Assembly: GCA_022827625.1 (NCBI GenBank)
Contig: JAJEIE010000036.1
Span: forward strand, 1 to 60,872
Source of the DNA: Candidatus Poribacteria bacterium
Lineage (GTDB): Bacteria; Poribacteria; WGA-4E; WGA-3G
Direction of reading: 5' to 3'
DNA: 60,872 nucleotides
Shown: positions 1-60,872 of the stretch, piece after piece
Position numbering within the stretch: the first letter of the stretch is position 1
How the letters are laid out: every line of letters begins with the position of its first letter
The notes under the pieces: model-generated
Database searches by the model: none
What the model was told of the DNA's origin: nothing
Seen by the model: the letters and a program-made list of their open reading frames with translations, nothing else
Translations under genes and position numbers: made by a program

Positions 1-281
1 CACTTTTAATCAAGTGCCTTGCGACAGGTGGAATGGTAGGCATTAGGTGTTCCCCTGCTTTGCTCTTTACGGGTACAAACATTGTAATCAACTCCCTTTC
101 GGGGTATATGTTTCCCCATCCAGATCGCGGTATCCCAGAGGTATCAGACTTGGGGGGCATCCGATACATAGCGCTGGCTCCCACGCCAAGATACGGCGAT
201 ATTTTACTGTAGTCAGTGGTTTAACTTGTGAAGTGGACGCTGGGTCTACGCTTTGCACAAGCCTCGCCCTTTAGGGCGAGG
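1..281 (+). mobile_element. Right end of an IS200/IS605-like (tnpB) element, 5' part outside the window
   Basis: No convincing protein is encoded. The segment ends in a perfect hairpin with arms at 262-269 (CCTCGCCC) and 274-281 (GGGCGAGG) around a TTTA loop, preceded by AAG. The same architecture (AAGCC, stem, TTTA or TTCA loop, stem) lies downstream of the two tnpB genes in this window. Upstream is a structured tract including CAACTCCCTTTCGG, resembling CAACCCTTTCGG in the tail of the element at 16.4-17.7 kb. By analogy with known IS605 elements this would be the right end plus an omega-RNA-like region of a tnpB to the left. The hairpin stops exactly one base before the stop codon of the convergent GNAT gene. 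Confidence 0.6.
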
Positions 282-1205
282 TCACTGACGCGTTGGTGTT
301 TCAGAGAGGTCTTTAACGAACTCATACGTCCAATCCACAGTCCGATAACCGCAATTGCTGTAAAAGAGGAAGGCGCGGTGGTTATCCCAGGCAGTACTAA
401 TCGCTGCATGCCGGTATCCGATTTTCTTCATCTCTTGAAGGGCATATTGGAGCAGATAGCGTCCCAAACCTTGCCCCTGAAAATCGTCTTCAACACCGAG
501 CCAAACCGTATGAAACCAGTCTTGGGCATCCGGATGGCTTGAAAACTCACCGCCACAAACAGACTCACAGATGCCAACCTGTTCACCATCTTGATGGGCG
601 AGAACAGTACAATTCGGATGCTTCCCACGTCCCTCCTTCCAGTTAATAGAAAGCGTTACCGGTAGATTTGAAGGCACTGGTGTAACAACGTAGTTTTCCC
701 AATCCAAAAAGACCTCACCTTCAGAACGACGGTACCCATTGAATCCAAGAAGTCCTTGAACTTGGTCAAGCGCGTCCGATAGATAGGCATGTGAAAAGTG
801 ATAGAAACGATACCGACAGTCCTGTGGGAAAGCGAAAATTCGAGAAACATTGAATGCTTTCAGGTAGTCTTCCGCCTTTTCAAGTACGGCTTGTCCAACG
901 CGTCGTTCACCACGTTCATAACCCATAAATCGAATAACACCTACAGTCTCTTCTCTGTTATCTCCAATTTGACTGATGCCGACGTGAATAAACGCTTGCG
1001 GAGCACCGTTCACCGTTGCAACAAAAGCGGTTTCGGAGTCAAGTCCATCTTCCTTTAAATCGGCTTCGTCGGCGGTCACCCGGTGCATTGCAACAGCGAA
1101 TTCTTCCTCTTTTACCGGGTAGCAATGCGGAACGTTGGCGGTTATGTGGTTGTAAAATTGCGTCACCACTGTTTGCATATCGGGTGTATATTGGTGTATT
1201 TCCAT
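282..1205 (-). CDS. Tandem-domain GNAT N-acetyltransferase
   Basis: A 307-residue cytoplasmic protein with two GNAT-like halves. The C-terminal half carries the acetyl-CoA-binding signature (DDFQGQGLGRYLL, about residues 240-252) followed by the usual N..A..FY...GY segment (HRAFLFYSNCGY). The N-terminal half (about 1-150) has a weaker GNAT pattern (ERRVGQAVLEKAEDYLKAF) and is probably a degenerate or regulatory domain. The start is supported by AGGAG 8 bases upstream of ATG. The gene is downstream of the metalloprotease on the same strand but separated by a 240-base repeat-bearing gap, so it probably has its own promoter. Its last codon abuts the IS200/IS605-like right end. Substrate unknown. 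Confidence 0.85.
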   Translation of the reverse strand: MEIHQYTPDMQTVVTQFYNHITANVPHCYPVKEEEFAVAMHRVTADEADLKEDGLDSETAFVATVNGAPQAFIHVGISQIGDNREETVGVIRFMGYERGERRVGQAVLEKAEDYLKAFNVSRIFAFPQDCRYRFYHFSHAYLSDALDQVQGLLGFNGYRRSEGEVFLDWENYVVTPVPSNLPVTLSINWKEGRGKHPNCTVLAHQDGEQVGICESVCGGEFSSHPDAQDWFHTVWLGVEDDFQGQGLGRYLLQYALQEMKKIGYRHAAISTAWDNHRAFLFYSNCGYRTVDWTYEFVKDLSETPTRQ

Positions 1206-1297
1206 GTATTGCTCCTATTTTTTTTTATTTGAGATCTGATTAGCAAGTTTCAATATTAAATTTAACGTGAGTTTAATGTAGGGTTTCTACTTGTAGC

Positions 1298-1407
1298 GCG
1301 ATGCACATCGCATGAATCAACGGTATTCATGCCTTATAGGCATGAACCGGGGCGAGTACGCCGCAAAACTGTTAGTTTGCACAGCACACGCCACAAACTA
1401 ACAGTTT
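1298..1407. repeat. Dispersed intergenic palindromic repeat, copy 1
   Basis: Two nested inverted repeats lie between the GNAT start and the metalloprotease stop. The first is TTCATGCC-TTATA-GGCATGAA around 1327-1347. The second has 14-bp arms at 1366-1379 and 1394-1407. The stretch 1298-1369 is the near reverse complement of 40163-40235 (shared CGCATGAATCAACGGTATTC and CGAGTACGCCGCAAAAC), showing a mobile or repeated intergenic unit. It could act as a transcription terminator for the metalloprotease gene. Confidence 0.75.
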
Positions 1408-1445
1408 GTGCTACAAATACAAAATTCACGTTGAGATCGGATTGT

Positions 1446-4067
1446 TTAGCGTTTATCCACTTGAAAACCGGCATCTAAGGCCTTCGTAATCCGAACTTGC
1501 GACTCTTGGAGGTGTGCCAAGCTATAAGCGTCAAGTCGTCCTTGAGCAGTTTGAAGCACCTGTTGTATCCGAGTGTTGATTTGCGCAAGATGAAGGCGTG
1601 CAAGCGATCTCGCATCTTCAGGTGTGCCACTGTCGGCATCCAACATCAGTTTGATGAGTTGCTTCAAGTGTTCACGTTGCAAACCTCGACGGAAGCTGGA
1701 GATAAACGCATCTGTATTCGACCACTGCTTTTCGTTTGTATTCCGTTCAAGTTCTACCCAAACTGCGTCCGTAATGCCTGAGAAGAGTTCTGGCATTGTG
1801 AAAGCGTCTTCACCTTTAGGAAACTTAAGTTCAGCGTCCTGGACGCGAGAGAGAATCGCCGGATAAAGCAACCGCTCCAAGATGACGGTTTGATTGCGGA
1901 GAATGACATCATGCACCGGATAATCAAAACGGAGCGAATTCCAACTGTCTCCGCCCCAGTCGCTCCAACGCGTAATCGCCAGACTGTTAAGTAAGTCGGC
2001 TGGGAAGTCGAAGGCTTGGTCTGAGAGGGCGTGTTCTTTGATGAATTGGAGTGCCTCGCGTTGTTTCGCTGCAGGGACTGGCACGAAGGGTAAACGTCCA
2101 TTCTCATCGCCGCGATGGTCACGATGGTGATACTGTCCACCGATATATCGGCTTGCGAGATACATTGTGGAACCGTGTTCATACAACAGACTCCCGAATG
2201 CACGCCTGACACGCTGATAGCCCATCCCCTCTGTTGTAACTTTATCTGCAATCTTATCCCAGAGTCCGACAACCACCTCGCGCCGTTGCTTGGCAAACGC
2301 GAGCGGGTCATCACCGAGATCCCAGCGGTTCACCAGTGGGTCGAGGTCCCTGAAGCGATACCCGTAAGCATCCTCATCTGTACCATAAGTGAGATTTGGT
2401 GTCGCAACACGAGAAGCGATTTTGCCGAGTGCCTCTAATTCACCTTCCGGTTTGCTGGCGTTGATAGGCTTATAAGCATACTCGACTACCCAGTAGTCCC
2501 AGGGGCCGATTGTCTTTGTATAGTAATCTCCCTGTTTTTGACCCGCAGGTGCGATATTCACGGCATCGTATTCCATGACGGAACCGATCAGTGCTTCGCC
2601 ACTTTTCTTATTCAGATCATCAAGGGAGAATATTGTACTCGCTTTAAAGTTGTGGCGGAATCCCAACGTATGTCCAACCTCGTGCATCGTCAAGGTCTTG
2701 AGTGCCTGCCCGATAAACTCCTCCGGTAGTTCACCGTTTTCATCAGTCAGACCCCGGGCTTGCAAGACGCTTGCCATAAAGCCCATCTGCCGTGCCAAGC
2801 CGGATGCCATCTGGCACTGAAAGTGTGAAGAGTGATCCATAGGGTGGTCGCGTTCGTATGCCACTTCATCAAAGAACGTCATGTACTCCCGCTGCCAATA
2901 CCTAATCCAACTCTCACCGATCAGGATATCAGCGTCCAATATCTGGCCCGTCAACGGATTCACGCGAGATGGACCAATTGCGAACCCTGCACCGACAACC
3001 CAGCGAATCGTATTATACCGTGCATCTTCTGGGTCCCAGTCCTCGTAATCCTGCTGAATCCGCGCTTCAATCGCATCGGCAAAGCCTATTTTTTCAAACG
3101 CCTTGTTCCACTCCAGGATACCTTGTCGGACATACGGACGATAGCGATGGGGCACGGTTTTCTCAATGTAGAAGATAATCGGATCCATTGGTGGTGAAAG
3201 TTTGGCATCTTTGTCTGCTTTCTCTAAATGCCACCGGTTGACATAGCGGATAAACGGTGCATCGCTGGTTTGAGACGAATAGTCTTTGATCGCCGTCATA
3301 AAATGTCCAAGGCGGTCATCAGCCAATCGTGGACGATAATTGTTTTCTGGAAGTTTCGCGAGACTGTAGTGGAGCGTCAACTGGATGCCACGGCTGTCCG
3401 GAATCGTATCCATAGGTCTTTGTGATGCGTACACCGCTTCGACTTTCAGTTCGACGTTCTTCGGAAACGCTTTGATTGTTCCCCAAGTGCTCCGCGCTTT
3501 GTCAAAACGGGCATCAGGGGCAATACGGCGTGCCAAAGGCGGTAGGTCAGACACAAAGACGGGAGAGATATTCACCAGCAAACTTTTTCGTTGTGGATGG
3601 ATACTTTCAATCTTGAGTGAAAACAGCACGGAATCGTTATGACCCAAGTCAACTGCTTCTGCGATCGGAGTCCCTTTTGTAGCACGGAAACGCTCATTTT
3701 TTCGCACCAGATGCACGTTGTCGCCAACGCGCCGCCAGACGAGCAGCCACTCTTCCAGCGTCATTCCTGAGAGTAGGAAGCCACTCCCTAAACCCCGGGC
3801 AACGCTAATCATACATAGAAACGGCTGCTCTAATTGTGATGGCTGTATTTCACAATAGAGATTCCCTTTTTTCTCGTATAGTTTGAAAAAGCCGTCGTAA
3901 CTTTTGCTGTCTTCGGTAACTTTTGAAAAATCCTCAAACTCTTTTTTCTTTGTTGCTGTTTCCTGTGTTGCGGGTTTTGCGGGTTGTGTCGCTTCCTGAG
4001 CAGATACCGAAAAGCAATAAGCTCCTATTAGCATTAAACAGACCCAAAAAGTCAATTGGTATCGCAT
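1446..4067 (-). CDS. Secreted zinc-dependent metalloprotease (DUF5117/DUF5118-type)
   Basis: An 873-residue exported protein. Residues 1-23 form a signal peptide (hydrophobic core, cleavage near VSAQ-EA). The family fold begins with a beta-rich domain (about 45-250) and continues into the peptidase region with the metzincin motif HEVGHTLGFRH at 462-472. H462, H466 and H472 are predicted zinc ligands and E463 the catalytic base. Length matches the 800-900 residues usual for this family, which pairs DUF5117 and DUF5118 with a C-terminal helical domain. The start is well supported by AAGGAG upstream of ATG. It probably acts in the periplasm or outside the cell; the substrate is unknown. It stands alone, with a repeat at its 3' side. 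Confidence 0.93.
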   Translation of the reverse strand: MRYQLTFWVCLMLIGAYCFSVSAQEATQPAKPATQETATKKKEFEDFSKVTEDSKSYDGFFKLYEKKGNLYCEIQPSQLEQPFLCMISVARGLGSGFLLSGMTLEEWLLVWRRVGDNVHLVRKNERFRATKGTPIAEAVDLGHNDSVLFSLKIESIHPQRKSLLVNISPVFVSDLPPLARRIAPDARFDKARSTWGTIKAFPKNVELKVEAVYASQRPMDTIPDSRGIQLTLHYSLAKLPENNYRPRLADDRLGHFMTAIKDYSSQTSDAPFIRYVNRWHLEKADKDAKLSPPMDPIIFYIEKTVPHRYRPYVRQGILEWNKAFEKIGFADAIEARIQQDYEDWDPEDARYNTIRWVVGAGFAIGPSRVNPLTGQILDADILIGESWIRYWQREYMTFFDEVAYERDHPMDHSSHFQCQMASGLARQMGFMASVLQARGLTDENGELPEEFIGQALKTLTMHEVGHTLGFRHNFKASTIFSLDDLNKKSGEALIGSVMEYDAVNIAPAGQKQGDYYTKTIGPWDYWVVEYAYKPINASKPEGELEALGKIASRVATPNLTYGTDEDAYGYRFRDLDPLVNRWDLGDDPLAFAKQRREVVVGLWDKIADKVTTEGMGYQRVRRAFGSLLYEHGSTMYLASRYIGGQYHHRDHRGDENGRLPFVPVPAAKQREALQFIKEHALSDQAFDFPADLLNSLAITRWSDWGGDSWNSLRFDYPVHDVILRNQTVILERLLYPAILSRVQDAELKFPKGEDAFTMPELFSGITDAVWVELERNTNEKQWSNTDAFISSFRRGLQREHLKQLIKLMLDADSGTPEDARSLARLHLAQINTRIQQVLQTAQGRLDAYSLAHLQESQVRITKALDAGFQVDKR

Positions 4068-4225
4068 GGTCTCTTCTCCTTATTTGAGGTGTAATTGGTA
4101 GGTTTCCAAAACTTACTGTTATCAAAGTAGGCACATTAACTTAGGCGTATCTCGCTATTTTCAACGTTATATTATGTTGTAACCCTAACGTAGATGAAAG
4201 TATCAATTTTTCTTACACAGGGAAT

Positions 4226-4981
4226 TTAGTGATAATGAATCCGCTGACTACCATCAAAGGAGAACCGGGGCCAATCGCGTTCCCAGTTTTCGGAGGCATA
4301 AGGGATATAATGACACGCCAACGCGTGTCTACGTGTACCTGGCTTCAAAATCTCCGCACCCCCGTGAATTAACTTCCCGTCAAATAGAATGACATCTCCA
4401 GCGTTTACCATAACCTGAACCGCATCCGTGCCATTTCCTTGGAAAACTTGTTTGACTGCCGGAAAATAGCGGTTGTGTTGTTGTAGCTCGTAAGTCTCTC
4501 CCGATAACAATGTCATTGGTACATCTTGTTTGGTAATTAATCGTCCCTTATGGGATCCAGGCTGCACAACGAGAGGACCGTTATCCGCATCAACATCAAC
4601 CATCGCAATCCATGCAGACATGCAGTCGGGTAAATAGTATTGGTCTTGATGGAATGGATGCTCCGACCCTTCGTAAAAGTGCATCGTTTGGATGCCTTCC
4701 GGTTCACCGCCGAAGCAGTCTGTGAGTGGCTTGTGTAAGCGCGAATCGATCATCAAATCCAATACACGTTGGTCATATAGGTGCTGATTAAAAGTGCGAG
4801 CCCCATATTTATCTTGTTGAAAGAATCCTTCAAGATGTTTGCGTCCGGCGTGAAGGTCTTCCATGTGCTCAACAAAGTTTTGACATTCTTCCGCCGAGAG
4901 AACGTTTTTAAGGACAAGATACCCGTTTTCTTGATAAAACCCTTTTTGTGTAGGTGTCAAACCTGCCTGCTCAGATGCCAT
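4226..4981 (-). CDS. Phytanoyl-CoA dioxygenase (PhyH) family protein
   Basis: A 251-residue Fe(II)/2-oxoglutarate-dependent oxygenase of the PhyH family. It starts with the typical N-terminal pattern (F..NGYLVLKNVLS..E). The metal-binding H-x-D is in HPFHQDQYY (about residues 114-122). The distal His is in LIHGGAEI, followed by a 2-oxoglutarate-binding Arg (TRRHALACHY). SD AAGGAG precedes the ATG. Substrate cannot be read from sequence; bacterial members hydroxylate diverse small molecules. It is divergently oriented to the alcohol dehydrogenase gene, with its own promoter in the shared spacer. Two further PhyH genes occur at 28.8 and 29.7 kb. Confidence 0.92.
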   Translation of the reverse strand: MASEQAGLTPTQKGFYQENGYLVLKNVLSAEECQNFVEHMEDLHAGRKHLEGFFQQDKYGARTFNQHLYDQRVLDLMIDSRLHKPLTDCFGGEPEGIQTMHFYEGSEHPFHQDQYYLPDCMSAWIAMVDVDADNGPLVVQPGSHKGRLITKQDVPMTLLSGETYELQQHNRYFPAVKQVFQGNGTDAVQVMVNAGDVILFDGKLIHGGAEILKPGTRRHALACHYIPYASENWERDWPRFSFDGSQRIHYH

Positions 4982-5030
4982 CGTGTCTCCTTCAGTGATG
5001 TGCTGTGTTCGCGCTGGTTAAACCTGAATA

Positions 5031-5060
5031 ATTTTATCACGATTGTGAGGTCATTGTCAA
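5031..5060 (-). promoter_or_regulatory. Sigma-70-type promoter for the PhyH gene
   Basis: On the minus strand TTGACA (5055-5060) and TAAAAT (5031-5036) are separated by 18 bp, with an extended -10 TGA immediately upstream. It lies about 50 bases from the PhyH start codon. Confidence 0.55.
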
Positions 5061-5084
5061 GAAAGAGTCGGGATTGGAAATAAT

Positions 5085-5142
5085 CAACGGTATGAATGCC
5101 GTATGGCATTCACCGTCCTACAGAGGAATTGAATGCCTCTGT
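5085..5142. repeat. Dispersed intergenic palindromic repeat, short copy
   Basis: Inverted repeats GAATGCC-GTAT-GGCATTC (5094-5111) and ACAGAGG...CCTCTGT (5120-5126 with 5136-5142) lie in the 322-base divergent spacer 4982-5303. The flank AATCAACGGTAT matches the repeat copies at 1.3 and 40.2 kb. The rest of the spacer holds two opposing promoters and no gene. Confidence 0.6.
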
Positions 5143-5175
5143 ACTTTGGGAATCTGTAAGTCTCCGAGATATATC

Positions 5176-5204
5176 TTGACCGATTGCTCTGTCTGTGTTA
5201 TTCT
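5176..5204 (+). promoter_or_regulatory. Sigma-70-type promoter for the alcohol dehydrogenase gene
   Basis: TTGACC (5176-5181), a 17-bp spacer and TATTCT (5199-5204), with an extended -10 TGT directly before it. It is about 100 bases upstream of the dehydrogenase start. Confidence 0.5.
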
Positions 5205-5303
5205 GTCCTAACCAATACTTTTTAAAAGGAGGCAACCTTTCTCTCCTCCGCAAAAACCACACCCGTTCTGGTCTGGATTCTGGAGAGGTAGGTAACGGTT
5301 TTT

Positions 5304-6320
5304 ATGCAGGTTGCAGCAATGTTTGGTGAAGGTAAAGGTGGGGTCGTTGAAAAGCCAGACCCCCAAGCAGCAGGGGATGTCGTCGTCGTCAAAATTCACG
5401 CCGTTCCAATGTGTACAGAATATAAAGGATTCATAGGCGGAGGCACCGGTGAACGCTTTGGACACGAAGCCGCGGGTGAAGTTGTTGAAGTCGCGCAACC
5501 CGGTCGCGTCAAGGTAGGTGACCGCGTCGTCGTGCAACCTCAGAGCGGTTGCGGCAAGTGTTCATTGTGTGTTGTTGGGGAACATATCCACTGCCAGAAT
5601 GGACGGAATATTCGAGAGACACTCGGTACAGACCCGGCTTCGGCAACTTACGCGCAGTATCTGCACAAGGTAGACGAGTTGCTGTCCCCGATCCCAGATG
5701 GCGTGAGTTATGAACACGCAGGAATGGCGTGCTGTGGACTTGGACCGACATTTGGGGCAATGGAGCAGATGCAAGTCAACGCCTTGGATACCGTTATGGT
5801 TACCGGTTTAGGGCCCGTCGGGTTAGGCGGTATTATCAATGCTCATTATCGGGGCGCGCGTGTCATCGGCGTGGAAAGCCATCCGTATCGTGCCGAACTC
5901 GCCAAGAAATTAGGCGCGGAAGCCGTCTTCAACCCAACAGATTCGGATGTCCTTGAACAGATTCTCGACTTCACAGACGGTGTCGGTGTTGACAAGGCTG
6001 TGGACTGTTCGGGGGCATCCGCTGCGCATCGGTTAATGGTCGATGCAGCGCGCAGAAAAGGACAGGTCACATTCGTCGGTGAAGGTGGGGACTTCCCACT
6101 CGGCGCAAGTCGGGATATGATTCGGAAGGGGCTTGTCCTTCGCGGAAATTGGCACTACAACCTTGGGGATTATCCCAAATTAATGCAGGTCATTCAGTCT
6201 GTATCCGATCAGATTGATACCTTTATCACACACACCTTCCCGATGCGCGACGTGCAGCAGGCATGGGAACTCCAAGCGACGGGCGAATGTGGTAAGGTTG
6301 TACTGCACCCGTGGGAATAG
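5304..6320 (+). CDS. Zinc-dependent medium-chain alcohol dehydrogenase
   Basis: A 338-residue MDR-superfamily NAD(P)-dependent dehydrogenase. The catalytic zinc site is suggested by Cys in VPMCTEYKGF and the GHEAAGEV motif. The structural zinc lobe is intact (CGKCSLCVVGEHIHC, C-x2-C-x2-C-x7-C). The Rossmann glycine motif GLGPVGLGG lies near residue 168. Length and domain order are typical of sorbitol/threonine dehydrogenase-like enzymes. The ATG has GGAGAGGTAGG upstream. It is monocistronic, with a convergent neighbour 25 bases away. The substrate, probably a polyol or sugar alcohol, cannot be specified. Confidence 0.92.
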   Translation: MQVAAMFGEGKGGVVEKPDPQAAGDVVVVKIHAVPMCTEYKGFIGGGTGERFGHEAAGEVVEVAQPGRVKVGDRVVVQPQSGCGKCSLCVVGEHIHCQNGRNIRETLGTDPASATYAQYLHKVDELLSPIPDGVSYEHAGMACCGLGPTFGAMEQMQVNALDTVMVTGLGPVGLGGIINAHYRGARVIGVESHPYRAELAKKLGAEAVFNPTDSDVLEQILDFTDGVGVDKAVDCSGASAAHRLMVDAARRKGQVTFVGEGGDFPLGASRDMIRKGLVLRGNWHYNLGDYPKLMQVIQSVSDQIDTFITHTFPMRDVQQAWELQATGECGKVVLHPWE

Positions 6321-6345
6321 TTGCTGAAGAGCCAGCACGGAAAGG

Positions 6346-7698
6346 TTACCAGACGGTCGCGTCTTGGAGACGCCGCAGTTTGAGAACAAAGGAATCCTCG
6401 TTGAGTTCTACCATATCGTAAGAGATCGCTTCCCCTTGGGAGACATCGCTTTTGAGGTTGACACCATAAGCCAAACCGAGGGGAAGTAGATTCTCAGCAC
6501 GCGCAATCTCTGCTTTCTCAATCAAGCCGTTGACAGTATAGCCGCCGCTGCCATCAAGCACCTCTCCGGCTTTTAAGTCGCGTTTGGCAACCGTTATGAC
6601 CTCAGCGACCGGTGTCGGCAACGGCGTGCCCGTCGGTTGTCCGTAAAGCGCAGCTTTCGCAATCGAAATTGGTGCCTCAACGGCTACAAGATGGTACGGA
6701 CGATAGAGAAGATAGTTATTACCGTCGCCACCCGGATGTAGGTTGTAACTGGCAAGGTCTTCCTGCGTGAACGGGTGATCCGTCCGAATCACGACGAACA
6801 CTCCCATCCGAAGTGGATCGTCTAAGGTCGTTTTGCCATCGGGTGCGATGCTGTTTGCGAGTTCGACGACACCGTGGCGGCTCAAAATGCCGCCTTCTTC
6901 CTTTAAACTAAAGACGTGGGCGATGTCGGAGATGTTCACTGAAGGTTCGTGCATCCCGCGAATATCTGGTGCGAGTCCTGCCATGTTCGCTAATGAGGTC
7001 ATCTCAATCTGTGCTTTTGAACCGTCGCGGAACGAGTTGAACATCTTGAAGTTAATCGTGCGCCGCTCAATGAGTTCTTCACTAAACCCGAACCGTTGCG
7101 GAACGGTCTCTGGTACCCCAGCGCGGTCGTCATCATAAAAGACTGTTCCCCTCCCCGCAGCGACGATCTCGAAACCGAGTGTTTTTGCCCACTCAACGAT
7201 GTTCATCGTCACACCCGGTTGGTCACCGTCAACAAGGGTATAGACGACACCAGCGTTATCTGCTAAGCGTCTCAGGAAAGGACCGACGGTCACATCTGTT
7301 TCGACGTTAACCATCACGAGATGCTTTTTGTGCATCAGTGTGTGATACGCCATTTCTGCGCCGATTTCTGGGATACCGGTTGCTTCGACAACCACATCGA
7401 TGAGATCCGATTGGATAATGTGCAGTCCGTCCTTAGTGATAGCTCGTTTCCAACTGCGGATGGTGTCGTTCAAGGTGTTCGTATCCGCAACGCGCGAGAT
7501 TGCGTCGGGTGGGATATTGCTGGCGGTGTAGGCGTTTGTCGCGTGCGCCAAATCGATGTCGGCAATCGCGCTCGCGACGATACCTTGCATCTGTGAAAGC
7601 TGCGCGACCAATCCGGCACCAAATTTTCCGGCACCGATGATACCCACACGAATCGGATTGTTTGCTGCTGCGCGCTCGGCGAGTTGTCTACTGAACAT
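6346..7698 (-). CDS. NAD(P)-dependent oxidoreductase with C-terminal SAF domain (homoserine-dehydrogenase-like)
   Basis: A 450-residue protein. An N-terminal Rossmann domain (VGIIGAGKFGAGL, about residues 18-30) is followed by a homoserine-dehydrogenase-like catalytic region and a C-terminal SAF-like segment (about 360-420; AKRDLKAGEVLDGSGGYTVNG). This family is commonly annotated as a SAF-domain or Gfo/Idh-like oxidoreductase of sugar-acid catabolism; it is not the biosynthetic homoserine dehydrogenase. AAGGAA about 10 bases upstream supports the ATG. The next upstream gene on the same strand, a GNAT, ends only 29 bases away, so the two could be co-transcribed. Substrate unknown. Confidence 0.85.
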   Translation of the reverse strand: MFSRQLAERAAANNPIRVGIIGAGKFGAGLVAQLSQMQGIVASAIADIDLAHATNAYTASNIPPDAISRVADTNTLNDTIRSWKRAITKDGLHIIQSDLIDVVVEATGIPEIGAEMAYHTLMHKKHLVMVNVETDVTVGPFLRRLADNAGVVYTLVDGDQPGVTMNIVEWAKTLGFEIVAAGRGTVFYDDDRAGVPETVPQRFGFSEELIERRTINFKMFNSFRDGSKAQIEMTSLANMAGLAPDIRGMHEPSVNISDIAHVFSLKEEGGILSRHGVVELANSIAPDGKTTLDDPLRMGVFVVIRTDHPFTQEDLASYNLHPGGDGNNYLLYRPYHLVAVEAPISIAKAALYGQPTGTPLPTPVAEVITVAKRDLKAGEVLDGSGGYTVNGLIEKAEIARAENLLPLGLAYGVNLKSDVSQGEAISYDMVELNEDSFVLKLRRLQDATVW

Positions 7699-7727
7699 CT
7701 TCAGATTCCTTAAGTTTAGAACACTGT

Positions 7728-8306
7728 TTAAGTGATGTTTTCGTTTATTTTTTTGTATTTTGCGCGTGTAATCTCAAAGTCTAACGTCTTCCCACCATCT
7801 ATTTCTCGTGCAACCGTGAATCCAAGCGACTCCCACAATCTTTTTGAACGCGGATTGTCGGCGCGGACATCCACCGGGCAGAAGCGATCAATCCCTAATT
7901 TTTCAAACGCATGTGCCATCAAGCATCGCACGACCTCTTTTCCATAGCCTTTCCCCCACAGTGTTTTGTCCCATATTCCGATGGGTGAGCGCATCACTTT
8001 TTCACCCTCAATTTTCGCCCGTTCCAAGTTCATCCACTGCAAGCAGACTTCGCCAATGGTTCTGTCACTTGCCTTCTCTACGATTGCAAACAAAAATCCG
8101 TCTTTCCGCATGTATTCACCAGCACTTTTGAGGTATTCCTTTGTCACAGGTGCGTCAGGTGACTCTCCCTCCATGGCATTCAAAAAATCGGGATCTTGAT
8201 AAAACGGAACCGCCGTATCAAAATCGGCATCCTTGAAGGGTCGGAGTATCAGACGCTCGGTTTCTAAGTGAATATTGTGCTCTGCAAAGTTATCGGGTTG
8301 TGTCAT
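7728..8306 (-). CDS. RimJ/RimL-type GNAT N-acetyltransferase
   Basis: A 192-residue single-domain GNAT. It shows the family opening ETERLILRPFKDADFD and the acetyl-CoA loop (DKTLWGKGYGKEVVRCLM, about residues 113-130). The C-terminal motif is N..S..L.E.LGF (NPRSKRLWESLGFTVAREI). AAGGAAAG precedes the ATG. It lies between the aspartyl protease (21-base gap) and the SAF-domain oxidoreductase on the same strand, suggesting a short operon. The acetyl acceptor is unknown. Confidence 0.9.
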   Translation of the reverse strand: MTQPDNFAEHNIHLETERLILRPFKDADFDTAVPFYQDPDFLNAMEGESPDAPVTKEYLKSAGEYMRKDGFLFAIVEKASDRTIGEVCLQWMNLERAKIEGEKVMRSPIGIWDKTLWGKGYGKEVVRCLMAHAFEKLGIDRFCPVDVRADNPRSKRLWESLGFTVAREIDGGKTLDFEITRAKYKKINENIT

Positions 8307-8327
8307 TTTTGAAACTTTCCTTACCAG

Positions 8328-8741
8328 TTAGAGAATTTCTATAATCCATTCGCCATCGTGGGCAGGATTATAGATTAAGCCTTTCTTTATATCAACGCAG
8401 AGATCAAGATGTTCCAATACCATGTGTCCGATGAGGACAGGCGACCCTTCAGGGAGATCGGTAACTTGTATTGACCTTGTCCGTCCCAGAATCGTAAATT
8501 GGACTTCTGAGTAAAGAATACGCTCAGTGATACCCGTGGCAGTGCGAGCTCGCGTCGTTTCAATCGGCGTGAGACCGAGCTGCTCAATGAGCGAGGTTGG
8601 TAGGCAAAGTCCTGTCGCACCGGTATCAACGAGGGCATCCGGGACCGTAATCTTCCGCACGTCTTCTGGATCCATAGCACCCAGTTTTACGGCTACCAAG
8701 TCATATAGATTTTCGAGTTCGACTTGTGTTGTGTGTCTCAT
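8328..8741 (-). CDS. Retropepsin-like aspartyl protease (clan AA), single domain
   Basis: A 137-residue protein with one retroviral-type aspartic protease motif (ALVDTGATGLCLP, catalytic Asp near residue 38). The flap-region pattern (TARTATG) and a second hydrophobic-Gly motif (SPVLIGHMVLEHLDLCVD) follow. Retropepsins act as dimers, so a homodimeric soluble enzyme is expected. No signal peptide or membrane helix is visible. SD AGGAG precedes the ATG, and a promoter is visible upstream. It probably heads a three-gene minus-strand unit with the GNAT and oxidoreductase. The physiological substrate is unknown. Confidence 0.85.
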   Translation of the reverse strand: MRHTTQVELENLYDLVAVKLGAMDPEDVRKITVPDALVDTGATGLCLPTSLIEQLGLTPIETTRARTATGITERILYSEVQFTILGRTRSIQVTDLPEGSPVLIGHMVLEHLDLCVDIKKGLIYNPAHDGEWIIEIL

Positions 8742-8800
8742 TTCTTTCGCTCCTGTTTTAGTGTTAAATTTTGAAATCGAGGGTCATATTAACGCTCACA

Positions 8801-8830
8801 ATTATAGCAGGTCTGGATGAGAGAAGTCAA
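8801..8830 (-). promoter_or_regulatory. Sigma-70-type promoter for the aspartyl protease operon
   Basis: On the minus strand TTGACT (8825-8830), an 18-bp spacer and a perfect TATAAT (8801-8806), about 60 bases before the start codon. Confidence 0.65.
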
Positions 8831-8873
8831 GACGAACAAAATTTGCTTTAGCGTAGACCCGCGCCTATGAACA

Positions 8874-11027
8874 CTATAGACTGAAGAGATAGGTAAATTT
8901 GCTTAACACTGTCCAGTCGCGCGCATGCAAACCTTCAGACGCATCCCATGCCTGATCATACACAAGGTAAAAATCGCTACCTGGGCGATAGATGTAATTA
9001 ATCAAAAAATTGGCACTTGCGCGTTTGGCATCGTCGTTCCACTGTGCGTACAGTTTGGTAAAGAAACGGGTGTTCAACGCATAACTGACACGCGTCCCGA
9101 CAACGTTTGTCGTGAACAGATCAGTTTCAGGTAAGTTAATCCAGTTCCGCTGATAGCGCACTTCGATCGCGAGTTGGTAGGTCATCCGCCACTGGCTATC
9201 GAGGCTCAGACTCACGCGATCGCCGTGAAAGTAGTCTCCGTAATCCACTTGGCAAAATGAGGAAAACGGACGACTGGTTTGGGTGAAAGTGGTGAGCGAG
9301 ATTTGGTTCATCTCATAATCACCGGCGGGAATCTCAACATCACCGACGCTGAAGGCTTCATCAACGCGATCAAAAAACCGTCGGAAATCGAGGTTAAACC
9401 CATCGTCAGAGTCCCAAAGCATACTTCCACCAAGTCCCATGTCCCAACCGATGAGCATATTATCGTGATCCAACAAGTAACCGCCGGTGAACATCGCTCC
9501 GACCTCTCGGACACGATAACGGTTAATTTGAACTTCATAATCAGCGTTCAACATCAACGATCGGATATCTCTGCGCTGCATGAACCCCATTTGACTCGTA
9601 AATTGCGGACCGATGTCGAGATAAGAAGCGTTGATACGAAAGTAGTCGTTGCGCCAGTCGTTCGAGAGATACCACGCGAAATCGCGTTCATCTGGATCCG
9701 GGGACCAGCTGCCAACGGTCATAGCGCGCATCCGCCACTGATCGTGCGGTCGAAAAAACAGATCGACTCCACCGTTACGATGGTAGTTTCCACCCGAATC
9801 ACTTTGCCGATTGGTGAGAATAAAGCCCATGGTTGAATCACTCAGTATATCTCGCTGCATTCTGAGTACAGAGAAGTTCGTCATCGGTGATTCCGTCGAA
9901 GCGGCAGTTGTCATATTGAGCGCGCCGACACTATAGGGTCCAACCTTCCCTGTGAGTTTACCGCCACCAAGCAGCCGGACCTGTTGTTCGTCTTCGATAC
10001 CGATCCGGCGACTGTAAAAAACAGACAACGGCGGCGGACCGAAATCTCCGATGCCCGCGCCGAAGGCGAACAGTCCACTGCCTTCAAGAAAGAATTCACG
10101 ACGTTCTGGGAAAAAGAGATCGAACCGTGTGAGGTTGACTTCTTCCTGGTCCGCCTCTACCTGTGCGAAATCGGTGTTTACAGTCAAGTCCAATGTCAGG
10201 TTTGACGTTATCCCGTATTTCATATCAAGTCCGAGGTCGCCTTCGGTCGTCCGCTGCCAAATTGTGTCGTCGAGATTCCTTGCCAACCCACCGAGGAGAT
10301 ACGGTTTGACATCAAAATAAGATGGTGATGCAATGCTTTGGAGTCCAATCACTTTGCCTTGATACGTGGGGTGATAGGTGCCGGGCCAACTCTCACTTCG
10401 GGGTACTTGTATCCATTGCGATGTTTCATTCTTCCGTGCGATGTTGCGTCCGAAATTCACGCCCCATACCATCGCATCGCTCTTTTTGAACCGTAGCTGA
10501 TTGAAAGGAATCGCGATTTCAACCGTCCACCCTTTATCGTGTCGCCGGCCGCCAGCCTCCCAGATACAGTCCCAACTCCCGTTAAGATTTTCGCCACCGT
10601 CTGTGACAGCCGTGTCTGACAGCGCACCGAGCGCATTCGTCCGAAAGAAAAAGCATTGTCGTTTATCGCCGTAGGTATCGAGCATCACGTAAACGTTATC
10701 ATTTTGCCAAAGCTGCCCGTCGCGCCGCATTTCGTTCGCAACAACCTTTTCGGGTTCGGAATCATAGCATTCAAATCCGATATACAGTTTCTCTGTGTCA
10801 TACAACATCCGCACCTCAGTGCGTTCGCTAATCGGTTGTCCTTCAGCGGGTGATTGTTGGATAAAGTCGTCAATGATCTGTGCCTCTGTCCAAGCCGCTT
10901 CATTGAGATGTCCATCAAGTTCGATTGTTTCTTGCGTTAGCAACGGTCTAATTTCTTTGCTGGCTCTGGCGTTTAAATTTATTGCTGCAATCACTACGAA
11001 TACCAATAAAGTTATTCTGTAACGCAT
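8874..11027 (-). CDS. DUF5916 outer-membrane beta-barrel protein with CBM9-like N-terminal domain
   Basis: A 717-residue exported protein. The start at 11027 is preferred over an in-frame ATG 57 bases upstream because GAGGAGAAAAG sits directly before it and a signal peptide follows at once (RYRITLLVFVVIAAINLNA). After the signal comes a carbohydrate-binding family-9-like domain (about 25-220; IELDGHLNEAAWTEA). A long DUF5916 region of alternating strands then ends in a Leu-terminated strand, consistent with a beta-barrel. Motif FFPERREFFLEGSGLF is characteristic of the family. The role is unknown, possibly ligand binding or uptake at the outer membrane. Transcription probably begins near 11322, leaving an unusually long leader. 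Confidence 0.9.
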   Translation of the reverse strand: MRYRITLLVFVVIAAINLNARASKEIRPLLTQETIELDGHLNEAAWTEAQIIDDFIQQSPAEGQPISERTEVRMLYDTEKLYIGFECYDSEPEKVVANEMRRDGQLWQNDNVYVMLDTYGDKRQCFFFRTNALGALSDTAVTDGGENLNGSWDCIWEAGGRRHDKGWTVEIAIPFNQLRFKKSDAMVWGVNFGRNIARKNETSQWIQVPRSESWPGTYHPTYQGKVIGLQSIASPSYFDVKPYLLGGLARNLDDTIWQRTTEGDLGLDMKYGITSNLTLDLTVNTDFAQVEADQEEVNLTRFDLFFPERREFFLEGSGLFAFGAGIGDFGPPPLSVFYSRRIGIEDEQQVRLLGGGKLTGKVGPYSVGALNMTTAASTESPMTNFSVLRMQRDILSDSTMGFILTNRQSDSGGNYHRNGGVDLFFRPHDQWRMRAMTVGSWSPDPDERDFAWYLSNDWRNDYFRINASYLDIGPQFTSQMGFMQRRDIRSLMLNADYEVQINRYRVREVGAMFTGGYLLDHDNMLIGWDMGLGGSMLWDSDDGFNLDFRRFFDRVDEAFSVGDVEIPAGDYEMNQISLTTFTQTSRPFSSFCQVDYGDYFHGDRVSLSLDSQWRMTYQLAIEVRYQRNWINLPETDLFTTNVVGTRVSYALNTRFFTKLYAQWNDDAKRASANFLINYIYRPGSDFYLVYDQAWDASEGLHARDWTVLSKFTYLFSL

Positions 11028-11103
11028 CTTTTCTCCTCTTTTAAGGTTTTTCTTGCCTGCAAACATGGTGCCTTTTGTTGTCATGTTAAAAAAGAAACAC
11101 CCT

Positions 11104-11135
11104 CACTGAAATCTTGTTTTTATGCCATTCAGTGA
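11104..11135. repeat. Inverted repeat in the leader of the DUF5916 gene
   Basis: CACTGAA (11104-11110) and TTCAGTG (11129-11135) form a 7-bp stem with an 18-base loop within the predicted roughly 295-base leader of the DUF5916 transcript. Confidence 0.4.
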
Positions 11136-11178
11136 TGGGCGTTATATTGTGTAACTCAGAAAGTCTCTTATTTGCTAC

Positions 11179-11292
11179 TTATAAGCCCACCCCTGCTTGG
11201 GACACGGAAATGGTGATCGGCATAGCACCGATACCAACCGATGTGCAAAGGTGGTTTTTATGTATCAACATGGTGAGCGGGAGATAAAACAT
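11179..11292 (-). CDS. Possible 37-codon leader ORF upstream of the DUF5916 gene
   Basis: A small minus-strand ORF (starts MFYLPLTMLIHKN, ends QAGVGL) lies entirely inside the predicted leader between the promoter at 11329-11358 and the DUF5916 start. No strong Shine-Dalgarno is evident, and no family is recognised. It may be a leader peptide or chance. The surrounding gap 11028-11490 otherwise holds only the promoter and the inverted repeat. Confidence 0.25.
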   Translation of the reverse strand: MFYLPLTMLIHKNHLCTSVGIGAMPITISVSQAGVGL

Positions 11293-11328
11293 TTGATAAT
11301 CCTGTTTTGAAATTTATGTACGTTAAGT

Positions 11329-11358
11329 ATTATAGCACATTTTGCCCTTGAATGTCAA
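11329..11358 (-). promoter_or_regulatory. Consensus sigma-70 promoter driving the DUF5916 gene
   Basis: On the minus strand a perfect TTGACA (11353-11358), an 18-bp spacer and a perfect TATAAT (11329-11334) with extended -10 TGC. It is among the strongest promoters in the window and lies about 300 bases from the start codon. Confidence 0.75.
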
Positions 11359-11490
11359 ATTTTTTAGGAATTCCTGATAGAATTCTATAACAGTATTTAA
11401 CCTTCGATTTTTTGAAAAATTCACATTTTTTCAAGGAAAACGAAATAACTTGCAACAAAAAATGAAACGGAATGGGAGGGCACCTGCACA

Positions 11491-11547
11491 TTGAAAGTCA
11501 GAACCTGTTGTTTCATCTTATGCGCAATCATGCTCACGATCGGATGA
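11491..11547 (+). pseudogene. Signal-peptide-coding segment ending at an in-frame TGA
   Basis: TTG at 11491, with GGGAGGG 10 bases upstream, opens a typical hydrophobic signal sequence (KVRTCCFILCAIMLTIG) that stops at TGA (11545-11547). The frame then continues without interruption (ADTENPNSIKASDEAE...) into the 11632-12012 ORF. TGA occupies the position where a lipobox Cys (TGC or TGT) would be expected after TIG. The simplest reading is a lipoprotein gene with a nonsense mutation. Sequencing error or readthrough are alternatives. Confidence 0.55.
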
Positions 11548-11631
11548 GCTGATACTGAAAACCCTAATTCAATTAAGGCTTCGGATGAAGCAGAGACTGA
11601 GGTTATCATCACTGAGCAGCCAAACCGAGAC

Positions 11632-12012
11632 TTGACTGAAGAAGCGAGCGGAAAAAAAGTGATTGCGCATCTGGAAAAGTATCTTCAACTCAAGGCAGAA
11701 GATTCAGATGCCGCATACGCTGAACTCCGAAAATCTGCCGATTTCACATGGTGGGAGCATCCGCTCTCTGAGCAGTGGACACAACTTACGTTTCGTATGG
11801 ATACAGCGGGGAAAGCTTTTATAATGGATATGATTCAGCGCGTTGAATTAGAACTTCAGATGGCTAAGGATCGCGGCCCCTACAAAGAACAGGTGACCTA
11901 TTTGGAAGGTCGCTTGCAATTCTGGAAAGACAGGAAAGAACATGCCGAAGCGGAGGGACGCAACCCTCGCGAGGCTGACATTAAGTTCAGCATAAGGATT
12001 GAGGAGGATTAA
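11632..12012 (+). CDS. Charged helical hypothetical protein, probable mature part of an interrupted lipoprotein
   Basis: 126 residues from a TTG codon that lacks a good ribosome binding site. The true gene probably began at 11491 with a signal peptide cut off by TGA (see 11491-11547). The body is rich in Glu, Lys and Arg and predicted helical (AHLEKYLQLKAEDSD..., ELEL.MAKDRG), with no recognisable domain. The 3' end GAGGAGGATTAA contains the Shine-Dalgarno of the next gene, whose ATG follows the stop directly. The two are therefore translationally linked and probably functionally related. Function unknown. Confidence 0.5.
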   Translation: MTEEASGKKVIAHLEKYLQLKAEDSDAAYAELRKSADFTWWEHPLSEQWTQLTFRMDTAGKAFIMDMIQRVELELQMAKDRGPYKEQVTYLEGRLQFWKDRKEHAEAEGRNPREADIKFSIRIEED

Positions 12013-14658
12013 ATGGCTTTAGAGAAACTTGATGGGGCAAATAGAAAGAGGCTATTCGGACTATTGACTTTGATAGTCTTCTGCTCCTGCGCGCCGATAG
12101 CGTATCAACTGGTTTCTGAGAAACCTGTCGCGCCGATAGAAAACTTAATATCCGAAGAAATAAGAGATTCTATAGTATTAATTGAGAGTGAAAATGGATA
12201 TGGTACAGGTTTCTTCGTTACACCAGACAAGATTGCAACGAGCATTCATGTCGTTGCGCACGCGGGTCCGGTTTTTGTAAAGTCTCCTGACAAGGCGAAA
12301 AATTGGGCAATAGAGGGTGTTACTGGATTTGATATAGCAAATGGTATCGCCATCTTAAAGGTTGCCGGTGAAGGCGTACCGCTGTCTATAATGAGCAGTG
12401 GGACAGCGCAAATTGGTGAGGCCATATCTATTCCGAGTTACGCCGATGAAGAATACAAAGTCACAGGAGGCAGTCTACAAAGCATCCGAAATAGTGATAA
12501 ACGGCTTAGAATACGAACGACGACTTCTAAAGAGCCTGATGGTAGTCCAGTGTTTAACAATAACAGACAGGTCATTGCGATTATCGTGTTGTATGGTAAT
12601 GACCCTTACAGTTATGCGATGCCTTCCAGTGTCCTTGAGGCATTGCTTGACCCGTCTCTGCCAATAGAATCTTTGGCGGAATGGCAGAAACGGGAACATG
12701 TTCGCGCTGCAGCTTACTACGGTTTAGCAAAAGAAAAATTAGATGCCAAAGATTATGCTGGAGCCATAGTTAACCTTGATAAAGCGATTGAACTGAACTC
12801 TGAGTATCTCTGGGCACACTACGAGCGCGGCAGAGCTCAGGTTTACCTTAATGACTATGACAGCGCGATTGCCTCCTGTACCCGAGTTATTAAAATGGAT
12901 CCTGATGCAGCTGATGCTTACAATGCCCGAGGGATTGTAAAGGTTGACCTTGGTGACTATACTGATGCGATTGTTGACTTTGATAAAGCCATTGAACTTG
13001 ACGCTCAGTATGCGAGTGCTTATGTTAATCGAGGAGTTGTGAAGCTCATACTTGGTGAATCTGAGACCTTCCAAGGAAATGCTAAGGCAGCACAGCCTTT
13101 ATATGAAGCGGCGATAGCCGATTGTGATAAAGCCATTGAACTTGACGTTAAGCATAGTAAGGCTTATCGGAATCGAGGGACACTGAAGTTTAGACTTGGT
13201 GAGTTTGAAACCATCCGCGGGAATGCTAAAGCAGCGCGGCGTTTATATGAAGCGGCGATAACTGATTGTGATAAAGCCATTGAGATTGACCCAGAATATG
13301 CAGATGCCTATAGTTTTCGCGGGGCTGCAAAGTCGGCTCTTGGCGACCCTGAGGAGGCAATACTTGATGTCAATAGAGCTATCCAGATTGACCCGGAGTA
13401 TGCGAATGCTTATAGAAATCGTGCAAAAGTGAAATGTGAACTTGGTGATGTTGAATCCAAGCATGGTAATGCGGAGAAGGCACAGAAGTTGTATCACGAA
13501 GGCATTACTGAATATGAAAAATTCATCCAGATGAACAAATCACAGGATACAGATGTGAAGGCAGTGGACTTGGGGTTTACAAATGGTGGGACTTCTACGG
13601 TGCACATAATGGGTTGGAGCGCAACCATAGGCAACTTCTTCACCGGTAGCGGTTTCTTTGCAGACAAAGACAAGATTGTAACAAACATCCATGTCGTTGC
13701 CTTGCCTGGTGTTGTTTTTGCCAAACTCACAGACAGAGAGGTGATCTACCCAATTGAAGGTGTCACGGCGTTTGATGCAGGAGACGATCTCGTCATCTTA
13801 AAAATAACGGGTGAAGGCACACCACTATTCTTGGGTGATAGTGATATGGTTCAAAGCGGTGAACGTGTTATTGCTGTGGGATATCCGAGCAGGAGATACA
13901 AAGTCATAGAGGGAACTATAGACGGCATCCGGAATACCGATAAGTGGCTACGAATGAAAATTGATATTACTGGTGGAAGTAGTGGCAGTCCTACGCTAAA
14001 TAGTAAGGGGCAAGTCATAGGAATTAATGCCGCTAAGTATAAGGACTACGCTTACGCCATTCCCTCAAATGCGCTTAAGACGCTACTCGCTCGGTCGAAA
14101 CCAACGGAGCCTTTGATAGAGTGGCAAAAACGTGATCCTATCCGTGCGTATGCTTACCATGCTCAGGGACATCTTAAAGGTGTGATCGGTCACTACCGTG
14201 GAGCGATAGCTGATTATGATAAAGCTATTAAGTTAAACCCTAAGACTCGCCATACCTACTACCTGCGTGGAAATCTAAAAGCTGCTTTGGGTAAACATAA
14301 GAAAGCAATAGCCGATTATGATAAAGCTATCCAACTAAATCCTGAAGATTTTGAGGCCTACAAGACTCGCGGTGCCGTGAAATTCAGTCTTGGCAAACCA
14401 GAACAGGCAATACTTGATTATAACAAGGTTATTCAACTCGACCCAGATAATGCTGATGCCTATAACAATCGCGGGATGATGCGGTTTCGTTTTGGCGCAT
14501 CTGAATTCTCACGCGGGAATGTAGACCAAGCAAGAGAATTATATGAAAAAGCGATTGAAGACTATACCCAAGCTATCAAATTAAATCCGGAGGACACCGA
14601 GGCTTATAGTAATCTGGGTGCCGTAAAGTCTGCCCTTGCGGCTATGCTCAAACAGTAG
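12013..14658 (+). CDS. Tandem trypsin-like (Deg-type) domain / TPR protein, first protease domain inactive
   Basis: An 881-residue envelope protein. N-terminal hydrophobic segment (residues 14-28) ends in FCSCAP, either a lipoprotein signal or an anchor. Order: trypsin-like domain 1 (50-210), TPR block (about 228-510), trypsin-like domain 2 (520-695), TPR block (700-875). Domain 2 has a full triad: H560 (TNIHVVA), D592 (DDLVILK) and S657 (GGSSGSP). At the aligned positions domain 1 keeps H79 but has G111 and D176 (KEPDGSP), so it should be catalytically dead. The TPRs (GDYTDAIVDFDKAIELD-type units) suggest protein-protein interaction. ATG directly follows the upstream stop, with GAGGAGG as its SD. 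The substrate is unknown. Confidence 0.88.
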   Translation: MALEKLDGANRKRLFGLLTLIVFCSCAPIAYQLVSEKPVAPIENLISEEIRDSIVLIESENGYGTGFFVTPDKIATSIHVVAHAGPVFVKSPDKAKNWAIEGVTGFDIANGIAILKVAGEGVPLSIMSSGTAQIGEAISIPSYADEEYKVTGGSLQSIRNSDKRLRIRTTTSKEPDGSPVFNNNRQVIAIIVLYGNDPYSYAMPSSVLEALLDPSLPIESLAEWQKREHVRAAAYYGLAKEKLDAKDYAGAIVNLDKAIELNSEYLWAHYERGRAQVYLNDYDSAIASCTRVIKMDPDAADAYNARGIVKVDLGDYTDAIVDFDKAIELDAQYASAYVNRGVVKLILGESETFQGNAKAAQPLYEAAIADCDKAIELDVKHSKAYRNRGTLKFRLGEFETIRGNAKAARRLYEAAITDCDKAIEIDPEYADAYSFRGAAKSALGDPEEAILDVNRAIQIDPEYANAYRNRAKVKCELGDVESKHGNAEKAQKLYHEGITEYEKFIQMNKSQDTDVKAVDLGFTNGGTSTVHIMGWSATIGNFFTGSGFFADKDKIVTNIHVVALPGVVFAKLTDREVIYPIEGVTAFDAGDDLVILKITGEGTPLFLGDSDMVQSGERVIAVGYPSRRYKVIEGTIDGIRNTDKWLRMKIDITGGSSGSPTLNSKGQVIGINAAKYKDYAYAIPSNALKTLLARSKPTEPLIEWQKRDPIRAYAYHAQGHLKGVIGHYRGAIADYDKAIKLNPKTRHTYYLRGNLKAALGKHKKAIADYDKAIQLNPEDFEAYKTRGAVKFSLGKPEQAILDYNKVIQLDPDNADAYNNRGMMRFRFGASEFSRGNVDQARELYEKAIEDYTQAIKLNPEDTEAYSNLGAVKSALAAMLKQ

Positions 14659-14696
14659 TCACTTTGATATAGTCATACAATATGTGAACATCGCCA

Positions 14697-16238
14697 TCAG
14701 GCGTTCATACCTACTCGAAAAGCATAAAGCCTTGCACGGTTCAGCACCAATCGAAGCCGCAAGGGTTGTTCCGCATCCGCTAACGTCGCCGACTTCCATT
14801 GCACCGAATGTCGTATACTATCCGTTGTGAGCGGAACACAGCCATCAATCGAAAATCCGGGTTGAACCCGTCCATCAGCCGTTAGCACTTCAACGCCGAC
14901 CTGACCGCCACTCGCATCTGCGTTAATCTCAAGTCCACCGTCTGGAATCTGCAACGGCACAGTTTCAACGATCCCACCCTCCGCATCAGCATCGAGAGAG
15001 ACGAAGCCGTCTAACCGCCACTTCGCAAGTCCAATCTCCTTATGCCTGTCCTTCATTTGTGCACCGTGCGTGTGAACTGTTCCCGTGTAGTACCAGTGAA
15101 TTTCGTCATCGGTGATGATGGGTTCTATGGCGGTTCCCATAATCATACCGCAGTCGAACGTGCCGCTCTCACCGCGTGGAATAAGCGGCGTGCGATCGGA
15201 ATCAGGATAGTCCCAATTAAATCCGTCTCGGCTACAAACCAACTGCGCGTCAATCGGTCCATCAACGGGAATCTCATGCTCCGCTGCTCCGGGTCCCGTC
15301 ACATACAACACCCCAGCGAGACCGATGTAAATGTTATGATAAAGGAAGCCTGACATGTTGTGGATTTCAGCACGATCCGCACCGTATCTCTGGACACCAA
15401 CCTCGTCATCCACATCAGTAGCACCGAACATCGGCACAAGCGGTTTCCACGGTCCCTCCAGACATGGGCTTTCGGTATATGCGATCATACGTCTGGCATC
15501 CTTATCATCCCCACGGATGAGTCCGTAAGCTCGGAACATCTCTGTTTTTTTATCCCAGATAACGTTGAACGCACCTTCGTTATCCCGATCTGCAACGGGT
15601 TCCAAATAATCTGAATCGTCCCACCGAATGCCATCTGGCGATGTGAGCAAGAAGACGTTGCGATACCGTCTGCAAAAACCGATCATCTTATACCGTCTCT
15701 GCGGATCCGATTCAGCGTCATCTCGGAAAACACACGCACCGTGAAGGTCCCACACGATGTTGTTGTTTGGGTTTCCGTTGAATTCAAAGAGTCCGAGGTT
15801 GGGTTTTGTCCACGTCAATCCGTCGTCACTCTCGGCGTAGCAGGTGAGATCGCCGCGGTCGTTCTCAACGAATTTCCTGCCATACGCGTCGTGTGTCTGC
15901 CCTCTATATGTTGACGGATTACGGTCGGGACGTGGGACGTAAAGCCTGGGAATTTCGTTCGCTTTGAACCGCCAATGCGGTCCCATACGACACATGTACC
16001 ACATGCGATATTTTCCATAAGCTTCATCGTACATCGTGGTCCCGTAAAGGTGAACACGTCTCGATTGATCGGGTCCACCGTGTTCCCACGGGTTTTCAGG
16101 ATCGGGTTTAAGGACAGAGACATCGTGCTTTACGCATGGATGCAGCGTGCGTTTCACGCCGTGTTTGGAAGCAATCAGTGTGTCGTCGATAAACAGTTCT
16201 GTGCCAGAGTTGAGTGTATGAAGGGTATTTGAATTCAC
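14697..16238 (-). CDS. Glycoside-hydrolase-like five-bladed propeller protein (GH32/GH43-like)
   Basis: 513 residues without a signal peptide, resembling the GH32/GH43-type beta-propeller hydrolases. It opens with a short strand (GTELFIDDTLIASK) and repeats blade-like motifs (YRMWYMCR, GLTWTKPNLGLFEF, YKMIGFCRRY, GIRWDDSDY, EIHWYYTGTVHTHG, EIGLAKWRLDGFVSLDA). The C-terminal part (about 420-510) resembles a small beta-sandwich. Start is GTG with AAGGAAAATAAC upstream. Catalytic residues cannot be assigned with confidence, so substrate and activity are open. It is convergent with the TPR-protease gene (38-base gap, no clear hairpin). Confidence 0.75.
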   Translation of the reverse strand: MNSNTLHTLNSGTELFIDDTLIASKHGVKRTLHPCVKHDVSVLKPDPENPWEHGGPDQSRRVHLYGTTMYDEAYGKYRMWYMCRMGPHWRFKANEIPRLYVPRPDRNPSTYRGQTHDAYGRKFVENDRGDLTCYAESDDGLTWTKPNLGLFEFNGNPNNNIVWDLHGACVFRDDAESDPQRRYKMIGFCRRYRNVFLLTSPDGIRWDDSDYLEPVADRDNEGAFNVIWDKKTEMFRAYGLIRGDDKDARRMIAYTESPCLEGPWKPLVPMFGATDVDDEVGVQRYGADRAEIHNMSGFLYHNIYIGLAGVLYVTGPGAAEHEIPVDGPIDAQLVCSRDGFNWDYPDSDRTPLIPRGESGTFDCGMIMGTAIEPIITDDEIHWYYTGTVHTHGAQMKDRHKEIGLAKWRLDGFVSLDADAEGGIVETVPLQIPDGGLEINADASGGQVGVEVLTADGRVQPGFSIDGCVPLTTDSIRHSVQWKSATLADAEQPLRLRLVLNRARLYAFRVGMNA

Positions 16239-16306
16239 GTTATTTTCCTTAATCAGGGATGGTTTGCAAGCCCAATAGGAGCGATTTTTACGGGCATTTG
16301 GGCGTA

Positions 16307-16329
16307 AAGCCCATTCCTTTAGGTATGGG
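16307..16329 (+). mobile_element. Isolated IS200/IS605-like right-end hairpin (remnant)
   Basis: AAG followed by CCCATTCC-TTTA-GGTATGGG (arms 16310-16317 and 16322-16329, one mismatch) matches the right-end hairpins of the other elements in the window. No tnpB lies upstream of it; the flank is the minus-strand hydrolase gene. It looks like a leftover end or a small non-autonomous derivative just outside the intact element. Confidence 0.45.
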
Positions 16330-16369
16330 ATATAGGTTTCCCGCTAAGGACTTTATATCCAAAATTAGC

Positions 16370-16398
16370 TTGACTTCATAAGTAAAATGTGGTATAAT
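16370..16398 (+). promoter_or_regulatory. Sigma-70-type promoter of the tnpB element
   Basis: TTGACT (16370-16375), 17-bp spacer, perfect TATAAT (16393-16398) with extended -10 TGG. Transcription would start just before the hairpin at 16412-16452 and run into tnpB. Confidence 0.7.
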
Positions 16399-16411
16399 TC
16401 TTATATCCGTT

Positions 16412-16452
16412 GGCAAGCATAAGCAGCGTTACCGCTTGGTAACGTGCTTGCC
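16412..16452 (+). repeat. Large hairpin in the left region of the tnpB element
   Basis: GGCAAGCA (16412-16419) pairs with TGCTTGCC (16445-16452), and inside it CGTTACC (16427-16433) pairs with GGTAACG (16438-16444) around GCTT. The result is a two-part stem with a one-sided 7-base bulge. It lies between the promoter and the tnpB start. It may be the subterminal left-end hairpin of the IS200/IS605-like element or a 5'-UTR structure controlling tnpB. Confidence 0.6.
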
Positions 16453-16492
16453 ATCTCACTGCTTGAGATAAAGACGGATAACGGATAATACC

Positions 16493-17605
16493 ATGAAAAC
16501 CGAAAAATATGAGTTATACCCTCAATCTAATATTGTGCAGATAGGCAATCTACTTGACGACTTGCATAGCGTGCATGTGCATATCTTGCGTCTACAACGC
16601 CGTTACTATCGTATGTATCACAAATATGCTGGCTTTGGTCGTATCTGTGCACATATAACGAAGTTGAAACAACGGACAAAACCGCACTGGAATCAACTGC
16701 CGAGCCAAGTTATCCAACAAGTCGCGAAACGTATTCACCTTGCTTATGAAAAGTTTTTTGACTATCTCAAAGCGAAAGCGAAAGGTGTATCACCACGTAA
16801 AGTTGGTAAACCGAAGATAAAACCTAATCACAAATATAACTCGCTCACTTTCACGCAAGCGGGGTATGAGATAAAAGACAATCGTATCACAATTAACTGC
16901 CTTAAAAAGTCCTTCACCTTTTGGAAACACAGAGATTGGACTGGCAGAATAAAAACGGTGTCAATCAAACGTGATAATGTCGGTGACTACTATTTATACC
17001 TAACGTGTGAAGATTGTGAACCTTCCGAAAAACTCCGACTGACCGGTAATGAGGCAGGGGCAGATTTTGGAAGTAAGACATTCCTCACATTATCAGACGG
17101 TACAAAGATAGCGTCGCCAGAGTTCTATAAACAAAGTCTCAACGCAGTGCGTTCAGCAAACAAGGCACTTTCTCGCAAGCAGTATCTATCGAATGGATGG
17201 TTTCGTGCCAAACGCCACCTTGCCCGTGTGCATAAAGCTATAGCCAATCGTAGACGCGACTGGTTTTTCAAGTTGGCACTCCGTCTTGTGCGTAAATACG
17301 ATAGGATTGCGATTGAGACCTTGAACCTTGAAGGTATGAAGCAACTTTGGGGACGTAAAATCTCTGATATTGCCTTTGGTGAATTTGCTTTGATCCTCCA
17401 ATGGACGTGTGCCAAATACGGAAAAACCTTATTGAAAGCGGGGCGTTGGACTGCCACAACAAAACCTTGTTCGGATTGTGGTTATCACAACAAAACGCTA
17501 ACACTTTCAGATAGACGGTGGACGTGTCCTGAATGTGGTTCTCACCACGACCGAGACGTAAACGCTGCTATCAATATATTGCGGGTTGGGGTACCCTGGA
17601 CCTAA
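16493..17605 (+). CDS. tnpB: TnpB-type RNA-guided nuclease of an IS200/IS605-family element
   Basis: A 370-residue OrfB/TnpB protein. Helical N-terminal part (1-90), OB/REC-like middle (100-180) and split RuvC nuclease. All three catalytic acids are present: D191 (GADFGSK), E275 (IAIETLNLEG) and D355 (HDRDVNAAINIL). The zinc ribbon is complete (C326-x2-C329 and C345-x2-C348). Positions correspond closely to D191/E278/D361 of ISDra2 TnpB, so the protein looks catalytically competent. No tnpA (Y1 transposase) is present nearby, so it is a tnpB-only element. A structured right end follows the stop codon. By family knowledge TnpB is guided by an omega RNA from the element's 3' end. Confidence 0.95.
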   Translation: MKTEKYELYPQSNIVQIGNLLDDLHSVHVHILRLQRRYYRMYHKYAGFGRICAHITKLKQRTKPHWNQLPSQVIQQVAKRIHLAYEKFFDYLKAKAKGVSPRKVGKPKIKPNHKYNSLTFTQAGYEIKDNRITINCLKKSFTFWKHRDWTGRIKTVSIKRDNVGDYYLYLTCEDCEPSEKLRLTGNEAGADFGSKTFLTLSDGTKIASPEFYKQSLNAVRSANKALSRKQYLSNGWFRAKRHLARVHKAIANRRRDWFFKLALRLVRKYDRIAIETLNLEGMKQLWGRKISDIAFGEFALILQWTCAKYGKTLLKAGRWTATTKPCSDCGYHNKTLTLSDRRWTCPECGSHHDRDVNAAINILRVGVPWT

Positions 17606-17735
17606 ACCAGATAAAACCGATCTGATTCGGAATAAGAACCCGCAGGTGGAGCGACAATAAGACGTTCAACCCTTTCGGAAGAACGCAGTTGCTATGAAAC
17701 CGAAGCCCACGCCTTTAGGCGTTGGGTGGTATCAC
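17580..17735 (+). ncRNA. Putative omega RNA / right end of the tnpB element
   Basis: The 3' end of tnpB and the following bases form a non-coding structured tract (CCGATCTGATTCGG; CAACCCTTTCGG). It ends in the right-end hairpin AAG-CCCACGCC-TTTA-GGCGTTGGG (17706-17726, one bulged T). This is where omega RNAs of IS200/IS605 elements map, the guide being read from flanking DNA downstream of about 17735. The exact boundary cannot be fixed from sequence alone. The remaining gap to 17921 shows no gene. Confidence 0.5.
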
Positions 17736-17921
17736 TACAGAAAAACGGTGAAAGATGCTATACTTTAACAAGGATAATTTGGAAAAATAGAATACATCTT
17801 TATAAGCCTTTATGATACAGTAGAAAATGGTTTCTCACAAGACAAAATGTACAACCCCACGTTGGTATCACATATCACTAATCCGTTTTCGCAACTGTGG
17901 TATTAGCGGGAATCGTCCTAA

Positions 17922-18164
17922 ATGGCTGAGTACAAGTTCACAGATTATTTTGAACGGCAAGTCCTACATAAACGGCCTTATCTGAAGAAAGAATGGTGTA
18001 TTTATACCATTGAGAACGCTATTCATTCGGAACCACAGGAGCATAATAGGTTCCGTTTTTGGGCTGCAATTCCTGAAATTGATGGTCGCTACCTTAGAGT
18101 CATTACACTTGAGGATAAGATTACGATCCACAATGCTTTTCCAGATCGAGGATTCAAGCTATGA
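17922..18164 (+). CDS. DUF4258-like small protein
   Basis: 80 residues in a compact alpha/beta pattern (YFERQVLHKRPYLKKEWCIYTIENAI ... RYLRVITLEDKITIHNAFPDRGF) resembling DUF4258/BrnT-like proteins, which often act as RNase-type toxins or sit in toxin-antitoxin-like pairs. Its stop overlaps the start of the next gene (ATGA), so the two are translationally coupled. It lies about 190 bases downstream of the tnpB element end, in an accessory setting. The family link is by pattern only and toxicity is unproven. Confidence 0.7.
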   Translation: MAEYKFTDYFERQVLHKRPYLKKEWCIYTIENAIHSEPQEHNRFRFWAAIPEIDGRYLRVITLEDKITIHNAFPDRGFKL

Positions 18165-18379
18165 AACTCAACTATTATCCAGAAACTGATTCACTATATA
18201 TTAACTTGTCCGAACAACCGAGCGTGGAGACCCGAGAAATCTCGGAAGGTATTCTACTTGATTATGATGCTAACGGTGGACTTGTTGGCATTGACATTGA
18301 TAATGCCAGTCACAAGGTGGAAATGAAGAGGTTAACTCTTAGTAAACTCCCCGCCGAGATTGAAACGATTCCTGCCTAA
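18161..18379 (+). CDS. DUF2283 domain protein
   Basis: 72 residues matching the DUF2283 pattern: MKLNYYPETDSLYINLSEQ at the N-terminus and the GILLDYDANGGLVGIDI core. Proteins of this type are commonly encoded directly after a DUF4258-like gene, as here with an ATGA overlap. The pair may be a toxin-antitoxin-like unit in which this would be the partner or antitoxin; that is inference. The following 158 bases to 18537 contain no supported gene, only an orphan AGGAGG-like motif near 18461. Confidence 0.8.
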   Translation: MKLNYYPETDSLYINLSEQPSVETREISEGILLDYDANGGLVGIDIDNASHKVEMKRLTLSKLPAEIETIPA

Positions 18380-18537
18380 CTTGGACTGCCATTTGTGGGA
18401 ATTATCATAATATCTGAACATTTCAGTGAATTGTCAGCGAGAAACACGCCTTTCACGATAGGAGGAATTTCCCAGGGTCTTTGGTTTGCCCTGTGTCAGC
18501 AACTGTGAAATTTATTATAAACGCTTGAGGACTTTGA

Positions 18538-19443
18538 ATGGTCAATTCTGAAACCCATCCTATTATTGTTCTCGGTGTAGAGCGCAGTGGGACATCTGTT
18601 GTTGCTGAGATGTTACACAGATGGGGCGCGTACGCGGGTCCCTCGGAAAAGTTACACAAAGCCGATACACATGCCCCCAGAGGGTATTGGGAATATCTGC
18701 CATTATGGGATCTACTCGCTGAGTTAGGGGGTTTTGATACTGGCGCGATTTGGTGGGATTGTGACTTCCAGCAGCGAATGGAAAACAAAGCCACTGACCC
18801 GGTGTATAGGAAAAAAGCCACTGAACTGATGGCTGAAATGCACAATGGGGATCCTTGGTTTTGGAAAGACCCGGCACTCAGCCATTTTTTACCATTTTGG
18901 AAACAGATATGGGACGATGCGATTTACATAATCACAGTTCGTAACCCACTTGATACAGCAATCTCATGGCAAAAATTCATTATGCCATCCAATATGAAAG
19001 GTACTATCTCTTTTGTTGCAATGAATTTGTTGCGGTGGCAACACATGATGACGCAAATCTTTCATCACACAGAGGATGCACAACACAAGCTCTTTCTTGG
19101 CTATGAAGATATTGTGCGTCAGCCGTTGGCACAAGCCGAGAGATTGGCTTGCTTTCTGAATTCGAGGTTTGGAAAGAGGGGTTCACCGATTCAAGCGATG
19201 GCTGATGTGGTCGAACCTGAACTATGGCGAAATAATTGTGGCGCTCCATTTGAAGGGGCAGCTGAAGCAACATCCGAACAGAAAGCACTTTATGCTTTTG
19301 CCAAGCGAAAAATCGACAATCCGTTCGATCCGTTTGATGCTGCAAAATACCCGCTACCGCCCGGCTATCTTGAGTTCCTAAACATCCAAGAGGCTTTGCT
19401 AAAAACCTGCCGTGAGCTTGAATCATTAACGACCAATACCTAA
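18538..19443 (+). CDS. Sulfotransferase family protein
   Basis: 301 residues. The N-terminal 5'-phosphosulfate loop (VLGVERSGTSVVAEMLHRWG, about residues 11-30) is the signature of PAPS-dependent sulfotransferases. The second PAPS contact region is seen in VRNPLDTAISWQKF (about 140). A later segment (LFLGYEDIVRQPLAQAERLACFL) is the usual helix following the strand. The ATG has TTGAGGA upstream. The acceptor could be a glycan, lipid or small metabolite and is unknown. It is followed 45 bases later by an enolase-family gene, perhaps in one transcript. Confidence 0.88.
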   Translation: MVNSETHPIIVLGVERSGTSVVAEMLHRWGAYAGPSEKLHKADTHAPRGYWEYLPLWDLLAELGGFDTGAIWWDCDFQQRMENKATDPVYRKKATELMAEMHNGDPWFWKDPALSHFLPFWKQIWDDAIYIITVRNPLDTAISWQKFIMPSNMKGTISFVAMNLLRWQHMMTQIFHHTEDAQHKLFLGYEDIVRQPLAQAERLACFLNSRFGKRGSPIQAMADVVEPELWRNNCGAPFEGAAEATSEQKALYAFAKRKIDNPFDPFDAAKYPLPPGYLEFLNIQEALLKTCRELESLTTNT

Positions 19444-19488
19444 TATTTTTTGTGTTTATGATTTTATTGAATATAGAAAGGAGTTTTT

Positions 19489-20655
19489 ATGAAGATTAAA
19501 GAAATTCGCGCTGTCGAAATTGAACTAAACCCAAAACCGACAACAACACCTCGTACACCGAGTCGCGCGAGACAGTTTCCAATGAACCGTCCCGTCACCC
19601 GTTATGCCGCAGCCGATAGAAGAGGCGAACATGTCTCCGGTTCAGGGTGGAGCCGACCGGCATGCATTGTAACAGCAGAAGACGGCACGTGGGGTTTCGG
19701 TCTCTCGCTTTATGGGGGTCCCGTAACCCGAATCATTAACGACCATTTTGCCCCGCGACTCGTTGGTGAAAATTGCATGGCGACTGAGAAAATGTGGGAC
19801 CTGATGGTGCGATCGAGTGCCGCCTTCGGTGCCACCGGCTTGACGAGTTACGCCATTAGTGCCGTCGATTGTGCCCTCTGGGATCTCAAAGGCAAAATCC
19901 TGAAGAGACCGGTTTATGAGTTACTTGGTGGACCCCAGAAGGAAAAGATTTTCTGTTATGCCTCCGGTTTCGATCAGGAATGGTATATGGAACTTGGATT
20001 CAAAGCCACAAAACTCTTCACACCGTGGGGTCCGATACACGGATTAGAAGGCTTGCGAAAGCTCGAAGAATTGGTCGCAACGACACGAGAAGCGATTGGC
20101 GATAAAGTTGACTTAATGTTGGATTCATGGACAGGGTTTGACATAGAGCATACTGTCCGCGTCTGTGAAACCATGAAGCCTTACGGTCTAAAGTGGATGG
20201 AGGATTACATTCCACCTGACGATTTTGTTGGCTATGAAACCGTGCGTCAACGCCTTCCTTGGCAAACCCTTGCGACGGGAGAACATTGGTATCTGCCTAC
20301 TGTCTTTGCAGGCGCTGCAGGGCGACGGTTGGTCGACATTTTTCAACCTGATGTTTTGTGGTGCGGCGGTATTACATCAGCAGCAAAAATCTGTCATATT
20401 GCAGAGGCGAATGGGATTAACGTAATTACACACGCCGGAATGAATTATCCCTATGGTCAGCATCTTGCACTTGCGATGCCTGCGATCACGTGGGGTGAAC
20501 GTTCTGAGGGTGTCTCTCCGCCGGGTGTTCCTCTTGAAGAGATGGTCAAGCTGCCCGGCACCTCAGTCATCAAAGACGGCTATGTCGCTCCGTCAGATGC
20601 CCCCGGTTTCGGTCTCGAAATTGATGAGACGTGGATAGAAAGTGTAATGGTATAG
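19489..20655 (+). CDS. Enolase-superfamily dehydratase, L-rhamnonate-dehydratase-like
   Basis: 388 residues with the two-domain MR/MLE fold. The N-terminal capping domain spans about 1-125, then a barrel begins at SAVDCALWDLKGK. The pattern closely follows L-rhamnonate dehydratase: FTPWGP loop, LMLDSW (metal Asp), LKWMEDYIPPDDFVGY (metal Glu), ATGEHW (metal Glu), QPDVLWCGG and ITHAGMNYPYGQH (catalytic His). It would dehydrate an acid sugar to a 2-keto-3-deoxy acid. SD AAAGGAG lies before ATG. No other rhamnose genes are adjacent, so substrate could differ. Confidence 0.87.
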   Translation: MKIKEIRAVEIELNPKPTTTPRTPSRARQFPMNRPVTRYAAADRRGEHVSGSGWSRPACIVTAEDGTWGFGLSLYGGPVTRIINDHFAPRLVGENCMATEKMWDLMVRSSAAFGATGLTSYAISAVDCALWDLKGKILKRPVYELLGGPQKEKIFCYASGFDQEWYMELGFKATKLFTPWGPIHGLEGLRKLEELVATTREAIGDKVDLMLDSWTGFDIEHTVRVCETMKPYGLKWMEDYIPPDDFVGYETVRQRLPWQTLATGEHWYLPTVFAGAAGRRLVDIFQPDVLWCGGITSAAKICHIAEANGINVITHAGMNYPYGQHLALAMPAITWGERSEGVSPPGVPLEEMVKLPGTSVIKDGYVAPSDAPGFGLEIDETWIESVMV

Positions 20656-20689
20656 GATTGATAATTTAACGAAATTATTTCTTTATACC

Positions 20690-21346
20690 TTGCAGGCTTG
20701 TCCAAATCTCAAACAAAGGGAAGATGTGAATTTCAATTCATTGGCAAACATTATAGATTGTTTGAAAATGCTCCAACGTCAAAAAGTTCCTCTTCTTGTG
20801 GCTATTGATGGGCTTGGCGGTGCTGGAAAAAGTACGCTGGCAGAACTGTTGAAACAACACCTAAACACTTTGGATTGGCGCGTAGCGGTTGTCAAACACG
20901 ATGATTTCTACCACCCTTCTAATTGGCGTGAAAACCAACAAGTAGAAGCAATCAATTGTGGCTTTGATTGGGAACGACTACGCGATCAGGTGCTCATTCC
21001 TATTAGGGATGAACGGCCAACACATTACCAGCGATATGATTGGAGGGCAGATGTCCTTTCTGAATGGCATACAATTCCTGATTCGGATGTGGTGCTTGTT
21101 GAGGGGGTCTATACAATGCGACGTGAGTTAACGGATCTGTACGATTTGAGAATATGGGTGGAGTGTCCGAGAGCAATTCGTCTTGCACGAGGTATTGCAC
21201 GAGATGGAGAGAAGGCACGCGCCATTTGGGAACAGGATTGGATGCCGAAAGAAGATCACTACGTCAGAACGCATCGCCCTCATGAAAAAGCCGATGTGTT
21301 TGTGAATGGAGCAACATCTTATTTATTCGTGAATCAATCCAGTTAA
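20690..21346 (+). CDS. Uridine-kinase-like P-loop kinase
   Basis: 218 residues from TTG; GTG at 20726 (AAGGGA 4-5 bases upstream) or ATG at 20768 are credible alternative starts. Walker A is intact (AIDGLGGAGKSTLAELL). A nucleoside-kinase-like DDFY motif (VVKHDDFYHPSNW), an Arg-rich substrate region and a VVLVEGVYTMRRELTDLYDL strand follow. These are characteristic of the uridine kinase/phosphoribulokinase family. Lid Arg residues lie in RLARGIARDGEKAR. It is probably cytoplasmic. The next gene begins 33 bases later, suggesting a four-gene run (kinase, methyltransferase, deaminase, GNAT). Confidence 0.83.
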   Translation: MQACPNLKQREDVNFNSLANIIDCLKMLQRQKVPLLVAIDGLGGAGKSTLAELLKQHLNTLDWRVAVVKHDDFYHPSNWRENQQVEAINCGFDWERLRDQVLIPIRDERPTHYQRYDWRADVLSEWHTIPDSDVVLVEGVYTMRRELTDLYDLRIWVECPRAIRLARGIARDGEKARAIWEQDWMPKEDHYVRTHRPHEKADVFVNGATSYLFVNQSS

Positions 21347-21379
21347 TTGTACCTCTGGATACCTATATCGGAAAACCCT

Positions 21380-22153
21380 ATGAATGATGAAATTACAATT
21401 GCCAATCGGGCGCGCTGGGAAGCCGAAGTCGTAAAGAAAGGCGGCTTTACCGTCCCGTGGCTTGACCTGAATAGAGATGATATTCTGAAATATGCCGAAG
21501 GCCGGCTTGACCCGATTTCTTATGAACTCTACCAAATCTACCCAGCATATCTACTCAAAGATGTTGCCCACAAGGAAGTGTTGTGTCTCGCAGCAGGTGG
21601 TGGACAACAGTCGGCAGTCTTTGGTCTGCTTGATGCCAACGTGACTGTGATTGACTTTACACAGGGTCAGCTTGATGGAGATATTACCGCTGCGAAGCAT
21701 TACGGCTATCAGGTCGAGACCCTTTGCCTCAACATGCGAGACCTATCCTCAATTGAGGACGCATCGTTTGATTTTGTCTATCAAGGTCCTTCGATGAGTT
21801 GGGTGCCGTCGGTTCATGAAATCTATGAAGGCGTGTCAAGAATCATCCGTCCGGGCGGTTGGTATCGTGTAGATTTTGGTAATCCTGCGTCCCATGCCTT
21901 GGAATGGGATGGTGAATACTATCGCATCTCCGTGCCGTATTCTGAACGCGTTTATAGGTATACAGATGGGGCGTATGACTTTCGGCACTATTTGGGTGAT
22001 ATATTCAATGGACTCTTGGACAACGGTTTTCGGATTGAGCATGTTGAAGAACGTCCTTGGACACAGCCAGATATTGACGCTGCCCCCGGTAGTTGGACGC
22101 ATCAAATGGCTTACAATGTGAGTTTTGCTATTGTTGCGAAGAAAGAGATATGA
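21380..22153 (+). CDS. Class I SAM-dependent methyltransferase
   Basis: 257 residues from ATG at 21380, preferred over an upstream TTG because the conserved region (NRARWEAEVVKKGGFTVPWLDL) starts here. Motif I is VLCLAAGGGQQSAVFGLL, an AAGGG variant of the usual E/DxGxGxG. The acidic motif II is in VTVIDFTQGQLDGD, and the post-core strand is FDFVYQGPSMSWVP. Length and order fit the methyltransferase_11-like family. Its stop overlaps the deaminase start (ATGA), so the two are translationally coupled. Target unknown. Confidence 0.85.
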   Translation: MNDEITIANRARWEAEVVKKGGFTVPWLDLNRDDILKYAEGRLDPISYELYQIYPAYLLKDVAHKEVLCLAAGGGQQSAVFGLLDANVTVIDFTQGQLDGDITAAKHYGYQVETLCLNMRDLSSIEDASFDFVYQGPSMSWVPSVHEIYEGVSRIIRPGGWYRVDFGNPASHALEWDGEYYRISVPYSERVYRYTDGAYDFRHYLGDIFNGLLDNGFRIEHVEERPWTQPDIDAAPGSWTHQMAYNVSFAIVAKKEI

Positions 22154-23085
22154 ATTTCATTGAAGCACTTTCCACAGATAACCTGACTGCTATAAAGGCA
22201 GCTTCCAAAACGGACCTTCACGCGCATGCTTTCTTAAGCACACGGCGGGAAAGTGCAGAACGCTGGCTCGGACAGTCCCTAACCAAACCGCCTCTCAAAA
22301 TGAAAGGACTTGGCGGAATGATGGAATACATAGATACTGTTTTAGCACCTCACTTAGAACACCGCCAAGGTTTTGAGTTCATCGCGGCATCGGCGATAGA
22401 TGATGCAGTCCAAGATGGCGTTGTTATACTTGAGATGAGTTTCGACATCCGGTTGGTTAAGTTCTATCCAGGGGGATTGACAGAGGTTCGCGCGTTTATT
22501 GAAGCGTTAGTTGATCGGTATCAGGAGCAGATTGGTCTGCGGCCTGAACTCGGTTTCGCGCGGGAGTGTGCCGATGATACAAGGTTGATGAAGTTAGCGC
22601 ACGAGGCGATAGAGTTAGGTGTGTATCGGTCAATCGATTTGTATAGTTATGAAGAAGCGTGTGCTCCTGAAGCCGTCCAGTCCTTATACGTCAAAGCGCG
22701 CGCAGCTGGAATGAAACTCAAGGCACATGTTGGGGAATTCGGAGGTGGGGAAGAGGTTCGGCGGACAGTCGAAGTCCTTGACTTGGATGAGGTCCAGCAC
22801 GGTATCGCCGCTGCAGAATCAATTGAAGTCATGCGATGGCTTTCGGAGAATCAAATCCAATTGAACGTCTGTCCAACGAGCAATGTGATGCTGGATGGCG
22901 TGTCCGATCTTGCCTCACATCCCATTCGTATCCTATATGACAACGGCGTACCGGTAACGATTAACACAGATGATCTGATGATATTCGGTCAGAGCGTCTC
23001 CGAAGAGTACCGGAACCTCTATCGAGCCGGTGTTTTTAGCGCGGAAGAGTTAGAGGGCATTCGGTGCGCATCCCTTGCACCTTAG
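22150..23085 (+). CDS. Adenosine-deaminase-family hydrolase
   Basis: 312 residues from ATG at 22150, overlapping the upstream stop. Zinc and catalytic residues of the adenosine/AMP deaminase fold are all visible: H-x-H in TDLHAHAF, H and E in KAHVGEFGG, H in VQHGIAA and the Asp pair in TINTDDLMIFG. CPTSNV is the substrate-proximal motif. It is shorter than typical ADA (330-350 residues). The protein could deaminate adenosine or a related purine, though the substrate is not certain. It sits in a salvage-like context with a nucleoside-kinase-like gene. Confidence 0.86.
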   Translation: MNFIEALSTDNLTAIKAASKTDLHAHAFLSTRRESAERWLGQSLTKPPLKMKGLGGMMEYIDTVLAPHLEHRQGFEFIAASAIDDAVQDGVVILEMSFDIRLVKFYPGGLTEVRAFIEALVDRYQEQIGLRPELGFARECADDTRLMKLAHEAIELGVYRSIDLYSYEEACAPEAVQSLYVKARAAGMKLKAHVGEFGGGEEVRRTVEVLDLDEVQHGIAAAESIEVMRWLSENQIQLNVCPTSNVMLDGVSDLASHPIRILYDNGVPVTINTDDLMIFGQSVSEEYRNLYRAGVFSAEELEGIRCASLAP

Positions 23086-23111
23086 CCAATTATGTAAAGG
23101 AGAAGTGAACT

Positions 23112-23582
23112 GTGTCTAATACACAGCAATGGCAAATTCGACAAGCTCTACCGAGTGAAGTTGAGTACTTGAGCGAACTCGCATTCCGTTCCAAGTCATA
23201 TTGGGGCTATTCCGATCAATTTATGCAAGCATGCCGTCAGGAACTCACGGTTGACGAGGATTATATTGAGAATAACCCTACTTTTGTGATTGAGGATGCA
23301 GGGAACACCGTAGGGTTCTATTCGTTAGAGCGCATTTCTGCTTCTGAAGTAGAGTTGAGTTTTCTATTTGTTGATCCCACCTTTATTGGAAAAGGCTATG
23401 GTCGAAGGTTAATGATGCACGCGCAGGAAGAAGCACGGCACCTCGGATACAGTAAAATGATGATTCAAGGAGACCCGAACGCCGAACGATTCTATCGATC
23501 AGCGGGAGGTTCGGTAGTTGGCACAAGAAAATCTGCGAGTATTCCCAATCGTGAACTTCCTATATTCTGTATCAATCTGTAA
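23112..23582 (+). CDS. GNAT N-acetyltransferase
   Basis: 156 residues from GTG (AAAGGAG upstream). Single GNAT domain: N-terminal RQALPSEVEYLSELAFRSKSYWGY, beta-4 LSFLFVDPTFIGKGYGRRLMMHAQEEA with the acetyl-CoA Q/RxxGxG/A-type loop, and the later DPNAERFYRSAGGSVVGTRKS segment. It follows the deaminase by 26 bases and ends before a terminator-like palindrome at 23608-23626. Acceptor unknown. Confidence 0.88.
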   Translation: MSNTQQWQIRQALPSEVEYLSELAFRSKSYWGYSDQFMQACRQELTVDEDYIENNPTFVIEDAGNTVGFYSLERISASEVELSFLFVDPTFIGKGYGRRLMMHAQEEARHLGYSKMMIQGDPNAERFYRSAGGSVVGTRKSASIPNRELPIFCINL

Positions 23583-23607
23583 GAAGGTTGTGGATTAGTA
23601 AGTTAAG

Positions 23608-23626
23608 CGAGGTTAGAAACCTCGCC
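23608..23626. terminator. Palindrome between convergent genes (repeat family member)
   Basis: GCGAGGTT-AGA-AACCTCGC (23608-23626) lies between the convergent GNAT and Gfo/Idh genes. It is a perfect 8-bp stem without a U-tract and belongs to the same dispersed palindrome set as 36627-36647. It probably serves as a bidirectional terminator or stabiliser. Confidence 0.5.
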
Positions 23627-23647
23627 TATCACTGAGAGAGTGAGTCG

Positions 23648-24727
23648 TTACTCGACCCGCGGTTGTCTGGCAGTTGGATTTCTTTGTAAACGGACTTTTG
23701 AGTCTGTCAACGGAAGTTCAATACGCGCGCCGTTGTGTAGATGCGATTCAATGATACCAAAAATCAGCTCAGTGCTGGCATACGCGCACCGGACACCGCC
23801 TCGGGTCGGTTCTCCAGTATCTAAGGCATGAACAAGGTCTTTAATCAAGTTTGCGGTGCTACTGGTCCGTTCAAAAGCAGGAAAGGTATCAGGGACCTGA
23901 CACGCCCGCCACCCCGGTACATCTTGCTGTTTACGGAGATGCCATTGCCAACCGTTGTTCCAGCATGTAACGGTTCCGCCATCACAAATGGCTTCCCACT
24001 CACTGCTCCGTGGCGTTAGTAGGGCATGTGCCGTCACACCATTTTCAAATTGGATTGTTCCACCACCGGACGGATCGGCTCGCAGTTCATCCCCATCAAA
24101 AACCGAATCGCCTTGTGGCAGATAGCCTGTGATCCAACTTGCAGGCGCATCGCTATTCAGACGTAAAATTAGGTCAAGATGATGGCTGGCTGAGTTGAAA
24201 AGTGTCCCGTTTGAATAGATAATCAAGGTTCGCAGCTTACCAATTTCACCGCTGTCAATCACCTCTTTCATCCTGTCAAAACCTGTATGCCACCGGCGAT
24301 TCGTGCCGAGATTAAAGGCGACATTGTTTTCTTCTACCGCCGATACCATTGCTGCTGCCTCATTCATAGAAGCCGCCATCGCCTTTTCTGCATAGATGGC
24401 TTTCACACCGTGTTCCGCTGCGTAAATAACGATTTCTGCGCGATGCTCTGGTTGCGTGGCGACACTGACGATATCGGGCTGTTCTTTTTCGAGCATCTCA
24501 CGATAGTCGGTGTATTGATTCGATTTGGGAACATTGTATCGGTTTCCAAAATGTTCCATGACCTCGGGACGCAGATCCGCACACGCGATAAGATCGGTTC
24601 GTTCTTCGGCAAAAAAGCCTGCAGCATGGGAATAAGGTAACTTAATCGCTTCGTAATCAGGGACTTCGTTATCAATAAATGCACCCATCCGGCTACAACC
24701 AATAACAGCGGCACGATATGTTTCCAT
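23648..24727 (-). CDS. Gfo/Idh/MocA-family oxidoreductase
   Basis: 359 residues. N-terminal Rossmann fold (AAVIGCSRMGAFIDNE, residues 6-21) binds NAD(P). The family EKP-type position appears as YAEKAMAAS near residue 113, containing the catalytic Lys. The C-terminal beta-sheet domain spans about 130-330. No signal peptide. AAGGAG precedes the ATG, and a promoter is visible upstream. It is a monocistronic gene facing the deaminase operon, and likely oxidises a sugar or cyclitol. Confidence 0.9.
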   Translation of the reverse strand: METYRAAVIGCSRMGAFIDNEVPDYEAIKLPYSHAAGFFAEERTDLIACADLRPEVMEHFGNRYNVPKSNQYTDYREMLEKEQPDIVSVATQPEHRAEIVIYAAEHGVKAIYAEKAMAASMNEAAAMVSAVEENNVAFNLGTNRRWHTGFDRMKEVIDSGEIGKLRTLIIYSNGTLFNSASHHLDLILRLNSDAPASWITGYLPQGDSVFDGDELRADPSGGGTIQFENGVTAHALLTPRSSEWEAICDGGTVTCWNNGWQWHLRKQQDVPGWRACQVPDTFPAFERTSSTANLIKDLVHALDTGEPTRGGVRCAYASTELIFGIIESHLHNGARIELPLTDSKVRLQRNPTARQPRVE

Positions 24728-24802
24728 GGGTATTCTCCTTGTCCTAAATGAAATGATTCAAAGGGCCTTCTACCGCATTCGCTCAATTGTTCACGCAATA
24801 AA

Positions 24803-24831
24803 AGCATAGTCAATTTTGTAAAACACGTCAA
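24803..24831 (-). promoter_or_regulatory. Sigma-70-type promoter for the Gfo/Idh gene
   Basis: On the minus strand TTGACG (24826-24831), 17-bp spacer, TATGCT (24803-24808). Confidence 0.5.
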
Positions 24832-24909
24832 GGGAAAATCGGTATGAAGTTTAAGTATTTAATTCAGTAATTTCCAAACGTGCTATAAATCATACCCCTG
24901 TTTGTAGTA

Positions 24910-24925
24910 GGGCGATTCATCGCCC
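24910..24925. repeat. Small palindrome upstream of rsgA
   Basis: GGGCGAT-TC-ATCGCCC (24910-24925) is a perfect 7-bp palindrome in the 315-base gap 24728-25042, preceded by TAGTA. The remaining gap contains the minus-strand promoter above and no supported gene. Confidence 0.5.
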
Positions 24926-25042
24926 GTCAATCCGGATTACTTCTTTACGCCATGCCTTTTAAAGTGCATCCGAAATTATGTGTCAGTAAAAGATTTTTAT
25001 CTTTTATCATATCTTATGCGTTTGTAGAGGTAATCGAAGCCT

Positions 25043-26245
25043 ATGGCAATGTCGGTTTACGCAGGCACAACTTTAAGTGAAGCACAAAAAATTATCGCAG
25101 GCGATTACTCGGCTTTTGACTGGCATAAGCACGTCAACTATCGTAAGGTTTATCTCGGTATGAATCCAGCGATTCGAGATGCAGAGAATGCCCTTGACAA
25201 CGACACAGACAAACCGGTCGTTGTTGCATTGCTGCTCAAGTCGGAGAAGATGCTTGTCAAAGACCGAGTCAGGCGTCTCAGTGCCATCAAAGCTGCACGC
25301 ATTATACCGGACGAGGAACTCCTCAAGCGGACAGGTTACCTTTTCGATAACGAAAGTCTGGTTGGACTTCCCGAAGGTATCGTAATGCGTGCGAGCAACG
25401 GTATTTACATCGTGCAGTGCGGTACAGATCAATATCAATGCTCACTACGCGGAAAACGAGATGCGTTTAGCACGAATCAGCAGGTTTATGTCGGGGATCG
25501 CGTCAAAATTCAGATGATTGATGAAAGGCGCGGCACGATTGCAGCCATTATGCGACGAAGAAGTGAATATAAACGTAGAGGAACGCAATCTAAAAGCGTT
25601 ATTCGCATTCCGAATCTTGATGGATTGGTTATTGTATCTTCTGTAAAAGAGCCTCCAATCTGGCAGCGAATGCTGGACAAATTCCTCGTTATCGCCGAGG
25701 CATCAGGAATTGAACCCCTTATCTGTTTCAATAAAATTGATATGATCGAAAATCGCGCCGAGGTGGATACGATAGCTGCAGTTTATCAAAAAATTGGGTA
25801 TCGGACAATTCTCACGAGTGCAACGACTGGAGAGGGCATCGAGGATTTAAAAGCGTGGATGCAAGGGAAGGTTTCGGCATTCACTGGATTATCGGGAGTT
25901 GGGAAATCTTCGCTCCTGAATGCCATTCAGCCTAATTTGAAATTGAAAACGAACGCAGTGAATCCGAAACGGGGTGGAAGGCACACGACCGTTGCAACCC
26001 AACTTTATAACTTGAATTTCGGGGGTTTTATCGCTGATACACCGGGGCTTCGCGAGTTGCACTTCTGGGACATTGAGCCCCGCTTAATGGATCGGTATTT
26101 TCCAGAGATCAATTCACTCCGAGAGCGTTGCGTGAAAGGTGCCTGCACACATGTTTATGAGGAGGGTTGTGTGGTGCAGGATGCTCTGAAAACGGGAGGC
26201 ATCTCGCAGCTTCGGTATGAAAGTTATTGCGAATTCAAAAAATGA
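25043..26245 (+). CDS. rsgA: Ribosome small-subunit-dependent GTPase A, with N-terminal extension
   Basis: 400 residues. The circularly permuted GTPase order of RsgA is plain: G4 NKID (230-233), G1 GLSGVGKSS (282-290), switch GGRHTT (311-316) and G3 DTPG (332-335). The C-terminal zinc motif has C363, C368, H370 and C376. An OB fold (about 110-175) precedes the GTPase. RsgA releases assembly factors during late 30S maturation. Odd feature: the first about 105 residues have no counterpart in standard RsgA (about 290-350 residues) and look like a separate small helical module. Monocistronic; GAGG about 13 bases upstream is a weak SD. Confidence 0.93.
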   Translation: MAMSVYAGTTLSEAQKIIAGDYSAFDWHKHVNYRKVYLGMNPAIRDAENALDNDTDKPVVVALLLKSEKMLVKDRVRRLSAIKAARIIPDEELLKRTGYLFDNESLVGLPEGIVMRASNGIYIVQCGTDQYQCSLRGKRDAFSTNQQVYVGDRVKIQMIDERRGTIAAIMRRRSEYKRRGTQSKSVIRIPNLDGLVIVSSVKEPPIWQRMLDKFLVIAEASGIEPLICFNKIDMIENRAEVDTIAAVYQKIGYRTILTSATTGEGIEDLKAWMQGKVSAFTGLSGVGKSSLLNAIQPNLKLKTNAVNPKRGGRHTTVATQLYNLNFGGFIADTPGLRELHFWDIEPRLMDRYFPEINSLRERCVKGACTHVYEEGCVVQDALKTGGISQLRYESYCEFKK

Positions 26246-26321
26246 ACAATTAGGCTTGGTGCAGTACGGTGTAGACTATCATGTAACATGATGTGTGTGG
26301 AGACATCCTACACCTGTGATC

Positions 26322-26350
26322 TTGACATCTATCTGACCTTATGGTAGACT
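26322..26350 (+). promoter_or_regulatory. Sigma-70-type promoter for the CehA/McbA gene
   Basis: TTGACA (26322-26327), 17-bp spacer, TAGACT (26345-26350) with extended -10 TGG. The core TTGACATCTAT and TGRTAGACTA is shared with the promoter at 48552-48580. Confidence 0.6.
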
Positions 26351-26396
26351 ACAACATTCATGATAGAAACCGATCAGCGATTAGGAGGACTACACC

Positions 26397-28733
26397 ATGC
26401 GATGGACGGCAAATCGATACAATACGCTTCTGAGAAAAGGATCCAATAGGCGACGTTACTTGATATACGCCAGTTGGATGTTGCTCCTCACTTTCACTTC
26501 AGCCGGGTTCAGCGATGAACTGAATCTCGTCACTGAAGTGGAATTCCAACCGCTCGCATCAGCGACCCAGCGACTCATTGAGGCACTGGATTATCTTGGG
26601 TCACCCCTCTCTGAGGGCGATCTTGCAGCAATCAAAGAAGCATTGGTTTCCGATGACCCCACACAAGCGATTGTTGACATTCAAAAAATTCTTGACGCAT
26701 ATTGTTTGACCGGTGTCAATATCAATCCTGAGAGCCGTGTGAAGGTTAAGGAAGGTCCGGTAGATAAGGAACTGATGCAACAAGGGTGGCGCACCTTTTT
26801 GGTAAAAGTCCACAATGAGGCTGGCGTAACGGCACCCTTAGCCGCAGAGAGCGCGAATGCCGCGCCGCTTTATAAACGTTCCACCGGCAGTCCTGATCCC
26901 GAAACGACCGTGCCGAAAAGCGATATTCCGCATCGTTTTTTGGATATTGAAGTCTATGCCAATCCGCCTTTGAAAGCCGGTCTTTCGGGGTTAGAATTGG
27001 AGTATCGTATCGTTCAACTTTACAGTCGTGATGCAGGAAAGCGAGAGGCAACCCTCGGTTTCAACGTCGGTCAAGGGACACAGGACATCGGTTTCCGAAG
27101 TGAAGTGCCTATCCTATTCAACTGTGTACCAGCCGTGGATGTAACCTTGGAAGTGTTGGACTTCGACGGAAAACCGACAACGGCGGCTTTTATCATTCGT
27201 GACGAATTGAACCGCGTGTATCCATCGCGCGGACGGCGGCTTGCCCCGGATTTCTTCTTTCATAACCAAATCTATCGGCACAGCGGCGAATCTGTTTTCT
27301 TACCACCGGGTAACTATACCGTTGAGTACACACGCGGACCAGAATATCGAGTAAAAACACACACCATTACCGTTCCGAACGCTGAGACGCATCGAGAGAC
27401 ATTTCATCTGGAGAGATGGATCCATATCGCAGCAGAAGGTTGGCGTTCCGGCGACCATCACGTACATGCCGCTGGGTGTTCGCACTACGAAAGCCCTACG
27501 GAGGGCGTTACGCCTGAAGACATGATGCGCCATATTCTCGGTGAAGACCTGAATGTAGGGTGTGTACTCTCTTGGGGACCGTGCTGGTATTACCAGAAGC
27601 AGTTTTTCGACGGCAAGGTTCACGAACTCTCGACCGATGATTACGTGATGCGCTACGATGTGGAGGTCTCAGGGTTCCCGTCCTCGCACGCCGGACATCT
27701 CTCCATACTACGACTCACTGAGGACGACTACAACGGTGTTGAACGCATCGAGGAGTGGCCGAGTTGGGATCTGCCTGTCCTCCAGTGGGCAAAGGAACAA
27801 GGGGCGGTGACAGGCTTCAGCCACAGCGGTTGGGGTTTGAAAGTGGATGGAGATGAACTCCCCAATTACAACATGCCGCCTTTTGATGGCATCGGTGCGA
27901 ACGAGTACATCGTGGATGTCGTTCACGATGCCGTTGATTTCATCTCTACAGTGGACACACCGGCTGTATGGGAGCTGAGTATCTGGTATCATACCCTGAA
28001 CTGCGGTTTCCGCACCCGAATCAGCGGCGAGACGGATTTCCCTTGCATTTATGGTGAACGCGTCGGATTGGGTCGTATCTATGTAAAAATGCCCCCCGGT
28101 CCTCTTGACTTCGATGCATGGGTCGATGGATTGAAGGAGGGTCGCTCCTACGTCGGCGATGGCAAAAGCCATCTGCTGGATTTCACTGTGGGTGGCGTAC
28201 CAGTGGGAGAAAAGTCACCGACTGGAGAGATTAGTCAGTTGGATTTGGAGAAACCAGGTCCAGTAACTATCACTGCTCGTATTGCTGCGCGACTCGGCGA
28301 GACACCGAATCTTGAGATAAAGAATCGTCCGTTGGAGCATCAACCCTATTGGGACATTGAACGCGCTCGAATTGCGGAAAGCCAGAAGGTGCCTGTTGAA
28401 CTCATCGTCAACGGGCAATCGGTTGAGACGCAAGAGGTCGTGGCTAACGGTGAGATCGTTCCCCTCCAATTTGAGGCATCTATTGACAGATCGAGTTGGG
28501 TTGCGCTTCGTATCTTCCCGTCGTCTCATACAAATCCGGTTTTTGTTATTGTAGACGGTAAACCGATCCGAGCAAGCCGCAGGAGTGCGCAATGGTGTTT
28601 GGATGCCGTGGAGGTTTGTTGGAACGCGAAGGTCGAGCGCATTCGAGAGGACGAACGCGATGCCGCTCGCGAAGCGTATAACGTAGCATCGCAGACATAT
28701 CAAAAGATTCTTGAAGAATCTGATGTAGATTGA
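26397..28733 (+). CDS. Exported CehA/McbA-family metallohydrolase (PHP-like)
   Basis: 778 residues. A long N-region (RRRYLIYASWMLLLTFTSAGFS) indicates export. A beta-rich N-terminal half (about 80-330) contains a carboxypeptidase-regulatory-like region. A PHP-type metal site follows: GDHHVHAAGCSHYESPTEG (about 355) and GFSHSGWG (about 475). This combination is characteristic of CehA/McbA proteins. Family members include carbaryl hydrolases but most have unknown substrates. The SD AGGAGG lies before the ATG. Followed 23 bases later by a PhyH gene in apparent co-transcription. Confidence 0.86.
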   Translation: MRWTANRYNTLLRKGSNRRRYLIYASWMLLLTFTSAGFSDELNLVTEVEFQPLASATQRLIEALDYLGSPLSEGDLAAIKEALVSDDPTQAIVDIQKILDAYCLTGVNINPESRVKVKEGPVDKELMQQGWRTFLVKVHNEAGVTAPLAAESANAAPLYKRSTGSPDPETTVPKSDIPHRFLDIEVYANPPLKAGLSGLELEYRIVQLYSRDAGKREATLGFNVGQGTQDIGFRSEVPILFNCVPAVDVTLEVLDFDGKPTTAAFIIRDELNRVYPSRGRRLAPDFFFHNQIYRHSGESVFLPPGNYTVEYTRGPEYRVKTHTITVPNAETHRETFHLERWIHIAAEGWRSGDHHVHAAGCSHYESPTEGVTPEDMMRHILGEDLNVGCVLSWGPCWYYQKQFFDGKVHELSTDDYVMRYDVEVSGFPSSHAGHLSILRLTEDDYNGVERIEEWPSWDLPVLQWAKEQGAVTGFSHSGWGLKVDGDELPNYNMPPFDGIGANEYIVDVVHDAVDFISTVDTPAVWELSIWYHTLNCGFRTRISGETDFPCIYGERVGLGRIYVKMPPGPLDFDAWVDGLKEGRSYVGDGKSHLLDFTVGGVPVGEKSPTGEISQLDLEKPGPVTITARIAARLGETPNLEIKNRPLEHQPYWDIERARIAESQKVPVELIVNGQSVETQEVVANGEIVPLQFEASIDRSSWVALRIFPSSHTNPVFVIVDGKPIRASRRSAQWCLDAVEVCWNAKVERIREDERDAAREAYNVASQTYQKILEESDVD

Positions 28734-28756
28734 AACTTTGTAAGGAAATTTAAAAA

Positions 28757-29524
28757 ATGAAACTTATGCCCCAAGAGGTAGACCAATTCAAGCGCGAAGG
28801 CTATCTCAACATAGAAGAACGACTCATTGATGACGAACACCTTACCGTGTTACGCCAGCATTATGACGCACTATTTGCACAGAGACGCGGCACAATTGGT
28901 GAGGGGCTGCGCAACTTGGCAGTCGTCGGAGAATCGGAAAGCGATGCAGACGCTGATCGTGACGAGGAAATGTTACAGATCATGGAGATGTGGCGTTTGG
29001 ATGAAGAATATCGGAAACTGCTCTACCACGAACCGTTGTTAGACATCGCCGAGAGTTTAATCGGGTCCGATATCCAGTTGTTTCACGATCAAGCTCTCTA
29101 CAAACCCGCCTACCACGGTGGTGAAGTGTATTGGCATCAGGACAATGCATACTGGCAGTGCGATCCACCGAATCTTGTGAGTATCTGGATAGCCCTTGAC
29201 GATGCCGACGAAGAGAACGGGTGTATGAACGTTATCCCCGGCAGTTATTTAGAAGGACTGGCGGCGCATGGACGTGCTGCGTCAGAGAAAGGTAAGTTGC
29301 CAGCGTTGTTGGAGGTGGATGCTGATGCTGATCGTGCGGTGCCAGTACCGGTTAAAGCCGGATGCGGGATGGTGCATCACTGCATGACGCTCCACCAAAC
29401 CGACCCAAACCGTTCATCTCGAGACCGTCGAGCGATGGTCCTTCATTACATGTCATCAGGGACACGGAATCGCGACGGCGAGGTGATGAAAGACAATCCG
29501 CTGTTACGCGGCAAGTTAGTATAG
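28757..29524 (+). CDS. Phytanoyl-CoA dioxygenase (PhyH) family protein
   Basis: 255 residues. The PhyH opening (FKREGYLNIEERLIDDEHL) is followed by the iron-binding H-x-D in YWHQDNAYW (about residue 127). The distal His lies in GMVHHCMTLHQTDPN and the 2-oxoglutarate Arg in RRAMVLHYMS. AAGGA precedes the ATG. It is 23 bases downstream of the CehA/McbA gene and probably co-transcribed. Substrate unknown. Confidence 0.92.
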   Translation: MKLMPQEVDQFKREGYLNIEERLIDDEHLTVLRQHYDALFAQRRGTIGEGLRNLAVVGESESDADADRDEEMLQIMEMWRLDEEYRKLLYHEPLLDIAESLIGSDIQLFHDQALYKPAYHGGEVYWHQDNAYWQCDPPNLVSIWIALDDADEENGCMNVIPGSYLEGLAAHGRAASEKGKLPALLEVDADADRAVPVPVKAGCGMVHHCMTLHQTDPNRSSRDRRAMVLHYMSSGTRNRDGEVMKDNPLLRGKLV

Positions 29525-29570
29525 AGCGGATTACTACAATACCTTAGGGTTATTTAGTTCTCTTGTAGGA

Positions 29571-29669
29571 GGGGTTTCTAACCCCGACTTTCCTCAGTAG
29601 GCTACTATCGCTGCTGGCGAGGTTTTGCGGTGTACTCATCCAAATGCGACGTGCATTCCTAACCTCGCC
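29571..29669. repeat. Dispersed intergenic palindromic repeat, deleted copy
   Basis: Perfect GGGGTT-TCT-AACCCC (29571-29585), then GGCGAGGTT (29616-29624) and AACCTCGCC (29661-29669) enclosing TTTTGCGGTGTACTC and GTGCATTCCT. These match 40163-40250 with the central hairpin of that copy missing. It occupies the gap between two PhyH genes. Confidence 0.7.
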
Positions 29670-29721
29670 TCAAAGTGGATAAATAATTATCTAATCTACC
29701 ATATTTTTTCCGAGCAAAACA

Positions 29722-30477
29722 ATGCGAATCCAATTGACTGATGCAGAACAGGCAGACGGAAAAATGTGTGACGCTCATCTCGATTTGGCTGTCCGGTTAC
29801 TCCGAGAGGTGGGTGCTGTCATCCTTGAGAATGCTGTGCCACTTGAAATTGTCAAAGAGGCACAAACCGCCTATTTCGATACAATCCAACGCGGCATGAC
29901 CCGTAAATCCCGTCATGCCATGAAGATGCCGTTTCTCCATCACCAATTCATCACCAACCCGTTCTCACTCCAAATTATTGAAGCTGCTATGGGCAAAAAG
30001 GTGGCACTGTTTCGCTGCGGGATTCACGATGTGCCACCCGACGTAGACGGAAACCAAGTGGAAAAAGCACCCCACCGCGACGGAAACCACCTATTTCCTG
30101 AACTCCCTTGTGTTTTACCCGTCTCTGGCATTTATGTTAACATTCCATTCGTCGATTTTTTAGAAGAAAATGGAGCCACTAAGATCTGGCCCGGCTCACA
30201 TCTGATTATGGATTCTCCACCTGAAGATGTGCGGTATCTCGGTGAACGGAGTAAGCACTTACCTGCGCTGCAAGCAGTAATGCCAATGGGTTCTTTGATC
30301 CTTAGGGATATGCGACTGTGGCATGTCGGTATGCCGAATAAGACCGACACCCACCGACCGATGCTCGATATCGGCTATACGCGTGTATTTCCGCATGCAA
30401 GCGAACGGCTTCGAGTGCCTCAAGAGATTAAGCAGCACTGGTCTGAGGCAGCCAAGAAACTTCTCAGGACTGGCTAA
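29722..30477 (+). CDS. PhyH-like Fe(II)/2-oxoglutarate dioxygenase
   Basis: 251 residues. Divergent PhyH-type oxygenase with H-x-D in APHRDGNHLF (about residue 116), a distal His in MRLWHVGMPNK and Arg in THRPMLDIGYT. The N-terminal LREVGAVILENAVPLEIV resembles the family entry helix. Weak SD. It differs clearly from the two other PhyH proteins in the window. Substrate unknown. Confidence 0.86.
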   Translation: MRIQLTDAEQADGKMCDAHLDLAVRLLREVGAVILENAVPLEIVKEAQTAYFDTIQRGMTRKSRHAMKMPFLHHQFITNPFSLQIIEAAMGKKVALFRCGIHDVPPDVDGNQVEKAPHRDGNHLFPELPCVLPVSGIYVNIPFVDFLEENGATKIWPGSHLIMDSPPEDVRYLGERSKHLPALQAVMPMGSLILRDMRLWHVGMPNKTDTHRPMLDIGYTRVFPHASERLRVPQEIKQHWSEAAKKLLRTG

Positions 30478-30551
30478 ATTTCCTTCATAGCGAAGTTCCT
30501 AACTTTACCTTTTACTACCTTTCCGTTTCGGACAACCCCTCCAACCAACAT

Positions 30552-30630
30552 TTTTGCATAAGAATTCCACTTTTTCGCGGAATTCTGTAAGTTTTTATTT
30601 TCATGTCGCGTCACTATATAATACGAAATA
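30552..30630 (+). promoter_or_regulatory. Conserved upstream block of sigma-factor gene 1
   Basis: TTTTTGCATAAG, inverted repeat GAATTCC...GGAATTC (30562-30568 / 30579-30585), GAATTCTGTAA, CGCG (30607-30610) and TATATAAT (30615-30622) occur in the same order as in the region upstream of the second sigma-TM gene (41425-41492). Such conservation in non-coding DNA suggests a shared regulatory element, possibly autoregulation. Confidence 0.45.
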
Positions 30631-30654
30631 AAATACTTTTTTTAGAGGCGTTTG

Positions 30655-32211
30655 ATGAGCAAAGATAATGCCAAACTGATCCAACGTATCCTTGAAGGCG
30701 ATGAGACTGCCTTTGCGTGCTTGGTTGAGAAGTACCAGAAGCGGGTTCACACACTTGCATGGCGGAAAATAGGGGACTTCCATATCGCTGAAGATATTAC
30801 ACAGGAAACGTTCCTACAAGTCTATCGGAAATTAGCGACATTGAAAGATCCGAGTCAGTTTCCCGGATGGCTTTATGTCATCGCTAACCGATGCTGCCTC
30901 GCGTGGCTCCGCAAAAAACGGGTCCAAACGCAACCTGTGGAGGAGATGGATATAGCAATGACCGAGAGGAGTTCTTATTCCAGACATGTCGCTGCAGAGC
31001 AGGCAAAAAGTGCAGCGGAAACGAAACGCGAACTGGTCAAAAACCTACTGGCGAAGTTGAAGGAAAGTGATCGCACCGTTATCACACTCTACTACTTCGG
31101 TGAAATGACGCATGCAGAGATCAGTGAATTTTTAGGCGTATCTGTCAATACCGTCGCGACGCGTGTCCACCGGGCGCGGGAACGCTTAAAACAGTACGAA
31201 CCCATGATTAGAGAAGCACTCAGCAGTTTTCAACTGTCTCCGAACTTAACAGAGAACATCATGCGCGAAATTCCGCATATTAAGCCGCTACCGTCCACCG
31301 CTGGAAACCCGCCGGTTGTCCCATGGGCAATCGCGACTTCAACCGTTATTCTCGTTGTGATGATGCTCGGCGTTAGCAACCAATACTTAGCGCGTTTCCA
31401 GCAACCCTATAGTTTCGATGCCACATCCGAAATGACGGTAGAACTCATTGAAGCACCTATTGTGGTAGACATCCTATCTAAACCCGATGTCCGAAATCAG
31501 CTTGGAAATATCGACGGCACGAATAAAAGGAATGGTACAGATATGAAACTTAACAATACTCTTGAATCACACTTTAATGCCATTGGCGGCCTCGCGAGGC
31601 TCTCAGAAATTCGGAATATCCAACGTTCCGGCGACGCACAACTGACGCAATGGAATGGACAACCTGTGAACGAATCGGGTCGTGTTGAAATCGCAGCAGT
31701 CGTTGGAAAAAAATCGTATAATAAACTCGACTTCGGTGAACTTTTCCATGAGATCACCATCTGGAATGACACACATGGTTGGAGATCCCTTATGGAAAAC
31801 AGCCCAACACTCCTTCCAGAAGCAGAATATGGGCGTGCCAAAAGCGCAACCTATATGGATCCATTGCAGGCAATCTACGAGGAACTTGGTAGCAGCGTAT
31901 TTCAAGAAAATGGAGATGAACTCTTTCGAGGTAAGGAATGCCGCGTGATTCGGATCATTGATACGGAAGATGTATTCTATATCGATAAGACCTCCAATCT
32001 ACTCGTCGGCGCAAAGACCACCTATACAGCTCCGAACGCCAAAAGTGCTATCGCAGTCCTTCATTACGATGATTACACGGATTATGAAGGTGTAATGTTG
32101 CCCAATTCCTACGAAATCTTTATTGGAGACGGGGCTTTAACGGTCAATTACACCATTACAAAAACGGAGATTGATACCTTATTAGACGAGACGATTTTTG
32201 AGAAACCCTGA
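30655..32211 (+). CDS. ECF sigma factor fused to a TM helix and LolA-like periplasmic domain
   Basis: 518 residues from ATG at 30655 (GAGG upstream). Sigma region 2 (about 22-90; FHIAEDITQETFLQVYRKL, FPGWLYVIANR), region 4 (about 128-180; YYFGEMTHAEISEFLGVSVNTVATRVHRARERL). A membrane helix (about 223-241) follows, then a juxtamembrane segment QYLARFQQPYSFDA...SKPDVRNQ. The C-terminal domain (about 297-518; FNAIGGLARL, DETIFEKP end) resembles LolA-like outer-membrane lipoprotein-sorting folds. The sigma part should be cytoplasmic and the C-terminus periplasmic. A TonB-dependent receptor follows 83 bases downstream. Paralogue at 41.6 kb shares the N-terminal 280 residues. Confidence 0.88.
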   Translation: MSKDNAKLIQRILEGDETAFACLVEKYQKRVHTLAWRKIGDFHIAEDITQETFLQVYRKLATLKDPSQFPGWLYVIANRCCLAWLRKKRVQTQPVEEMDIAMTERSSYSRHVAAEQAKSAAETKRELVKNLLAKLKESDRTVITLYYFGEMTHAEISEFLGVSVNTVATRVHRARERLKQYEPMIREALSSFQLSPNLTENIMREIPHIKPLPSTAGNPPVVPWAIATSTVILVVMMLGVSNQYLARFQQPYSFDATSEMTVELIEAPIVVDILSKPDVRNQLGNIDGTNKRNGTDMKLNNTLESHFNAIGGLARLSEIRNIQRSGDAQLTQWNGQPVNESGRVEIAAVVGKKSYNKLDFGELFHEITIWNDTHGWRSLMENSPTLLPEAEYGRAKSATYMDPLQAIYEELGSSVFQENGDELFRGKECRVIRIIDTEDVFYIDKTSNLLVGAKTTYTAPNAKSAIAVLHYDDYTDYEGVMLPNSYEIFIGDGALTVNYTITKTEIDTLLDETIFEKP

Positions 32212-32294
32212 GGTTTCAGCCTTGCCTAATTTCAAGCATCTCACTCTGTTTACACCGCTCACAAATCTATCCTAAAGGAAGTCGAAACCCATCC

Positions 32295-34679
32295 ATGAAA
32301 TTTTGCTTATATTCTGCCTTGTTTATAGGGCTCATGATGCCGTTTCTTGTGTTCGCCCAAACCAATACTGCTCAAGAAAGGGTGCTGGAAAGCACCCAAC
32401 AACCTGTTTTGCCTGCTACTGGTGATGTCGAAGGCACTATCTATTCACAGGACACTGACACTCCATTAGTTGCAGCAGAGGTGCACTGCATTGAAATCGA
32501 TGTGTCTACGAGAACCGACGCGTCCGGGAATTTTCAGTTTATCGGTATTCCGCCCGGCACCTATACCCTCTCGATTACGCACAAAACGTCTAAGACACCG
32601 ACGACTGCGAAAGTAGAGGTCACAACCGGTGCTACCACACAAGTGAAAATAAACATTGGAACATCTGTCCAACTCAAAACAGTGATTGTGGAAGGACAAC
32701 GCCTGCCCCCAACGATCAGTCGTAAAGAGATGCGAGGCAGCGAGTTGATACGGATTCCCAGTGCCGGACGTGATGCGCTCAGAGCTATCACGACCCTGCC
32801 GGGCATCGGTGTCCCCAACGATTTTCTCCGGGCACTCCATATCCGTGGGAGCGCGCCGGGTGATACACGCATCTATCTCGACAGAACCCCACTCAGTTAC
32901 CCGTTCCACTTTGGCGGATTCTTCTCAACGACACATTCGGATGGTATCGAAGACATCTATGTGTATGCAGCCGGCTACGGTGCTGAATTCGGGTTAGATT
33001 CACAATCGGTTATTGACATCCGAACGCGCGAACGTTTGAATAAACAGTGGGGCGGTGTCTTGGACGTCAACTTTATATCGCCATACGGGTTCTTTGAAAC
33101 CAAAGTTGGAGAAAAGGGGTACGCATCTATCGCCGGACGTTTCACGACTTATAATCTCATACTCGGACTTTTCTTTGGTTGGACGTTTCCGACGTGGTCG
33201 GATTATCAACTCAAATTTGCTTACCAACTCACCGAAAAACATCACCTAACCCTCAATGGAATCGGTGCAACAGATCATTTAGACTTCTCCGACACGGAGT
33301 CCTCCGCATATTTCAAGAACGGGTTTCAGGCGGAAGGCATCCACCTGCGTTCGCATCTCACGGATAGACTCACATCGCATCTCTCGCTTACACATTCCTA
33401 TAATTTTCTTAATGTCAATTTCGGGAGCGGTCCAAACCAAGACGAAACCTCGCCAGGCGAAAAATCTATCTACTCAGTCCAAGTCAATGTCCCAACGTAT
33501 ACCCTTCGTGAAGACCTTTCCTACAAACTTACGCCGAAACTTCAACTTGAGCCAGGATTCCTTTTCGCCTTCAGTCCAGCCGAAAGTACCACACACACCG
33601 TTCTCCCAGAGAACATCAGTTCCGATGATGAGAAACTCATTTGGAAAGAGGAATTCGACACATTTAATTACAGCTTCCAGCAGGCAGAAGGATACCTACA
33701 GGCACGCTACGATCCGCTATCCTTTTTGTCAGTCGCACTCGGTGTGCGATTGGATTATCTCAATTTGACGGAAGAACTCTCAATTCAGCCGCGCGGCAGT
33801 CTCAGCTTAACACTCCCAACTACCTCTATCCTCCGATTCGCCTACGGCAGATACGAACAGAGTCCATTGGCGTATCAGATCCTAAAGACAGATGGAAACA
33901 GAAACTTGAAATCGAGCGTTGCTGAGCATTATGTCGTGGAATTAGAACATAAGCTCTCACCACAAACGGAACTCAAATTTGCTCTTTATTACAAAGACCT
34001 GCGAAAATTAGTCAATCGGTCTATTAATGTTAACGCACTCTTTGACGACTCGGGTACACCGGTCACAACGCCATATCGCAATCAAGGCACAGGTTATGTG
34101 AACGGCGCAGAGGTATTCCTGCGACACCGTGTGAGCGAAAAGTTTGTCGGATGGATCTCCTACGCGTATACCCATGCAGAACGGCGTGAGACACCCGATG
34201 CCTCCTACAACTCCTTTCTTTTCGACAATACACACATTGCCAGTCTCGGCGCAAACTATAGCTATAGCCCAACACCTAAAAACGATATCGGCGCAAAGTG
34301 GCAATATGTCAGCGGCACTTCCGCGGTTCCCCTCAGCACGCTCCTAATGATTCAAGACCCGGTGACGCTCGGTATGCATCCCCTCCTCTCCGATGTCGCA
34401 GGTGCGATTGCACCCGCTGCGTTTCAAGCATATCACCGCTTAGACCTCCGATTGAGTCGTAAGAGAACGCAATGGGGCATTCCTATAACAGAATTTATTG
34501 AGGTCTGGAATGTCTATAACAGCGCAAATAAGATAAAGTTCAGTTTTCCGGACAATTTCGTTGAAGAATTCCAGAATGCTGAATTTGAAGGATTCCCGTT
34601 AGATGTGGGATTGCCAGAGTATAGGAGTCCTGTGCGATTCCCTTTTAACTTCACCTTCGGCGCGACATACGAATTTTGA
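32295..34679 (+). CDS. TonB-dependent outer-membrane receptor with carboxypeptidase-regulatory-like domain
   Basis: 794 residues. Signal peptide 1-22 (LFIGLMMPFLVFAQT), CarboxypepD_reg-like beta-sandwich (about 45-120; ASGNFQFIGIPPGTYTLSI), plug domain (about 140-250; RDALRAITTLPGIGVPNDFLRALHIRGS), then a beta-barrel ending in FTFGATYEF with the terminal Phe typical of outer-membrane proteins. No N-terminal STN signalling domain is visible. Substrate unknown. It follows the sigma-TM gene in the same direction, which suggests co-regulation. SD is weak (AAAGGA at long spacing). Confidence 0.9.
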   Translation: MKFCLYSALFIGLMMPFLVFAQTNTAQERVLESTQQPVLPATGDVEGTIYSQDTDTPLVAAEVHCIEIDVSTRTDASGNFQFIGIPPGTYTLSITHKTSKTPTTAKVEVTTGATTQVKINIGTSVQLKTVIVEGQRLPPTISRKEMRGSELIRIPSAGRDALRAITTLPGIGVPNDFLRALHIRGSAPGDTRIYLDRTPLSYPFHFGGFFSTTHSDGIEDIYVYAAGYGAEFGLDSQSVIDIRTRERLNKQWGGVLDVNFISPYGFFETKVGEKGYASIAGRFTTYNLILGLFFGWTFPTWSDYQLKFAYQLTEKHHLTLNGIGATDHLDFSDTESSAYFKNGFQAEGIHLRSHLTDRLTSHLSLTHSYNFLNVNFGSGPNQDETSPGEKSIYSVQVNVPTYTLREDLSYKLTPKLQLEPGFLFAFSPAESTTHTVLPENISSDDEKLIWKEEFDTFNYSFQQAEGYLQARYDPLSFLSVALGVRLDYLNLTEELSIQPRGSLSLTLPTTSILRFAYGRYEQSPLAYQILKTDGNRNLKSSVAEHYVVELEHKLSPQTELKFALYYKDLRKLVNRSINVNALFDDSGTPVTTPYRNQGTGYVNGAEVFLRHRVSEKFVGWISYAYTHAERRETPDASYNSFLFDNTHIASLGANYSYSPTPKNDIGAKWQYVSGTSAVPLSTLLMIQDPVTLGMHPLLSDVAGAIAPAAFQAYHRLDLRLSRKRTQWGIPITEFIEVWNVYNSANKIKFSFPDNFVEEFQNAEFEGFPLDVGLPEYRSPVRFPFNFTFGATYEF

Positions 34680-34761
34680 CACAAATCCACTCTTTGTTCT
34701 ATGTGTGTAGTCCGGAAGGTATTCCCGCGGGCTATGACATAATACAGTTTAGTTTAAAACG

Positions 34762-34790
34762 TTGATGTCCTAAAGGTTTTCTGGTATAAT
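34762..34790 (+). promoter_or_regulatory. Sigma-70-type promoter of tyrS
   Basis: TTGATG (34762-34767), 17-bp spacer, perfect TATAAT (34785-34790) with extended -10 TGG. Transcription from about 34797 would give a 330-base leader before tyrS. Confidence 0.65.
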
Positions 34791-34874
34791 ATATTTAGGA
34801 AGAAATTTAGGAAAGTCTCGATCTATTCTCAGACGGAAGCCCAACTTTACTTACGCTACGGAAAAAAATTGAAT

Positions 34875-35024
34875 ATGTTAGCACTTCACCACAATACGCT
34901 CTTTTCAGTACCGATAAACCGAGTCCGGCTCGCGCATGTGTCTTTACGCTTGGACGATTCCCACACGTCCGTCCTGTGTGTGCTCGGATTGTATCTCTAT
35001 TTGTACTGCAATGGTAGGTGGTGA
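34875..35024 (+). CDS. Tyr-rich leader peptide of tyrS (putative attenuator)
   Basis: A 49-codon ORF (ATG 34875, TGA 35022) that ends GLYLYLYCNGRW. Tyr codons TAT, TAT and TAC lie at 34992, 34998 and 35004. It is located between the tyrS promoter and an intrinsic terminator that begins 53 bases after its stop. This is the layout of amino-acid-responsive leader peptides (as in pheM-pheST, trpL). Low charged Tyr-tRNA would stall ribosomes on the Tyr codons. The SD is weak (CGGA), so the start could be further downstream in the same frame (for example GTG 34935). Confidence 0.6.
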   Translation: MLALHHNTLFSVPINRVRLAHVSLRLDDSHTSVLCVLGLYLYLYCNGRW

Positions 35025-35079
35025 AGGTCTGTTAACAATGATGCTTTAATATTTTTAATCAGTCTTATTTACTACTACC
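35013..35079 (+). promoter_or_regulatory. Putative antiterminator pairing in the tyrS leader
   Basis: GGTAG-G-TGGT (35013-35022), spanning the last codons and stop of the leader ORF, can pair with ACTACTACC (35071-35079), which overlaps the first bases of the terminator arm. A ribosome stalled at the first Tyr codon (34992) would leave 35013-35022 free, allowing antitermination. A ribosome at the stop would cover it, letting the terminator form. Pairing is inferred by eye. Confidence 0.45.
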
Positions 35080-35116
35080 CAACGTTGGCAACGATTCAAT
35101 GTTGGGTATTTTTTTT
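35078..35116 (+). terminator. tyrS: Intrinsic terminator in the tyrS leader
   Basis: CCCAACGTTG (35078-35087), 9-base loop, CAATGTTGGG (35097-35106), a 10-bp stem with one G-U pair, then TA and eight T residues (35109-35116). It ends directly before AAGGAG, the tyrS ribosome binding site. It must therefore act as a conditional attenuator rather than the end of an upstream gene. Confidence 0.85.
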
Positions 35117-35127
35117 AAGGAGAAAAA

Positions 35128-36420
35128 ATGGAAACCGTTTTTGAAATTTTGAAGGAACGGGGTCTTATTCAACAATGTAGCGATGCATCGCGGGTCGCAA
35201 ACCTGTTATTGGAAAAACAGGTTACCTACTACGTCGGCTTTGATGCGACAGCGACGAGTCTGCATGTCGGAAATTTGGTCCCTATCATGGCGATGGCACA
35301 TCTGCAACGCGCGGGGCATACACCGCTCGCTATTATCGGCGGCGGTACAACCATGATTGGTGACCCGACTGACAAAACTGGAATGCGTTCCATGTTGTCA
35401 CAAGAGCAAATTGCAACCAACAGTAAGGATATACTTGCCCAGCTGCAACGCTACTTAGATCTGGATAACGGGGCAGCGAGCGCAGAGAACTCAGAAATCA
35501 CTCTGAAAGTCGGCAAGTTCCTTAACAACGCCGATTGGCTACTTTCTATAAATTATATTGAATTTCTACGCGACATCGGTAAACATTTCCGAGTCAATGA
35601 AATGATCCGAGCAGAAGGCTATCGGCAACGCCTTGAACGCGAACTTGGTCTCTCGTTCCTTGAATTTAACTACCAACTCATCCAAGCGTACGATTATTTG
35701 CGGCTTTTTCAAAAATATGAATGCCGTCTCCAACTCGGCGGAGACGACCAGTGGGGCAATATCCTTGCAGGTGTAGATCTCGTTCGACGAGTCGAGGGCA
35801 AACGCGTCCATGCGCTCACTGTTCCCTTGATCACCACAGCAAATGGTGTGAAAATGGGAAAAACTGCTGGGAACGCAGTATGGATTGATGCCAATCGAAC
35901 ATCGCCTTACGAATTCTATCAATACTGGGTTAACACAGATGACCGGGATGTTGTACGGTTCTTAGCCTGTTTCACTTTTCTCTCTATGAAGGAAATCCGC
36001 CGATTAGCGGCACTTAAAGACGAAGACATTCGGGAGGCAAAAGAGATTCTCGCTTATGAAGTCACACAACTTGCCCATGGAAAAATGGAGGCGGACAAAG
36101 TACAAGCAGCGTCACGCGCCGCATTTGGTGACGGCAATCTTGATGATGTAACACTGCCCACTTCGGTTATCGCTGCCGAGCGATTTGAGCGTGGCATTCC
36201 GATTATCGAGTTGTTCCATGAGGTAGGATTGACGAACTCACGTAGCGAAGCGAGACGCCTAATCCAGCACGGCGGTGCCTACATCAACGAGAAACAGTAT
36301 CGTGCGATAGATACTATTGTTGATGCTCATCTGCTTGAGGAAAACGCATTACTCCTTCGCGCTGGTAAAAAGCGTTATCACCGCGTCGTTCTTGAAGAAG
36401 CGTCGGATTTCGAGACCTGA
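35128..36420 (+). CDS. tyrS: Tyrosyl-tRNA synthetase
   Basis: 430 residues. Class I synthetase: YYVGFDATATSLHVGNLVPIMA carries the HIGH-like HVGN signature, and VKMGKTAGNAVW is the KMSKS-like motif (KMGKT). The mid-domain tRNA and tyrosine contacts are seen in FNYQLIQAYDYLRLF and GGDDQWGNI. C-terminal S4 RNA-binding domain (about 355-425; SEARRLIQHGGAYINEKQY). Length matches bacterial TyrRS. SD AAGGAG precedes ATG. It charges tRNA-Tyr in the cytoplasm. The leader suggests regulation by tyrosyl-tRNA supply. Confidence 0.97.
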   Translation: METVFEILKERGLIQQCSDASRVANLLLEKQVTYYVGFDATATSLHVGNLVPIMAMAHLQRAGHTPLAIIGGGTTMIGDPTDKTGMRSMLSQEQIATNSKDILAQLQRYLDLDNGAASAENSEITLKVGKFLNNADWLLSINYIEFLRDIGKHFRVNEMIRAEGYRQRLERELGLSFLEFNYQLIQAYDYLRLFQKYECRLQLGGDDQWGNILAGVDLVRRVEGKRVHALTVPLITTANGVKMGKTAGNAVWIDANRTSPYEFYQYWVNTDDRDVVRFLACFTFLSMKEIRRLAALKDEDIREAKEILAYEVTQLAHGKMEADKVQAASRAAFGDGNLDDVTLPTSVIAAERFERGIPIIELFHEVGLTNSRSEARRLIQHGGAYINEKQYRAIDTIVDAHLLEENALLLRAGKKRYHRVVLEEASDFET

Positions 36421-36432
36421 AGCAGTCTTGTC

Positions 36433-36455
36433 GATCAAAAATGCGAAATTTGATC
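36433..36455. repeat. Hairpin downstream of tyrS
   Basis: GATCAAA (36433-36439) and TTTGATC (36449-36455) with a 9-base loop, 13 bases after the tyrS stop and followed within a few bases by a T-rich run (36466-36472). Possibly the tyrS terminator. The remaining gap to 36745 has one further palindrome and no gene. Confidence 0.4.
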
Positions 36456-36626
36456 CATTCTGTGTGTTTTTTAGCACGAATTCCCAGAATAGATAGGTAA
36501 ATTTTCTGATGAATTTTTCCGCGTATGTGTTAAACTACTCAGAAGATAATTTTATTTCTGGTGAATGGCAGAAATAAGTAAAAATTTTAACAAATCACAA
36601 ACCCAAAAATGTAATACTCCCTGGTA

Positions 36627-36647
36627 GGCGAGGTTTCTAACCTCGCC
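36627..36647. repeat. GGCGAGGTT palindrome (dispersed repeat family)
   Basis: GGCGAGGTT-TCT-AACCTCGCC, a perfect 9-bp palindrome followed by GTCCAATTAATTCTGA. The latter also occurs after the repeat at 40.26 kb, so the two copies share flanks. Confidence 0.7.
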
Positions 36648-36745
36648 TGTGCAGAGTGTCCAATTAATTCTGACATCTACCATAATCTGCCCACCTTAAC
36701 TGTGGGTGTCGTGTACTAAAGACAACTGGCAACGGAATCAGATAC

Positions 36746-38032
36746 ATGCACGTAATATGTGAAAGATTGCTTAACTGTCTAATCCTTTGGCATGGGACGA
36801 GTCCAGAAAATGCAATAAGAATCTCTAAAGAAGGATTCCAGCCAAGAAAAAAATCAGGACTTCATACGTTTAGTCAAGCTGTATGGTTTTACCATGCCAC
36901 ACCAGCATTTAATCAGAAAACTCCACCGGGTGAAGTCGGATTTATTCTCTCTGTCAATCTGAATTCTTATAGACGTGTAAGAGATTACGTCCACGAAATG
37001 GACAACACTGTTGTTTTTAAAGTCCCTCTACCCTCCGATTTGATCGTCGCGCAACTCGATTTCGATCAGATTTCAACAACCGCAGATCTCTGTGAGGCAC
37101 TGAATCAACAGTGGCAATGTGATGTAATTTCTGAATTGCTCGATTGCTGTTGCGATGTGCAGATACCATGGCATCAAAAAAAAAGTATAGCTGAAATGCT
37201 TTGGAGTTTATCACCTAATCAGTATCTTGAGGCTGGTGTTTCTCATCATCTACTTGTTGCTGAAGTTCCGGGGCTGAGTTTGTCTGAAGCTGCAGGGTTA
37301 ATTTCGTTGTTAAAAGAAAAGGCTCCGAGGTTCCTTGAGGAATTACTGCGTCTATATCATAGGATATTCTTAACGCCTCGTTTGGCACGTGCAGCCATGA
37401 TCCCAGCAGTACAATACATGACTCCCACTCAAGTTCTCAAAGCCGTAGAAGGTTCTGCCATATCCAAGACGCAATTAGAGGAAACCGCTGCAGTGGTGGA
37501 ATTCGTAAATACAGTTCTACCGCGATTGACATCCGATGAACTTGTTCGGGGAGCAATCGAAATGGCTGCTATGCGGCGTTTTCTTGGTGATGATGCGGAC
37601 TTGAAACATATTGGTGACTGGGTAACTGAGCGAGCCTCGGAATCGGAAAAAATCGCCTTTCATTATCTCAGATTTGCTGGAGATACGTATCCGACCCGTC
37701 ACTCTGCAAGGATTGCCCGAGACCTTGCAATGCGAATCCTAACTGCTACAGGGACAGACTACTATCACCGATTGGCCGCGTTGAGCGATACAGATTACCT
37801 CGAAACCCTGAACGGGATCACGCAGGCATTTGCCTATATGAAAGAGGTAAGAGCCGTGCCATTTCTCACTTCCCGATTAAAAGATAAACGAAAAATGCCC
37901 CGTGTTGCAGTCATCCGGGCATTAGGGCAAATTGGCACCTCTGATGCTCTACAAGCGATACGTTCGGTTTCCAACGATAAGCGGAAGGTTGTTCAGAACG
38001 CTATACAACAAGCACTATTACAGAGTGCTTGA
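36746..38032 (+). CDS. ADP-ribosyltransferase-like / HEAT-repeat protein
   Basis: 428 residues. The N-terminal domain (about 10-115) has LILWHGTSPENAIRISKEGF and FSQAVWFYHATPAF, a pattern seen in ADP-ribosyltransferase-fold proteins (HGT in place of the first H of H-Y-E). The C-terminal part (about 340-428) is HEAT/PBS-lyase-like (RVAVIRALGQIGTSDALQAI). Middle region (130-330) is helical with no recognised domain. No signal peptide. The combination is not one I recognise; the activity is not established. SD is weak. A kinase-like gene follows 63 bases later on the same strand. Confidence 0.6.
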   Translation: MHVICERLLNCLILWHGTSPENAIRISKEGFQPRKKSGLHTFSQAVWFYHATPAFNQKTPPGEVGFILSVNLNSYRRVRDYVHEMDNTVVFKVPLPSDLIVAQLDFDQISTTADLCEALNQQWQCDVISELLDCCCDVQIPWHQKKSIAEMLWSLSPNQYLEAGVSHHLLVAEVPGLSLSEAAGLISLLKEKAPRFLEELLRLYHRIFLTPRLARAAMIPAVQYMTPTQVLKAVEGSAISKTQLEETAAVVEFVNTVLPRLTSDELVRGAIEMAAMRRFLGDDADLKHIGDWVTERASESEKIAFHYLRFAGDTYPTRHSARIARDLAMRILTATGTDYYHRLAALSDTDYLETLNGITQAFAYMKEVRAVPFLTSRLKDKRKMPRVAVIRALGQIGTSDALQAIRSVSNDKRKVVQNAIQQALLQSA

Positions 38033-38095
38033 ATTTTCCGTAAAAGAGAGAAACCTTTCACCAATTGCTGGCCTATATGAACGGAGCGATCAAAG

Positions 38096-39175
38096 ATGAA
38101 CACCCCGTTATCGCTTATAGAGAAAAGTCTTTCGAGTTCTTTCAAGCACGAGGTTCGGCTTGCAAAATGTACAAAGTTCAAGAAGAAACGTATCTTTCGC
38201 TGTTGGGTTGCGGATGGACCGAGTGCCTTGCCAGAGGTATTTCTTGTCAAGATGGCAAGACACACTAAGCGTGAACCATATAATTCTAACTCAGATTGCG
38301 TTGGGAGCTCAGCTTGGAAGTTTTTCAATGAATGGGCTGCACTTCAATTCTTAGGTGAAATTGATAGCACCCAGACAATTAGTCCCAAATTCATAGCAGG
38401 CGATGTTGTTCAGGGTCTCATCGCATTTGAGTATGTTTCAAAAGCACGGTCACTCAGAGATATATTACGCAACGCTAACGTGCATGAGCGAAGACATGCC
38501 CTATTGACTTACGCTCAGACAATCGGACGTATGCATGGAGCCACCTATGGCAGAAGAAACCAATGGCTCCGTTTGCGTACAAGTCTCGGAACATTCCGCC
38601 AAGCAACCCCAGACGCATTTGATGGAATTCTCCGAACTTTTCGTAGGCTCGCAACATTCGTTGAGCAACCCGTATCTTTTGCTGTTGAGACTGAATTATC
38701 TGAGCTAAAGGAGACGCTTTCGGATGCTGAACCGTTCTCTGCTCTCAGGCATGTGGACATCGCACCCCAGAATTATCTACTGCTTAATGACGATGTAAAG
38801 ATTGTTGATTTTGAGTACAGTGATTACGGGCACTTTCTACTGGATGCCCCTCTCGGTCCTTATCCTTTCCCGGTGCGTTGGGAGTGTGATGACGTTCTGA
38901 CGAGAGAAATCGAAAGTGTTTATCGGTCAGAATTAGCCTCTGGTTTTCACGGAGCACTGGATGATGGCATTTATTACAAGGGAATACTGACAGCTTGGAT
39001 ATATTGGTTGCTACGTCTGGGTCCTGTTCCCCGGGCGCGTGGGAATACGATTAAGGTAGCTGATGAGTTGGCAATTCGATGTAAAGCGGTGGCACGTCTG
39101 AGCCATAAAATTGAGTATCTACCACAGATAGGACATATATTTGCGCAAGTAGCAGCGATTCACAAAAATCAGTGA
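38096..39175 (+). CDS. Aminoglycoside-phosphotransferase-like kinase
   Basis: 359 residues with a kinase-fold pattern: the beta-3 Lys region (EVFLVKMARHTK), helix C Glu (FFNEWAALQFLGEI), catalytic loop RHVDIAPQNYLLL (H-x-D-x4-N) and a metal motif IVDFEYSDYG. The APH-type ends in a helical C-lobe. It would phosphorylate a small molecule or protein using ATP. Start at 38096 is preceded by GGAG. It follows the ART-like/HEAT gene and precedes a GNAT, which suggests a three-gene group. Substrate unknown. Confidence 0.75.
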   Translation: MNTPLSLIEKSLSSSFKHEVRLAKCTKFKKKRIFRCWVADGPSALPEVFLVKMARHTKREPYNSNSDCVGSSAWKFFNEWAALQFLGEIDSTQTISPKFIAGDVVQGLIAFEYVSKARSLRDILRNANVHERRHALLTYAQTIGRMHGATYGRRNQWLRLRTSLGTFRQATPDAFDGILRTFRRLATFVEQPVSFAVETELSELKETLSDAEPFSALRHVDIAPQNYLLLNDDVKIVDFEYSDYGHFLLDAPLGPYPFPVRWECDDVLTREIESVYRSELASGFHGALDDGIYYKGILTAWIYWLLRLGPVPRARGNTIKVADELAIRCKAVARLSHKIEYLPQIGHIFAQVAAIHKNQ

Positions 39176-39196
39176 TGCTTCCAGATTCGTGCCACA

Positions 39197-40081
39197 ATGT
39201 GTTTGCTGCCATTACTTTGTGATGCCATCACAATTTTTGAAAAAGAATCGTCTGTTGAATACCAAACGCAAACGGAGTTTAACATTTTTGTGAAAGGTAA
39301 GTCGGTGAACATTGTATCAATTGACCCAGATAAACGAAATGTCCTTATTCCTCTTTTTGCCAATTATTTCCCGCAGCGCATCTTTGTTAACAGCGTTCTT
39401 GAGGGGCATAGTGGTATCGCGCTTGCCGATTCAAAAACAAATCCGCGGGTTGCCCAATTAACACATCCTGGTTGGGCGATACTCGGCGGCGATGTGACAC
39501 ACCCCATCGCGCAAAAATTAGTCCAACAATTGTCAGAAATGTGGGTTATTCCTACCTCACGGACATGGCGTGAGTTGATATTTCAAGTCCATGGTCATCA
39601 TCTCAAACAAATACGAGGCATTACGTTTTCTTCGGAATCACTCAATCTCAAACATCTGCAGAACCTTCAAAAACGAATCCCTCTCGATTGCCACATTGAA
39701 CGAGTCGACATCCCCTTGGCGACTCGACTGAAAAGTGAGGGGCTTTCCAGTTTCCCAGGTTTCAGTTCGTCCGCTGATTTTGCTGAACGGGGCATCGGCT
39801 TCTGTGCGACAATCAAAGGGTGCATTGTTAGCCATGCTGTCTCATTGATGCAATGTCGTGAAGGAATTCATATTGGGATTGAAACGCATCCTGACTTTCG
39901 CAACAAGGGGTTCGCGACAGCTGTCGGTGCTACACTGCTTGTACACTGCCTTGCGCAAGGCATTTATCCGCACTGGTCTGCCAGTTATAAAAACACAACT
40001 TCTATCCATTTAGCTGAGAAACTCGGATATGTCCACGATGAGGCGTACGAGGCACTCGGGGTGCCGATAAAAACTTCGTGA
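39197..40081 (+). CDS. GNAT acetyltransferase (FR47/GNAT_acetyltran-like)
   Basis: 294 residues as read from ATG 39197. The GTG at 39305 with AAAGG upstream is an alternative start closer to the conserved region. C-terminal GNAT half carries GIETHPDFRNKGFATAVGATLL (about residues 228-249) and HLAEKLGYVHDEAYEAL. The N-terminal half (about 40-180) is the family-specific partner domain. Cytoplasmic; acceptor unknown. It follows the kinase gene by 21 bases. Confidence 0.78.
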   Translation: MCLLPLLCDAITIFEKESSVEYQTQTEFNIFVKGKSVNIVSIDPDKRNVLIPLFANYFPQRIFVNSVLEGHSGIALADSKTNPRVAQLTHPGWAILGGDVTHPIAQKLVQQLSEMWVIPTSRTWRELIFQVHGHHLKQIRGITFSSESLNLKHLQNLQKRIPLDCHIERVDIPLATRLKSEGLSSFPGFSSSADFAERGIGFCATIKGCIVSHAVSLMQCREGIHIGIETHPDFRNKGFATAVGATLLVHCLAQGIYPHWSASYKNTTSIHLAEKLGYVHDEAYEALGVPIKTS

Positions 40082-40162
40082 TTTTTGTGTTTCACATACA
40101 TCCGAAAGCCGTCTAATTTATGGTGAAGTCTAATTAGGCGTAAAACGGTCTGCTGCCGCTGA

Positions 40163-40250
40163 CGAGGTTTTGCGGCGTACTCGACCCGGTTCATGCCACA
40201 CGGCATGAATACCGTTGATTCATGCGAAGTGCATTCCTAACCTCATCAGT
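40163..40250. repeat. Dispersed intergenic palindromic repeat, full copy
   Basis: Contains ACGAGGTTTTGCGGCGTACTCG, hairpin TTCATGCC-ACAC-GGCATGAA (40190-40209), ACCGTTGATTCATGCG and GCATTCCTAACCTCATC. It is largely the reverse complement of 1298-1369 and a longer relative of 29616-29669. Its flank GTCCAATTAATTCTGA also follows the palindrome at 36.6 kb. Confidence 0.75.
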
Positions 40251-40339
40251 GCTAATGTCCAATTAATTCTGAAACCTATTATAGTTCCGGGTTCAACACA
40301 GTCATGCAATAACTGAATCTATGGGGGCTGCAACGAAAA

Positions 40340-41080
40340 ATGACAATTAACGGAATCTTTTTTGATTTATACGGAACACTCTTGGTATACGGAAATATGG
40401 ATGCCGCATGGTCTGATTGGTTAAGGACACTCCATGAACAGCTCAGCTTGCGAGGATCCATTCACTCTATTGAATCACTTGCTAAAACTTGCGACCAGTT
40501 TTATAGTAAAAGCGAGCCAACGCCTCGCCAACGCAATCTCACAGTGTTTGAACAACGTATCCAAAACCTCTGCTTCGATTTAAAATTGAATCTCGCCGTT
40601 GAAGAAATAAAAATAATAGCGAACAAAGTCGCCAATGCTTGGCAAAAACATATATCGCTCGATCCTGAAGCACACCATATTCTGCATACACTTCATCGTT
40701 CCAAAAAACTTGCCCTCGTGTCTAATTTCGACCATCCACTACACGTTCATTCAGTCCTGAGGAAGCTCGATCTCACCCCCTATTTTGATTCGGTTGTTAT
40801 TTCCGCTGAAGTAGGGGTCAAGAAACCCGATCCGCGGATATTTGACACAGCATTTGAGCAGACCGCAATGAAACCTAAAGAAGTCGTTTATGTCGGGGAC
40901 ACGGACGATGACACGAAAGCTGCGCGTGCCGCTGGTATGGTTCCAGTCCTCATACAAAGAAATTGCGAAGGCAATGCATTTGACTTTAGTGTTAATAAAC
41001 ACAACTTGGAGCAAGCGGGATCCAGACTTGATGTGAGGACAATAACCAAACTCTCTGAACTGCTAACACACTTTCTTTAA
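40340..41080 (+). CDS. HAD-superfamily hydrolase
   Basis: 246 residues. Motif I is FFDLYGTLL (nucleophile Asp at about residue 8; Tyr replaces the second Asp). Motif II is SNFDH, motif III Lys is in VGVKKPDPRIF (about 155) and motif IV is VYVGDTDDDTKAARAAGM. The cap domain spans about 17-100 and is helical. It fits the haloacid dehalogenase-like or phosphoglycolate phosphatase-like group. Substrate unknown. A methyltransferase remnant lies immediately downstream. Confidence 0.88.
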   Translation: MTINGIFFDLYGTLLVYGNMDAAWSDWLRTLHEQLSLRGSIHSIESLAKTCDQFYSKSEPTPRQRNLTVFEQRIQNLCFDLKLNLAVEEIKIIANKVANAWQKHISLDPEAHHILHTLHRSKKLALVSNFDHPLHVHSVLRKLDLTPYFDSVVISAEVGVKKPDPRIFDTAFEQTAMKPKEVVYVGDTDDDTKAARAAGMVPVLIQRNCEGNAFDFSVNKHNLEQAGSRLDVRTITKLSELLTHFL

Positions 41081-41082
41081 AC

Positions 41083-41286
41083 CCTCCCGGTGTCGGACCC
41101 GAAGACTATGAAGGGACGATTTGTGTCAACGGCACTTGGTACATCCATCAGCAGTGTTATCGATCCCCTGAAAATCTGCGGTTAGAACTCGAACGCCATG
41201 GATTCACAGTTCTTGAGCAGAGCGGTGAGGGAACCGAAAACGCTATCTGTATCCATCAGGACACTCACCTCGCCCTTAAAGTTTAG
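41083..41286 (+). pseudogene. C-terminal remnant of a SAM methyltransferase-like gene
   Basis: A coherent reading frame (PPGVGPEDYEGTICVNGTWY ... ELERHGFTVLEQ ... HLALKV) ends at TAG 41284-41286. There is no start codon in frame, and an in-frame TGA lies upstream at 41056. The WYIHQQCYRSPE / LERHGF pattern resembles the C-terminus of small class I methyltransferases. The fragment is a truncated, inactive remnant. Confidence 0.6.
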
Positions 41287-41424
41287 CGAACTTTTTTTAT
41301 CAGAGACCTCCGAATCTGCCCAGCTGTCCGCCTTGTGATTATCTCAGGCTTTGAGGTGGCAAACTATACACTTCAGTCTCCGAAACTAAAACTCACCGAA
41401 CATTAGCAATATTGACCATTTTAT

Positions 41425-41492
41425 TTTTCCATAATCCTCTCTTTTTTGCAGAATTATGCAACCATTTTCCCTTAACGCGCGCCATTATATAT
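41425..41492 (+). promoter_or_regulatory. Conserved upstream block of sigma-factor gene 2
   Basis: Contains TTTTTCCATAAT, GAATTATGCAA (41451-41461), CGCGCG from 41476 and TTATATATT (41485-41493), aligning in order with 30552-30630 upstream of the first sigma-TM gene. See that entry. Confidence 0.45.
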
Positions 41493-41553
41493 TAACTTGA
41501 ATTTTATGCCGACTTCTTGAATCTTACCTTAGAAAATCTGCGATCGGAGGTGC

Positions 41554-43698
41554 ATGATGAGAGATAATGATGCCGAATTAATTCGCTGCACGCTCGCGGG
41601 TGATGAAACCGCTTTCACTACGCTCGTGAAAAAATACCGTAAACATGTACACACACTTGCCTGGCACAAAATCGGTGATTTCCATATCGCAGAAGACATT
41701 ACGCAGGAGACCTTTCTACAAGTCTATAAAGACCTGGCAACCCTAAAAGAACCGGATCGGTTCCCGGGGTGGTTGTATGTGGTTACAAACCACCGCTGCA
41801 TTGCATGGTTCCGTAAGCATCGATTGCATGTCCGATTAGTGGAGGGCATTAACATGGCAATGAAAGGGGAAGCAGCATACTCCCGATATGTAGCGGACGA
41901 ACAAGCAAAAACCGCTGCTGAGGCACAGCAAGAAGTCGTCAAACAGTTACTTGCCAAGTTACAGGAGAGCGAACGCACTGTAATGACCTTGTATTACTTC
42001 GGAGAGATGACGTGTGAAGAAATTAGCAGGTTGTTGGGGGTATCTGCAAATACAATTAAAAGTCGGCTCAGTCGAGCGCGCCAACGCTTGAGAAAAGAGG
42101 AACCTATAATTCGGGAGGCATTAGATAGTTTCCAACTGTCTGCAAATCTAACAGAAAACATCGTGCGCGAGATCGCGCATATCAAACCCGTTGCACCGTC
42201 CCGGGGTAAGCCATTAGTGCCGTGGGCGATTGCGGTCTCAACTGTAACGGTGATATTACTGATGATAGGTATAGGCAACCAATACCTTCTTCATTTTCAA
42301 CATCCATATAGCTTTGAAGCACAATCTGAACAGACTATTGAAATCGTTGACGCACCTATCGTCCTTAATATGGATTCAAAGCCGGATGTCCGAAATCAAA
42401 CCGGACGAACTCTGTCCGACAGTGAAAACGACAAAACGGGTTCACAGACTTCTGAAACGCTTTTGACCGCTGCTACAGGAGAAGATGCTGTGATGGATGA
42501 GACAAATATAGAACTTTGCACGCAAAATTTAATTGCTATTGGCCAGGCAATTGAAGTTTATAAAAAAGAACACAACGATTTTCCTGGGTGGCTCTCAGAT
42601 CTGTATCCCAGACCTCTGGTAAATTCAAACGTCCTGACCTGTCCTGCGGATAAACACAACGGGAAGGCAGGTCGCCCTTGGAACAGAGATCCGAAAATGT
42701 CGGTAAGCTACGACTATCAGTTTTATCCCGAATATCGAGGGAAGAAAGGGGAACAACGCACGATGTATGGTGATGCCATGCCGCTTGTTCGTTGTCGGCA
42801 TCATGCGAATGAAGATTTACATGTTTTAAATTTAAGCTTCTCTTACATGGTTTACAAGTCATCTGTGAATTGGGAATTTACACCGGAAGATATGTATGGC
42901 AGCGATGAAATAGCGATCGCCGCTTTTGAAGAAACACTTGAGCGACACCCCGATGATATGCGTTTCTTCTCGCTCTATCCGGGGCTTGCCCGTCTCTACG
43001 TCAAAACTGGGGACGAACCATCTGCAGATGTGTTCATTGAGCGGTTGAAGTCAGCCATGAAGCTCGAAATTCCAAGTTATCCTACCTTATGGAACTTGTG
43101 GAATATACTTGTGATGATGAAACGATATGAGGATCTACTTGAGATTTTCATGGCAGCCGAACAGCAGTCCCCGAATGAGAGATTCATCCTTGAGAGACTT
43201 TCCTGCATCCACGAGAGGTTAGGCAATGCTGAACTCGCTGAAGTGTATGGTCGCAAATTTGATCCGAGATACGAATTGCTTGGAATGCCTGTTCCTGACT
43301 TTTCTGCGACCGATCTTGATGGGCATCCGATTTCGCTTCAGGACTATCGTGGGAAAGTTGTTTTGCTCGACTTTTGGGTGTTGTGGTCCCCTCTATGTAT
43401 TGTGGAAATGTCGGAGGTCAAGCAGATTTACGATACCTATAAGGATGAGGGATTTGACATTATCGGTGTCAATCTTGACGATGAGGAAGTGATACTACAA
43501 AACTATGTTAAAGAAAACGACATCCCTTGGCGACAGATTTTCGATCAAGGGGCTGGTGAGGATTCACTCGCGTTACAATACAGTATCGGCGATATTCCTG
43601 AAATGTGGCTCATTGATCGGGAAGGTAGATTAATTACACATAAAGCAAAAGGGGCGGATTTAGAGAGACTCGTCGCGGCGGCTGTGAAGGTTCAATAG
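41554..43698 (+). CDS. ECF sigma factor fused to TM helix, pilin-like, TPR and thioredoxin-like domains
   Basis: 714 residues, GGAGG 3 bases upstream. Sigma region 2 (about 22-91), region 4 (about 130-182; YYFGEMTCEEISRLLGVSANTIKSRLSRARQRL), membrane helix (about 223-241), shared juxtamembrane module QYLLHFQHPYSFEA...SKPDVRNQ. Then a pilin-G-like segment (318-430; LCTQNLIAIGQAIEVYKKEH, LTCPADKH), TPR-like helices (445-565), and a TlpA/thioredoxin-like domain (575-714). In the last, the active-site equivalent is WSPLC (S612, C615) instead of WCxxC, with cis-Pro at P682. The periplasmic part is therefore likely a sensor or single-Cys redox domain. Confidence 0.87.
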   Translation: MMRDNDAELIRCTLAGDETAFTTLVKKYRKHVHTLAWHKIGDFHIAEDITQETFLQVYKDLATLKEPDRFPGWLYVVTNHRCIAWFRKHRLHVRLVEGINMAMKGEAAYSRYVADEQAKTAAEAQQEVVKQLLAKLQESERTVMTLYYFGEMTCEEISRLLGVSANTIKSRLSRARQRLRKEEPIIREALDSFQLSANLTENIVREIAHIKPVAPSRGKPLVPWAIAVSTVTVILLMIGIGNQYLLHFQHPYSFEAQSEQTIEIVDAPIVLNMDSKPDVRNQTGRTLSDSENDKTGSQTSETLLTAATGEDAVMDETNIELCTQNLIAIGQAIEVYKKEHNDFPGWLSDLYPRPLVNSNVLTCPADKHNGKAGRPWNRDPKMSVSYDYQFYPEYRGKKGEQRTMYGDAMPLVRCRHHANEDLHVLNLSFSYMVYKSSVNWEFTPEDMYGSDEIAIAAFEETLERHPDDMRFFSLYPGLARLYVKTGDEPSADVFIERLKSAMKLEIPSYPTLWNLWNILVMMKRYEDLLEIFMAAEQQSPNERFILERLSCIHERLGNAELAEVYGRKFDPRYELLGMPVPDFSATDLDGHPISLQDYRGKVVLLDFWVLWSPLCIVEMSEVKQIYDTYKDEGFDIIGVNLDDEEVILQNYVKENDIPWRQIFDQGAGEDSLALQYSIGDIPEMWLIDREGRLITHKAKGADLERLVAAAVKVQ

Positions 43699-43813
43699 GG
43701 TTGTGAGTTATTAGTCTTCAGTAGGGGCTGCGTCCCTTTCAGCACCTGCAGGACATGGGCACCCACACAGGATGCCTCTACTGACGGAACATGGAGATGT
43801 GTTTATCAAAGTA

Positions 43814-44509
43814 ATGTCAGATGTCAGATTGGCGTGTCCAGAGGATGCGCAAGCAATTCACTTAATATTACAAGAAGCATGGGGAGATTCGCTTCTTTTT
43901 GATGTGTTCACGGCTCACATTTCATCGCCTGAGCATCAAGTTTTTGTTGCCGTTGCAGCTGGGGAAGTGGTCGGTTTCCTTTCCGCGTTTTTGATACCCA
44001 GCCCAGTCCCTCGATGGGAAATAGATCTTGTTGTTGTTTGTGCTACGAGTAGAGGTAAAGGTATTGGGACTTCTCTGATTGAGGAAGCGTTGGTGTACGG
44101 TTCTCATCTGGGAGCACGTTGGGCTAAGGCATCCATCCGCGTTGATAATTATGCAAGTCAGCGTGCATTTTCCAAGGTAGGCTTTACGACGGACGCTCAG
44201 GTGGGTAACGTCTTCGTTTGGGATCCTTTGGCTTGCAAGTCAACCACGAACGTGCCAGAGACTGTCCATTTTATACCTGTGGATACATTAACCTATCGTG
44301 GGTTGTGGATTGAAGGGTTTAGTGAGTCTCAATTATCTGAGAAAGAGCAGCACGATGTGATTCGCGCGGCTCGAAATTCTATTTTTCATGAGGACCGCGT
44401 AAGTACTGGAGTGTTTATCCCAGATAGCCTTAAACAGACAATTGCGCCTGATCTATTAACCGCTGCCACTGATTATGGCCAATATCACCGATGGGAATAT
44501 GCGTTGTAG
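43814..44509 (+). CDS. GNAT N-acetyltransferase
   Basis: 231 residues from ATG 43814, preferred over an in-frame ATG at 43772 because the conserved GNAT opening (SDVRLACPEDAQAI) starts here. Acetyl-CoA loop CATSRGKGIGTSLIEEAL (about residues 75-92) and ASQRAFSKVGFTTDA. The C-terminal about 85 residues extend beyond the GNAT core with no recognised domain. The upstream gap after the sigma gene holds only a short GC-rich hairpin region (43710-43770). Confidence 0.82.
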   Translation: MSDVRLACPEDAQAIHLILQEAWGDSLLFDVFTAHISSPEHQVFVAVAAGEVVGFLSAFLIPSPVPRWEIDLVVVCATSRGKGIGTSLIEEALVYGSHLGARWAKASIRVDNYASQRAFSKVGFTTDAQVGNVFVWDPLACKSTTNVPETVHFIPVDTLTYRGLWIEGFSESQLSEKEQHDVIRAARNSIFHEDRVSTGVFIPDSLKQTIAPDLLTAATDYGQYHRWEYAL

Positions 44510-44524
44510 GATGGCGAAAAAGAG

Positions 44525-44860
44525 ATGGATCTCAGATACCTGATGAGTAGGTTTATCGGTTGGGAATATAGCCCGAAAAGCCACTTCTTCTTGGCTTATA
44601 ATGAGAGGTCGGGGAATCTTGACGAAACAGCTTCGGTTAGAAAATTAGGGCATCGTCGCGAAAGTTTCTTATCGGTGGGCTCTAACACTTTATATTGGAA
44701 CAGATCAGAGTGGCATACTTCAGAAACCATCTCTTTTGACAAGAATGAAATTTCAGCAGTCGATATTATTCAAAAAGTCTTGGACCGTCTTCATCCGCGC
44801 AACATAAAAATTGAAGAACCGACGATTGAAACTGTTGTAAAAGAGATATACAACAAATGA
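44525..44860 (+). CDS. Hypothetical protein
   Basis: 111 residues from ATG 44525; the SD is indistinct. Composition is mixed with no signal peptide, membrane helix or recognisable motif; the C-terminal half (DIIQKVLDRLHPRNIKIEEPTIE) looks helical. It follows the GNAT by 15 bases and is likely co-transcribed. No function can be assigned. Confidence 0.5.
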   Translation: MDLRYLMSRFIGWEYSPKSHFFLAYNERSGNLDETASVRKLGHRRESFLSVGSNTLYWNRSEWHTSETISFDKNEISAVDIIQKVLDRLHPRNIKIEEPTIETVVKEIYNK

Positions 44861-44916
44861 AATGATTTTTTGCTCAACTTTTTTGAAATATGTTATTCTT
44901 TTTATACGGGGTTGTG

Positions 44917-44954
44917 GAGCGGGAAGGTTAAAAGGGTTGCTTCCTCGTTCCCAC
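44917..44954. terminator. Imperfect hairpin before the VOC gene
   Basis: GTGGAGCGGGAAG and CTTCCTCGTTCCCAC are imperfectly complementary around a GTTAAAAGGGTTG loop. It could terminate the upstream pair. No U-tract follows. Confidence 0.35.
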
Positions 44955-44990
44955 ATTATTATCTAAAGCAATACCTTGGGCAGGTGATAT

Positions 44991-45362
44991 ATGAAAAGTA
45001 AACTTTACACAATGCTAATGCCAATTTTGAAAGTAAAAGACTTAGATGCTGAAGTAGAATTTTATCGGTTGTTAGGGTTTGAACTCTCTTACAACGGGGA
45101 GGACTTCAAGGCAATAAAGTATGCGGAGAACATCGAGTTTGGTCTTGGTGGCAAAGCGGATTTCAACGTTGAACATATATCTCCATACTTTACGTGGCAA
45201 ATTGCTGTAAACAGTGTCCAAGCAGTTTTAGATATTTGCCGTGAGAAGGATTTTGAAGTGGTGCAGGATCTAAAGAAGTACACCTACGGTTTTGGTGATG
45301 TCTGGACAATTATAGTGAAGTCCCCTAATGGATATGATGTTGTTTTTGAGGGTGATTTGTAG
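44991..45362 (+). CDS. Glyoxalase/bleomycin-resistance (VOC) family protein
   Basis: 123 residues with one VOC fold: MPILKVKDLDAEVEFYRLLGFELSY and ISPYFTWQIAVNSVQAVLDICREKDFEV and a final VKSPNGYDVVFEG. The beta-alpha-beta-beta-beta pattern is clear. Such proteins bind metal or small ligands as dimers. The AGGTGATAT upstream sequence supports ATG. Substrate unknown; metal-ligand residues cannot be assigned with confidence. Confidence 0.78.
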   Translation: MKSKLYTMLMPILKVKDLDAEVEFYRLLGFELSYNGEDFKAIKYAENIEFGLGGKADFNVEHISPYFTWQIAVNSVQAVLDICREKDFEVVQDLKKYTYGFGDVWTIIVKSPNGYDVVFEGDL

Positions 45363-45448
45363 ATAAAACAAAAATACTTTTACCACGAACATCTGACAGA
45401 TTACGCTGAATTGAAAGTTTTACGCGTGCGCAAACATAGGAGTTAGAA

Positions 45449-45517
45449 ATGAAAAAAATAATCATCGTTGTCCAATATGACTTCCTGCACAAAGGTAAAT
45501 TCCATGTCAAATACTGA
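45449..45517 (+). CDS. Possible 22-codon upstream ORF overlapping the methyltransferase start
   Basis: ATG at 45449 with AGGAGTTAGAA directly upstream, encoding KKIIIVVQYDFLHKGKFHV-type residues and ending TGA at 45515, which overlaps the next gene's start region (ATG 45504). Such overlap could couple translation. It may also be a degraded gene start. The gap 45363-45503 contains nothing else. Confidence 0.3.
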   Translation: MKKIIIVVQYDFLHKGKFHVKY

Positions 45518-46259
45518 ACTCAAAACTACGTTCAATACCGCTGCAATCCTCTATGAAGAGGTCCGTCCCGGATACCCTGAGGAATTAATCTCAGATGTTG
45601 TAGACCTCTCTGGCATTGAAAATCATAGCAGAATCCTTGAGATTGGATGTGGGACAGGAAAAGCGACCCGTTCTTTTGCAGAGCGCGGATATGAAATGGT
45701 CTGTCTGGACATCGGGGCCGACCTAATCGCTGTTGCGAGAGAAAGATTAAAGAAATTTCCAAATGTTGCGTTCGGGACAGAAGCATTTGAGGCGTGGGAA
45801 TCAGAAAACAAATTTAATCTGATTATCTCTGCGACTGCTTTTCACTGGGTGGACCCAAAAGTACGATACCTTAAGGCATCCGAGGTGCTTGAATCAGATG
45901 GGTTCCTTGCTGTTTTTTCCAACCAGCATGTCAGGAAGGATGAGGGATTCTTTGCGGAAAGCCAAAGCCTCTATGATAAATACTACTCCCCGCTGACGGA
46001 GAACCGCCCTACACACGCCACAAACTTTCCCGGCGTGGAAGTCTTTCAGGAACCAATTAAGCGCGTCTATCCATGGACGCAAACGTATTCATCAGAGCAG
46101 TACATCAAACTTTTGAGTACTTATTCAGGACACATCGCCTTGCCTGACAAAAATAGAGGTCTTCTATTTGACGGAATTGTTAATCTCATTGAGACAAAAT
46201 ACGATGGTCAGATAACCAAACACTATCAGGCTGTTCTCGACCTTCGGCAAACAAAATGA
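45504..46259 (+). CDS. Class I SAM-dependent methyltransferase
   Basis: 251 residues from ATG 45504 (AAAGG upstream). It opens LKTTFNTAAILYEEVRPGYPEELI, followed by SAM motif I LEIGCGTGKATRSFAERG (about residues 46-63) and acidic motif II MVCLDIGADLIAVA. Motif IV is FNLIISATAFHWVDP, typical of methyltransferase_11-type enzymes. Cytoplasmic; the target is unknown. The next gene starts 12 bases after its stop, indicating co-transcription. Confidence 0.9.
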   Translation: MSNTELKTTFNTAAILYEEVRPGYPEELISDVVDLSGIENHSRILEIGCGTGKATRSFAERGYEMVCLDIGADLIAVARERLKKFPNVAFGTEAFEAWESENKFNLIISATAFHWVDPKVRYLKASEVLESDGFLAVFSNQHVRKDEGFFAESQSLYDKYYSPLTENRPTHATNFPGVEVFQEPIKRVYPWTQTYSSEQYIKLLSTYSGHIALPDKNRGLLFDGIVNLIETKYDGQITKHYQAVLDLRQTK

Positions 46260-46271
46260 AAGGGGGTAACG

Positions 46272-47348
46272 GTGAAAATCGCAAAGATTGAGACATTCCA
46301 GATTGAAACGCCACGTTACTACGGTCACATATCAGGACATGTTATCGTCAAAGTCTATGTGGACGACGGTCCCATCGGGTTGGGAGAAGCCTCTGACAGC
46401 AGTGCCGAAGATTTAGGTGCGGTCGCCAAACGCTACAACGATTTACTCGTCGGGCGGGATGCTACCCGTATCACGGAAATCAACGAGCTCCTAAGGACAC
46501 AAAATTTCGATAGTACGGTTAGCAATCTGCACCTCGCTTCCGCCATTGATCTCGCTCTCTATGACTTGAACGGTAAGGTTCAGGGCGTACCTGTTTACCA
46601 AATGCTTGGGGGCAAGATACGGGACAGCGTCTATTGTTGCTATCCAATCTTTGGATGGCAAGTGCTCGAAGACTTTGAAAAAACCGCAGGCTATCTGCAA
46701 CGGTTAGTAGATCTCGGACACCATCTCTTCCGCTACTACGTATCCGGTGATAGTGCTTTGGATAATCGGTTCCTGACGGACATGAAGTCGAGGTTTGGCG
46801 AGCAGATTAAACTCAAACAAATCGATTTCTCCGGTCGCTTCAACGATTGGGAGACCGCCTTGCGCTATGCGGATGTGCTTCGACATCACACCCCCTACCA
46901 TTTTGAGCAACCCTCGCAGAGTCTACGGGTATCTGCAGAGTTCACCAAACGTATGGATTTACCTGTGAGCCGACACATCAGCAGTTTAGAACAAGGATAT
47001 GAGGCAGCCGAACGCGGGGCTTGCACGGTTTTCAATGTCGCGTGTGTATCAGGAGGTCCCACCCATATCCGTCGCCTGTTTGCATTGGCAGAGGCAGCGG
47101 GACTCAGGTGTTTAATCGGCACCGATCAGGAGTCAACACTTGGAACAGCGGCGCAAATCCACGTCGGTGTTTCAATGCCCAACCTTACCCTACCGTGCGA
47201 TCCGATGGGACCCGTGCTTTATACCGCATCACCCGCAAAAGAACGCATCCGGGCAGAAGCCAGCCATCTCTATCCACCTGAAGACCCCGGACTCGGTGTC
47301 GAATTGGATGACAACAAGTTGAAAGCGTTGACGGTCGCATCGGCGTAG
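46272..47348 (+). CDS. Enolase-superfamily protein with a degenerate active site
   Basis: 358 residues from GTG 46272 with AAGGGGG upstream. MR/MLE-type capping domain and barrel; SAIDLALYDLNGKVQGVPVYQMLGG marks the barrel start. The usual metal/catalytic set is partly lost. The K-x-K at the end of strand 2 is replaced by HHLFRYYVSG. Metal Asp is kept in LKQIDFSGRF and Glu in YHFEQP. The third acid is replaced in LPVSRHISS, and the strand-6 Lys in VFNVACVSGG. It may act on another ligand or be a non-enzymatic homologue. Confidence 0.8.
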   Translation: MKIAKIETFQIETPRYYGHISGHVIVKVYVDDGPIGLGEASDSSAEDLGAVAKRYNDLLVGRDATRITEINELLRTQNFDSTVSNLHLASAIDLALYDLNGKVQGVPVYQMLGGKIRDSVYCCYPIFGWQVLEDFEKTAGYLQRLVDLGHHLFRYYVSGDSALDNRFLTDMKSRFGEQIKLKQIDFSGRFNDWETALRYADVLRHHTPYHFEQPSQSLRVSAEFTKRMDLPVSRHISSLEQGYEAAERGACTVFNVACVSGGPTHIRRLFALAEAAGLRCLIGTDQESTLGTAAQIHVGVSMPNLTLPCDPMGPVLYTASPAKERIRAEASHLYPPEDPGLGVELDDNKLKALTVASA

Positions 47349-47366
47349 AATTTGGATTTAGGTCGG

Positions 47367-48413
47367 TCATTCCTTCGGGCGTTTATGTTTTTCTCTCCAC
47401 CGTGGGTATTCATCTGTGAGTAACCGGTTGGCCCAGCTACCGTAGTAGGCGTAGCCGGTGCGGCGTTCCTGCCCGATCTCGGAGAACGCGTAGCGAACCA
47501 CCGAATCGCGGTCAAGAAAGATGGGACGGTTACTGCCGATCTCGTAGAAACGCCCCCAGAGCGGTCCCGCGTCGGGATCCACCACGACTCGCCTATCGTC
47601 CTGCCCGTCTGCATCAGTGAACTTCTCTAAGCGGATGCCATAGATTGCGGTACTCCTAAACCATTCAGCTGCCCCCTCGACAGCGGCGATGATCGCCGGT
47701 GTAGGTTCTTCGATTGACATCAGGAAGCGCACGACACCGACGCTTTCAGCACCTGAGATGGAGGGCGGCTCATAGGAACGCGCCCACGCAGGCGCAAGCG
47801 TTTTTTCGTCATGTTGCGCACACCAAGCGGTAAGTTTACCAGCCTGTTTGATCTGCGTGTGTAGGATGCAGTCGATGCCCTGGGTTACAGCAGCTTTCGC
47901 TTTAGTGCGATACCCTGTTTCCAAGAACCCATAGTCTGCAGATTCAGAGATGTCTCGAAGAAGTTCAAGAATTCGCACCATAGCATTGTCATTGAACGTG
48001 ATGTGACGATGATAGCCTTTGCTGAGTGGATAATACTGAGGCCACCCGCCAGTCGGGTATTGTGCTTCAAGGATATGGGAGAGACCTTTGAGAAATGCCT
48101 GTTTATAGCGTTGCTCGTCTGTCGCGCGAAACGCACGGGCAAGGAACCGGAGTTCGCCAGTAGTGGCACTGTTGTCAAACGTTCCGCGTAGATCGTCACT
48201 TTTGCCGTCAAACGGTTCAGAAGCTGTGTCTCGATTCTTGGGCCAACTGCCGTGCAGTGTCTGCCAAGTGAGGACGTTGTCGGCAATGCGGCGGCCCTCT
48301 TCGCCCTGGAACCATTCGGTCGATTGCTTCGCGTATCGGGAAGGAACGGTTGCATCGGAAGATGACAAAAGCAAAAGGCACAAGACACAGACGACAGTAA
48401 GTTGTAATTTCAT
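47367..48413 (-). CDS. Pectate lyase, PelA/PL10-like, secreted
   Basis: 348 residues. The start at 48413 is preferred over the in-frame ATG 12 bases upstream because GGAG sits within the preceding codons and a signal peptide (VCVLCLLLLSSSDA) follows. The catalytic domain is PL10-like: GSWPKNRDTASEPFDGKSDDLRGTFDNSATTGEL and TGGWPQYYPLSKGYHRHITFNDNAM are hallmark segments. It would cleave pectate by beta-elimination outside the cell. Divergent to the ABM gene, with promoters between them. Confidence 0.88.
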   Translation of the reverse strand: MKLQLTVVCVLCLLLLSSSDATVPSRYAKQSTEWFQGEEGRRIADNVLTWQTLHGSWPKNRDTASEPFDGKSDDLRGTFDNSATTGELRFLARAFRATDEQRYKQAFLKGLSHILEAQYPTGGWPQYYPLSKGYHRHITFNDNAMVRILELLRDISESADYGFLETGYRTKAKAAVTQGIDCILHTQIKQAGKLTAWCAQHDEKTLAPAWARSYEPPSISGAESVGVVRFLMSIEEPTPAIIAAVEGAAEWFRSTAIYGIRLEKFTDADGQDDRRVVVDPDAGPLWGRFYEIGSNRPIFLDRDSVVRYAFSEIGQERRTGYAYYGSWANRLLTDEYPRWREKHKRPKE

Positions 48414-48448
48414 CTGTAACTCCATAAAGGTATCCTTACATGCTTAAG

Positions 48449-48492
48449 TTGAACTCGCGTTAATTTATTCTGTTTCTATAACGTGAGTTTAA
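48449..48492. promoter_or_regulatory. Inverted-repeat operator candidate at the pectate lyase promoter
   Basis: TTGAACTCGCGTTA (48449-48462) and TAACGTGAGTTTAA (48479-48492) are imperfect inverted repeats with 12 of 14 positions complementary. They overlap the -10 region of the minus-strand promoter. A similar half-site TTTAACGTGAGTTTAA occurs near 1261-1276. Confidence 0.35.
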
Positions 48493-48520
48493 CAATACTA
48501 TTTTTACCAACTGAGGTCAA
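48492..48520 (-). promoter_or_regulatory. Sigma-70-type promoter for pectate lyase
   Basis: On the minus strand TTGACC (48515-48520), 17-bp spacer, TATTGT (48492-48497). Confidence 0.5.
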
Positions 48521-48551
48521 GTTGAAATGGATTGCTAATAGAGGCATTCAA

Positions 48552-48580
48552 TTGACATCTATTTCCAAGTATGATAGACT
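48552..48580 (+). promoter_or_regulatory. Sigma-70-type promoter for the ABM gene
   Basis: TTGACA (48552-48557), 17-bp spacer, TAGACT (48575-48580) with extended -10 TGA. The core is nearly identical to the promoter at 26322-26350 (TTGACATCTAT ... TGRTAGACTA). Confidence 0.6.
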
Positions 48581-48655
48581 AATGTACCTTCGGTACTATC
48601 ACACCGAAACAGAAAAGAAATCAGACCTGAAAATTCCTTATAGGAGGAAAAAAGC

Positions 48656-48976
48656 ATGTTTGTTATCATCGCTCCCATTCAGATTAAAGAAGGACACAGA
48701 GAAGCATTCATCGAATCGATGATCGACGACGCCAGAGGTTCTGTTGAGAATGAACCCGGTTGTCTGAGATTTGACGTCATTCAGGACGGTGCCGATCCGA
48801 ACCGGATCTGGCTCTACGAAGTTTATACAGACGAGGCGGCGTTCCAAGAGCATCTGAAAGCACCACACTTCATTAAGTGGCGGGATACCGTCAAAGACTG
48901 GTTTGCTGAGAACGACTTTAAAGGCGCAGGCAGCGGAAGTTCCATGATTTATCCCCCAGACGACGATTGGAAGTAA
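48656..48976 (+). CDS. Antibiotic biosynthesis monooxygenase (ABM) domain protein
   Basis: 106 residues with the ABM ferredoxin-like fold: FVIIAPIQIKEGHREAFIESM and NEPGCLRFDVIQDGADPNRIWLYEVYTDEAAFQEHLKAPHF, which is diagnostic. AGGAGG precedes the ATG. Such proteins are usually dimeric monooxygenases or heme/quinone-associated enzymes. It is followed 8 bases later by an ASCH gene, suggesting one transcript. Confidence 0.92.
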   Translation: MFVIIAPIQIKEGHREAFIESMIDDARGSVENEPGCLRFDVIQDGADPNRIWLYEVYTDEAAFQEHLKAPHFIKWRDTVKDWFAENDFKGAGSGSSMIYPPDDDWK

Positions 48977-48983
48977 CGCAATT

Positions 48984-49355
48984 TTGGTAGTTGACGCACT
49001 GTCCATAGTTTCACCATCCGTACAGCGCATCCTTGCCGGGGAGAAGATTGTCGAAATTCGGCGTTGGTTTCCACCAAAGATTCCATTCCTCAATCTCGTG
49101 CTTGTAGAGAATGAGAACTACTTGACCGAAGAAGGACAGGCAGACCCCAACGGATTGGCACGCGCAGTCGTCGACATTATAGGCGTTCACGAATGGACGT
49201 GTGCAGAAGCGGAATCGCAAGGAGTAGACTGGATGCCTAACTATGTCTGTTGGGAATTGTCAAATGTGCGACCTATAGTGCCGCCTATTCCTTGTGTTGC
49301 AAAACGGAAAATCTATAAAATCGACCTAAATGCTCGCTTACCCATTCATCATTAA
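48984..49355 (+). CDS. ASCH-domain-like protein
   Basis: 123 residues, from TTG; start codon uncertain. The ASCH-like signature is present: ALSIVSPSVQRILAGEKIVEIRRW at the N-terminus and VDIIGVHEWTCAEA later. ASCH domains resemble PUA-like RNA-binding folds. It may bind RNA or modified nucleotides. The following methyltransferase frame overlaps its 3' end, but the preferred start there is 56 bases downstream. Function unknown. Confidence 0.72.
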   Translation: MVVDALSIVSPSVQRILAGEKIVEIRRWFPPKIPFLNLVLVENENYLTEEGQADPNGLARAVVDIIGVHEWTCAEAESQGVDWMPNYVCWELSNVRPIVPPIPCVAKRKIYKIDLNARLPIHH

Positions 49356-49410
49356 CCTCCGCTTGATTGTCAAAGTGCCGATTGGCATACCAGAGGGAGT
49401 TACTGAGACG

Positions 49411-50016
49411 ATGCAATTTACTGACGCACTCGTTAAGACGTACGAAAAATACGCGCACGAAAGGGCATCTCACTCTCCTGATGAATTCAAGGTCCAAGAG
49501 CGGTCGGAATTTCTAAAATTCTTGAAGAATGAGGAACGAAAAACGCTCCTTGAAATTGGGTGTGGTCACGGTCAGGATGCACAGTTTTTTCAATCTCAAG
49601 GACTCCAAGTTTTCGCAGTAGACAATACACCGACAATGGTGGAACTCACTACGGAAAAGGGTATCCGTGCGCGAGTCTTGGATTGCTACGATCTCGACGA
49701 AATTGACGAGACTTTTGATGCAATCTATACCATGAATTGTCTCTTACACATACCGAAACGGGATTTCGATCGGGTTTTGCGTCTAATCACTGGCCGACTC
49801 AACGAAAACGGCTTAATGTATCTCGGACTATGGGGAGACCAAGACTTTGAGGGGATCTGGGAAAAAGACAAATATGAACCGAAGCGGTTTTTCTCTTTTT
49901 GGAAAACAGAGGCACTTCTTGAAGTCCTACAACGGTTCTTTAGATTGGAGTACTACCGACGATTAGAGCCTCACGAAGGCAGGATCTTCAACTCTCTAAT
50001 TGTTCGTAAACGATAA
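49411..50016 (+). CDS. Class I SAM-dependent methyltransferase
   Basis: 201 residues from ATG 49411, chosen over the longer 49330 reading because that overlaps the ASCH gene and adds no conserved sequence. SAM motif I LLEIGCGHGQDAQFF, motif II VFAVDNTPTMVEL, motif IV FDAIYTMNCLLHIPK. A later GLWGDQDFEGIWEKDKYEPKRFFSFW segment is family-typical. Cytoplasmic; target unknown. It is followed 11 bases later by a GNAT. Confidence 0.88.
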   Translation: MQFTDALVKTYEKYAHERASHSPDEFKVQERSEFLKFLKNEERKTLLEIGCGHGQDAQFFQSQGLQVFAVDNTPTMVELTTEKGIRARVLDCYDLDEIDETFDAIYTMNCLLHIPKRDFDRVLRLITGRLNENGLMYLGLWGDQDFEGIWEKDKYEPKRFFSFWKTEALLEVLQRFFRLEYYRRLEPHEGRIFNSLIVRKR

Positions 50017-50027
50017 AAGAAATTACT

Positions 50028-50720
50028 ATGACACAATCGTCGCTTCCAGTAGGAAATATCGTCGAACCTATTACGCATGTTGACTTACCTCACAGGACAG
50101 ACTACGCAGGTAAGTTTATTACGTTGTCTCCAGTCGATCCACAAGTCGATGTTACTGAACTCTATGAATGTTCTCACGGTTCACAGACACAGGAGCAGAT
50201 ATGGACCTACATGAGTTACGGTCCTTTTGACAGCAAGCGCAGCATGCAAACGTGGCTTGAGGAAGGTGCTGAATCTGCGGATCCGCTCTTCTTTACCGTC
50301 CATCATCTTGAATCGAAACAACGAATTGGTATGGTAAGTTTCCTAAATATCGTTTCGGATATGCGGCGATTGGAACTCGGACATATATGGTATTCGCCAG
50401 ATTTCCAGAGGTCAAACGTGAACACGGAAGCCATGTATCTCATGCTCTGTGAGGCGTTCGATAGGTTAAAATATCGCCGAGTTGAATGGAAATGCGATTC
50501 TCTAAATGAACGTTCCCGGGCAGCGGCACTGCGTCTCAGTTTTAAGTTTGAGGGTATCTTCAGGCAGCACATAATCGTAAAAGGTCGAAACAGGGATACC
50601 GCTTGGTATTCGATGTTAGATAGTGAATGGACTGCTATTAAGAAGAACATGGAGATGTGGTTGTATCAGAACTCCGATCGGAAGTTGTCTTTGACAGCAC
50701 TCAATACTGGTAAAATTTAA
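50028..50720 (+). CDS. RimJ/RimL-type GNAT N-acetyltransferase
   Basis: 230 residues. The acetyltransferase_3-type pattern is seen: THVDLPHRTDYAGKFITLSPVDP, LELGHIWYSPDFQRSNVNTEAMYLML and NERSRAAALRLSFKFEGIFRQHIIVKGR. The acetyl-CoA loop is atypical because QRSNVN replaces the usual QxxGxG/A. SD weak. It is probably co-transcribed with the methyltransferase and the HigBA-like pair downstream. Confidence 0.88.
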   Translation: MTQSSLPVGNIVEPITHVDLPHRTDYAGKFITLSPVDPQVDVTELYECSHGSQTQEQIWTYMSYGPFDSKRSMQTWLEEGAESADPLFFTVHHLESKQRIGMVSFLNIVSDMRRLELGHIWYSPDFQRSNVNTEAMYLMLCEAFDRLKYRRVEWKCDSLNERSRAAALRLSFKFEGIFRQHIIVKGRNRDTAWYSMLDSEWTAIKKNMEMWLYQNSDRKLSLTALNTGKI

Positions 50721-50748
50721 AGATGAGATATTTGTTAACTTGCTAAAA

Positions 50749-51099
50749 ATGAGAGAAATTAGTTTTTATCGCACGGCAGCCGAGCATTGTCCAGTTGAAG
50801 AATTTTTGGATTCCCTTACTGCAAAGCAGGGTGCTAAAGTCACTTGGACGTTAAGGCTGATTGAAGAATTGGAGTTCATCCCACAACAATACTTCAAGAA
50901 ACTAACTGGCACGGATGACATCTGGGAGATACGTGTTAACGTTGGTAGAAATACATTCAGACTTCTGTCTTTTTTTGATAGTCCAAAATTAGTGGTCCTC
51001 AGTCATGCTTTTGCCAAGAAGACACGGAGAATTCCAAGGTCAGACATTCAGTTAGCAGAAAATAGGAAACAAGATTATTTCAGGAGGAAAAAACGGTGA
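50749..51099 (+). CDS. HigB-like toxin (Gp49/RelE superfamily)
   Basis: 116 residues from ATG 50749, with in-frame TTG 50740 as the alternative start. The Gp49/HigB pattern is ISFYRTAAEHCPVEEFLDSL, LKKLTGTDDIWEIRVNVGRNTFRLLSFF and VVLSHAFAKKTRRIPRSDIQLAENRKQDY. These toxins cleave mRNA on ribosomes. The stop overlaps the start of the antitoxin (GTGA), with AGGAGG inside its 3' end, the normal toxin-first order of HigBA. Confidence 0.87.
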   Translation: MREISFYRTAAEHCPVEEFLDSLTAKQGAKVTWTLRLIEELEFIPQQYFKKLTGTDDIWEIRVNVGRNTFRLLSFFDSPKLVVLSHAFAKKTRRIPRSDIQLAENRKQDYFRRKKR

Positions 51100-51371
51100 G
51101 CGACTTAAAACAGTATGTCGAGAAACGTAAAGCCAGAGACGCTGAATTTGCTAAGGATTACGAAACTGGTTACTTTGAATTCAAAATCGGTGTTCTTCTT
51201 CGGCAAGCTCGTGAAGAGGCTGGTTTAACCCAAGAAGAGGTGGCGCAAAAGTTGAATACCCAAAAATCTGCTATTTCAAAAATGGAAAACCATGCGGAGG
51301 ATGTTAGGTTATCAACTTTGGGGAAGTATGCAGAGGTGCTTGGAAAGAAATTATATTTATCAGTTGGCTAA
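51096..51371 (+). CDS. HigA-like XRE-family antitoxin
   Basis: 91 residues from GTG 51096. Helix-turn-helix: LLRQAREEAGLTQEEVAQKLNTQKSAISKMENHAEDVRLSTLGKYAEVLGKKL (residues about 33-85, XRE-type). It should neutralise the upstream HigB-like toxin and repress the operon. The start is supported by AGGAGGAAAAAACG and overlap with the toxin gene. Confidence 0.9.
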   Translation: MSDLKQYVEKRKARDAEFAKDYETGYFEFKIGVLLRQAREEAGLTQEEVAQKLNTQKSAISKMENHAEDVRLSTLGKYAEVLGKKLYLSVG

Positions 51372-51387
51372 ATAAGGAGGGACATTC

Positions 51388-52185
51388 ATGAGCAAATTCA
51401 AACTCGCCTGTCATCTTATCCAGTTTGGTGGAGAACAGCGGGGTAATCCAGAGAAAGTATTACGTGAAGTCGCTGATGCGGGCTGGGACGGCGTTGAGGG
51501 ATTGGGAATTGAGAGTGCTGATCAACTCGTTGAGATGGCGACACTCGCGCGTAGTTTCGGTCTCCACATCGTCAACGCCGGTGGCGCAGGGCTTGATAGA
51601 GTCCGTTTCAACATCGCTTTGGGCAACGACGCAGCAGAAGTGCCCTCTTTAAGACGTTCAGAATGGGGCGGACCCGATCCGAGCGATGCTGATTTCGAGA
51701 ATGCCGCCCGGACGTTAGATGAGATGCTCGCTTTCTGTGATGCACACAACATCAAAGGCTTCCATCACGCACATCTCGGCACTTTGCTGGAAACCGTTGA
51801 TGATGCCGAACGCCTCTTGGCAGCGGCACCGAGTCTTTGGTTGCTGTTTGATACAGGACACATGCTCGCTGCTGGGAGCGACCCGATGCAAGTTTTTGAG
51901 AATGAAAGTTTGCGGCATCGGATTGGGCATGTCCATCTCAAGGATTGCCATGCCGACGATCCTGAAACTTGGGATTATCGAGCGCAACGTTTTGGCGAGC
52001 AGGCGCGTTTTGCTGAACTCGGTGCAGGAAACTTGGGACTTGATGTCAAAGGCGCACTCGAAGCACTCGAAGCCGTCGGTTATGACGGATGGGTCTCTGT
52101 CGAACTTGACCGTCCCTATCCACCGCGGCCGCCAGCCGAAGCCGCACAGGTTAACCGAGAATACCTACGGAGCCTTGGGTATTGA
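51388..52185 (+). CDS. Sugar phosphate isomerase/epimerase (AP-endonuclease-2-like TIM barrel)
   Basis: 265 residues. LACHLIQFGGEQRGNPEKVLREVADAGWDGVEGLG is typical of the xylose-isomerase-like TIM barrel. Metal/substrate residues are seen in FHHAHLGTLLE, LWLLFDTGHMLAAG, IGHVHLKDCH and GYDGWVSVELDR. Probably isomerises or epimerises a sugar or cyclitol. SD AAGGAGGGACATTC precedes ATG. The next gene, an ATPase, begins 14 bases after its stop. Confidence 0.9.
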   Translation: MSKFKLACHLIQFGGEQRGNPEKVLREVADAGWDGVEGLGIESADQLVEMATLARSFGLHIVNAGGAGLDRVRFNIALGNDAAEVPSLRRSEWGGPDPSDADFENAARTLDEMLAFCDAHNIKGFHHAHLGTLLETVDDAERLLAAAPSLWLLFDTGHMLAAGSDPMQVFENESLRHRIGHVHLKDCHADDPETWDYRAQRFGEQARFAELGAGNLGLDVKGALEALEAVGYDGWVSVELDRPYPPRPPAEAAQVNREYLRSLGY

Positions 52186-52198
52186 ATGGAGGCATCCT

Positions 52199-53521
52199 AT
52201 GCTGAAGCGAATCAGAATTCAAGGGTATAAATCACTCACGGATCTTGAACTAAACCTTGGGCATCTTGCTGTGCTTGTAGGTCCCAACGCTTCAGGTAAG
52301 AGCAATCTCCTTGATGCCTTGCAACTTTTGTCTCGGATAACGACCTGCCAAACCTTGGAAGACGCATTTGAACCTCCGTACCGAGGACACCCCTTGGAAT
52401 CATTCACTTTCGGAGACGAAGGTATCAAGAGCCTCCTTGAAAAGGAGATTGTCTCGTTTAGTATAGAGGTGGACGCTCACCTTTCCACTGCTGTTATTGA
52501 AGGTGTCAATCAGCGTATTCAGGAAATAAGGGAGACAGCAGCGAAAAATACAAAAGACGAAAATAAACCTGCTTCAGATCGACTGCCGCCCGTGCGCGAG
52601 AAAGACTTGCGGTATCGGATTGAAATTGAAATGCTCCCGAAGCAAGGAATTTTGCGCGTAGCAGACGAATATCTCGCAGCGTTAACCGACGAGGGGCAAC
52701 CAAAACAGAGCAGAAAGCCTTTCTTAGAACGACTGGAAAATCGGTTGCATTTACGAATGGAGGGACAGGCACATCCGCTCTACTATGAACGCTACCTCGA
52801 CTACAGTATCCTGTCAAGATCGCACTACCCGCCCCACTATCCCCATTTGATTGCAATGCAGCGAGAATTGGCGAATTGGCTTACTTTCTACCTTGAACCA
52901 AGAGAACAAATGCGGCTCCCGAATCCCGTCAAGGCAGTTCACAATATTGGATCAATGGGTGAGGATCTCGCAGCCTTTCTTAATGCCTTGCAAGCTCTTA
53001 ACACACACCAATTTGAATCCGTCGAGAAATCCCTCCATGCCATGATTCCATCAATAACAGGAATTGAGGTCAGCGTTAACGCATTAGGGGAGGTCGAATT
53101 GAATCTGCATGAAGGCGAAAAGCGGATTTCTGCCCGCCTCTTATCGGAGGGGACCCTCCGAATTTTAGGACTTTTGGCACTCATGGGTGCCGAAAAGCCT
53201 CCGACGTTGATAGGATTTGAGGAGCCAGAAAATGGCGTTCATCCGCGTCGGATTCAACGCATTGCGCGGTTCTTGGAAACGCGTATGCTTCTTGAGGATG
53301 TTCAATTCATTGTAACAACGCATTCATCGCTGCTGCCCGATCTTGTTCCGCCCGAATCTTTATATGTGTGTCGCAAGGTTAATGGGAACACAGAAATTGA
53401 ACCGTTTAAAATGATGCATGTCGGGCCCCTATGGAAAAAATCCGAGATTGAGGTAGCATTGGACGACGAGGATGCGTTATCCCCTTCCGAGCGTATCTTG
53501 CGCGGGGATTTTGATGGGTAG
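52199..53521 (+). CDS. RecF/SMC-like AAA ATPase (AAA_21-type), no TOPRIM
   Basis: 440 residues from ATG 52199 (GGAGG upstream); the frame is open further upstream but overlaps the isomerase. Walker A GPNASGKSN (28-36), an extended middle with helices, ABC-like signature region LLSEGTLRILGLLALMG, Walker B LIGFEEPENGVHP, and H-loop FIVTTHSSLLPDLV. Related to OLD-family and AAA_21 ATPases but without a nuclease/TOPRIM domain. It could belong to a defence or repair system, since a HigBA pair is close; that is inference. Confidence 0.85.
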   Translation: MLKRIRIQGYKSLTDLELNLGHLAVLVGPNASGKSNLLDALQLLSRITTCQTLEDAFEPPYRGHPLESFTFGDEGIKSLLEKEIVSFSIEVDAHLSTAVIEGVNQRIQEIRETAAKNTKDENKPASDRLPPVREKDLRYRIEIEMLPKQGILRVADEYLAALTDEGQPKQSRKPFLERLENRLHLRMEGQAHPLYYERYLDYSILSRSHYPPHYPHLIAMQRELANWLTFYLEPREQMRLPNPVKAVHNIGSMGEDLAAFLNALQALNTHQFESVEKSLHAMIPSITGIEVSVNALGEVELNLHEGEKRISARLLSEGTLRILGLLALMGAEKPPTLIGFEEPENGVHPRRIQRIARFLETRMLLEDVQFIVTTHSSLLPDLVPPESLYVCRKVNGNTEIEPFKMMHVGPLWKKSEIEVALDDEDALSPSERILRGDFDG

Positions 53522-53545
53522 TCTCAGTCTATTTCCAGACGCATT

Positions 53546-55162
53546 TTATGCTAATCCAGCAGCATGCCTCCCGGCAGCCGGGTCCCCAGCAGCATAAAAC
53601 GTCCCATTATCTTTATTGATATAGAGCATAGAAGGTGCAGCAATAGCACCGCCGTGCGCCCTGACTTGATGCCCGCGATTGGCGAGTTCTTGCCGCACAC
53701 TTTCGCTCACGCTGTCGTTAATGGTCAACGAACCCGCTTGCCCGAATGTCTCTATGCGGTTCGGGTTCGGGTCAAACGAATCTTCGTGATGCGAAGTAGC
53801 AAAACGCGGTGCTGTGACAGCAGCTTCCGGTAGCATATCGAACTCAACAAAATCAAGCAATAGATTCATCGTCGCTTGGTCTTGTAGGTCTCCACCCGCA
53901 ACGCTAATCGCCAAAATCGGAGCGCCATCCTTAAGAACCAATGTAGGGGTCAACGTAATTCTCGGACGTTTTCCGGGCTGGATACAGTTCGGATGCCCTG
54001 GCGTTGTGTTGAGACTCCGCAAACGGTTGCCGTAACTGACACCCGTGGGACCTACCATACCTCCTGCATGATAGACGTTAGCACTCGGTGTCGCAGAGAC
54101 GACGTTTCCCCAACGGTCAGCAACAACGCACGTCGTTGTGCCACCTACACCGGGTCTGAAAAGACCGTCCGCTTTTAGCGGCTGCAGGTTCTCCACATCT
54201 CCCGGTCTCGCTTCGTGTGATGCCGTGTTCATATCAATTAAGGGTTGACGGATTTTGGTATAGGCATCCGACAAAAGACCAGATAATGGGACATCCACGA
54301 ATTCCGGGTCACCGTAGTAGGCATCCCGATCAGCCATCGCCAGTTTGAGTGCTTCCGTGACGACATGCACATAGTCTGCCGAGAACTGTCCCATCGCTTT
54401 GAGGTCGAAGCCTTCCAATAACCGGAGTGCTTGACAGAGGTAGGGACCTTGCGTCCACGTGCCGCACTTGTACACCGTATACCCTTGATATTCTACCGAT
54501 ACAGGGTCTTCAACGAGCGTAACGTGTGCAGCGAGGTCGCTCTTACGAAGGAAGCCTCCCTTTTCAATGTAAAAACCTTCCAAGGCATCAGCGATGTCGG
54601 TATCAGCACCGTTCCGTCCGTAGAACCGATCGCTGGCTGCTTGAATTTTCTCCTCACGACTCCCAGATGTTTTTTGTTCTGATTCAACCATCCGACGCAG
54701 CGTGACCGCCAAATCAGCATGCCAGCCCGCTTCACCAGCATCCAGCAGTGCCAGTGTAGGACCCACGATGTCCTCAAATGTTTTTGTGCCATACAGTTTG
54801 AGTGTCGTCGTGCAGAGGTCGACAACCGACGGTACAGGTGCCATTTTGATGTCACCGTTCGGGATCTCGTTCTCCATGTACCAATCGATCGCGTCTTGTG
54901 AAAGGGGGGCGCGTCCTTGTCCAGAGAGCGATTTCACTTCTGCTTTTTCTGCGTCATAGATAAGGAGTGGCACCTCCCCGCCAATAGAACATGCACCGTG
55001 ATCTGTGACGTTAAGTGCGAGAATTGTTCCCGCCGCTGCATCCGCCGCGTTTCCATCTGCTGCCAGAATCTCGATCCCCGCTGCGACAGCCCCTGCACCA
55101 CCGGCTGCAACGGCTCCCGTTTTACTAACTGCGTTCCAACCCATTTCTTGCGTATTTGACAT
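53546..55162 (-). CDS. Gamma-glutamyltransferase-family Ntn hydrolase
   Basis: 538 residues. The GGT fold begins AVAAGIEILAADGNAADAAAGTILALNV. The catalytic small-subunit start is GVGGTTTCVVADRWGNVVS with T342 as the predicted nucleophile. The His of the canonical TTHxSVVD motif is replaced by Thr (TTTCVVAD). No signal peptide. It would cleave gamma-glutamyl bonds after autoprocessing before T342, but the altered motif leaves activity uncertain. SD GAGGAGAGG lies before the ATG. It diverges from the Ntn hydrolase at 55.4 kb. Confidence 0.88.
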   Translation of the reverse strand: MSNTQEMGWNAVSKTGAVAAGGAGAVAAGIEILAADGNAADAAAGTILALNVTDHGACSIGGEVPLLIYDAEKAEVKSLSGQGRAPLSQDAIDWYMENEIPNGDIKMAPVPSVVDLCTTTLKLYGTKTFEDIVGPTLALLDAGEAGWHADLAVTLRRMVESEQKTSGSREEKIQAASDRFYGRNGADTDIADALEGFYIEKGGFLRKSDLAAHVTLVEDPVSVEYQGYTVYKCGTWTQGPYLCQALRLLEGFDLKAMGQFSADYVHVVTEALKLAMADRDAYYGDPEFVDVPLSGLLSDAYTKIRQPLIDMNTASHEARPGDVENLQPLKADGLFRPGVGGTTTCVVADRWGNVVSATPSANVYHAGGMVGPTGVSYGNRLRSLNTTPGHPNCIQPGKRPRITLTPTLVLKDGAPILAISVAGGDLQDQATMNLLLDFVEFDMLPEAAVTAPRFATSHHEDSFDPNPNRIETFGQAGSLTINDSVSESVRQELANRGHQVRAHGGAIAAPSMLYINKDNGTFYAAGDPAAGRHAAGLA

Positions 55163-55294
55163 CAGTTTTACCTCTCCTCTATCGTTGGAAGTTATTCTGA
55201 TTTTACAATTTCGTTCCCTGTCTTAGAGCATAGCACAATATTTTATCTCATGCAACGCCTAAAGTGATAGCACTCCTGCAATCAATAATAGCAC

Positions 55295-55323
55295 TTGACA
55301 AACCCATCAATTAGGCTTAAACT
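55295..55323 (+). promoter_or_regulatory. Sigma-70-type promoter for the S58-like hydrolase
   Basis: TTGACA (55295-55300), 17-bp spacer, TAAACT (55318-55323), about 40 bases before the start codon. Confidence 0.55.
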
Positions 55324-55363
55324 TTAACAGAAGTCCAGAAGGCTCACTGTGTGAGGAATTAAA

Positions 55364-56482
55364 ATGCTTAAGGACGCGCTAATGCAAAATAAATTGATGA
55401 AAATTTATGGTTTCTCGCTGTTAATTACTGTTGTTGCGTTTGCTTCTGCTGGGTTAGCAAATGAGAGCGAGAATACATCGCAAAGGAATCCGAAGATGGT
55501 AGACAATCCGGAGCCTGTAACAAACGATGATACATCCCTCATCCCCAAAACTACATTTGAAGGAGCTGTCCTCGAATTTGACTTCCCATCTCTGCATATA
55601 GGTGTCGCTGAGTATGAAGAAGGACCTACAGGGTGCACTGTTTTCTATTTTCCTAACAGTGCAAAATCCGTCGTTGATATTCGGGGAGGGTTGCCTGGAA
55701 CCATTCAAGGTATTGCCGCTGCAGATGGCGGAATAAGTGCTATCTGTTTCGCTGGCGGTTCGCTTTACGGTTTAGAAGCTGCAACCGGGGTCTCTGCTGA
55801 AATATTCGCGCAGAACGGTTATTCAAGCATCCATGGCGTACGTGGGGCTATCATCTATGATTTCTTCCGGGATAACTGGATTTATCCGGATAAAGCACTG
55901 GGTCGGGCAGCCTTGCGTGCGGCGAAGCCAGGTGTTTTTCCACTTGGTGCCAGAGGCGCGGGACGTTCCGCGACGTGTGGAAAATGGTTATTGAAACCTT
56001 TCCAAAGCGAAAGTGCGGGACAAGGCGGAGCTTTCCGGCAAACCGGACCCACAAAAGTTGCGGTGTTTAGTGTCGTTAATTCACTCGGAGCCATTATGAA
56101 TCGCCACGGTGAGGTCGTTAGAGGGCATTACAACCCACAAACAGGCAAGCGGCATACACTTAAGGATGTTGTGAATGTGCCTCCGTCAGATGATAATGGA
56201 GCGAATCCGTCAGTGGGCAATACGACTTTGACATTGGTCGTTACCAATCAGAAAGTCAACTTGGACGAGCTACGCCAATTGGCTAAGCATGTTCACAGCT
56301 CGATGACGCGCGCGATTTATCCATTTCATACCAGTGTTGATGGAGATGTCCTATACGCCGTGACAACAGATGAAGTGGACAATCCGGATATAAATCACTT
56401 CGTTTTAAGTCATATCGCTTCCGAACTTGCGTGGGATGCTGTGTTGAACTGTTTCGAGAAAGGCGAACCCGAGAATCCTTAA
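55364..56482 (+). CDS. Peptidase S58/DmpA-family hydrolase, NylC-like, exported
   Basis: 372 residues. A hydrophobic N-terminal segment (YGFSLLITVVAFASAGLA) indicates export. The S58 fold shows GGLPGTIQGIAAADGGISAICFAGGSLYGLEAATGV and APHR-type GKWLL regions. The predicted autocleavage site is GNTTLTLVVTN, N286-T287. Thr is the nucleophile as in NylC-type enzymes, whereas DmpA itself uses Gly-Ser. GAGGAATTAAA precedes ATG. Possible roles include aminopeptidase or amidase activity on unusual peptides or oligomers; not established. Confidence 0.82.
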   Translation: MLKDALMQNKLMKIYGFSLLITVVAFASAGLANESENTSQRNPKMVDNPEPVTNDDTSLIPKTTFEGAVLEFDFPSLHIGVAEYEEGPTGCTVFYFPNSAKSVVDIRGGLPGTIQGIAAADGGISAICFAGGSLYGLEAATGVSAEIFAQNGYSSIHGVRGAIIYDFFRDNWIYPDKALGRAALRAAKPGVFPLGARGAGRSATCGKWLLKPFQSESAGQGGAFRQTGPTKVAVFSVVNSLGAIMNRHGEVVRGHYNPQTGKRHTLKDVVNVPPSDDNGANPSVGNTTLTLVVTNQKVNLDELRQLAKHVHSSMTRAIYPFHTSVDGDVLYAVTTDEVDNPDINHFVLSHIASELAWDAVLNCFEKGEPENP

Positions 56483-56523
56483 AAAAATAAAAAAGCAGAA
56501 TAGGAGTCTTAGAAGGAAAAAAT

Positions 56524-57594
56524 ATGGCTGAATATAAAATTGCGGTAATTCGAGGAGACGGCATTGGGGTTGAAGTGATGGAGGAAAGTCTCAAGGTCCT
56601 CAATGCTATCGCCGACAGGTTCGACATCAAATGGGACTTTGAGGAGTTTCCTTGGGGCTCGGACTACTATTTCAAGCATGGGCACATGATGCCAGCGGAT
56701 GCGCTTGATACCCTTGCAGCGTTCGACCAGATTTATCTTGGCGCAGTCGGACATCCCGACATCCAAGACCACGTTACGCTCAATGGACTTCTGCTGCCGA
56801 TCCGACGTAGATTCGATCAATACGTCTGTGAACGACCGAGTGTCCTCTATCCGGGCATTAACACACCACTAAAAAATAAAGAGGCTTGGGATATTGATTT
56901 CGTAGTGATAAGAGAGAACACAGAGGGGGAGTATGCCAACGTCGGTGGGTTTCAGTACCAAGGGTTCCCTGAAGAAGTCGGTGTGCAGGTTGGGATATTT
57001 ACTCGGCACGGCTGCGAACGTATTATCACGTATGCGTTTGAACAAGCGCGGGCACGAAATAAGAAGCAGAAAGTCACTTCGATCACCAAGTCGAACGCCC
57101 AAGGCTACGGCATGATTGTATGGGATACAGCCTTCGAGCGAGTCGCTGAAAAGTATCCCGACATAGAGACGGAATCGTTGCTTGTAGACGCGGCGTGTAT
57201 GGATTTCGTGCGGAGACCGGAGGACTTTGATGTGGTCGTCGCCAGTAACCTGTTTGGAGACATCCTCACGGACATTGGTGCGATTATTACTGGAAGCATG
57301 GGACTGGCGCCGAGCGGCAATATCGACCCGCAACGTCGATTCCCGTCAATGTTCGAGCCGGTTCACGGGAGTGCCCCGGATATCATGGGGACGGGCATCG
57401 CGAATCCGTTGGCGGCAATTATCTCTGGTGCGATGATGTTGCGGTTTATGGGTGAGGTGGCGGCAGCGGAAACGATAGATGCAGCTGTACTAAAGGTCAT
57501 CAAGGAAGGCAAAACCCTTCCACCCGACTTAGGCGGTCAAGCTAAAACCTCACAAGTCGGCAACGCTGTTGTGAAGGCACTTGGTTTAAGGTAG
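56524..57594 (+). CDS. ttuC: Tartrate/D-malate dehydrogenase-like (isocitrate/isopropylmalate dehydrogenase family)
   Basis: 356 residues. NAD-dependent beta-decarboxylating dehydrogenase fold. IAVIRGDGIGVEVMEESLKVL, the substrate loop LGAVGHPDIQDHVTLNGLLLPIRRRFDQY, VVIRENTEGEYANVGG, metal Asp in NLFGDILTDIGAII and the NAD motif FEPVHGSAPDIMGTGIANP are all in place. HPDIQDHVTLNGLLLPIRR is typical of the TtuC/tartrate dehydrogenase branch rather than LeuB. SD AAGGA precedes ATG. The next gene starts 3 bases after the stop. Confidence 0.9.
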   Translation: MAEYKIAVIRGDGIGVEVMEESLKVLNAIADRFDIKWDFEEFPWGSDYYFKHGHMMPADALDTLAAFDQIYLGAVGHPDIQDHVTLNGLLLPIRRRFDQYVCERPSVLYPGINTPLKNKEAWDIDFVVIRENTEGEYANVGGFQYQGFPEEVGVQVGIFTRHGCERIITYAFEQARARNKKQKVTSITKSNAQGYGMIVWDTAFERVAEKYPDIETESLLVDAACMDFVRRPEDFDVVVASNLFGDILTDIGAIITGSMGLAPSGNIDPQRRFPSMFEPVHGSAPDIMGTGIANPLAAIISGAMMLRFMGEVAAAETIDAAVLKVIKEGKTLPPDLGGQAKTSQVGNAVVKALGLR

Positions 57595-57597
57595 CTA

Positions 57598-58596
57598 ATG
57601 AAGGAACAAAACGCTTCGCAACTCAATCCTAAAAACTATGAGTTCCCGCTGAAAGGGCACGTATACTGTAAAATTTTATTTGATGAAATCTTTCTACCCA
57701 TTTTAAAAGAACGCTTTCCGGATGTCCTTTCCCGTCTCAGTGCTGGGGTCATCGGATTAGGATCTGACGTTCTGGGTGCCGATGACGAACTGTCACGCGA
57801 TCATGACTGGGGACCCAGCAAGTGCCAACTCCTGTTGTCGGAACAGGATATCGCAGCGTATGGCACTTCTATTTCTCAGGCTCTGGAGGCGGCTATTCCA
57901 GATGCGTTTTTAGGAATTGAAACCGCCAAATTGCGACCTAAGACAATACGGATAAGCACCATTGATGCAGTCTATCGTGATTTTCACGAATCTGCCTATC
58001 CGCCGGTGACGATTGAGGAATGGGCTGCCGCTGATGATAACGACCTCTACTATGCTTCGTCTGGTTTTGTGCTCTATGACCCTTCTAATGCGCTTAGCGA
58101 ACGGATATCCGCTTTCCAAAAGGCATACTACCCTCCAGACATCTGGAAGTGGAAAATCGCGAGCGATCTATGGGGAATTTGGCACAATGGCGACTACAAT
58201 TCGTCCTATCGCCTCGCTAAACGTGGTGACGGTATAGGTTTGCTCATCGGACAGGGGGCTTTTGTCGAATGCACGCTAAGACTTCTGTGTCTACTCAATA
58301 GACGCTTTCCGGTATACTGGAAATGGCTGCACTGGGAGGTACAAAGCCTCCCGAAATGGATGGACATTATAGGACCGTCTCTCAAGGAACTCGAATCTGC
58401 AAACAATCATAAAGCGCGCGGCGAGATCATTCACATGATATGTCAATCAATTCGGGAGATCCTTTACAAAATGGATTTACTGCCCGATACAGCATGGCGC
58501 AATTTCATGGGCAGTCAAGAGATCACGCTGCAAATCGAATCGACGCAGGTGAAGGCGTTGATTCGGGAAGAAGAGCCTCATTTGTACGCGTGGTAA
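57598..58596 (+). CDS. DUF4037 (nucleotidyltransferase-like) protein
   Basis: 332 residues. GLGSDVLGADDELSRDHDWGP matches the core of DUF4037, whose fold resembles nucleotidyltransferases (GS...D.D). The remaining sequence is helical (LWGIWHNGDYNSSYRLAKRGD). ATG lies 3 bases after the upstream stop, suggesting coupling. Activity is unknown. Confidence 0.85.
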   Translation: MKEQNASQLNPKNYEFPLKGHVYCKILFDEIFLPILKERFPDVLSRLSAGVIGLGSDVLGADDELSRDHDWGPSKCQLLLSEQDIAAYGTSISQALEAAIPDAFLGIETAKLRPKTIRISTIDAVYRDFHESAYPPVTIEEWAAADDNDLYYASSGFVLYDPSNALSERISAFQKAYYPPDIWKWKIASDLWGIWHNGDYNSSYRLAKRGDGIGLLIGQGAFVECTLRLLCLLNRRFPVYWKWLHWEVQSLPKWMDIIGPSLKELESANNHKARGEIIHMICQSIREILYKMDLLPDTAWRNFMGSQEITLQIESTQVKALIREEEPHLYAW

Positions 58597-58620
58597 TTAA
58601 CCTAACATAGGAGAATAGAT

Positions 58621-59307
58621 ATGACACTCGGTTCAATTCATGACGCAGCAGCCAACGGGAACCTTGATGCCGTAAAGAAAATCGTTGAACAGGACCCGCG
58701 TCTGGTCAACCAAGACGACCAATACGAATGGCGTCCTATATTTCATGCCGGATTAAGACGGCACTATGATGTTGTTAAATACCTCATCGACTGTGGTGCC
58801 GATTTGGCAGCGCATGATGGCTATGCGATTCACTATGCCGGAGAAGTGCCAGATAATAAGGAAGTCGTATCACTGCTCATTGCGTATGGCGGCTTGGATG
58901 CACATGCTGAACCATCAAGCGAAGCGGCGCGCCAGTTTATATACGCCGTTTTTTTAGCCAATGTGCCGCGAGTCAATGCGATGCTCCGAGACAACCCAAA
59001 GTTAGTGCAAGAGCGTTACGCCCGTGGCGATACAGCCTTGCACCATGCGACTCGAAACGGTGACTTGGAAATTGTAGAACAGTTGGTCAGTAGTGGTGCA
59101 GATGTCAATGTAACATCAGATCACGGGCATTTTCCCCTATACTGCGCAGCCGGTCATGGACATGTAGAGACGACGCAATATCTCGTAGAACAGGGTGCAA
59201 ACCTACAAGCCAGACTTGGGGACGGCAAAACGGTCATTGAGTGGCTAAAACAGTATGCCGATCATGACCGTCGCTTGAAATCCTGTCTTGATGTATTGGA
59301 GAGTTAA
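58621..59307 (+). CDS. Ankyrin-repeat protein
   Basis: 228 residues made of ankyrin repeats. Units include IHDAAANGNLDAVKKIVEQDPRLV, RPIFHAGLRRHYDVVKYLIDCGADL and TALHHATRNGDLEIVEQLVSSGADVN and FPLYCAAGHGHVETTQYLVEQGANLQ. No signal peptide or enzymatic domain. It probably mediates protein-protein contacts. AGGAG precedes the ATG. Follows DUF4037 by 24 bases; co-transcribed. The GNAT starts 16 bases after its stop. Confidence 0.9.
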   Translation: MTLGSIHDAAANGNLDAVKKIVEQDPRLVNQDDQYEWRPIFHAGLRRHYDVVKYLIDCGADLAAHDGYAIHYAGEVPDNKEVVSLLIAYGGLDAHAEPSSEAARQFIYAVFLANVPRVNAMLRDNPKLVQERYARGDTALHHATRNGDLEIVEQLVSSGADVNVTSDHGHFPLYCAAGHGHVETTQYLVEQGANLQARLGDGKTVIEWLKQYADHDRRLKSCLDVLES

Positions 59308-59323
59308 AGGAAATCGAAACATC

Positions 59324-60184
59324 ATGATCGAAATAATACCGCATACCCTTGCCAGCGAACTTATTTCACTTTCAGGTTCCTACCTGGAACAGAATGAGAG
59401 TGAAAACAATTTGCCTATCGGTTTGGCGTATAGACTCGCTGAAGACCCATATTATTATACTTCCGAATTACCACTGCTGTTGAGTATCTTGGAACAAGGA
59501 AGAGTCGTTGGGGTGGTAGTAATGACGCCGCCTAAGAGAATCGTTTTGGGCAGGATTGACACGGATATCCAAACCGCTATCGTTCCTCTTGTGCGTCACC
59601 TACGTAGAATTGACGTTCAAATACCGGGGGTCGTTGGACCCGCAGCAGCAGCGCAAGCCTTTGCTGAATGTTGGGTTGAAGATATGCCTGGTGTATCAGC
59701 CAACATAAGCAGGCGTATGCGTGTATTTGAAGCAAGAAGTGTTGTCGATCTTCCGCTTTCGCCGGGAAAGATGCGTTTCGCGCGAATGGATGATCGCTCA
59801 CTCATGGCACAATGGATTGTCGCCTTTTCGGAGACAATAGGTGAACCTGTCAATTTTGAGGATGCCAGAAGCAGCGTCGAAAAACGCATCAAGAATCAGG
59901 AATTGCACATTTGGGATCATGACGGTCCGGTGTCTATTGCTGGCGTGTCCCGTCCAATGAGAAATGGCACAACAATCGGTCCCGTGTACACGCCACCTGA
60001 GCACCGCGGTAAAGGATACGCGACTTCGTGTGTTTTGTTGTTAACAAAGAAACTCCTCTCGGATCGCTACTCATTTTGTAGCCTCTATACCGATTTATCA
60101 AATCCAACTTCCAACAGCATCTACACCAAGATCGGTTATGTCCCTATAGGCGATGCGTTGGAATTAGATTTTTCGCCCACCTAA
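59324..60184 (+). CDS. GNAT N-acetyltransferase
   Basis: 286 residues from ATG 59324, with AAAGGA further upstream. The C-terminal GNAT domain shows TIGPVYTPPEHRGKGYATSCVLLLTKKLL (about residues 215-243) and LSNPTSNSIYTKIGYVPIGD. The N-terminal half is a second, weaker GNAT-like region (about 1-140). It ends at TAA 60182-60184, where the convergent IS200/IS605-like right end begins. Acceptor unknown. Confidence 0.88.
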   Translation: MIEIIPHTLASELISLSGSYLEQNESENNLPIGLAYRLAEDPYYYTSELPLLLSILEQGRVVGVVVMTPPKRIVLGRIDTDIQTAIVPLVRHLRRIDVQIPGVVGPAAAAQAFAECWVEDMPGVSANISRRMRVFEARSVVDLPLSPGKMRFARMDDRSLMAQWIVAFSETIGEPVNFEDARSSVEKRIKNQELHIWDHDGPVSIAGVSRPMRNGTTIGPVYTPPEHRGKGYATSCVLLLTKKLLSDRYSFCSLYTDLSNPTSNSIYTKIGYVPIGDALELDFSPT

Positions 60185-60186
60185 AA

Positions 60187-60218
60187 AACGTCAAGGCACC
60201 CAAACCTGAAGGATTGGG
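60187..60218 (-). mobile_element. Right end of the second tnpB element
   Basis: On the minus strand AAG-CCCAATCC-TTCA-GGTTTGGG (arms 60211-60218 and 60199-60206, one mismatch) matches the right-end hairpins at 262-281 and 17706-17726. It lies downstream of the partial tnpB and directly against the stop of the GNAT gene, so the flanking guide sequence would come from the 3' end of that gene. Confidence 0.65.
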
Positions 60219-60257
60219 CTTGTGCTTCGTAGACGACAGCGGTTTTGAGAAACCGAC

Positions 60258-60872
60258 TTACACCGTCTCCACAACGGGATCGCAAGCAGCCCGTAAGATG
60301 TTTATCGCAGCGTTGATATCTCGGTCGTGGTGTGAACCACATTCGGGACATGTCCACTGCCTATCTGAAAGTGTTAGGTTTTTGTTGTGATGTCCACAGT
60401 CCGAACAAGGTTTCGTTGTAGCTGTCCACTGTCCTACTTGACGGAAATCACGATTATGTTTGAAACACTTGAGCTTCAAAATCTCAAGAAACTCTCCGAA
60501 AGCGAGGTCAGAGACTTTGCGTCCCCACAGGCGTTTCATACCGCGAAGGTTCAACGTCTCGGTCGCGATAACGTCAAACCGCTCGCACAAGTCGGTTGCC
60601 AACTTCCAATGCCAATCTCTGCGTTGGTTGGTGATATGTCTGTAGAGTCGCGCCAACTCATAGACCGCACGCCACCAGTTACTCGAACCTTTGACTTTTC
60701 GACTCAGGGACTTATTGAGTTTTCGGAGTTGAGTCAAGGACTGTTTCAAGAATTGTGGAGATTGTATTTTCTCTGCGTTGCTCAATGTCAAAAATGCGTC
60801 TTTCATGCCGAAGTCTGCGCCTACACTTTCACCCGTAGCAGGCAGCACTTCTTTGGAAGTATCATCGGTTAC
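60258..60872 (-). CDS. tnpB: TnpB-type nuclease, 5' end outside the window
   Basis: The frame is open to the window edge; about 204 residues are visible, so the N-terminal helical part is missing. The RuvC motifs are present: GADFGMKDAFLTL (Asp), IATETLNLRGMK (Glu) and HHDRDINAAINIL (Asp), with the zinc ribbon CSDCGHHNKNLTLSDRQWTCPECGS. It is closely related to the 16.5-kb tnpB (LTLSDR.WTCPECGSHHDRD.NAAINIL identical) but not the same copy. By family knowledge an RNA-guided nuclease. Again no tnpA is visible in the window. Confidence 0.93.
   Translation of the reverse strand, partial: VTDDTSKEVLPATGESVGADFGMKDAFLTLSNAEKIQSPQFLKQSLTQLRKLNKSLSRKVKGSSNWWRAVYELARLYRHITNQRRDWHWKLATDLCERFDVIATETLNLRGMKRLWGRKVSDLAFGEFLEILKLKCFKHNRDFRQVGQWTATTKPCSDCGHHNKNLTLSDRQWTCPECGSHHDRDINAAINILRAACDPVVETV

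Follow-up and report, generated by a model that had tools for sequence, protein, structure and literature searches.

The interrupted frame and its surroundings

The window, that is, the whole stretch of 60,872 nucleotides analyzed here (contig JAJEIE010000036.1, Candidatus Poribacteria bacterium, a member of a sponge-associated candidate phylum), belongs to a genome of 5.0 Mb in 41 contigs that is 95% complete. No tRNA gene was found in the window. The frame at 11491-12012 reads MKVRTCCFILCAIMLTIG, then TGA, then ADTENPN and on through 154 stop-free codons to a TAA at 12010-12012, and the gene for an 881-residue TPR-trypsin protein begins immediately 3' of this stop (Table 1). The initial annotation had described a signal peptide, a TGA, and a frame that then stays open, and both the coordinates and the reading were confirmed when re-derived. 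It had also called the Shine-Dalgarno sequence good; the GGGAGGG motif is real, but we rate it as fair, because it stands 10 nt from a TTG. Both the TTG start and the GGGAG are also present in the nearest relative (G035). The first in-frame start after the TGA is a TTG at 11632, which opens a reading frame of 126 amino acids. As had been claimed, this start lacks a ribosome binding site: the preceding bases, CCAAACCGAGAC, contain no purine-rich Shine-Dalgarno sequence and do not resemble one.

Table 1. Features at and around the interrupted frame (window coordinates)
Feature	Position	Strand	Remarks
Conserved non-coding leader	11394-11468	+	Occurs in the majority of genomes of the genus, usually next to the divergent gene 8874-11084
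Shine-Dalgarno-like GGGAGGG	11474-11480	+	10 nt 5' of the TTG start; GGGAG retained in G035
Signal-peptide codons, MKVRTCCFILCAIMLTIG, with TTG start at 11491-11493	11491-11544	+	Alignable with the signal peptides of related lipoproteins
In-frame TGA at the lipobox +1 Cys position	11545-11547	+	TGC in the G035 orthologue
Remaining frame to the TAA: linker and all-helical domain of a poribacterial lipoprotein family	11548-12012	+	dN/dS of 0.24 against G035
Intact downstream gene (881 aa) with two Trypsin_2 domains and numerous TPRs	12013-14658	+	Own Shine-Dalgarno, GAGGAGG

The leader of about 75 nt upstream of the frame reads ATTTAACCTTCG...TGAAAAATTCAC...TTTTTTCAAG. It has one or two matches per genome, with differing genes downstream, and may be a conserved leader or have a regulatory role. 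On the minus strand, window positions 11329-11358 hold a perfect sigma-70 consensus (TTGACA and TATAAT separated by 18 nt, the latter preceded by TG), which faces the divergent gene at 8874-11084. A sigma-70 scan upstream of the interrupted gene gave no convincing plus-strand promoter.

The TGA occupies the lipobox cysteine position

Homologue searches covered 98 genomes, and a profile scan was run over 85 genomes of the phylum. Relatives of the domain downstream of the TGA were found in 26 of the genomes searched and, with the profile, in 28 of the phylum genomes; the loci matched by the family in the named genome collection are from Candidatus Poribacteria metagenome-assembled genomes (MAGs). 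Read from their own starts, most relatives are small proteins with a short K/R start, a hydrophobic run, and a signal peptide whose last residues are Gly-Cys or another lipobox of this kind, such as FIGC (G016, 49% identity), STGC (G012 and G008), ALGC (G041), LPGC, VLGC, SSC, and NTGC. Since the relatives share this architecture within one open frame, the signal peptide read at 11491-11544 is not a product of chance. Family members without the lipobox Cys are mostly larger and have a different type of signal peptide, and some carry a TlpA-like thioredoxin domain, as judged by eye. In three loci of related genomes (L008, L010, and L017), the helical domain is repeated and placed before the TlpA-like thioredoxin domain, again by eye.

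The TGA of the window aligns with the lipobox Cys column of the relatives. An automatic count over the lipobox-bearing relatives gave 10 TGC, 8 TGT, and no TGA at this site, and the four NTGC copies, which the pattern used for the count overlooked, carry Cys as well. Apart from the window copy, no copy with TGA at the site was found in the scan of 85 phylum genomes. One row of that scan (G011) was considered as a second case; by its coordinates and translation, the TGA there is the codon that terminates that gene.

The nearest relative (G035:C44) reads CTCGGATGCACCGAC, with GGA TGC ACC GAC opposite GGA TGA GCT GAT in the window. Its genomic arrangement is that of the window: a divergent gene of the 8874-11084 type, the leader, the lipoprotein gene, and the TPR-trypsin gene. 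Because this orthologue at the same genomic place has TGC, the ancestral codon at 11545-11547 was most probably TGC, one base from TGA. The site is accordingly best read as the +1 Cys of an ancestral lipoprotein, since the relatives that keep this N terminus have TGC or TGT there. Thus, the proposal that the TGA replaces a lipobox Cys through a one-base difference is supported by the comparison. Neither homologues with TGA here and no upstream signal peptide nor homologues starting at the equivalent of 11632, which the initial annotation had named as evidence against itself, were found in the 85 phylum genomes.

An undescribed family of small helical lipoproteins

The structure prediction for the helical domain is of good confidence (mean pLDDT of 90.6) and has five helices and two short strands. 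A Foldseek search against the PDB returned no match at an E value of ≤0.001, Pfam and NCBIfam offered no credible family for the domain, and it had no match in a phage collection. The family is an undescribed one of small helical lipoproteins, found here only in Poribacteria. Its position before the TPR-trypsin gene gives no firm functional clue, because the intact relatives examined are not located before such a gene.

Decay of the locus in related genomes

Where intact homologues have a sense codon, the window has a stop, and the same locus is decaying in relatives. The G035 copy is broken in three ways: its signal peptide has gained one nucleotide, about 190 nt have been lost, and close to the 3' end there is an insert of about 125 nt. 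In G022 (L034), the leader, 78/78 identical to window positions 11394-11471, runs straight into the final ~60 nt of the gene. The junction lies at the short repeats GAAACGGA and GAAGCGGA (window positions 11464 and 11947), which suggests that this stub arose by deletion between them. The locus in G024 (L036) is similarly reduced to a 3' stub.

The dN/dS ratio of the window copy against G035 was 0.24 over 75 codons, from which it follows that the frame was probably coding until recently. The only other family copy detected in the host genome (G000:C15:51768-52121, L002) has a 1-nt deletion in the signal peptide relative to its counterpart in G031 (L090), with the remainder well preserved and a dN/dS ratio of 0.18 against that counterpart. 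By these ratios, both copies had been under selection. It is mildly coincidental that both family lesions of this genome fall in the signal peptide, and two are too few to argue from.

Taken together, it is highly probable that 11491-12012 is the gene of a small secreted lipoprotein that was recently inactivated by a nonsense mutation, that is, a pseudogene. Among the three options left by the initial annotation (a recent nonsense mutation, a sequencing error, and a decoded TGA), the comparative decay of the locus favors the first. Judged from the orthologue, a single substitution of TGC to TGA would have turned the lipidated +1 Cys into a stop. Translation from the TTG at 11491 would then end in an 18-residue signal-peptide stub, and since the frame offers no later start preceded by a ribosome binding site, the helical domain would not be produced in useful amounts. 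The TPR-trypsin gene, with its own Shine-Dalgarno sequence, is still intact, and the lipoprotein itself may have become dispensable. A random nonsense mutation landing on precisely the Cys codon would be a modest coincidence: 81 single-base changes in the coding sequence can create a stop, 18 of them giving TGA, so a hit on this codon is expected in about 1 of 80 cases. What speaks against a nonsense mutation is that the mature part is well kept with no second lesion and that the host can decode UGA as selenocysteine (Sec); with the mature part in this state, an assembly error or a decoded TGA would look alike.

An error of sequencing or assembly, with TGC or TGT as the true codon and an intact gene, is unlikely. 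The lone lesion within an otherwise preserved frame would agree with it, as would the probable metagenomic origin of the assembly, the named relatives being MAGs. The C15 copy is likewise one base off its relative in the signal peptide, although that deletion lies beside a short T run and could more easily be an error than the TGA. However, the lesion in the window is a substitution, which is less typical as an error than a homopolymer indel, and more than 40 long frames are open elsewhere in the window. In addition, three related genomes decay independently at this locus, and their deletions cannot be base-call errors.

It is very improbable that the gene still works in two parts, either through the 126-residue frame from 11632 or through low-level readthrough of the UGA without Sec. 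The mature part is indeed conserved in a frame that stays open, but this conservation mainly predates the lesion. No relative begins at the position of the unsupported TTG, and a product starting there would lose export.

Selenocysteine decoding

Sec decoding needed to be tested because the host has tRNA-Sec(UCA), SelA, SelB, and a SelD gene that bears a TGA. The UGA-decoding tRNA that the initial annotation had suggested looking for is thus present in the host genome, with the anticodon UCA; SelA is present, and SelB adjoins the tRNA-Sec gene. SelD (L066, G000:C40:54720-55643) has an in-frame TGA (KCAG-TGA-ASKL). As a selenoprotein gene in its own right (KCAGU), it has a strong stem-loop resembling a SECIS, and the Sec system of the genome is complete. 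A TGA paired with Cys in relatives is the usual signature by which selenoproteins are found (PMC1088965). In the Sargasso Sea selenoproteome study, such TGA/Cys pairs were screened for bacterial SECIS elements, which were predicted in all of its bacterial families (PMC1088965).

SelD served as the positive control for the fold of the RNA 3' of the TGA. Over the 40 nt that follow its TGA, the folding energy is -14.5 kcal/mol (z score of -2.5), with a G in a small apical loop. For the window, the same length gave -4.4 kcal/mol (z score of -0.6), and the best fold reached -8.5 kcal/mol (46 nt, z score of -1.5), the z scores overall ranging from -0.5 to -1.5. The G035 copy, which has TGC at the site, gave -8.4 and -10.0 kcal/mol, values equal to or better than those of the window. 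No SECIS-like stem-loop with a G in a small apical loop was found directly 3' of the window TGA, where the fold is weak and AU-rich. A literature search combining selenocysteine and lipobox returned, by title and abstract, nothing on Sec at a lipobox.

At the lipobox, the Cys carries the lipid anchor and has no redox role, and to our knowledge Sec would therefore bring no gain there. Decoding of the TGA was a fair suspicion given the machinery, but the SECIS and conservation tests both went against it. A selenolipoprotein, carrying Sec where the +1 residue is lipidated and needing a SECIS outside the usual model, is thus very improbable despite the complete machinery and the TGA/Cys pairing, since the fold is weak, the bacterial families of the Sargasso Sea study all had predicted SECIS elements, and no relative shares the TGA. 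Because the relatives show Cys and other forms of decay in the same gene, the frame almost certainly represents an ordinary broken gene rather than a hidden selenoprotein.

Implications and comparison with known systems

A TGA opposite a conserved Cys in a Sec-capable genome is exactly what selenoprotein screens catch, and the present case calls for caution, as the Cys concerned is a lipid anchor in a decaying gene. It would also illustrate how a lipoprotein gene restricted to one lineage disappears from a single genomic place in stages, by a nonsense mutation in the window, by a frameshift, a deletion, and an insert in one relative, and down to stubs in others. If the selenolipoprotein were true after all, anchoring and export would depend on selenium.

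Like bacterial selenoproteins such as the host SelD, the window copy has an in-frame TGA opposite the Cys of its relatives, in a genome with Sec machinery; unlike them, it has no SECIS-like stem-loop and no relative with TGA, and the site is a non-redox position. With type II (Lgt/LspA) lipoproteins, it shares the short K/R n-region, the hydrophobic run, and the Gly before +1. It differs from them in its lipobox, T-I-G-x against the textbook L-x-G/A-C, and in having TGA where Cys should follow at +1, so no lipoprotein is predicted from this copy. With the poribacterial family itself (G016, G012, G008, G041, and others), it shares the architecture and conserved residues, at about 30 to 50% identity for the closer members. 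Those copies are intact, stand in other neighborhoods, and in some cases occur in tandem, whereas the copy in the window is interrupted.
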